Below are positions 1 through 28,120 of a DNA stretch of 28,120 bases, one piece after another (position 1 is the first letter of the stretch; each line of letters begins with the position of its first letter). The position numbers were made by a program, and so were the translations under genes. The notes below the pieces were generated by a model. The model did no database searches, was not told where the DNA came from, and saw only the letters and a program-made list of their open reading frames with translations. Source of the DNA: a virus. The stretch is from the IMG/VR virus record IMGVR_UViG_3300027810_000046, positions 1 to 28,120 of that record. The stretch is one strand, 5' to 3'.

Positions 1-1
1 C

Positions 2-730
2 GTCCTCGAGGAGATGGCACAGTCATCACAGCAGCTGCAAACGTGGGCCGCCGGTTTTGTCCTCGAGCGTGAGACACCCATGTTCAAGGTAGACGACGAC
101 GTTGTTATGATCGCCACCGGCAACCGTGCCGAGGATCGCGCTGGTGCTAAGCCCCTACTAGGCCACCTCAACGACCGTATGTACCACTTCGACGTCGACA
201 CTTCACTCGACGACTGGTGTGGCTGGGCGATGGAGAACGGCGTTGACCCACTGGGCGTTGCGTTCTTGCGCCTACGTCCTAACCTGCTCAACGATTACGA
301 CTCATCGCGGCGCAGCAACCCAACCCAACGTTCGTGGACTAAGCTGTTCACAGAAGTCCCTAACGACTTACCCACTAACATGTATATGACTGCCGCCGAG
401 GGTAAGGTTGGTGAGGGCGCAGCCGCCGAGTGGGTTTCAGCCCGTGACATGATGAACAAGATGCCTAGCATCGACAGCATCCGCCTACATCCAGACAACG
501 CAGAAGTTCCATCCGAGCCAGCAGTTCGGTTCGCTGTGTCCACTGCGCTGTCCATGACGGCAACACCCGACTGTTTTGGCCGTGACATGCAGTATATCAG
601 CCGTCTGCCCAAAGAGTTCCAGATGGTCTACGTCACCGACGCCCTGCGTCTCAACCCACCGCTGCAACAGACTAAGGACTTCATCAGCTGGGCCATCGCC
701 AACAAAGACATCTTTATGGGAGGAAACTGA
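2..730 (+). CDS. MoxR-type AAA+ ATPase, C-terminal part (5' end outside window)
   Basis: The reading frame is open from base 2, before the first ATG at base 14, so this is the 3' part of a longer gene. The visible protein starts at a Walker B-like segment (VLEEMAQ), followed by LQTWAAGFVLERE, the sensor-1 sequence VVMIATGNR, and then a conserved run of an L-N-R-type motif (LNDRMYHFDVD), DDWCGWA, and a C-terminal lid region ending in a TQRSW motif. This order is typical of MoxR-family AAA+ ATPases that remodel partners through a VWA-domain protein. The Walker A motif should lie upstream of the window. It starts an operon that also encodes a VWA/metallopeptidase protein (base 2235), which fits a MoxR/VWA pair. 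Family-level confidence is good; the substrate is unknown. Confidence 0.8.
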   Translation, partial: VLEEMAQSSQQLQTWAAGFVLERETPMFKVDDDVVMIATGNRAEDRAGAKPLLGHLNDRMYHFDVDTSLDDWCGWAMENGVDPLGVAFLRLRPNLLNDYDSSRRSNPTQRSWTKLFTEVPNDLPTNMYMTAAEGKVGEGAAAEWVSARDMMNKMPSIDSIRLHPDNAEVPSEPAVRFAVSTALSMTATPDCFGRDMQYISRLPKEFQMVYVTDALRLNPPLQQTKDFISWAIANKDIFMGGN

Positions 731-966
731 TGCCAAACCCGTACCGCTACCACCACCAACGCGGACTGGAGCTTGTCATGGCCGAGCAAATGTCTTGTCT
801 CTACAAACACCTAAGCGATTTGGAGATGATCCTCAAAGACCGACCCTTTGAGCTTGGCTTAACGCGTTACGCAGAGTTTTTCGACGACATACTGTCGGAA
901 GCACAAACAATCCACGACAACGGCGCAGCGTATATCGCAGCCGAAAGAATCAAAGGGAGGAACTAG
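730..966 (+). CDS. Small hypothetical protein in MoxR/VWA operon
   Basis: A 78-residue protein I do not recognise. Its ATG overlaps the last base of the upstream stop codon (TGATG), and GGAGG lies 5 bases upstream, so translation is probably coupled to the AAA+ gene. The sequence is largely helical, with no cysteine pairs, no signal peptide and no membrane segment. It is followed two bases later by the next gene. Its fixed place between the AAA+ ATPase and the DUF3150-like gene suggests an accessory role in the same cassette, but that is inference from position only. Confidence 0.7.
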   Translation: MPNPYRYHHQRGLELVMAEQMSCLYKHLSDLEMILKDRPFELGLTRYAEFFDDILSEAQTIHDNGAAYIAAERIKGRN

Positions 967-967
967 C

Positions 968-2005
968 ATGAATATGCAAGCACAACTACTCGCAGCTATG
1001 GAAGCCGCACAACACGCTATTCCAGCAGCTCCAGCCGTCGACGACGACTCATCGGCACAACCTGTTTACACGTCACCAGATACGTTCAAGTCTATTGCAG
1101 AAGTTGCAGCGCCTGTCGTTCAAGAAGTCAAGCGTGAGTTCGTTAAGGTTAAGAACCTCGACGAGAAAGCCGTGCTCGTTCAAGTCAAGCGCCGCATGTA
1201 CTCACCTTACAAACTCGACGAGGCCGAGAGCAAAGCATACGGCGCAGGTAACGTGAACAAGCACTTGTTCCAAGGCACGACCAACCGCGTCAAAGTCGCC
1301 ATCAGTGCGTACACCGCAGTGTATAGTTTCGCCAAGGACAACACAGTCCCGTGGACAACTGGCGTCGAACTGCTCAACATCGACCATTACATGGACTTCA
1401 CGTCGGGTCTGCGTCAACTGATCGACAAGGCCAACGACGCGGTCGACGATCTAGTAGCCAACTGGGACCACGAAGTGCGCATCGACTTGCAGCGTTTGCA
1501 GGACATCGCCTACGCCAAAGGTAAGCCCGACCTTGCCGACCCTAACGACTACCCAGAAGCCGACGAGGTTGCTTCGCGGTTCGGTATCGAGGTGCGTTAC
1601 ATCCCCGTGCCTACCACTGGTGACTTCCGTGTGGGTATCAGCGACGACGACAAGGCATCGCTCCAGCAGCAGCTCGACGACGCGACAGCGAACGCAAGCA
1701 GACATGTCCTTACTCAGATGCTTGAGCCTATGCAGCGCGCTGCGTCCAAGCTAGCTGTGCCCATCGGCAACGACGGTAGTATCTTCCGCGACAGTCTAGT
1801 CGACAACCTCGTCGACGTCTCGTCACGTATGGCCAAGATCAACATCAGCGACGATCCGTTCGTCACCGAGCGCATCAAAGACTTGCAGTCACTCATTGGC
1901 ACCTACGCCAACAACAAGGACATGCTGCGTAACAACCAGTCCGTCCGCCAGAAAGCTGCATCCCAGATCGACGCACTATGCGGTCAGATGGCGGGGTTGG
2001 TATGA
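968..2005 (+). CDS. Conserved phage MoxR-partner protein (DUF3150-like)
   Basis: A 345-residue protein with GGGAGG 8 bases upstream of the start. After a short alanine/proline-rich N-terminus (about residues 1-45) comes a mainly helical body. It includes a VPWTTGVELL segment, a helical stretch around DDLVANWDHEVRIDLQRL, a DYPEADEVASRFGIEVRYIPVP segment, a GDFRVGI strand and a long C-terminal helical region. From memory this layout matches a protein of unknown function commonly encoded between CobS/MoxR-like ATPases and VWA proteins in phages and plasmids (DUF3150-like). The biochemical role is not established; an adaptor or substrate of the MoxR machine is plausible. A coding-region stretch at 1062-1084 resembles an intergenic motif seen elsewhere in the window (see findings). 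Confidence 0.75.
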   Translation: MNMQAQLLAAMEAAQHAIPAAPAVDDDSSAQPVYTSPDTFKSIAEVAAPVVQEVKREFVKVKNLDEKAVLVQVKRRMYSPYKLDEAESKAYGAGNVNKHLFQGTTNRVKVAISAYTAVYSFAKDNTVPWTTGVELLNIDHYMDFTSGLRQLIDKANDAVDDLVANWDHEVRIDLQRLQDIAYAKGKPDLADPNDYPEADEVASRFGIEVRYIPVPTTGDFRVGISDDDKASLQQQLDDATANASRHVLTQMLEPMQRAASKLAVPIGNDGSIFRDSLVDNLVDVSSRMAKINISDDPFVTERIKDLQSLIGTYANNKDMLRNNQSVRQKAASQIDALCGQMAGLV

Positions 2006-2238
2006 GACAACCCAAAGAATACTACTGCGTCGGCTGCGGCAGCACTGACATAATTATCGAAGCGCACTGTTACTGGGACAACGTCACGCAAGGTTATGCG
2101 GACTTTCAAATTTCGGATGAAGGCCGCGACTGGTGCACAGAGTGCGAGGACCAGAGCACCGGAGCTTTTCGCGCAATCACAGACATCAAGACCCTCGCCC
2201 AGATCGCCATCGTCAAATCAGAAAGGAAAACAGCATGA
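2002..2238 (+). CDS. Small zinc-ribbon protein
   Basis: A 78-residue protein starting at the ATG of an ATGA overlap with the upstream stop. A longer in-frame start at 1978 would lie inside the upstream gene and is less likely. It has two CxxC pairs, YYCVGCGS near the N-terminus and WCTECED near residue 50, spaced as in a zinc ribbon. The region between them contains a short beta-like segment (IIIEAHCYWDN). Such small ribbons mediate protein or nucleic-acid contacts; nothing here shows which. It sits between the DUF3150-like gene and the VWA/metallopeptidase gene with overlaps on both sides, so it is probably co-translated and part of the same cassette. Confidence 0.75.
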   Translation: MRQPKEYYCVGCGSTDIIIEAHCYWDNVTQGYADFQISDEGRDWCTECEDQSTGAFRAITDIKTLAQIAIVKSERKTA

Positions 2239-3383
2239 ACGCCCCACTACAGCACACTGCGCTCGACGAGTTGCAACGCAAGGTAGGCAAGGCCAAGTCA
2301 CTACTTATTCTTGACCACCCCTTCTTTGGCACCGCTTGTTCCAAGCGCCCGATCATCTACACCGACACAGTTCCGACAGCAGCTATGTCAGGTACAGGCC
2401 AGATGTATATGAACCCCGACTGGTGTTCTGCGTTAACTGTACGACAGCTTATGTTCTTACTGGCACACGAGGCACTGCACTACATGCTGTCTCATTCGCT
2501 GCGTCTTGGCCATCGCGACGCCAAAGCGTGGAACATCGCTTGCGACAAGGTTATCAACGACACGCTGATCGACGCCAATGTCGGTGACTTCATCGACGGC
2601 GGTGTGACACTCGACGGCGCACGTAACATGGCATCCGAAGAACTGTACGACGAGGCAGACGACGGCGACGGCGACGGTCCGGGCGGCATAGGCAACGACG
2701 TAGGCCCACCAGTCGACGACAACGGCAGCGCGCTAGACGACTCACAGATCAGCCAGCTAGAGGCACAAGCCAAGATCGACGCCATCCAATGCGCCAAGGC
2801 AGCCAAAGCCGTCGGTAAGCTCCCTGGAAGCATCGAGCGTCTCGTCGATCAACTTGTTAACGTGACAACACCTTGGCACAGTATCCTCGAGCGCTTCATG
2901 CAGTCTAAGATCAAAGACGGCTACTCTTGGAACAGACCCAACCGTCGCTTCATCGCCCGAGGTATATACATCCCCGGCACCGACTACACACCCAACATGG
3001 GACCACTTGTCATCGCTGTCGACACGTCTGGCTCGCTAGACGACGACGACATCGCCATGTTCAACGGGCACATCAACCGCATACTCGACACGTGCAGCCC
3101 AGAGATTGTCCACGTGGTTTACTGTAACACACACGTCCAAGGTGTTGACGAGTACACACCTGACGACTTTCCTGTTTACATCCAAGCCAAGGGCGGCGGC
3201 GGTACATCGTTCAAGCCAGTGTTCGACTGGGTCGACGACAACAACATCGACCCCGAGTGCGTAGTCTACCTGACCGACGGCTACGGCGACCAATCATCCT
3301 TCACCACCACACACGAAACCGTGTGGCTCACCACAGGCACCACGTCATTCGACTGGGGCACCGTCATTAAGTTCGAGGAGTAA
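2235..3383 (+). CDS. Metallopeptidase-like plus VWA-domain protein (DUF2201 type)
   Basis: I take the ATG at 2235 (ATGA overlap with the upstream stop, with GGAAA just upstream), giving 382 residues. The N-terminal domain has a zincin motif HEALH (H78, E79, H82) followed by a WNIACDKVIND segment whose D104 is at the place of the third metal ligand in this family. A D/G-rich acidic linker follows (about residues 140-175). The C-terminal domain is VWA-like, with a MIDAS-type DTSGS (D263, S265, S267) and a later LTDGYGD. This is the architecture of Pfam putative metallopeptidase/VWA-like proteins (DUF2201) that pair with MoxR ATPases. All three metal ligands of the zincin part appear present, so it may be catalytically active rather than only structural. 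Substrate unknown. Confidence 0.88.
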   Translation: MNAPLQHTALDELQRKVGKAKSLLILDHPFFGTACSKRPIIYTDTVPTAAMSGTGQMYMNPDWCSALTVRQLMFLLAHEALHYMLSHSLRLGHRDAKAWNIACDKVINDTLIDANVGDFIDGGVTLDGARNMASEELYDEADDGDGDGPGGIGNDVGPPVDDNGSALDDSQISQLEAQAKIDAIQCAKAAKAVGKLPGSIERLVDQLVNVTTPWHSILERFMQSKIKDGYSWNRPNRRFIARGIYIPGTDYTPNMGPLVIAVDTSGSLDDDDIAMFNGHINRILDTCSPEIVHVVYCNTHVQGVDEYTPDDFPVYIQAKGGGGTSFKPVFDWVDDNNIDPECVVYLTDGYGDQSSFTTTHETVWLTTGTTSFDWGTVIKFEE

Positions 3384-3388
3384 TAACT

Positions 3389-3934
3389 ATGACTGCACGT
3401 AACCCCGTGGCTAACAACATCGCCGACATAACAAGAGACCAAGGCTTTACCGGAGCCACAATCCACATCCAACCAAGCCAGTGGACATCTCGCCGCCGTA
3501 GCATAATCCTTAAAGCGCTGCGCGACGGCCTGTCTACAGCAGGGTATCAAACATCTGACTTCATTGAGGAGCTAACTCGTGCGTACGGCAGCACGATTAT
3601 CAACGCGGCCACTAACAGCATGATCCCACTCGACGCAATTCGCGACGACAAGAAAGAGGACATGGTTGCTTACACCGCGGCTTGGATAAAACTAGCGCAG
3701 AGCCAAGGCGAACTTCAAGGGTGGAACTACCACAACTACCTGTGTCGCCGCTGGCTGGATAACATCGAAAAGGGAGCAGACATGGACGAGTTCCCACTCC
3801 CAAAAATCTCCCCACACGAACGCGCCGATTTCATCAAAGAGTACCTCAAGGACGACGAGGACTCAATCCGCGCACAACTGGCCGAGAAGATCGAAGCCGG
3901 TGAAGAACTGACCATCTTTGTAAAAGCAGCATAG
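3389..3934 (+). CDS. Hypothetical protein
   Basis: A 181-residue protein with GAGGAG ahead of its ATG, starting five bases after the VWA gene. I do not recognise it. It appears mainly helical and soluble, with no cysteine clusters and no membrane segment. It contains RRRSIILKALRDGL and an aromatic segment QGWNYHNYLCRRWLDN in the middle, and a charged C-terminal helix (HERADFIKEYLKDDEDSIRAQLAEKIEAGEEL). Tight spacing to both neighbours indicates the same operon as the MoxR/VWA cassette. A 289-residue open frame on the opposite strand overlaps its 3' part, but its composition looks like a codon shadow. Confidence 0.7.
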   Translation: MTARNPVANNIADITRDQGFTGATIHIQPSQWTSRRRSIILKALRDGLSTAGYQTSDFIEELTRAYGSTIINAATNSMIPLDAIRDDKKEDMVAYTAAWIKLAQSQGELQGWNYHNYLCRRWLDNIEKGADMDEFPLPKISPHERADFIKEYLKDDEDSIRAQLAEKIEAGEELTIFVKAA

Positions 3935-3945
3935 GGAATAATACT

Positions 3946-4620
3946 ATGGCATATGTACGCAAGACAGAAACACTGATCGACGACGTCGTTAGACGCATCC
4001 GTAATATGGCCGCGAAAGCACTTGGCGTTTACGAAAGTAAGAGCATCGAGATCGACACCGCCGAGTACGCTGCGGCCTGTGAAGCTATACACACAGCGGC
4101 CTACCGTGACGCACCGCAGCTTCGTGGCAACCTGCCAGAGTCTTGGCTGTTCAAGACCGAACGCATCAACCTGCGAATCAAAGACCACTCCGGCAACACC
4201 ATAGCTCGGGCAGGTCTCGACGCCCCTGAGCACCGGAAGTTCGAGGTGCCTGCGCACAAAGCAAAAGCAAACAGCTGGAGTGTTGACGTCGACGTGTACG
4301 CCGACGAGTGCACGGGGGCTCTCGCGATGTGGGTTCAGGCGCACACCACAAAGACAGAGCAGCGCAGCACCATCGAGACGCAGTACCGAGAAGTCGAGCG
4401 GCAGGTCATCGGGTTCTTGCGCACCCACGCATCGCTCAACGCTGCCATTAAAGAGATGCCTGAGATCGAGCTGTATGTGCCTGACCAGTACCTCAGAAAG
4501 ATGCATGAGGCCGTCGCACCACGCGTCAAAAAAGAAGAGCAGCAGTCTGCCATCACCGAGCTGGGTATCGACCGTAACGCCCTTGCCGCCGTCGCAATCG
4601 CACACCGAGTAATGTCTTAA
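3946..4620 (+). CDS. Hypothetical protein, possibly nucleotide-modification associated
   Basis: A 224-residue protein with AGGGAA upstream of the ATG. The N-terminal third is helical (VVRRIRNMAAKALGV). A beta-rich middle follows (ERINLRIKDHSGNTIARAG and WSVDVDVYADE), then a long helix and an element reading SLNAAIKEMPEIELYVPDQYL near the C-terminus. The layout (N-terminal helix, a P-x-x-W segment, beta strands, helical hairpin, then SLN..K..P) loosely recalls phage proteins annotated as nucleotide-modification associated (Nmad5-like). I see no catalytic residues that would support this, so I leave it unassigned. It is co-directional and 11 bases after its upstream neighbour. Confidence 0.65.
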   Translation: MAYVRKTETLIDDVVRRIRNMAAKALGVYESKSIEIDTAEYAAACEAIHTAAYRDAPQLRGNLPESWLFKTERINLRIKDHSGNTIARAGLDAPEHRKFEVPAHKAKANSWSVDVDVYADECTGALAMWVQAHTTKTEQRSTIETQYREVERQVIGFLRTHASLNAAIKEMPEIELYVPDQYLRKMHEAVAPRVKKEEQQSAITELGIDRNALAAVAIAHRVMS

Positions 4621-4631
4621 AGGATAACAAC

Positions 4632-4925
4632 ATGACTAAAGCAAAAGTAAACGTGTCAGCCCTAGCCCGAGCAGCTGGACTAAAACCAGCGTTAGTTCAC
4701 AACCGCTTGTATGCGGGCATGTCGCTAGAGGACGCGCTGTCCTCCCAAAAATACGCGCGACGCCCTGTCCATCGCGAAGACCCCAAGCCCATACTTCGTG
4801 AAGCCCCCAAACCCATAACTCTACCACCGCTTACCCAGAAGAGTCCGTTCCGGTGGGACTACTTTTGGGCGGGAGCAACCGCTTGCACCGCAGCTGCACT
4901 CGTAGGGTTCTTTATTAATGCCTAA
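4632..4925 (+). CDS. Small protein with HTH-like N-terminus and C-terminal membrane segment
   Basis: A 97-residue protein with AAAGGA before the ATG. Residues 5-37 (VSALARAAGLKPALVHNRLYAGMSLEDAL) have the spacing of a helix-turn-helix as seen in small phage DNA-binding proteins. The middle is proline-rich and basic. Residues about 74-96 (FWAGATACTAAALVGFFINA) form one hydrophobic helix at the C-terminus. A DNA-binding-like head tethered to the membrane by a C-terminal anchor is unusual. Anchoring of phage DNA or a regulator at the membrane is a possible role, but that is inference. Its 3' end overlaps the next gene by 8 bases. Confidence 0.65.
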   Translation: MTKAKVNVSALARAAGLKPALVHNRLYAGMSLEDALSSQKYARRPVHREDPKPILREAPKPITLPPLTQKSPFRWDYFWAGATACTAAALVGFFINA

Positions 4926-5091
4926 TCCCGAAGAGAAATTTGAGAAACTCAACGCCAAATATTCACGGCTGCAAGAAAAGGCGCAGAAACAGCGCAGCGA
5001 GATCGTGCGCCTTACTCGAAAGATGGAGGCACTTACGTCTGACAAACAGGCGTTGCTAGTCGACATCAAATGGCTTCGGGGTGAGCGATGA
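4918..5091 (+). CDS. 57-residue coiled-coil protein
   Basis: A short frame beginning at an ATG inside the last codons of the upstream membrane-protein gene (8-base overlap) and ending in a TGA that overlaps the next ATG. The 57-residue product is almost entirely one charged helix with heptad-like leucine/isoleucine spacing (KFEKLNAKYSRLQEKAQKQR, then IVRLTRKMEALTSDKQALLVDIKWL), typical of a parallel coiled coil. It has no membrane segment or cysteine. It lies between two membrane-anchored small proteins, so it may oligomerise with or bridge them. I do not recognise a family. The overlaps on both sides and open frame support it being real. Confidence 0.55.
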   Translation: MPNPEEKFEKLNAKYSRLQEKAQKQRSEIVRLTRKMEALTSDKQALLVDIKWLRGER

Positions 5092-5177
5092 AATTTTGTT
5101 TAGAATGTGCGGTCGTAACAGCGGTATTGACCATCATCGCAGCCGTCTTAGTAGCACAAACACGGGGGTGGGTATGA
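5088..5177 (+). CDS. 29-residue single-membrane-span microprotein
   Basis: A very short frame starting at the ATG of an ATGA overlap with the coiled-coil gene. The product begins MKFCLECAVVTAV and continues LTIIAAVLVAQTRGWV: a short polar start followed by about 18 hydrophobic residues and a short positively charged tail, i.e. one membrane helix. Its stop (5175-5177) overlaps another in-frame ATG at 5174. Single-span microproteins in phages include holin-like and membrane-modulating proteins, but nothing here decides a role. Length is near the limit of what can be called from sequence alone. Confidence 0.45.
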   Translation: MKFCLECAVVTAVLTIIAAVLVAQTRGWV

Positions 5178-5209
5178 AAATATGCACCCCCCTACGTGGA
5201 GAACCTAAA

Positions 5210-5608
5210 ATGGTAACGACCCGACTACAGACGATCACCCAAAACGCTTTCGCACTGCCGAAGGCGGCGACTGCAAACGAGGCTCACGTCGGAGAAGCTA
5301 TCCTCCACTACGAACACTCAGACGGCCACCGTTCTCGTATGCCAAAGGTGCCGGATCGGTCGGTCATTGAACGTCAGGGCTTGCGGCGGCTTGCGGAGGT
5401 CGAGGTGCTGAAATTCCTGCGGTCGTGCCCAGACGGCATATCAACGCAACGTGCCATGCAGGACGGGCTGACGGGTATCGTGCGCCCAGCGAGCGTTGAA
5501 AACGCTTTGCGAAATCTAAACGGCGCTGCTGGATTTATTCGTAAACACGTTAGCAGCACAGGCAACCGAAACTGGTACGAACTAACAGCCAAGGGCCGCC
5601 GCGCATGA
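5210..5608 (+). CDS. Winged-helix-like protein, possible transcriptional regulator
   Basis: I choose the ATG at 5210 because GTGGAGAA lies about 8 bases upstream. An in-frame ATG at 5174 would form an ATGA overlap with the upstream microprotein and cannot be excluded. The 132-residue product has an unstructured first third. Its C-terminal half runs VEVLKFLRSCPDGISTQRAMQ...VENALRNLNGAAGFIRKH...NWYELTAKGRRA. That is the helix-helix-wing arrangement of a winged-helix domain, ending in the YELTxKGR motif common in MarR/PadR-like regulators. It is likely DNA-binding; target unknown. Next gene overlaps by 4 bases. Confidence 0.6.
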   Translation: MVTTRLQTITQNAFALPKAATANEAHVGEAILHYEHSDGHRSRMPKVPDRSVIERQGLRRLAEVEVLKFLRSCPDGISTQRAMQDGLTGIVRPASVENALRNLNGAAGFIRKHVSSTGNRNWYELTAKGRRA

Positions 5609-5781
5609 GCAAGAAACGCAATTTTCGCTGTCCCGACTGTTGGCGGAGCTACCCCAGCGCGGAGGCCGTTATGCGGCACCAAGTGAAGGCGGAGGGCCGC
5701 TGCATCGACAGCGCGCCCACATACGTCGCAGGCAGGATCAAACACGAACGCGCAAAATACAATAAGGAGGATGCGGAATGA
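5605..5781 (+). CDS. 58-residue zinc-finger-like protein
   Basis: The ATG overlaps the upstream stop (ATGA). The product starts MSKKRNFRCPDCWRSYPSAE and continues AVMRHQVKAEGRCIDS, giving C-x2-C, a central H and a later C, i.e. a C2H2/C2HC-like zinc finger with the usual aromatic and hydrophobic core positions. The rest is a short basic helix. Small single-finger proteins of this kind are common in phage early regions and usually bind nucleic acid or protein; no partner is evident. The stop overlaps the following start codon. Confidence 0.6.
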   Translation: MSKKRNFRCPDCWRSYPSAEAVMRHQVKAEGRCIDSAPTYVAGRIKHERAKYNKEDAE

Positions 5782-5963
5782 TGTATAACGTGCTGAGAAG
5801 CTACACAGTCTGCGAGTGCCACGAAGTAGACGCTACTGACGAGGATGCCGCAATTCAATTAGTTGAAGACGGGCTTAATGACTACTTCGTTGATAGCTAC
5901 GACGGTGATTACGTCCGCGACGACAACGGTAAAATTATCTACACCGTGGAGGATGTGGAATGA
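5778..5963 (+). CDS. Small acidic protein upstream of DNA polymerase
   Basis: A 61-residue acidic protein preceded by AGGAGG seven bases before ATG 5778 (a second ATG follows directly). It reads YNVLRSYTVCECHEVDATDE, then DAAIQLVEDGLNDYFVDSYD: a beta strand, an (A/T)xDEDAA helix and further strands, as in small phage proteins with a beta-alpha-beta layout. It ends in an ATGA overlap with the polymerase gene, so it is probably translationally coupled to it. I do not recognise a function. Confidence 0.65.
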   Translation: MMYNVLRSYTVCECHEVDATDEDAAIQLVEDGLNDYFVDSYDGDYVRDDNGKIIYTVEDVE

Positions 5964-7879
5964 AGATATGCACCGTCGACTTAGAGACGTACTGGTCAGT
6001 CACACACTCGCTGAGCAAAATGTCCCCCATCGCGTACTGTATGCACCCCGACACGGAGATCATCAGCTGCGCGTTCAAGTTCGATGACGAACCCACCGAG
6101 GTTGTCTTTGGCGAGGCGAACGTGATTGCGTACGCTAGCAAGGTCGACTGGTCACAATACTGGGTCGTCGGGCATAACCTTTCGGGCTTCGACTCTATGA
6201 TCCTGTCGTGGCGTATGGACATCAAACCTAAACTCTGGGGCTGCACCCTCGCTATGGCGCGGCCTATCCACGCGAAGGACGTTGGCCTATCACTCGCCAA
6301 ACTCGTGGCGCACTACAAGCTGGGGTACAAAGACCAGTCGGCGCTGATCGCCACCAAGGGTAAACACCTGTGTGATTTTACTGAGCAAGAGATTGCTGAC
6401 ATGGGTAGATACAACGTCGCCGACGTAGACCAGTGCTACGAGTTACTGCGACGACTCATCAAGCAGACCCGCCGCGAAGAGGTCAAGCTGATCGACATGA
6501 CAATCCGTATGCTGGTGGAGCCACAGTTCGAATCCAACACTGCGTTACTCCAGCGCACCTTAATTGAAGAAAGTGTGCGTAAGAAAGCTATGCTGGTGGA
6601 AGCGTCTAAGATTTTAGACACCTACGACCCCCTAGAAAGTGCTAACGTGAATGCAGATGCCGCGTTGAAATTACTGTCGTCGGCTGCTAAGTTTGCGGTG
6701 TTCCTGCAATCCCTTGGAGTACCTGTTCCCACCAAGGTTTCACCCCGTACCGGTAAAGAAATTCCGGCGCTGGCCAAAACTGATGAGGACTTCATTGCGT
6801 TGCAGGAACACGACAACCCCATCGTCGCCAACGCTGCTGCGGCCCGACTAGAGGCGAAGTCGACTATCTTGCAGACACGCATCCAAGCGTTCCTCGACGC
6901 AGCCGCCGCACACCCGCAGTCCAAACTACCGATCCCACTCAAATACTACGGGGCCGACACCACTGGCAGATGGAGTGGCTGGGGTTATAACCCACAGAAT
7001 TTACCACGCATCAACCCGTACAACCCTCGCCCGTCGGACGCACTGCGTAAGTCGCTCGTCGCTCCACCGGGCCACAAAGTCGTCGTCGCCGACCTGTCCG
7101 GGATCGAGCTACGCGTCAACCACTTCTTATGGCAAGTCCCGTCTAGTATGGATATGTTCAAGGCTGACCCTGAGAAAGCTGATCTGTATAAGGACTTCGC
7201 CAGTAAACTTTACGACATCCCGTTCGATGAAGTAACCAAGGTCCAACGCCAAGTCGGTAAGGTTGCGCACCTTGGGTTAGGTTTTGGGGCTGGATGGAAG
7301 ACCTTTATGACTGTTGCCAAGCTCATGGGCGGCGTCGACATCACCGAGGACGAGAGCCGAGACATCGTCAACCGCTGGCGCGATACATACAGCGAGATCA
7401 CTTCGGGCTGGCGGACGTGCCACGGCGCGCTGCCAACGATTATGCAGGGTGCAACAGGCAAAGCCGTCGACCCGTGGGGCATGGTCTACCCTGTCCCCGA
7501 AGGTCTCAAGACACCCAAGGGAATCATCCGCTACCCAGACCTACGCACCGAGCGTAACGAAGACGACAATCGCATGGAGTTTATCTACGGCAACGGGCGC
7601 AACAAGGCGCGAATCTATGCGGGTAAGATCGACGAGAATATCGTCCAACACCTCGCCCGGTGTGTGATCGCTGACAACGCGTTAACAGTACAAAAGGTTA
7701 CTGGTTTAGACCCGGCTTTGATGGTTCACGATGAATTAGTCTATGTGGTTCCCGAAGATGAGGCCCAACCGCTACTAGATGTAGTGCAAAAGGTAATGCG
7801 CACACCGCCACTCTGGTGGCCAGAGCTAGTGACATGGAGCGAAGGCGACATTGCGGATACATATGGTGATGCTAAATAA
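5960..7879 (+). CDS. polA-like: Family A DNA polymerase with 3'-5' exonuclease domain
   Basis: The 639-residue enzyme replicates phage DNA. Residues 1-170 are a DnaQ-like 3'-5' exonuclease: D7/E9 in VDLETYW, GHNLSGFDSMIL, and YNVADVDQCYELL as the final motif. The polymerase domain shows motif A ADLSGIELR (D378, E383), the O-helix motif RQVGKVAHLGLGFGAG (R430, K434) and motif C MVHDELVYVVPED (H590, D591). There is no 5'-3' exonuclease domain, as usual in phages. The residue four after K434 is Leu438, equivalent to E. coli Phe762 and T7 Tyr526. Published marine-phage surveys associate Leu at this position with temperate or slower-replicating phages. It starts within the stop of the upstream acidic-protein gene. 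Catalytic residues all appear intact. Confidence 0.96.
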   Translation: MKICTVDLETYWSVTHSLSKMSPIAYCMHPDTEIISCAFKFDDEPTEVVFGEANVIAYASKVDWSQYWVVGHNLSGFDSMILSWRMDIKPKLWGCTLAMARPIHAKDVGLSLAKLVAHYKLGYKDQSALIATKGKHLCDFTEQEIADMGRYNVADVDQCYELLRRLIKQTRREEVKLIDMTIRMLVEPQFESNTALLQRTLIEESVRKKAMLVEASKILDTYDPLESANVNADAALKLLSSAAKFAVFLQSLGVPVPTKVSPRTGKEIPALAKTDEDFIALQEHDNPIVANAAAARLEAKSTILQTRIQAFLDAAAAHPQSKLPIPLKYYGADTTGRWSGWGYNPQNLPRINPYNPRPSDALRKSLVAPPGHKVVVADLSGIELRVNHFLWQVPSSMDMFKADPEKADLYKDFASKLYDIPFDEVTKVQRQVGKVAHLGLGFGAGWKTFMTVAKLMGGVDITEDESRDIVNRWRDTYSEITSGWRTCHGALPTIMQGATGKAVDPWGMVYPVPEGLKTPKGIIRYPDLRTERNEDDNRMEFIYGNGRNKARIYAGKIDENIVQHLARCVIADNALTVQKVTGLDPALMVHDELVYVVPEDEAQPLLDVVQKVMRTPPLWWPELVTWSEGDIADTYGDAK

Positions 7880-7880
7880 C

Positions 7881-7903
7881 ATGTTTACACGCGTTCATAT
7901 AAG
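7881..7903 (+). promoter_or_regulatory. Copy 1 of shared 23-bp intergenic motif
   Basis: Directly after the polymerase stop, TGTTTACACG followed six bases later by CATATAAG. It matches the copy at 14373-14395 at 16 of 23 positions without gaps. A partial inverted copy (CTGTTTAC read on the minus strand) lies at 7925-7932 in the same gap, making an operator-like inverted pair. Candidate phage promoter or repressor site; role is inference. Confidence 0.45.
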
Positions 7904-7953
7904 TGCGCACACTACCGTATACACGTAAACAGATAACAGGGAGTAAGAAAAAT

Positions 7954-8274
7954 ATGAGACTAATTCTTGAACGTCAGGTCTGCTATCAGCGGCAAGCAAA
8001 ACGCCGCCATCAGTCGATCAGTGGGTGTTACCCACGGGGTCCGAAGATTAAGACACCAACAGGCCCACCAACGATTCTACGTGGGGGGAAGTACATGACC
8101 CGAGTAGGCGGTGGTGTGCGCAGTAGGTTTGAATTAGCGCCTACCGTTGGGAAGTACATGACCCGAACGGGTGGTCTTAAATTAGCATTAGCGTTGATCG
8201 CCAGTGGTGGAAAAATCCTCATTGACTGGTCGCGAAAAAATCGGATGACGGTAAATGGAATATACACCAACTAA
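7954..8274 (+). CDS. Doubtful basic protein with internal repeats
   Basis: The frame is open for 106 residues from ATG 7954, with CAGGGAG about 9 bases upstream; an earlier in-frame start at 7903 lies in the regulatory gap and is less likely. The product is basic, glycine-rich and low in acidic residues, unlike its neighbours, and contains the repeated phrase GKYMTR 21 residues apart. The opposite strand is also open across much of the stretch. It could be a real orphan protein, or a structured non-coding region that happens to lack stops. It overlaps the next gene by 20 bases, which slightly favours coding. Confidence 0.35.
   Translation: MRLILERQVCYQRQAKRRHQSISGCYPRGPKIKTPTGPPTILRGGKYMTRVGGGVRSRFELAPTVGKYMTRTGGLKLALALIASGGKILIDWSRKNRMTVNGIYTN
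8086..8166. repeat. 18-bp direct repeat pair, 63 bp apart
   Basis: GGGAAGTACATGACCCGA occurs exactly at 8086-8103 and at 8149-8166. The spacing is 63 bp, a multiple of three, so both encode GKYMTR in the plus frame. The second copy runs into the short palindrome ACCCGAACGGGT. The flanks differ, so this is not a simple tandem duplication. Confidence 0.85.
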
Positions 8275-8818
8275 CGAAGTACGGGGATGCACGGAGTTCT
8301 TTCTAAGGAACCCCAACGCTATCTCAAAATGGCTCAACACAGCAGATAAACATATGCAAAGCTATGTGGCCAACCCCGAACTATTTTTACTTGCTAAACA
8401 ACACGAGGTTTTACGACCGCTTGTTATGGCATACGCCAACGACCTTGGAGGTTTTGCTCAATACTTGCTGGAGCTTCGGGGTAATTTTGACCGCAGAAGC
8501 GCAGAGTTCGTAGAGATTCAAGCTATCTATAGGCGCACTAACGGACGTTATGTTCAGCAGGTACGCCGAGAGCGAATGGGAAGGGCCATGGAAAAAGCAG
8601 AAGCGCTACACGGACCAGTGCCCTACCCCACGCGCATACAGTGGATGACAGACGTAGAACACAAGTGGGCAAAACGGCGTTTAGAATTTCTTACTACCGT
8701 CCGCAGCAACTCAGGCGGCGAGCACCTGTCGACCGAAGATCGCACTGAGGCTCTGCTCGAGTTCTGGGACGTAATAGACACCGAAATACATGAAGGAGAC
8801 TTACCGCCATGGAACTAA
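8255..8818 (+). CDS. Hypothetical helical protein
   Basis: A 187-residue protein I do not recognise. It looks almost wholly helical and soluble: an N-terminal region (EFFLRNPNAISKWLNTADKH), a central charged region (RRTNGRYVQQVRRERMGRAM) and a C-terminal part with WMTDVEHKWAKRRLEFL and an acidic end. There are no cysteine clusters, no membrane segment and no nucleotide-binding motif. The ribosome-binding site is weak (ACGGTAA). It overlaps the 3' end of the doubtful upstream frame and the 5' end of the Cas4-like nuclease gene (10 bases), so it belongs to the replication/recombination transcript. Confidence 0.65.
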   Translation: MEYTPTNEVRGCTEFFLRNPNAISKWLNTADKHMQSYVANPELFLLAKQHEVLRPLVMAYANDLGGFAQYLLELRGNFDRRSAEFVEIQAIYRRTNGRYVQQVRRERMGRAMEKAEALHGPVPYPTRIQWMTDVEHKWAKRRLEFLTTVRSNSGGEHLSTEDRTEALLEFWDVIDTEIHEGDLPPWN

Positions 8819-9474
8819 AAAAGGCGTGGAGCTATTCCGCGCTAACAGCCTTCGAGACCTGCCCACGCCGCTTTCAGCTAACGCGAGTGACAAAGCAGGT
8901 ACGAGAGTCCCAGACTGAAGCCACGGTCTGGGGTAATAAGGTACATAAGGCTCTTGAGGACTTCGCCAGAAGCGGCAAACCTCTCTCGCCCGATCTCGAG
9001 AGATACGCAAAGTACGTTAAGAAAATACAAAGCTACGAGGGTAAGCGTGTCGTTGAAGAACGCGTCGCGCTTGACCGAAATTTCAGACCAACGACATGGA
9101 TGGCCAAGGACGTCTGGGTTCGTGGCATCATCGACATCGGCGTCGTTGGTTCTGAGAAAGCATACTTGCTCGACTGGAAGACAGGCAAACGTCGCCCAGA
9201 CTCTAACCAGCTAAAGCTCTTTGCGGCGCTGGCGTTTGCGATGTACCCTTGGGTAGACAAAGTTGTGACGGGGTTTATTTGGCTCAAGACTTCCGAGTTT
9301 GATAAGGAGGTGTTCACGCGTGGGCAGCTGCCAGAGATATGGAGCGAGTTTATGCCCCGTCTAGCGCGGGTAGCCATCGCCTACGATCAGGACAAGTGGA
9401 CCCCTAAACCGAGCGGGCTCTGCAAGAAATGGTGCCCAGTGGGTCGCCAGCTATGCGAATTTTGCGGAGAGTGA
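8809..9474 (+). CDS. PD-(D/E)XK nuclease, Cas4/RecB-like with four-cysteine C-terminus
   Basis: The 221-residue protein begins with SYSALTAFETCPRRFQL, the usual N-terminal motif of the Cas4/AddB-type PD-(D/E)XK superfamily, including C18. It then shows WGNKVHKALEDF (H46), GIIDIG (D109) and LLDWKTGK (D122, K124), which are the metal-binding and catalytic positions. The C-terminus carries C205, C209, C216 and C219, which with C18 are suited to an iron-sulfur cluster. By family knowledge such enzymes process DNA ends (5'-3' exonuclease) in recombination. AAGGAG precedes the ATG. It overlaps its upstream neighbour and sits beside a VRR-NUC nuclease, which fits a DNA-end-processing pair. Cluster occupancy is inferred. 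Confidence 0.88.
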   Translation: MELKKAWSYSALTAFETCPRRFQLTRVTKQVRESQTEATVWGNKVHKALEDFARSGKPLSPDLERYAKYVKKIQSYEGKRVVEERVALDRNFRPTTWMAKDVWVRGIIDIGVVGSEKAYLLDWKTGKRRPDSNQLKLFAALAFAMYPWVDKVVTGFIWLKTSEFDKEVFTRGQLPEIWSEFMPRLARVAIAYDQDKWTPKPSGLCKKWCPVGRQLCEFCGE

Positions 9475-9475
9475 T

Positions 9476-9643
9476 ATGTTACGAAAAATGCAGGTCGATG
9501 ATATAATGACGCTGACAAACAACGAGCTTCTCGAAGCCGCGGTTAAAGAAAAGCACCTAACCTCCATCGAGCTGGAGCTTTTGCACCGTTTAGAGAGCTA
9601 TGTTGCTATGTACGGCGACTATTTAGAGGAGCAAGTTCACTGA
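9476..9643 (+). CDS. 55-residue hypothetical protein
   Basis: A short frame starting one base after the nuclease stop and ending in TGATG overlap with the VRR-NUC gene. The 55-residue product reads MLRKMQVDDIMTLTNNELLE, then AAVKEKHLTSIELELLHRLE, then SYVAMYGDYLEEQVH. It is acidic and helical, with no cysteine and no membrane span. The pattern of two helices separated by a HLTS turn resembles small phage proteins without known function. Overlapping junctions on both sides support it. Confidence 0.55.
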   Translation: MLRKMQVDDIMTLTNNELLEAAVKEKHLTSIELELLHRLESYVAMYGDYLEEQVH

Positions 9644-9963
9644 TGGGTATGACTCCAGAGGGCAAAGTTAAGAAGAAAGTCAAAGAGTACCTCCAGTCTA
9701 TCGGCGCGTGGTACTACATGCCTGTGATTAACGGCATGGGCCGCGTTGGCTGCCCAGACATACTGGTCTGCTACAAAGGTTTATTCATGGCGTTTGAGAC
9801 GAAGGCACCCGGCAAAATAAAGAACGTCACTGCTAACCAAGAACGTGAAATTAACGACATAAGAAGTGCTTACGGGTTAGCACTTGTTGTTGACGACGTT
9901 GAACAAGTGAAGGAGGCTATCAATGAACTTACCAGAAAAAATAATCCGCGCTCTGACGAATAA
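9643..9963 (+). CDS. VRR-NUC domain nuclease
   Basis: A 106-residue stand-alone VRR-NUC protein, of the usual length for the phage members. It starts TPEGKVKKKVKEYLQSIGAW, then has GRVGCPDILVCYKG with D39, and MAFETKAPG with E52 and K54, giving the PD-(D/E)XK catalytic triad. A T-x-x-Q segment (TANQEREI) and the final strand/helix complete the fold. In the family such small proteins cut branched DNA, for example Holliday junctions. GAGGAG lies upstream of the ATG, which overlaps the preceding stop. Its 3' end overlaps the next gene by 41 bases. Confidence 0.92.
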   Translation: MGMTPEGKVKKKVKEYLQSIGAWYYMPVINGMGRVGCPDILVCYKGLFMAFETKAPGKIKNVTANQEREINDIRSAYGLALVVDDVEQVKEAINELTRKNNPRSDE

Positions 9964-10303
9964 CCCCGCGATGTTTTCGGGCTTATTGTTAGAGAGGCGA
10001 AAAGAATTTATTGAGTGGTTGCGCGAGAACACGCACGTCGTGGGACAGTTTCTGACCTACGCTCAGATGCTCAACTGCCGCGGGGGACGTGCCTACTACT
10101 CTGCTTACTGCATCCGCGAACGCATTCGATGGGACACGCTCGTTAGCGAAAACGAGACGCAGTTCAAACTATCGAACAACATGACGCCCTTCATCTCCCG
10201 ATTGGTGATGGAGATCGACCCAAGCCTGAAGGGCATGTTCAGGGTTAAGAAAGGAGCAGACTATGACCAAATCGTGGAACCCAGCATTAAACCTTGCGCG
10301 TGA
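9923..10303 (+). CDS. Hypothetical protein
   Basis: A 126-residue protein with a strong AAGGAGG seven bases before its ATG, which lies inside the VRR-NUC gene (41-base overlap). The product is helical and basic: EKIIRALTNNPAMFSGLLLE, RRKEFIEWLREN, a middle RGGRAYYSAYCIRERIRWDT, and SNNMTPFISRLVMEIDPSLK. I do not recognise a family. The middle part could be a small winged-helix or nucleic-acid-binding element, but no diagnostic motif is visible. Its own end also overlaps the following gene by 41 bases. Confidence 0.6.
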   Translation: MNLPEKIIRALTNNPAMFSGLLLERRKEFIEWLRENTHVVGQFLTYAQMLNCRGGRAYYSAYCIRERIRWDTLVSENETQFKLSNNMTPFISRLVMEIDPSLKGMFRVKKGADYDQIVEPSIKPCA

Positions 10304-10478
10304 GCATCTGGAAATGCGGGATATGATCGAAGAGCTTCAACACGGCTTAATCACGTACAACGCGTGGGTGAAAAAATACAAAAACTTTATGTGCGACACT
10401 CACGTAGAAATGTACGTCAACGATGTGCTCGAAGCCGAAGAAAGGTTCACCCCACCGTCGCAAAGGATACAACACTAA
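10263..10478 (+). CDS. Small hypothetical protein
   Basis: A 71-residue helical protein with AAAGGAG about 6 bases before the ATG, starting inside the upstream gene. It reads ALNLAREHLEMRDMIEELQH, then GLITYNAWVKKYKNF, and ends acidic before a short basic tail. There are no metal-binding or catalytic motifs. The stop overlaps the start of the HNH-like gene (TAATG), so translation is probably coupled. Confidence 0.6.
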   Translation: MTKSWNPALNLAREHLEMRDMIEELQHGLITYNAWVKKYKNFMCDTHVEMYVNDVLEAEERFTPPSQRIQH

Positions 10479-10750
10479 TGCCAAAGTCATCCAAGCAGGA
10501 GTTAGCCACTAAGGCAGCTTACAACAAGAAGCCGAAAGTGCAGGCAAAACGCGTGGCGAACAACAAAGCCCGCCGCGAGGCCGTTAAAGAAGGCCGCGTC
10601 ACGAAGGGTGATGGTAAGCACATCGACCACAAGGTGCCACTCGACGCTGGCGGTAGCACTGCCAAGTCAAACACCCGTGTGGTGAGCGCCGCAGCTAACA
10701 AAGGCTGGCGTGGTAAGAAACCCGGCATGTACACAAAAGGAGGGAAGTGA
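10478..10750 (+). CDS. HNH-like nuclease, minimal form
   Basis: I take ATG 10478 (TAATG overlap, AAAGGA upstream), giving 90 residues; a longer in-frame start lies inside the previous gene. The first 45 residues are lysine/arginine-rich. The C-terminal half carries GKHIDHKVPLDAGGSTAKSN, then TRVVSAAANKGW: D50-H51, N65 and N74-K75 occupy the H-N-N/H positions of a beta-beta-alpha-metal (HNH) fold. It lacks the CxxC zinc pairs of many HNH enzymes. Phage HNH proteins nick or cut DNA. Here it lies among recombination nucleases rather than beside a terminase, so a recombination or host-DNA role is more likely than packaging. Activity is inferred. Confidence 0.7.
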   Translation: MPKSSKQELATKAAYNKKPKVQAKRVANNKARREAVKEGRVTKGDGKHIDHKVPLDAGGSTAKSNTRVVSAAANKGWRGKKPGMYTKGGK

Positions 10751-11199
10751 TGATAGAGAGACTAGGAGCGGACGGTAAGTTTTATACCGACAGCAAGGCT
10801 GAAGAACGAGTTTGGGCATACCTGTTGAAGCATAGAGCAACAGCCGACGCCATAGACATCGCCCTAAACTGCGACATCACTGAAGCCGAAGCACAAAGTT
10901 ACATCGACCGGATTTCATCCGAGACTTGGCGCTACAATCTGCCAACGCGTGACCACAATATTGGAGAGTCAAACTACGCCAAGCACAAGATACAGCCATG
11001 GGACATCTGGCTAGAGTACCAGCTAGACCCTTGGGACGCTGACATCATCAAGCGCGTACTTCGAGACAAGCCCGGCCAACGCCGCCTCGACTACGAAAAA
11101 ATCAAGCACGTCTGCGACGAACGCATTCGACAAATAGACGCAGAATTAGATGAGGTTTCCCATGTTAGTCTGGAAAGAAAAGAAAGCGCTGCTGCTTAA
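10750..11199 (+). CDS. DUF3310-like protein
   Basis: I use the ATG at 10750 (TGATG overlap; AGGGAAG upstream) rather than the in-frame GTG one codon earlier. The 149-residue product has an N-terminal part with a helix-turn-helix feel (ATADAIDIALNCDITEAEAQ). The C-terminal domain reads YAKHKIQPWDIWLEYQLDPW, then DADIIKRVLRDKPGQRR, then LDYEKIKHVCDERIRQI. This is the pattern of the DUF3310 (SaV-like) domain: a KIQPxD motif followed by helices and a conserved R and D/E. DUF3310 proteins are frequent in phage replication regions and have no proven function. The 3' end overlaps the helicase gene by 38 bases. Confidence 0.75.
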   Translation: MIERLGADGKFYTDSKAEERVWAYLLKHRATADAIDIALNCDITEAEAQSYIDRISSETWRYNLPTRDHNIGESNYAKHKIQPWDIWLEYQLDPWDADIIKRVLRDKPGQRRLDYEKIKHVCDERIRQIDAELDEVSHVSLERKESAAA

Positions 11200-12733
11200 A
11201 AGCAGAACACCCGAACGCATCACAAACATTATACCATCGGCTAAGACCTTCACAGTTAAAGGTATCCCCTACGTGGCGGTGCCACACAAGCTAGCCGAGA
11301 CCAAGATGCTAAAGAACTTAGGCTACGAACCCCCTGCTCCAATACGTGAATATTACGACTGGCCGGGCCGCTTCAAGCCGTTCGATGCACAGCGCGAGGC
11401 TGCTGCGTTCTTATCTATGTATGATCGTGCGTTCAATCTGTCCGAGCTAGGCACGGGTAAGTCACTCGCGTCGTTGTGGGCATACGACTACCTGCGTGGC
11501 ATCGGTAAGGTGAACAAGGCGCTGATCGTGTCGCCGCTCTCCACTCTGGAGCGCACGTGGGCCGACGAGGTGTTCCAACACTTCCCACACTTAGAGACTG
11601 CGGTACTGCACGGCTCCCGTGATAAGCGCGTAAAGATGCTCAAGACCGACGTGGACATCTACATCATTAACCATGACGGCCTACAGATCATCGAGCCGCA
11701 CCTCAAAGACCGACCTGACATCGACATCATTATCATCGACGAGATCGCACAGGCTGCGCGCAACGCAGGTACAGATCGCTGGAAAGCAATCAACAAGGTT
11801 GTGAACCGTCAAGGTATTCCACGCTACTGCTGGGGTATGACGGGGACACCAACACCGAACGCTCCTACAGACGCTTGGGCGCAGTGCAGACTGATTAACC
11901 CTGAGAGCGTACCGCCGTACTTCAATCGCTTCAAAGGGCAAGTCATGCGGCAGCTTGGTCAATTCTCGTGGATTCCTAAGTCCGATGCTACCGAGATCGT
12001 TCAAGCTGTGATGCAGCCATCAGTCAGGTTCACCCGCGACGAGTGCCTCGACTTGCCACCATTGATGTACGAGACGCGCCAAGTGCCGCTGACCAAAGAG
12101 CAGAACAAAGCCTACAAAGAAATGGTCGCGCGGATGCGCACTGAGGCTGAAGAAGGTGAAATCACAGCAGTCAACGAAGCGGTCAAGATGGGCAAGTTAG
12201 TCCAGATTGCCTGTGGCGTAGTCTACTCCAACGACAAGAAAGAGATTACCATCCCGTCGTCGCCGAGGATTGAAGAGACCCGCGAGATCGTACGCCAAGC
12301 AGAGGGCAAGGTGATCGTGTTTGTACCCTACGTTAGTTCGGTACGCATGGTCGCTGAAGAACTCAGCAAGGACTTCTCAGTTGAAGTGATCCACGGGGGA
12401 GTAAAGAAAGATGAGCGTGACCGTATATTCGGTGCGTTCCAGAAGAGCAAAGAACCAAAGGTTATCGTGGCACAACCCGCCGCTATGTCCCACGGTCTGA
12501 CGCTGACGTCCGCATCTACCATCATTTGGTATTCATGCGTCACGTCGAACGAAGTCTTCGAGCAAGCCAACGGTCGGATCAACAGACCCGGCCAGAAGAT
12601 GAACAACTTCATCATAATGCTCGAAGGTACTCCAGTAGAGAAGCGCATCTACAAACGTTTACGGACCAAGCAGAAGATGCAGGGTGCGTTACTGGACGAA
12701 ATCAAGGCAAATCGGGAAGCCGTGATGTCTTGA
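11162..12733 (+). CDS. SNF2-type (superfamily 2) DNA helicase/translocase
   Basis: I favour ATG 11162 because GAGG lies about 7 bases upstream; an ATG at 11150 is in frame. The 523-residue protein has FKPFDAQREAAAF (Q-like motif), Walker A SELGTGKSLAS (K100), motif Ia VSPLSTLERTW, Walker B IIIIDEIAQ (D193, E194), motif III WGMTGTPTPN, and C-terminal domain motifs VIVFVPYVSS and QANGRINRPGQ. This set is that of phage SNF2/SF2 translocases, which move on duplex DNA using ATP and are thought to help replication or recombination. No nuclease or zinc domain is fused. All helicase motifs appear intact. Confidence 0.93.
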   Translation: MLVWKEKKALLLKSRTPERITNIIPSAKTFTVKGIPYVAVPHKLAETKMLKNLGYEPPAPIREYYDWPGRFKPFDAQREAAAFLSMYDRAFNLSELGTGKSLASLWAYDYLRGIGKVNKALIVSPLSTLERTWADEVFQHFPHLETAVLHGSRDKRVKMLKTDVDIYIINHDGLQIIEPHLKDRPDIDIIIIDEIAQAARNAGTDRWKAINKVVNRQGIPRYCWGMTGTPTPNAPTDAWAQCRLINPESVPPYFNRFKGQVMRQLGQFSWIPKSDATEIVQAVMQPSVRFTRDECLDLPPLMYETRQVPLTKEQNKAYKEMVARMRTEAEEGEITAVNEAVKMGKLVQIACGVVYSNDKKEITIPSSPRIEETREIVRQAEGKVIVFVPYVSSVRMVAEELSKDFSVEVIHGGVKKDERDRIFGAFQKSKEPKVIVAQPAAMSHGLTLTSASTIIWYSCVTSNEVFEQANGRINRPGQKMNNFIIMLEGTPVEKRIYKRLRTKQKMQGALLDEIKANREAVMS

Positions 12734-12756
12734 CCCCTGATCGCATATGAACTAAT

Positions 12757-12779
12757 CTGTTTACATGTGAACACACCTA
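12757..12779 (+). promoter_or_regulatory. Copy 2 of shared 23-bp intergenic motif
   Basis: CTGTTTACATGTGAACA lies in the 61-base gap between the helicase stop and the AlpA-like gene. It matches the copy at 14373 at 14 of 23 positions, mostly in the left half. The core TGTTTACATGTGAACA is a near-perfect palindrome (one mismatched pair), as expected of a site for a dimeric regulator. The right half lacks the TATA seen in the other two copies. Confidence 0.45.
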
Positions 12780-12794
12780 GAGGTAACTGACACA

Positions 12795-12998
12795 ATGGAC
12801 TTACTTAAACCTGAACAGGTTTCGGAGAAGCTAGGCATCACCAAAGCAGCACTACCCGGTCTGCGAAGGCGAGAGGCTAGCTTCCCCCAACCGATAAGAG
12901 TCTCGCAGAAGGTTCTGCGTTGGGACGAAGCTGAAATTGACGAGTGGCTAAACTCAAAAAGGGAGAAAGAAGATGGCAACAATATCAGAACTGGATGA
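12795..12998 (+). CDS. AlpA-like helix-turn-helix protein, possible excisionase
   Basis: A 67-residue protein with AGAGG upstream. It reads LLKPEQVSEKLGITKAALPG, then a loop REASFPQPIRVSQKVLRW, then DEAEIDEWLNS. This is the layout of AlpA/Xis-type winged HTH proteins: LxxxxVxxxLGI, FPxPxR wing, and a terminal WxxxEIDxWL. Members act as transcription regulators or recombination directionality factors. With an integrase about 5 kb downstream on the same strand, a role as excisionase is possible. Its position among replication genes also allows a regulator role. It follows a 23-bp intergenic motif that it could bind. Confidence 0.8.
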   Translation: MDLLKPEQVSEKLGITKAALPGLRRREASFPQPIRVSQKVLRWDEAEIDEWLNSKREKEDGNNIRTG

Positions 12999-13374
12999 CT
13001 TATCGCTGCTAAAGATATTCATCGGACTGCGCGAAAGACGCGCACAACGTAAAGCCGCGTACTCGGACGACGACTCCGGTGACAAAGGCAAACAAGACAA
13101 GATCGAAGTAGAGTTTCTCAAACGGTTTCAGTCGCGTGGCATCGACAACGTGGCTGCCCGTAACGTAGGAACTGCTTACAGGTCAACACGTGCGTCTGCC
13201 ACTGTAGGCGACTGGGACTCGTTCCTCGATCACGTCAAAGAAAACGGTGCTTGGGAGATGCTAGAGCGCCGCGTCAACAAGACTGCTGTTGAGCAGTTTA
13301 AATCCGTCGAAGGTGATCTCCCACCCGGCGTCAACTGGTCGGAAACACAAGTAGTAAACTTCCGCCGCAAATAA
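12973..13374 (+). CDS. Conserved phage protein next to SSB-like gene
   Basis: A 133-residue protein with AGAAAGAAG ahead of its ATG, overlapping the AlpA-like gene by 26 bases. The N-terminal two-thirds is a charged helical hairpin (LKIFIGLRERRAQRKAAYSD, then KQDKIEVEFLKRFQSRG). The rest reads NVGTAYRSTRASATVGDWDS, a helical LEMLERRVNKTAVEQF-type stretch and an LPPGVNW end. From memory this matches a family widely encoded just upstream of phage ssDNA-binding or recombination proteins, without an assigned function. A role helping the neighbouring SSB-like protein is a reasonable inference from constant neighbourhood. Confidence 0.75.
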   Translation: MATISELDDLSLLKIFIGLRERRAQRKAAYSDDDSGDKGKQDKIEVEFLKRFQSRGIDNVAARNVGTAYRSTRASATVGDWDSFLDHVKENGAWEMLERRVNKTAVEQFKSVEGDLPPGVNWSETQVVNFRRK

Positions 13375-13389
13375 CCAGAGGTAAATACA

Positions 13390-14328
13390 ATGGCTAACGA
13401 TATGGTCGCTTTTGCGGCAACAAAACTGCCCGCTCACCTAGCGGGAAAAGTAAAAACTGACAACGTCTTCGCTAATGCGGTGTCGGCTGGCGGCTTCCCT
13501 GTCATTTCCATCAAGGGGAAAGTTTTCCACATCCAACGTGGTGACGATAAAACACTTGTAACTAAGGGGGAGGAGGGCGAACCAGCTGCTTCACTCGAGG
13601 CAATCATTGTCGCGGTGAACCCACACAAGTCCAAGGTCTACTACGACCACGGTTACGAAGAAGGTTCAGTGGCGAAGCCTACATGCTACAGCAACGACGG
13701 CATTGCTCCAGCGGCTGACGCTGATAACGCGCAATCTAAAAAGTGCGCAGTTTGCCCACACAACCAGTGGGGGTCACGCATCACCGACAGCGGAGGCAAA
13801 GGCAAAGCATGTGGTGACTCTATGCGCTTGGCACTATCACCACCGGACCAGCTAAACGATCCAATGCTCATCCGCGTACCTGCGGCGTCACTGAAAACGC
13901 TTGGTGCCTACGGCGCACAGCTGGCGAAGCGTGGTGTAGAACCTCATCACGTGATGACGAAGATCGGGTTTGACTACAACGTGGCCCACCCTGCCCTGAC
14001 CTTTAAGGCAATGCGCTTTGTAGAAGCAGAAGAACTTGCGCAGATCGAAGCTGTGCTGGTCGAAGAAGCCGAAACCATCGCTTCGATCACAGGAACGTCT
14101 AACCCTATAACGCCAGAGACCGAGCACAAGGCTGCCGAGGTGGCCCCCACGCCTGTAGCACCTTGGCCTTTACCTTTACCTGTAGCTGCACCTGTAGCTG
14201 CACCTGAGCCTGTAGCTGCACCTGAGCCTGTAGCTGCACCCGAGCCTGTAGCGGCAGCACCTACGGCAAAGGTTGACGACTACGACAGCATAGACGAAGC
14301 ATTAGATAACCTCGACTTCGACGATTGA
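13390..14328 (+). CDS. Putative ssDNA-binding protein with acidic C-terminal tail
   Basis: A 312-residue protein with AGAGGT ahead of its ATG. The N-terminal about 215 residues look like an OB-type fold: beta strands (FPVISIKGKVFHIQRGD; LEAIIVAVNP), then four cysteines (KPTCYSNDG, KKCAVCPHNQWGS, GKACGD) that could hold a zinc ion. A proline/alanine linker made of short repeats follows (about residues 245-298). The last 17 residues are strongly acidic and end NLDFDD. Such acidic, aromatic-containing tails are the protein-interaction tails of phage and bacterial SSBs. Position before the primase-helicase fits. The assignment rests on architecture; I cannot name the Pfam family. Confidence 0.65.
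   Translation: MANDMVAFAATKLPAHLAGKVKTDNVFANAVSAGGFPVISIKGKVFHIQRGDDKTLVTKGEEGEPAASLEAIIVAVNPHKSKVYYDHGYEEGSVAKPTCYSNDGIAPAADADNAQSKKCAVCPHNQWGSRITDSGGKGKACGDSMRLALSPPDQLNDPMLIRVPAASLKTLGAYGAQLAKRGVEPHHVMTKIGFDYNVAHPALTFKAMRFVEAEELAQIEAVLVEEAETIASITGTSNPITPETEHKAAEVAPTPVAPWPLPLPVAAPVAAPEPVAAPEPVAAPEPVAAAPTAKVDDYDSIDEALDNLDFDD
14179..14256. repeat. Short tandem repeats encoding the P/A-rich linker
   Basis: Two 12-bp units (CCTGTAGCTGCA) are followed by three 18-bp units (CCTGAG plus CCTGTAGCTGCA, last copy with small changes). They encode PVAA and PEPVAA repeats in the SSB-like linker. The near-identical codons point to recent slippage or unequal exchange, so linker length probably varies between relatives. 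Confidence 0.85.
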
Positions 14329-14344
14329 TCTAAACACTTCGCGC

Positions 14345-14368
14345 GTGACGGGGCTTCGGTCCCGTCAC
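14345..14368 (+). terminator. UUCG-tetraloop hairpin after SSB-like gene
   Basis: GTGACGGGGC, loop TTCG, then GTCCCGTCAC: a 10-bp stem (one G-U pair) closed by a C(UUCG)G tetraloop, 17 bases after the stop. It is very stable, but only TAACC follows instead of a T-run. It may act as a weak terminator, attenuator or mRNA-stabilising end between the SSB-like and primase genes. Confidence 0.65.
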
Positions 14369-14372
14369 TAAC

Positions 14373-14395
14373 CTGTTAACACGTCAGCATATAGG
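14373..14395 (+). promoter_or_regulatory. Copy 3 of shared 23-bp intergenic motif
   Basis: CTGTTAACACG, then CATATAGG after four bases, between the UUCG hairpin and the primase-helicase ATG (8 bases before it). It matches copy 1 at 16/23 and copy 2 at 14/23. Sitting just downstream of a terminator-like hairpin and just upstream of a start codon, it is well placed as a promoter that restarts transcription. The TATAGG end recalls promoters of single-subunit phage RNA polymerases, but no such gene is in the window. Confidence 0.45.
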
Positions 14396-14402
14396 TAGGC
14401 AC

Positions 14403-17372
14403 ATGAGTCCACTAGATTTCCTGAAGCTCGTGCTTCCACTCCAAGGCAAAACTGTACTAGGTCTTGCACAACCTCGCGACGATGGCGGCCTTTGGTTTAA
14501 GTGGAAAGACTACAACACGGTAGAAGAAGCTGCATCAGCGGCCACCTACTTTAACGGCCGTGGCGAAACTGTCTACTTTGGTGTTAATTCGTTTGGCGAC
14601 TGGTACACCGACGAAACCACAGGCAAGCGCCACATTCGCACACAAGAGAATATCGTGGCTTGTCGCGCTCTGTTCGACGACTTCGACGTCGACGTTAAAA
14701 AGGCAGACGCCGCGGACACCAAAGAAGAAGCCCTCGAGAACGTAATCAAGCTAGCCAAGGCACTTCGCCTTACGCCGACCATCGTGAACAGTGGCGGCGG
14801 CTACCACAGCTACATCCACTTCGACGAAGACATTACACCCGCAGTGTGGGAAGAACTGGCTGCGCTAAAGCGCGACATCTCACTACACCTAAACGTCAAA
14901 GCAGACCGCGCTGTGGATGGAGACATCGCTCGTATACTTCGCCCCGTGGGTATGCTGAACCACAAGTACGATCCCCCACGTGCGGTCGAGCTACTTAAAG
15001 TGGGCAAGACTTATTCAGTAGATAAGGTCAGAGAAACTTTGACCAGCTACATCCGCGAGAACAATGTAGAGCCAGCCCCTGTAGCGAGCAAAAAAGGCGA
15101 CATGGCCAACCCGTTCGCCGCTGCGGTAGGCGATTACCCCGAGAGTTACGCAGAGCAGATCGCAGAGAAGTGTAGTGCTATCCGCACGTTCAAAGAGAGC
15201 GGTGGCGACATCGCTGAGCCCCACTGGTGGGCTAGCATCGGAGTGCTAAAGCACTGTGAAGACGGCGAAGAAAAAATACATGAGTGGAGCAGTGGCTATG
15301 ACGGCTACTCTCAATCGGAGACCCAAGCGAAGATTGACGAGTGGTCTGCGAACCCCACGAGCTGTGTAGAGATGGACCGCCACGCGAACTGTCGGGCTGA
15401 CTGCCCTTTCGCAGCTACCTGTAAAAGCCCGATCAGCTTGGGCTACGTCGAAGTTTCCGTATCCGTCGTACAACCCTCCGTCGACGCGACCGTAACGACG
15501 GCCCCAACTGCGACGACGGCGGCGCAGCAAGGCGCGATTATTGAGGGTCAACACATCCCATACTGGCCCGACGCTGGCTACCGCTGGAACGGTGCCGCTC
15601 TGTCGCGTTCGTACGTTGACGACGAAGGCGTCGTGCATTGGACCCCATTCTGCCGCTCGTTTGTCTACCCACTTAACCGGATCAAAGACAGCGAAGGCCA
15701 GTGGACGATCCACTGGAAGGCGCTTGAGAAGAACGGAAGTTGGCGTGAGTTCTATATGCCAATGGCCGAGTTAGCATCTGCGGACCTAATGGCTAAGACG
15801 TTCGCATCATACGAAGTGTTCCTGACAAGATCGAAAAACGCGAGGAATTTCATGGCAGAGTTTGCAGAAGGGCTGATCGAGAAGCTCCAAGAGTGGCGCA
15901 TCGAAACAGAAACATTCACTCAGTTCGGCTGGACCAAGGACCGCAAGGGTTTCGTAATCGGCACCAAGATGATTATGGCCGACGAGGAAGTAAACGTACT
16001 GTGCGATGATGGTATCCCACGCGACATCGCTGTGGACTTTGGCATCTCAGGCACACTCGATGAGTGGATTCTTAACATAGATAAACTTTACAACCGCCCC
16101 GGTGCAGAACCATTCCAGTTCGCGCTATGCCATTCGATGGGCTCAGCCCTTGTGGAGTTAATGGGTTCCTCCAACTGGCACGGGCTACCACTGGCGTTCA
16201 CAGGGCATGGCGGCACCGGCAAATCGACGGCAGCTAAGATCGCCTGTGGCTTCTACGGAAACCCAGAGCACATGGAGCGCCAGACAGGTGAACAGGGTTC
16301 TACCCTTAACGCGGCCATTAAACGGATCGCCATCATGGGCGGTGTCCCAATGCTGCTCGACGAGTTCTCAGGCCGAACACCTGACGAGCTGACCCGCACA
16401 GGCTACGCCCTAGCCAACGGTCGTGACAAAGAGCGCCTCGGCACCAGTGGTAAGTTCAGCACCGTCGGCGGCCAGTGGTTTAAGAACAGCTTCATCACGT
16501 CCAACGACGGCATCATGGAGAGCATCTCTAAGCTACCAGCGGGTTATCGTGTTGAGGCTACGCAGCTGCGCTTCTTCGAAGTATCGCTGCCTAAAGATTT
16601 CCGCAACGCAGTGTTCCCTGACATTACGCAGGAGTTCATCGAAAACCACATGGACCGCGTGTACGGCGAAGCATGTCGTCCGTTCCTTCAGTTCATCATC
16701 AAGAACAATGACTGGGTGCGCCGCCAGATCACATCGGCTCGTGCGAAGTTTAACCCCAAATCTGAGGATGATAACAAAGAACGCTTCTACCGAGACACCA
16801 TCGTGACCGCACTGGTTGCAGGTAAGATCGCAGAGAAGCTGGGCCTCGTTCAGTTCGACATCAAGGGTATGAAAAAGTGGGCGATGTCGCAGGTTGTCAC
16901 CATGCGTGAAAGCCGCCGTGAAACCAACACGGACATCAGTGAGCACCTAGCGTCGTTCATCGCCACACTGCCGGGACGACTCATCATCACAAAGCACTTC
17001 GGTGACGGTCGCGCTAAGACAAAGGAACACCCAATGGAAATGCTACGCGCCCCCGCAATTGGTCGTGTCTGCACAGAAGATAAGAAGGTGTTCGTCACTT
17101 ACAAAGCCGTCGCCGACTGGTGCAAGGAATTTGGTGTCACCGCCGCTGCCATGAAGGAGGAGTTAGATCGCTCAGGCTACATGATCTACACCGCCGACGG
17201 TCAGCCGAGCCAGAAGGTTTATATCGGTTCGGGCACCACTGTGCCTAGCGGGCAAGCTCGTTGCTACGAGTTCAAGTACCACAAGCTGTTCGACGGAAAA
17301 GCACTAGCACTCGTCAAGACCGAAGACGGTGTCGTCACCCACGCGCAGGCAGAGGGAGGGCAAATGCAGTGA
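14403..17372 (+). CDS. Primase-helicase (AEP-type primase plus DUF927-like helicase)
   Basis: This 989-residue protein joins two activities. The N-terminal third is an archaeo-eukaryotic-type primase domain: LFDDFDVD (D93, D95), then VNSGGGYHSYIHFD with the catalytic H, then RAVDGDIARILRPVG. A PriCT-like segment follows (HWWASIGVLKHCEDG...YDGYSQSE) and a cysteine-bearing stretch (CVEMDRHANCRADCPFAATC) that could bind zinc. The C-terminal half is a DUF927-like helicase: FTGHGGTGKSTAAK (Walker A, K607), LLDEFSG (Walker B) and ITSND (sensor). By family knowledge it unwinds DNA and primes replication; it would work with the PolA and SSB-like proteins encoded here. Start ATG 14403 has a weak AGGTAGG upstream. 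Confidence 0.92.
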   Translation: MSPLDFLKLVLPLQGKTVLGLAQPRDDGGLWFKWKDYNTVEEAASAATYFNGRGETVYFGVNSFGDWYTDETTGKRHIRTQENIVACRALFDDFDVDVKKADAADTKEEALENVIKLAKALRLTPTIVNSGGGYHSYIHFDEDITPAVWEELAALKRDISLHLNVKADRAVDGDIARILRPVGMLNHKYDPPRAVELLKVGKTYSVDKVRETLTSYIRENNVEPAPVASKKGDMANPFAAAVGDYPESYAEQIAEKCSAIRTFKESGGDIAEPHWWASIGVLKHCEDGEEKIHEWSSGYDGYSQSETQAKIDEWSANPTSCVEMDRHANCRADCPFAATCKSPISLGYVEVSVSVVQPSVDATVTTAPTATTAAQQGAIIEGQHIPYWPDAGYRWNGAALSRSYVDDEGVVHWTPFCRSFVYPLNRIKDSEGQWTIHWKALEKNGSWREFYMPMAELASADLMAKTFASYEVFLTRSKNARNFMAEFAEGLIEKLQEWRIETETFTQFGWTKDRKGFVIGTKMIMADEEVNVLCDDGIPRDIAVDFGISGTLDEWILNIDKLYNRPGAEPFQFALCHSMGSALVELMGSSNWHGLPLAFTGHGGTGKSTAAKIACGFYGNPEHMERQTGEQGSTLNAAIKRIAIMGGVPMLLDEFSGRTPDELTRTGYALANGRDKERLGTSGKFSTVGGQWFKNSFITSNDGIMESISKLPAGYRVEATQLRFFEVSLPKDFRNAVFPDITQEFIENHMDRVYGEACRPFLQFIIKNNDWVRRQITSARAKFNPKSEDDNKERFYRDTIVTALVAGKIAEKLGLVQFDIKGMKKWAMSQVVTMRESRRETNTDISEHLASFIATLPGRLIITKHFGDGRAKTKEHPMEMLRAPAIGRVCTEDKKVFVTYKAVADWCKEFGVTAAAMKEELDRSGYMIYTADGQPSQKVYIGSGTTVPSGQARCYEFKYHKLFDGKALALVKTEDGVVTHAQAEGGQMQ

Positions 17373-17521
17373 CCGAAGTACAACAAATATTGAAAGCGCT
17401 GAAACACAGAGCAAACGGAATGCTATTGGAAGGGCAACGCCGTGACCGCCCCGGAGTGAAGCAGCAGGCCGAAGAAATAAAATACCTTTTGGAGATGTTG
17501 GAGGCCCGCCTTGACCCCTAA
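17369..17521 (+). CDS. 50-residue helical protein with GTG start
   Basis: I take a GTG start at 17369, four bases inside the primase stop region, because GAGGGAGGG lies about 9 bases upstream and no ATG is available nearby. The 50-residue product reads MTEVQQILKALKHRANGMLL, then EGQRRDRPGVKQQAEEIKYL, then LEMLEARLDP. It looks like a two-helix hairpin with basic and acidic faces and no membrane span or cysteines. Function unknown. It is translationally coupled to the primase-helicase gene. Confidence 0.55.
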   Translation: MTEVQQILKALKHRANGMLLEGQRRDRPGVKQQAEEIKYLLEMLEARLDP

Positions 17522-17551
17522 GTCTTGCTTACCCCGCAGGGAGGACAGCTA

Positions 17552-17746
17552 ATGCCCGCAGCAGCAACTACCAAAGCGGCAATTAAACGCGCCATCGAAG
17601 CCGCCCAAGACGCAGGTTTAGCTATCTGCGCCGTGTCCGTGGCCAAAGACGGCAGCATCCGCGTTGAGACAAATCAGAAAAACCTAGACACCAACTCCGT
17701 TCTGGATCAAGGTCCAAAGCCCAAACAGTGGGCTGCGCGGAGGTAA
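17552..17746 (+). CDS. Small conserved protein upstream of integrase
   Basis: A 64-residue protein with AGGGAGG seven bases before ATG 17552. It begins PAAATTKAAIKRAIEAAQDA, then GLAICAVSVAKDGSIRVETN, and ends with a basic PKQWAARR. The helix followed by a beta hairpin with an SxxxDGSIRV motif is, from memory, a small family often encoded immediately 5' of tyrosine integrases in proteobacterial phages. No function has been assigned as far as I know. The stop lies two bases before the integrase start, so the pair is probably co-translated. Confidence 0.65.
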   Translation: MPAAATTKAAIKRAIEAAQDAGLAICAVSVAKDGSIRVETNQKNLDTNSVLDQGPKPKQWAARR

Positions 17747-17748
17747 AA

Positions 17749-18831
17749 GTGACCGTAAAACTACCCGGCTTGTGGGCGGAGAAACTGCCCAGCGGCACCG
17801 TGCGCTGTCGGGTCCGCAAAGAAGGTGACAAGCGGGTTGTAACGCGCATACCCGTGGGGCCCGACGATCCGGACTTCCTCCACCACTATTACGCCGCACG
17901 TGAAGGTCGTGTGTGGGACGCTCCACCAGAAAACACTGAGGTGCAGCAGAGCCTAGACTGGCTTACGGCACGGTACTTGAAGTTCTTAGAGGACATGGTC
18001 GCTGCAAACCAGATGTCTGCCGCCACGCTGAAACAGCGACGTAGTATCCTGACAAGACTTTGTGACTTCACAGACCCCAGTGGGGGACGCTACGGGTCTT
18101 TTGACATGAACGCACCCACCGCAGCGTTCATCGCGGTACGAGACGCATGGGCCAGCAAGCCCGGAGCCGCAGACAACCTCATCAAAACAATACGAGCGGT
18201 TTACTCGTGGGCGATGGAGCGTGACGAAATCGGTTATAACCCCGCCGTGGGCATCGCTCCTATCAACAAAAACCCAAAGGGCGGAGCGACGGCATGGACG
18301 GCTGCTGACCTACGCGCGTTTAGGGCTGCACACCCCAAAGGAACCACAGCGCATCTCTGGCTAACGATCCAAGCCTTTACTGCTTGCCGCATCGGGGACG
18401 CCCTGTGGATAGGACGACAGCAGGAGAAAACCATAGGCGGTCAGCCGTGGCTTGAGTTCCAGCCGCGCAAAAAGGGTTCGGCGTTTGTATCCATTCCTAT
18501 GTTACCGCCACTGGTGGAGGCCACTAGAGCCTCGAAGGTCGTCGGTCCGAGCTACATCCTGAACGATAAAGGCACTCCGTTCTCATCAGTTGAGGCGCTG
18601 CGTGTCCGCGTCCAAAGATGGTGCGTGGCCGCGGGCCTAAAGAACCGTTCGTCCCACGGAGTTCGCAAAGCTATGGCGGAGTTGATGGCAGAAGCTGGAA
18701 GCTCTCAGCACCAGATCATGGCGGTCATGGCCCACACCCAAGCGCGCACGTCTGAGGTCTACACCAAGGGGGTCCAGCGCCGCGGATTGGCCGCCGAAGG
18801 ACTGCACTCTCTGGCGGCTCTGGATTGGTAG
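17749..18831 (+). CDS. int: Tyrosine-family site-specific integrase
   Basis: I take GTG 17749 because GGAGG lies 7 bases upstream; an in-frame GTG at 17728 overlaps the previous gene. The 360-residue protein has an N-terminal SAM-like core-binding region (about residues 65-150) and a catalytic domain. Catalytic residues are R214 (TACRIGDALW), the RKKG lysine region, H303 and R306 (SSHGVRKAM), H329 (VMAHTQARTSEVYT) and nucleophile Y338. It inserts the phage genome into the host chromosome at attP/attB. It is the last gene of the plus-strand run, followed by a non-coding stretch with four 10-bp repeats that are candidate integrase sites. All catalytic positions are present, so it looks active. 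Confidence 0.95.
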   Translation: MTVKLPGLWAEKLPSGTVRCRVRKEGDKRVVTRIPVGPDDPDFLHHYYAAREGRVWDAPPENTEVQQSLDWLTARYLKFLEDMVAANQMSAATLKQRRSILTRLCDFTDPSGGRYGSFDMNAPTAAFIAVRDAWASKPGAADNLIKTIRAVYSWAMERDEIGYNPAVGIAPINKNPKGGATAWTAADLRAFRAAHPKGTTAHLWLTIQAFTACRIGDALWIGRQQEKTIGGQPWLEFQPRKKGSAFVSIPMLPPLVEATRASKVVGPSYILNDKGTPFSSVEALRVRVQRWCVAAGLKNRSSHGVRKAMAELMAEAGSSQHQIMAVMAHTQARTSEVYTKGVQRRGLAAEGLHSLAALDW

Positions 18832-19018
18832 GGTGCTCCACGCCCCAATTTCGTGGAGCACACTGGTCAGTTAAATAAGGCCAAAACACTACTACTGGTG
18901 GTCCAGGGTCGCCCACCATTTCACTAAAAAAGTCAATGAAATCAACGACAGTGTGCTCCACGGGGGCGAAATCCGGCCCTAAACATATCAATAGGTTACG
19001 GTAAGGGTGCTCCACGAA
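18832..19018. other. Candidate attP region with four copies of a 10-mer
   Basis: The first part of the 305-base gap between the convergent gene blocks. GTGCTCCACG occurs at 18833-18842, inverted at 18852-18861, and again direct at 18953-18962 and 19007-19016. Copies 2 and 3 share the longer CAGTGTGCTCCACG; copies 1 and 4 share AGGGTGCTCCACG. Copies 1 and 2 form a perfect 10-bp inverted repeat with a 9-base spacer. Between them and copies 3/4 lies ATTTCA/TGAAAT and other A/T-rich sequence. Repeats of this size beside int suggest integrase or accessory-factor binding sites. The crossover core cannot be identified without the host. Confidence 0.55.
18833..18861. repeat. Perfect 10-bp inverted repeat after int
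   Basis: GTGCTCCACG, spacer CCCCAATTT, CGTGGAGCAC, starting two bases after the integrase stop. In RNA it would form a strong hairpin, but no T-run follows, so a simple intrinsic terminator is not supported; the extra copies downstream favour a protein-binding role. Confidence 0.8.
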
Positions 19019-19025
19019 ACTGGAT

Positions 19026-19074
19026 AAAAAAAAGCCCCCCAGCGTGGCAGTGCGAATCCTGACCTTCTGGGGGG
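19026..19074 (-). terminator. Intrinsic terminator of the minus-strand virion operon
   Basis: Read on the minus strand: CCCCCCAG (19074-19067), a 24-base loop with a possible imperfect inner stem, CTGGGGGG (19042-19035), one C, then eight T residues (19033-19026). A G/C-rich stem followed by a T-run is the classic intrinsic terminator, about 63 bases beyond the stop of the 2211-residue gene. Confidence 0.8.
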
Positions 19075-19080
19075 TAGTTA

Positions 19081-19125
19081 CCGTTAGAGCGGCGATGCGT
19101 CGGGAGGAGACACAAACTCTAACGG
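19081..19125. repeat. 9-bp inverted repeat near the convergence point
   Basis: CCGTTAGAG (19081-19089) and CTCTAACGG (19117-19125) are perfect complements with a 27-base spacer. They lie between the terminator and the end of the 2211-residue gene. The spacer contains GGGAGGAG, but no gene starts after it. Could be a second hairpin in the 3' untranslated region or a protein site. Confidence 0.6.
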
Positions 19126-19136
19126 GGGAGGTAAAC

Positions 19137-22100
19137 TTAATCGAATCTTCGCTGCGCTCTCTGCTCTCTACGATCCTGACTACGCGGCGCGCGAATTAGA
19201 TCGCCGACCGACTGACGCCGCATCTCGCGGCCGCTGCCAAAGAAGGGACTGATACGCTCTTTCTGGTCCTGCAAATCGCGCCACTCGTCGCGCAGCTCAG
19301 TCATACGACCTCTGGCACCGTCGTCTTTCGCCCGGATATACTCACGACGAATACGAGAAGACTCGTTGCTTACATACTCGGAGAGCTCAAACTGCTGACC
19401 ACGTGTCCACTTGAACTTTTGTACATCTGTGGAGGGGATACCAAGAGCGTTGAGGAGCAGGCTCTGCATGTCAAAAGCCCGTGGGTCTACCAGCACATCG
19501 CCGCTCTTAGCGGAAAAACCTTCTGTGCCAAGTCGATAGGACTCGACCAAAGTGCGGATGCCTTTTGGCACCATGTACTCGATGCCTTTTAGTGCGTCGC
19601 CCTGCTTAAAATACTCGGCGGAACGCCCAAAGTTGAGGGCAGTAGTGCCCGACGGTCCGGCCAATGCGTTAAAGAAGACGTCCTTTACGCCATCTTCGCT
19701 AGCTTCGAAGTCAATGTACGGGAATGGGTGGAATATTTTACCCTGCGAGAGCTTGGTGGACATGTCGATACCAACCGCAGAGAATACGCCTCGGCTAAGA
19801 ACGTCTGCAAGGCGTTCGCTCTCTACCTTCTCGCGTATCCAACGCTCGAGTTCTTGCGGCTCTTCTTCGCCCTCTATCCAACCCAACGCGTACGGAGCTA
19901 GTGTAGTCACCAGTGGGATACCTGTCGCTCCAGCGAAGATACCCGCGTGAGTTAGGGTATATCCAAGAACGCGTTTGCCCATGGCCTTCTCTTCAGCACT
20001 AATAGTCTTATCCACGAAGGCTTGGTTGAAGGCGTTCCCGTAAGCCCAGCCCATCATCAGCTGATATTTGCGGTACTGAGTAGTCATCTTGGGCAGGAAC
20101 TTCACCACGTACGGCGCATCGAACCGGGCAAAGTTACCCTGTGTGTCTTCGACAACCATCGTGGCGTACTCGTCCGGCGTCATCTTGAGGGTTTTCATCG
20201 TCGCGGGGTTGGCCAGTGCCATGTCGTAAGCAGCTACCGCCGCGGCGATACGGTTGTGAGCTTCCACAAAACGCGCCACTTGGTACAGCTTGTGCACGAT
20301 TTTACCAAGTGCGTCAGTCGCCCGGTTGATCGACTCGTAGCCCGAGTTGAAGCGGTCAAACTCAGAGAGGTCTTCTTCCATACCCACGTCTAATAGTTGG
20401 CGCAGCTGCAAGTCTTCTAGGAGTTTGCGGTACTTCGGTGGGGCTTTGTTGATGTCGATTTCGGCTTCAAAGTTTTTACCCATCTTGGCCGCTTTAACTG
20501 ATACTTTGTACCCACGGGTGAGCGCACCCCATGCGCCGCTATAGTTCTTAAAGTCACCTGCGAGGCGAGGAACAGTAACGATAGCTGGCTGCGTGGCGTT
20601 GGTAACGTGGTAGCCCACACTGGTTGTAAGCATGTAGACTGAGTTCATCGCAGCGAGGCGATCTTGGATTGGGGTCTCTTTACCCACCAGTGTGTCTCTG
20701 TAGTGCTTCGCCACCATGTTGTAGACGCCGCGCAAGTTCTCTTCATCTCTACCGGCTTCTACGTTAGCCTCAGCGAAGGCTGTATTAATCTCAGCACCGT
20801 GTTCCATGTTAGCCACAAGGCCAGCTTCGGCACGGGCGTGAGACAAGAATGAGCGGATCATGTTCTTTTCGTAGCCCGCGCGGTTCATACGGCGAGCGCC
20901 AGACTGACGAGCACTGCGCTCGTCTAGTGACTGGAAGTACATTTTCTTTACCATTTCGGCGAACGCAGCTTTAGCGTTAGAGTCGATACCCGATTTGTCG
21001 TCTGCTCGCAGCTGCCCAAGTATCTTATCAAAGGCTTCAGGGTTAGACATTCTGTCGTTGTCCATGTCAGGGGCTCTCGGCGACGCCGTGGCGGTAGCGA
21101 ACTTATCCTTGTTCGCGTCTCGGAACTGTTTAGCCGCACCCATAGTGTCGAAGAAGCTGATAACGTAGTTCGCTTCATCAGACTTGAGGTCGTTTACTTT
21201 TTTCTTGGTTTCCGCTGTATTGTTTTCGCGCATCTCAGCTTCTGCATCTAAGAGGGCTTGGGATTTTAGCTGCCCGACGAAATTACCAAAACGCTTCAGT
21301 GGCGCGTACGGCCCTTCAAGCGCAGCATCGGTAAAGAACTTACCCTCTACGCCAAGGTTCTTGGCGATCTCCTGCTTGCGTAAGCGCATTGTCTCACCGT
21401 GGGCGAAGATGTCTTTCACCAGCTGCTGTTCTTTCTGAGCCAGTCGGTCGAACTTACGCTTCATAACCGGGTCGACCTTGACTGTTCTACCTTCGATCTC
21501 TGGGTCGTAACCCCACTTTTGGTAAAAGGTTGAACTACCGATGAAGTCGTTGACAACTTCCAGACGCTCCGGTTTCATGTCTCGGGCCTGAACAGCCACG
21601 CTTTCAACGCCGCGGCGAATATCGTTTCGTGTCTTCTCTGCTTCCAAGCTGGCATTATACCAGCGGCCAGCCGACGGCATCGTCTCTTTGTTCTCTCGAA
21701 TAAACTGGTGCAAGAACTTGGTGGAATCCACAGCGTTGCGCGCAATAAATGACGCATCATCAAAAAACTTCGTAGCCCCTTTACCTAAGTTTTGCTTGAC
21801 GTAAGCTCTCGCAGCTTCGGTTTTCGTCGTTGCGTCGCGGCCTACACCATAAGACGGCGACTGGAATGGAGCAGTGGTTGTAGTTGGGTCTAGGCTGCCT
21901 TCCATGAGCTCGAAGCGCGCTGCGCCGTAAGCCATGTCGACAAGGTCTTGTGCCACTAGAGTGTCTACGTTGCGAAGGCCGAGCGCCTCGAAGGCGGCTT
22001 TGAACGCGTCATAGATGCGCTGCACAAAGTTACCAACCGCGTCGCCCGCAGTGGGGTCCACCCCTGCCATTGTGGCTTCTTCGAGGAAGTAGGCGATAGC

Positions 22101-25100
22101 CTCTGAAACAACCACGCCGTCAGATACGCCACCGCGCATTGCAGCAAGGTCCATACGACGCAGGGTGCGCAGGGCGAGTTTACTCTCAAGAGAACCGTCG
22201 TTAGCTCCCGCCCAATCAGCAATCTGCGAAGCGAGCTTTGTGCGGGAGGCTTCGTCTAGGACGTTGTCGATACCCACGTGGCCGCCAACTTCGTGCATAA
22301 ACGCAGCGCGTTCGCCACCGGCGGGGATACGATCTAGGATAAAGTGCGCGTGAGGCACTCCGTTCTCGTCTTCCTGAACCCAGCCGTAAGGCTGTACTTT
22401 TGCGATTTCGGCCACGTCGGCATATGGAACATCGCCACTCTCCACCGCAGCGAGCGCGTCGGCTTCGTTATCGAAGACGTGAATACGGACGTTCTGCGTA
22501 TCACCTGTCAACTCGTTAACAGATTGTTCAAATGCTTCGCGGGATGCCGTAGCAGTCGCGTTGTCCCTCACGCCAAAGCGAGGATTGCTCGTCTTGGCTT
22601 TCTTGGGGTCAATCTTCTTCCGCTTCCTAACTTCTACTACCGGCGCAGTCTTAACCCCGCCGACTACTCCGGTGCTGGCTTCTTGGCTGCTGCGTCCGCT
22701 CTCGCCAGTATCCGCAGTTCCGACTTGTTCAGTTGGATTCCCGCTTTCTGCGCTCGTCGCATCCCCGGTACTCGGTCCTGCGTCGTCTGCAATTTGGGTT
22801 GCGGTGCTTTCGTTGGTTCGTCCTGCATTGGTATCCTCCAGTGTGGGGCCAGCGTTATTCTGGTCGTATTTGTTTTCGATGTCACGCAGGTCTTGCGCGA
22901 GTTGGGCGTCGTCAATAGAGCCCTCTTTATGTTCTTCGACTGCGGAAATCCACTCGAGTAAATCTGCTTTACCCAGTTGGTCTACGTTCGGACCTCCAAC
23001 AGAGACGCCGTTTTTCCATGCGGAAATAGCATCACGCCCGTGGGTTTTAACCATCCCTACAAGCTGCTTGTTACGCTCTTTGTCCGCAATTTCTTGACGC
23101 TTGTTAGCGTATTGGTCCGCCTCTTGTGAGCGCGCTTCCATGTACACAACGTCTGCATCGTCCATACCATCACGAGCGCCTTGGTTAGCGGACGCCACGG
23201 TGCCCATGCTGTCCCCCAGCTCGGCTAGGTCAACTTCGTTTGTTGGCGCATTGATGTCGAACTCTGCACCGGGAGTGCTTTTGTTCTTTGTCTCAGCAAG
23301 GCGCTGCTTAATCTGCTCTTGGCTAAGCCCGTAAGCCTTTGCCAGTTTAGGGCGCAAACGTACAAGCGCGGTCTGTGCAGCTTGTCGAGATTTTAGCCCG
23401 CCGCGTTCCGCAATAAGTGTTGGGTTTAGTGTGCCATCCGACTGGATGACTGCGTCCTGCTCGTTGTTGGCAAACGCCTGCTGCATCGTGTCGAACACTA
23501 TCTGTTCGTTCTTAGACAGCTTAACTTCACTAGGCAGAGGCTGCGCAAACAGCGTCGCAATTTCGGTCGTCGGGTCTGTGGTTGTGGGGTCGGAGTCGGA
23601 AATCTGTTGCGCTACGTCCGCGACAGGAGCAGGTTCAATCTCTACCGCGGCGGGGGCTAAAGGTGCCTGCGCTTGCGCTACGTCCGCGACAGGAGCAGGT
23701 TTAATCTCCACCGCCGCGGGGGCTAAAGTTGCCTGCGCTTGTGCTACTTTGTCGACGTTCGACTGGAATCCTGCGTACTTCTTACCGTTTAAAAGCTCCA
23801 CGAGGGGTGGGTTGCTCTCACGCCAGTTGTCTCCCAGCTTCTCTTTAGCGTAGGTCTCAGCCTGAGCGTCCATACCGGTCAAGACTTCTGAGGCTTCCGG
23901 CGCTTTCTCGGCTACGACCGGCGGCGCTGCAACGTCTTCTTGTGCTGCCGGAGCAGCTGCTTGTTCCACCGTGGTAGGTGGCTGTTGCGCCTGCGTTTCC
24001 GTGGGTTGCGCTTCAGTGGCTTGTTCAGCCACGGCTTTACCAAGCATAGACTCAAAGCGCGACTTCTTACCGCTACCGCGGGAGTAGATACCTTTGCCGT
24101 CAGAGAGTAGCTGAGAGAGTTCAGGGTGATCCGACTCAAAGTTTTCACCAAGCTGTTCCACAGCGAGCGCACGTAGCTGCTCTTTCTTAGTCGGCGGCTT
24201 AGCGGGTTTGGCAACAGCCTCCTGCGATGCAGCATCAGTGGCGGTATCTCCTTGTGTCTCTGTGCTAAGGTCAACAGTCGGCTGGTCCCCACGCGCAACA
24301 GCTTCGGCGTGGCTATCCAAAGCGGCGACGTACTCTTCTGCGATCTGTGCTTCTGAGGCGGCTTTAGTTTCTTTTTGGTAGCCTTTAAGGAATGCTTTGG
24401 CTTCAGTTTCCACGTCGGCAGGGTCGAAGATGCCTTGTTCGTTAATGCTTGCCTCGAATGCTTGCCCCAACTCAGTCTGCGGGTTACGGATGTCGGCCTC
24501 AAGACGTTGACTTATGACCTTTAAACGGTCCGCTACAAACTTTTTACGTGGGGTAAACGTAGTTGCAGCCTCACGACGTACCCGCGCCGTAGTTTCAACT
24601 TCAGCTTGGGCTTGCACCGCCGCCGCTTTTTCGTCCGCCAGCGCACTGGCCTGCAACTCCAGTTCTTCGTTGGCTCGGATTTGCGCTTCTTGGGAGTCTA
24701 GCTCTGTGCCTTGGGGGCCACGGCGTCGTAGTCCAAGAGCCGCTACATCAACTGGTGCGCTTACACCTTCGGCGAGCGCCTCGATAATGACTTCGCCAGC
24801 TTGGATTTCTCCATCGGTGGCTAGCTGCGCCGCAGCTTCACCTCCACCGCCGCCGACAACCTGAATACCTGTTTGCTTACCCACGCCACCAAGAGTGAGA
24901 GGTGCCTTCGACGCAAGTCCTGCTGTGAGGAGGTCTACAGTACCGATGATGGCACCACGGGTAGCCCCGCGAGACGCTTGGTCTTGCATAAATTCGGTGT
25001 CGCTAACAGCAGCGAGAGCGTCCCGACTATCTAGAAGGTTGTATCCTTGCTTAGAGGCTTCCGGCACCAGCTGGCCAAAACGCTCTTGGGAGTAGCCAGA

Positions 25101-25772
25101 GCCTGCAAACGCACCAATTCCCAGCTTGGGGTTCTTTGTCACAGCAGTGGCGAGGCCCGCACCTACAATCGTCGGCAGTTGTTCGGCGGCAACTTGCGCT
25201 ATGCCAGAAGCAGTCGCGAGAGGGTTCTTGACGATAGTGCCTAGACCGTCGAGAAACCCATCAGCTTCGCTAAGCTCTTGGACCGCTTGCGCACCCGCTT
25301 GCGTCATCGGGTAGTTTTCTTGCGCGTCAACGGATCGTTGCGCCACAGCTTGAGCATTGTCGGCGGCTAAACCCCTAAGCTCTTCTGGGGTCTCCAGTGG
25401 GGCAGCCCATGAAGGGCGGTAAGTGGCGATGCGCTCGAGCAGACCCGGCTCTTCCCCAGTGCGAGTGCGCTCAGCTTCCCTCGCTTCTTGCTCCGCCCGC
25501 AGGTTAGCTAAGTTGGAAAAGTCTTCCGCCATCGAGGCGTTAGGGATGCTTCCAAGGTTAGAAAGCCCCCGCACACCCGCATTGCCCAGACCCCTCCAAA
25601 ACCCTACGTCGTCGGTGGGAGTAGGCTCGTCGGTGTTCAATGCCGCCCGAGCATTCCGGATCGCCTGCCACTGGCGCTCAGCAAGGGAGCTGGTTTTATC
25701 TTCGTCTTCGGTGCCTAAGAGGCGGGCTCTAGCCCGTTGCAGTGCTGCTTCCTGAGCTTGTGTATATGCCAT
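19137..25772 (-). CDS. Giant polyvalent/ejection protein with zincin motif and LPD38-like C-terminus
   Basis: A 2211-residue protein with AGAGG six bases before ATG 25772. The N-terminal about 350 residues contain glycine/alanine-rich hydrophobic helices. A disordered A/P/Q/E-rich region follows (about 360-1080), containing a twice-repeated small element (about 530-565 and 635-665) and a 22-residue tandem repeat. A zincin motif HEVGGH (H1160, E1161, H1164) with a later SEAIAYFLEE (E1224) fits a gluzincin-type metallopeptidase. The C-terminal half is helical, with a hydrophobic stretch near HAGIFAGATGIPLVTTLAPYALGW and an end resembling the large-polyvalent-protein domain LPD38 (FKQGDALKGIEYMVPKGIRT, then a VDPRAFDMQSLLLNALGI segment). 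Length and place recall T7 gp16-type proteins ejected with the DNA. Protease activity is inferred. Confidence 0.8.
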   Translation of the reverse strand: MAYTQAQEAALQRARARLLGTEDEDKTSSLAERQWQAIRNARAALNTDEPTPTDDVGFWRGLGNAGVRGLSNLGSIPNASMAEDFSNLANLRAEQEAREAERTRTGEEPGLLERIATYRPSWAAPLETPEELRGLAADNAQAVAQRSVDAQENYPMTQAGAQAVQELSEADGFLDGLGTIVKNPLATASGIAQVAAEQLPTIVGAGLATAVTKNPKLGIGAFAGSGYSQERFGQLVPEASKQGYNLLDSRDALAAVSDTEFMQDQASRGATRGAIIGTVDLLTAGLASKAPLTLGGVGKQTGIQVVGGGGGEAAAQLATDGEIQAGEVIIEALAEGVSAPVDVAALGLRRRGPQGTELDSQEAQIRANEELELQASALADEKAAAVQAQAEVETTARVRREAATTFTPRKKFVADRLKVISQRLEADIRNPQTELGQAFEASINEQGIFDPADVETEAKAFLKGYQKETKAASEAQIAEEYVAALDSHAEAVARGDQPTVDLSTETQGDTATDAASQEAVAKPAKPPTKKEQLRALAVEQLGENFESDHPELSQLLSDGKGIYSRGSGKKSRFESMLGKAVAEQATEAQPTETQAQQPPTTVEQAAAPAAQEDVAAPPVVAEKAPEASEVLTGMDAQAETYAKEKLGDNWRESNPPLVELLNGKKYAGFQSNVDKVAQAQATLAPAAVEIKPAPVADVAQAQAPLAPAAVEIEPAPVADVAQQISDSDPTTTDPTTEIATLFAQPLPSEVKLSKNEQIVFDTMQQAFANNEQDAVIQSDGTLNPTLIAERGGLKSRQAAQTALVRLRPKLAKAYGLSQEQIKQRLAETKNKSTPGAEFDINAPTNEVDLAELGDSMGTVASANQGARDGMDDADVVYMEARSQEADQYANKRQEIADKERNKQLVGMVKTHGRDAISAWKNGVSVGGPNVDQLGKADLLEWISAVEEHKEGSIDDAQLAQDLRDIENKYDQNNAGPTLEDTNAGRTNESTATQIADDAGPSTGDATSAESGNPTEQVGTADTGESGRSSQEASTGVVGGVKTAPVVEVRKRKKIDPKKAKTSNPRFGVRDNATATASREAFEQSVNELTGDTQNVRIHVFDNEADALAAVESGDVPYADVAEIAKVQPYGWVQEDENGVPHAHFILDRIPAGGERAAFMHEVGGHVGIDNVLDEASRTKLASQIADWAGANDGSLESKLALRTLRRMDLAAMRGGVSDGVVVSEAIAYFLEEATMAGVDPTAGDAVGNFVQRIYDAFKAAFEALGLRNVDTLVAQDLVDMAYGAARFELMEGSLDPTTTTAPFQSPSYGVGRDATTKTEAARAYVKQNLGKGATKFFDDASFIARNAVDSTKFLHQFIRENKETMPSAGRWYNASLEAEKTRNDIRRGVESVAVQARDMKPERLEVVNDFIGSSTFYQKWGYDPEIEGRTVKVDPVMKRKFDRLAQKEQQLVKDIFAHGETMRLRKQEIAKNLGVEGKFFTDAALEGPYAPLKRFGNFVGQLKSQALLDAEAEMRENNTAETKKKVNDLKSDEANYVISFFDTMGAAKQFRDANKDKFATATASPRAPDMDNDRMSNPEAFDKILGQLRADDKSGIDSNAKAAFAEMVKKMYFQSLDERSARQSGARRMNRAGYEKNMIRSFLSHARAEAGLVANMEHGAEINTAFAEANVEAGRDEENLRGVYNMVAKHYRDTLVGKETPIQDRLAAMNSVYMLTTSVGYHVTNATQPAIVTVPRLAGDFKNYSGAWGALTRGYKVSVKAAKMGKNFEAEIDINKAPPKYRKLLEDLQLRQLLDVGMEEDLSEFDRFNSGYESINRATDALGKIVHKLYQVARFVEAHNRIAAAVAAYDMALANPATMKTLKMTPDEYATMVVEDTQGNFARFDAPYVVKFLPKMTTQYRKYQLMMGWAYGNAFNQAFVDKTISAEEKAMGKRVLGYTLTHAGIFAGATGIPLVTTLAPYALGWIEGEEEPQELERWIREKVESERLADVLSRGVFSAVGIDMSTKLSQGKIFHPFPYIDFEASEDGVKDVFFNALAGPSGTTALNFGRSAEYFKQGDALKGIEYMVPKGIRTLVESYRLGTEGFSAKSGDVLVDPRAFDMQSLLLNALGIPSTDVQKFKWTRGQQFELSEYVSNESSRIRREYIRAKDDGARGRMTELRDEWRDLQDQKERISPFFGSGREMRRQSVGDLIRAPRSQDRREQRAQRRFD
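23611..23742 (-). repeat. 66-bp tandem duplication inside the 2211-residue gene
   Basis: Two adjacent 66-bp units (23611-23676 and 23677-23742) differ at only a few positions and encode a 22-residue unit (about APAAVEIEPAPVADVAQ) in the disordered P/A-rich region. The similarity at the DNA level points to a recent in-frame duplication. Confidence 0.85.
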
Positions 25773-25781
25773 GTCTACCTC

Positions 25782-27617
25782 TTATTGCTCAAACAGAGCT
25801 CGATCTTCGGGACTCATTGCGTCAAGCTCTGCTTGGGTTGGCCTACCGGGTGTCATACCCATCGTCCGACGGTACATCTCGACGGCCGCCTGCTGCTGCT
25901 CCAGTCCGCCTTCCTCGCTCCCCATGTACAAGTACTCAGGAGACCGCATCAAAGCTGCAAGACCTTGTTCTGCAATTTCCCGCGACTTGCCGATACCGGC
26001 CCGAGAGGACTCTATCTGTTCGCGAACTAGGTCTGTCTGAGCTTCGACCAGTGCGGTTCGTGCGCCGACAGCATCATCTTGCATCATCTCGGTAAAGACT
26101 TGCTCGTTAATAAGTCGTGTTGAAGCATCAGCTTGATCGGTCCTTGCTTTAACATTGGTCAGGTTAGCCATCTCCGCGGCTACCGTTAACGCCGTACTTG
26201 GCTTGGAAATCTGGACGGCAAGCGTCGCCATAATTTCCCTTTCTGCGTCTGGCCCATTGGCGGAGAACAGTTCTGTAACGTTTTCTCCTAGGGTCCGCAT
26301 GACCCGAACAGTGCCATCGTCGCCGCGGTCGATCCTCAGAGTGTCATTATTGTCGACGGTGTCGTACCACTCGATTCCAGCATCTAGGCCCTGCGCTAGC
26401 GCGTTCATACCAGCTTGCGTAAAGGCAGCACCTTCAGTGCCTAGCTTTTCGAGGCCCATTTGTTGAATGGTCGAAATTAGAACCTGTTTACGCTCGATAG
26501 GCATGTCACTGGCCTCGATAAGTCTAATAGTTTCTGCATCCGCTTCAGCCGCAGTTTCAAACCCTGAGCCCATTACATCCGTGAGGATTCTGTCTTCTAT
26601 ACTGGCGGACTTGAGAGCCTCTTCGGCAACGTTAATACCGAGCATGTTGTTCAAGTTAGTCAGGTCATTTGTGCTCCCTGAGGTCGCCGCTAAGTTGGCG
26701 TTGTCTAAAGCCTGCCTATCCGCGTTAGCACCCGTAAGCTCTGCTTGCGCATCTAGCAGGGCGGTTTGGCCCGGCAGTTTGGCGACTATAGCCTCGGTTT
26801 GGGCTTCGTTTAGACCCATAGCGGAAATAGCACTTAGAAGCTGCTGGCCTTGCAGAGCTTTCTCGCCGAAGAGGAGTTCCGTGATCCGGTTCGTTTGAAC
26901 CTCGGTCAAGTTTATGTTCGCTAACGCCTGTTCAACTTCGTTCGGTAGCATTGTTAAAAGTGAAAGTGTCCGGGCTTCTGTATTTTCAGTGCCCGCGTCG
27001 GTTGAGCCTAAGGTCGCGTTTGCTTGGTCAACGGCAATGCGGGCTTGTTCCACTTCGAACTCGTAAGTATCTCGATCGAGCTGGAGACGCAGAGCGGCGG
27101 CGGCGTTTTCAGTCGACTGACCCTCGTGACCCAGTCCCAGACCAACGTTAATCAGGGCTTGATTCTCAAGAACCCCCGGCCGCTTAGCGTTTCTGTCAAA
27201 AACCAAATTATCGCTGTTTCGAGCACTAGCTAAGCTAGAGGTTGCGCTAGCATTACTGGCATTTGTACTCGCTCTGAGATTGTTAGACGCTCCTACCCCG
27301 AGTTGAAAGGTACGTTCGCCTTGGGTGGCGTCGCCAATTTCGTTTTCGCGTGAAGAGCTACGAAGCGACTGATAGCTGTTGCGCATCGCCAGAGCGCCCT
27401 CGGCGTCGCCGTACTTGGCCTGAATGTCGCCAAGGGCTTTGTAACGAGCTTCCTCCAGTGCGGAGCCTTCTAGCCCCGCGCCTAAACCGCCTTCACCCGT
27501 GAACTTTTTGTCGTTCATAACACGAGACGTTTCGTAGCCCTGAGCCGCTTTGGTAAACGTGTCGTAGACGCCGTTAAAGTTCTCAGTAAATTCCTGCCAG
27601 CCTGATTTACGCGCCAT
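25782..27617 (-). CDS. Helical virion (internal/ejection) protein
   Basis: I take ATG 27617 (product starts MARKSGWQEFTENFNGVYDT) because AAGGAG lies 7 bases upstream; a longer frame runs into the S74 gene. The 611-residue protein is alanine-, glutamine-, asparagine- and glutamate-rich and almost wholly helical, with many repeated amphipathic stretches such as LDAQAELTGANADRQALDNA and INEQVFTEMMQDD. It has no cysteine cluster or enzyme motif. It overlaps the S74-domain gene by 11 bases and is followed after 9 bases by the giant gene. By size, composition and order it resembles gp15-type internal virion proteins of podoviruses, which line the DNA-ejection channel. That assignment is inference from context. 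Confidence 0.7.
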   Translation of the reverse strand: MARKSGWQEFTENFNGVYDTFTKAAQGYETSRVMNDKKFTGEGGLGAGLEGSALEEARYKALGDIQAKYGDAEGALAMRNSYQSLRSSSRENEIGDATQGERTFQLGVGASNNLRASTNASNASATSSLASARNSDNLVFDRNAKRPGVLENQALINVGLGLGHEGQSTENAAAALRLQLDRDTYEFEVEQARIAVDQANATLGSTDAGTENTEARTLSLLTMLPNEVEQALANINLTEVQTNRITELLFGEKALQGQQLLSAISAMGLNEAQTEAIVAKLPGQTALLDAQAELTGANADRQALDNANLAATSGSTNDLTNLNNMLGINVAEEALKSASIEDRILTDVMGSGFETAAEADAETIRLIEASDMPIERKQVLISTIQQMGLEKLGTEGAAFTQAGMNALAQGLDAGIEWYDTVDNNDTLRIDRGDDGTVRVMRTLGENVTELFSANGPDAEREIMATLAVQISKPSTALTVAAEMANLTNVKARTDQADASTRLINEQVFTEMMQDDAVGARTALVEAQTDLVREQIESSRAGIGKSREIAEQGLAALMRSPEYLYMGSEEGGLEQQQAAVEMYRRTMGMTPGRPTQAELDAMSPEDRALFEQ

Positions 27618-28120
27618 TGCTGATCTCCTTAAACTCAATGCCGAGCATCTCGTAGTTAACTTCCATATATCCGTTACCCATGACCGCAACCGCGTCTGGG
27701 TAGCTAAGCTCTACTTCATCCGCCATCACGCCAACGTAGCGGATGGTTGGATCGCCGAACTCTTCTTTGTAGTTAAACTCGTACAGTGGCAGCGCGGTAC
27801 GCTGGTCCACACCGACTTCTTCGATGTTGTCTTTCAGCCTACGGTCCGATGGCCACGCGGTCATCACAGACGCTGCGCCACCCAAAACCCCACCAATGTC
27901 ACCCAAGACACTGCCAGATGTGTTCACGTAAGCACTTGTCTGGTTGTTGAGGATGTTGCTTAGGCCACTGATCTGCATGTTCTGACCCGCGCCGATAGTG
28001 CCAGCGCCGATAGCCATGTTACCCATGTAGTTCTGACCCGCAGACTGCGCGTTTTGACCCGCCATAGAACCGGCACCGGAAGCGCCACCGTAAGCAGCGG
28101 CAGAAGCACCAGCAAGACCG
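27607..28120 (-). CDS. Virion protein with C-terminal peptidase S74 chaperone domain (5' end outside window)
   Basis: The frame stays open upstream of the ATG at 28065 to the window edge, so the gene is probably longer. The visible N-terminal part is glycine/alanine/serine/asparagine-rich (SGAGSMAGQNAQSAGQNYMG), with a hydrophobic run LGDIGGVLGGAASVMTAW. The C-terminal about 80 residues are an S74 intramolecular chaperone: SDRRLKDNIEEVG, LPLYEFNYK, RYVGVMADEVE, YPDAVAVM and YMEVNYEML. In this family the chaperone helps a trimer fold and is then cut off before the conserved serine. S74 tips usually sit on tail fibres. Here the adhesin part is absent or outside the window, and the position recalls the gp14-like first gene of an ejection cluster. 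Confidence 0.85.
   Translation of the reverse strand, partial: GLAGASAAAYGGASGAGSMAGQNAQSAGQNYMGNMAIGAGTIGAGQNMQISGLSNILNNQTSAYVNTSGSVLGDIGGVLGGAASVMTAWPSDRRLKDNIEEVGVDQRTALPLYEFNYKEEFGDPTIRYVGVMADEVELSYPDAVAVMGNGYMEVNYEMLGIEFKEISNGA

Follow-up and report, generated by a model that had tools for sequence, protein, structure and literature searches.

The question raised by this locus is which of five genes at the edge of an environmental phage genome fragment belong to one machine, and on what such a machine would act. The window, meaning the whole stretch of DNA analysed, is a 28-kb fragment of 28,120 nt (IMG/VR record IMGVR_UViG_3300027810_000046, positions 1-28,120). All five reading frames given in a preliminary description were found where it had placed them, between positions 2 and 3383 on the + strand:

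2..730, +, MoxR-clade AAA+ ATPase, C-terminal 242 aa (phrog_1297, 3e-43; N4 gp24 homologue)
730..966, +, 78-aa protein of no family (1/59 loci)
968..2005, +, DUF3150-related protein, 345 aa (54/59 loci; fold match to a phage DUF3150 model)
2002..2238, +, zinc-ribbon protein with two CxxC motifs (homologues in 14/59 loci, this one included)
2235..3383, +, DUF2201 protein, 382 aa, with an N-terminal zincin-like domain and a C-terminal VWA domain (PF13203, PF09967; N4 gp25 homologue)
2466..2480, +, HEALH zincin motif, residues 78-82 (from a diverse alignment of 39 relatives)
2544..2546, +, D104, candidate third zinc ligand (kept in 39/39)
3021..3035, +, MIDAS motif DTSGS, residues 263-267, completed by T324 and D348

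The preliminary description had read these genes as a MoxR/VWA remodelling machine whose small proteins might be undescribed subunits. The machine and its zincin site, which proved well conserved, were retained, while the role given to the small genes was not. Moreover, three points had been overlooked, namely the homology to gp24/gp25 of phage N4, the idea already published for jumbo phages and the constancy of the DUF3150-like protein as a third component. Elsewhere in the window, a 2211-aa protein matched a DarB-like profile, and the helicase was closest to those of Pseudomonas and Rhizobium phages of ~61 kb.

The ATPase and the zincin-VWA protein

The ATPase is truncated at the contig edge, with its N-terminus and Walker A lying off the contig. 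The complete protein, of 337 aa, was found on a contig whose proteins are 100% identical (L001:3073-4083), and it contains GAPGMGKSD (Walker A), GMIVLEEM and IATGNR, so that Walker A/B and sensor 1 were all present. Among solved structures, the family profile of the ATPase matched midasin best (2e-33), followed by ClpA/B, NorQ and CbbQ, and also 2r44; together with the phrog_1297 match, this bears out its earlier identification as a MoxR AAA+ ATPase. Midasin, NorQ/NorD and CbbQ/CbbO likewise pair a MoxR-clade ATPase with a MIDAS-bearing VWA protein. However, to our knowledge, their VWA proteins carry no HExxH zincin at the N-terminus, and DUF3150 is not among their partners.

The DUF2201 protein, matched by 526 phage records, was recognized, at levels chance would not produce, by both PF13203 (DUF2201_N, 'Putative metallopeptidase domain'; 3.2e-43, 148.8 bits against a cut-off of 23.2) and PF09967 (DUF2201 VWA-like; 8.6e-22, 78 bits against a cut-off of 26.4). 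The residues previously proposed for its two sites (H78, E79, H82 and D104; D263, S265 and S267) were correct, numbered from the ATG at 2235. In the 39 diverse relatives, H78 was kept in 37, E79 in 36 and H82 in all, as was each of the MIDAS residues D263, S265, S267, T324 and D348. The HExxH motif was therefore present in the window protein and in 36 of these 39, while the HE pair was partly lost in the other three (QN in loci L102 and L110, HL in L116), so cleavage cannot be universal.

Structure models were built for the DUF3150-related and DUF2201 proteins, using as inputs the sequences of the window and of the collection scan. In the DUF2201 model, with a modest pTM of 0.55, D104 is located in the helix following the HEALH helix, and VIA-align detected a VWA fold (Z 12.1 to 6pyx_A, rmsd 2.9 over 131 residues), the matches listed covering the VWA part (residues 211-382) with no zincin among them. 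Across the HExxH helix, the sequence of the zincin domain weakly resembled MJ1213 and an M48 peptidase (E 0.003-0.02), and sequence searches of solved structures with the single proteins gave no match. Furthermore, the VWA family carries the label 'HNH endonuclease' in PHROGs and RefSeq, which looks like a misannotation and, appearing in many records, hides relatives of N4 gp24/gp25.

These data bear on a role in metal or cofactor maturation like that of NorQD, CbbQO and CobST, in which remodelling driven by ATP would activate a phage or host metalloenzyme, while the zincin-like domain would bind metal or substrate and be no protease. In its favour, the solved relatives of the ATPase include NorQ and CbbQ, Foldseek weakly matched the structure model to chain 9qhe_G of the NorQD complex, and pseudo-active sites exist among the 39 relatives. 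However, HExxH shows almost no variation, E79 being retained as counted above, and a constant metalloenzyme partner gene was not seen, and we consider this role quite improbable.

A constant third component

A total of 59 distinct viral loci carrying both the ATPase and VWA genes were surveyed. A DUF3150-like gene was present in 54 of them, in the order ATPase-DUF3150-VWA in 52, and the DUF3150-like protein is thus the constant third component in this lineage, which is new here. The DUF3150-like label given previously holds through relatives and a fold match, although the Pfam DUF3150 model misses the window protein itself (no match to PF11348 at E<=1). PF11348 matched 10 of 44 aligned relatives (best 3.8e-8), of which only that of locus L102 exceeded the cut-off (33.3 bits, cut-off 24.9), and a plasmid protein called DUF3150 in RefSeq scored 22.1 bits. 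The confident model of the window protein (pLDDT 87.5, with a low-confidence linker at approximately residues 20-60) has a core of strands and long helices, and in Foldseek (BFVD) it matched the phage DUF3150 protein A0A6J7WV52 (E 8e-15, TM 0.59/0.67). Among solved structures, Foldseek found no match at E <= 0.001, which is no proof of a new fold; with no solved counterpart found, the DUF3150 fold is a target for structural work. In the literature searched, no mention of DUF3150 was found, while DUF2201 was mentioned in four papers, none of which, judged by title and abstract, has its function as the subject.

Neither of the two small genes showed such constancy. The 78-aa protein had no Pfam or PHROGs family match, and its gene was not seen outside this virus and the contig identical to it, being absent from 58 of the 59 loci. 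Aligned with small genes that other phages carry at this position, the protein showed no convincing similarity. The ribbon gene most likely starts at the ATG at 2002 (78 aa) rather than at 1978, judging from an ATGA overlap with the DUF3150 stop that its homologues share. It is missing from 45 of the 59 loci, yet some relatives have it at the same position, and it is perhaps an optional accessory. Occurring in 1/59 and 14/59 loci, neither gene encodes a core subunit; the earlier suggestion that both might be undescribed subunits is rejected as regards the core, both being absent from most related cassettes.

Which small genes, if any, occupy the slots separating the three core genes varies from relative to relative. 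Such variation is what would be predicted if the module served counter-defence or host takeover, dismantling a specific host defence or replication complex with the swapped small genes as target-specific adaptors, and the mobile distribution over phages and plasmids is also in its favour. On the other hand, many loci have no small genes, PADLOC defence models gave no match to any of the five proteins at E<=0.01, and the core is strongly conserved among phages that differ widely, which points to a general task and not a host-specific one; we give this explanation little credence.

Relatives in N4, jumbo phages and plasmids

The ATPase and the DUF2201 protein are homologues of N4 gp24 and gp25, whose genes also lie close together: the ATPase shares 27.0% identity with gp24 over the part inside the window, the DUF2201 protein aligned with gp25, and both pairs combine an AAA+ ATPase with a DUF2201 zincin-VWA protein bearing HExxH and MIDAS. 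In contrast, N4 has no DUF3150 gene detectable by profile across its whole genome, and neither the ribbon nor the 78-aa gene was found in its gp24/gp25 stretch. Whole-genome profile searches of CRP-7 and phage G were also negative for DUF3150, and no such gene was found in the stretch examined of the cultured Rhizobium phage RHph_TM3_14A; DUF3150 is therefore not required in every version. The idea that phage G gp569, CRP-7 gp16 and N4 gp30 are hidden DUF3150 homologues was unsupported. In N4-like phages, which form a large group, gp24/gp25 are core genes with little or no function listed (PMC4193335, PMC7650795).

The full set of core genes, likewise in the order ATPase-DUF3150-VWA, was found in Synechococcus phage MinM2 and on proteobacterial plasmids of Cupriavidus and Rhodovastum. 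These trios differ from that of the window in their low identity (~22-34%), in having other small genes or none between the core genes and in being annotated by family names only. Among cultured phages, the pair occurs in N4 and RHph_TM3_14A and the trio in MinM2 and Pag-Yong1. The trio also appeared at Acidobacteria loci adjoining Gp157 and RNase H genes (phage-type), and the IncC plasmid pAR060302 has a more distant DUF3150-VWA pair adjoining ssb/bet/exonuclease genes; the DUF3150 protein of this plasmid gave only a weak match when compared directly with the window-family profile.

A jumbo-phage pair alike by description, ASV44729/ASV44728, in which a MoxR ATPase is accompanied by a vWA co-chaperone that has a metallopeptidase domain at its N-terminus, has been published with a proposed role in virion assembly (Iyer et al. 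2021; PMC7824862), and the kind of module is thus known. In the parts of that work considered here, the system is described as a pair, with no third DUF3150 subunit, whereas the window module heads a replication block. As a virion-assembly machine, the MoxR-VWA chaperone and its peptidase domain would fold, assemble and trim virion proteins, a role that Iyer and colleagues put forward for the same architecture in jumbo phages by drawing a parallel with a two-tailed archaeal virus (PMC7824862). Virion-protein genes also lie near the gp24/25 homologues of the N4-like roseophage RPP1 (PMC4193335). However, N4 gp24/25 transcripts are middle, not late (PMC4193335), the trio occurs on plasmids that, as far as annotated, make no virion, and its neighbours in this clade are replication genes. 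A virion-assembly role appears rather unlikely to us.

Genomic neighbourhood

The module is located just upstream of the DNA polymerase and replication genes of the window:

3946..4620, +, 224-aa gene, possible further partner (some relatives weakly resemble Nmad5)
5960..7879, +, family A DNA polymerase, opening the replication block (PF00476, 2.9e-20; phrog_17, 8e-68)

The polymerase lay downstream of the VWA gene in 19 of the 24 loci with enough sequence, and likewise in RHph_TM3_14A. The family of the 224-aa gene was found within 4 kb (<=4 kb) downstream of VWA in 29/43 loci, and a relative was placed between ATPase and VWA in locus L090; Nmad5 matched 3 of 11 family members (best 7e-4). 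The position before replication genes, together with the occurrence on plasmids, makes targets of DNA metabolism or of the host more plausible than a role confined to virion assembly, gene order being a weak indicator of the target class.

Proposed mechanism and implications

We give an even chance to the reading that the phage MoxR-DUF3150-(zincin-VWA) module uses ATP to remodel, and perhaps cut, replication-stage or host targets; within it, the gene content, the homologies, the conserved motifs, the constancy of the trio and the optional character of the small genes are observed, and we infer ring, complex formation, cleavage and target class. The ATPase would assemble as a ring, as expected from its family, the MIDAS of the VWA protein would hold an acidic residue of the target complex, as that of midasin does, and the DUF3150 protein would dock or select the target. 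ATP hydrolysis would then reshape or pull on the target, and the zincin domain would cleave the exposed segment or, where its site is degraded, only bind it. A stricter version, about which we are doubtful, sees the trio of phages and plasmids as an ATP-powered metalloprotease of three subunits: the MoxR ring, with DUF3150 as an adaptor, would pass replication-stage targets to the zincin on the VWA protein.

The conservation map, the constant DUF3150 partner and the cultured phages carrying the pair or trio provide a direct way to test the machine. If the stricter version is true, a MoxR motor would be directly coupled to its own peptidase, and such a three-subunit metalloprotease would account for the N4 core genes gp24/gp25.

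Gene content of the cassette

At the left edge of the virus record, which comprises 28,120 bases and is possibly only a fragment, five head-to-tail genes were found, confirming the cassette of the preliminary description:

2-730, AAA+ ATPase, truncated by the contig end
730-966, 78-aa protein
968-2005, 345-aa DUF3150-like protein
ATG at 2002 (the better start), zinc ribbon, overlapping the preceding stop as in the ribbon homologues
2235-3383, 382-aa protein, zincin motif plus VWA domain

A second contig (L001), whose proteins are identical, reaches further upstream and encodes the ATPase in full (337 aa); Walker A, Walker B and sensor 1 are all present. A profile of 27 relatives placed this ATPase on the MoxR side of AAA+, the top match being midasin (2e-33), followed by ClpA/B, NorQ and CbbQ. 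The 382-aa protein was a clear DUF2201 member (PF13203 'Putative metallopeptidase domain', 3.2e-43; PF09967 VWA-like, 8.6e-22). In PHROGs, the two proteins belong to phrog_1297 ('ATPase') and phrog_1314 ('HNH endonuclease'), respectively. The latter label, repeated in many RefSeq phage records including that of phage N4 gp25, conflicts with the Pfam metallopeptidase and VWA domains of this family (2235-3383 here).

Conservation of the zincin and MIDAS sites

The zincin and MIDAS residues initially named were correct. Among 39 diverse DUF2201 proteins, H82, H87, D104 and N108 (counted from the ATG at 2235) were invariant, as were all five MIDAS positions (D263, S265, S267, T324 and D348), while H78 was kept in 37 and E79 in 36. 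At two related loci (L102 and L110), QN replaces HE and D replaces N100, and a third (L116) has HL in place of HE; thus, the peptidase site is strongly constrained yet lost in places. The QN proteins (L102:7001-8101 and L110:7001-8116), with the MIDAS intact, represent natural pseudo-peptidase versions useful for comparison. In the predicted DUF2201 model (pLDDT 83.6, pTM 0.55), the HEALH motif lies within a single helix, and D104 belongs to the helix after it. The VWA fold was supported by VIA-align (Z 12.1, rmsd 2.9 over 131 residues to 6pyx_A), the rows listed covering the VWA part and not the zincin part, and the HExxH region was weakly similar to MJ1213 and an M48 peptidase in a profile search (E 0.003-0.02).

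A constant third component and optional small genes

Scans with the DUF3150-like and VWA proteins yielded loci on many contigs, and 59 distinct viral ones had both an ATPase and a VWA match. The DUF3150-like gene was present in 54 of them, 52 of which had the order ATPase-DUF3150-VWA. The 78-aa gene appeared in this virus only and the ribbon in 14 loci (upstream of the ATPase in one, L076), the same slots in other relatives holding different small genes or none. Therefore, only the 345-aa protein is a constant partner, the small genes being optional, so that the earlier interpretation was partly supported: a remodelling machine is a reasonable reading, while the small proteins do not appear as regular subunits. 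The DUF3150-VWA gap is a hot spot for varied small genes (L013, L024, L025, L016-L023), including the ribbon, 52-55 aa proteins and a 135-174 aa 'MGYRSDV' type.

The 345-aa protein itself did not match PF11348, which was matched by 10 of 44 aligned relatives (best 3.8e-8), and one relative that was checked exceeded the curated cut-off. Its predicted model (pLDDT 87.5, pTM 0.75) matched a phage DUF3150 model at 8e-15, and Foldseek found no solved structure at E 0.001 or better. Membership of DUF3150 is thus supported via its family, not directly.

The trio was also found on Cupriavidus and Rhodovastum plasmids, in Synechococcus phage MinM2 and at acidobacterial loci, where phage-type genes (Gp157 or RNase H) come next. 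On the IncC plasmid pAR060302, ssb, bet and exonuclease genes precede a true DUF3150 gene and a VWA gene, a pair for which the comparisons did not show close kinship to the present one.

Genomic context

Downstream of the module lie genes for 181-aa and 224-aa proteins, DNA polymerase A, an exonuclease, an endonuclease, a helicase and a primase. Among the 24 loci with sufficient sequence, 19 had the polymerase no more than 6.5 kb downstream of the VWA gene, and 29 of 43 loci had the 224-aa gene no more than 4 kb downstream. The 224-aa gene (3946-4620), without a family of its own, accompanies the module, and 3 of 11 relatives weakly matched Nmad5, a nucleotide-modification-associated domain (best 7e-4). 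At L090, a relative of it occupies the DUF3150 slot, no DUF3150 gene being found between ATPase and VWA. In the cultured Rhizobium phage RHph_TM3_14A, the replication genes are arranged in the same order, and the stretch examined contained no DUF3150 gene. Elsewhere in the record, two further genes were observed:

17728-18831, integrase-like gene beside the replication block (phrog_1, 2e-23), a hint that the phage is, or once was, temperate
19137-25772, minus strand, 2211-aa protein, its C-terminal part matching the DarB-like antirestriction profile phrog_10089 (6e-18)

Relation to known modules and probable mode of action

The VWA protein matched 526 phage records and the ATPase 333, N4 and many N4-like phages being included in both. 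The N4 homologues, gp24 and gp25, belong to the core gene set of the N4-like phages (PMC4193335 Table 3; PMC7650795 Table 2), listed as 'Unknown' and 'vWFA domain' in the former table, and are transcribed as middle transcripts (PMC4193335). Iyer and colleagues describe a jumbo-phage MoxR and vWA pair, the vWA protein bearing an N-terminal metallopeptidase, and propose a role in virion assembly with proteolytic processing (PMC7824862). Since that pair was published earlier, the general idea of such a phage machine is not new; what is new is the three-part, DUF3150-containing form.

None of the five cassette proteins matched PADLOC defence models at E<=0.01. MoxR ATPases are partnered by a VWA protein that bears a MIDAS and captures a peptide from the target (family summary, PMC7159879). 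Most likely, the module would use ATP to remodel a target complex, the DUF3150 protein being a putative adaptor and the zincin domain possibly cutting or binding an exposed part of the target. Given the plasmid occurrence and the place in the replication block, we infer that replication-stage or host targets are somewhat more likely than virion parts.
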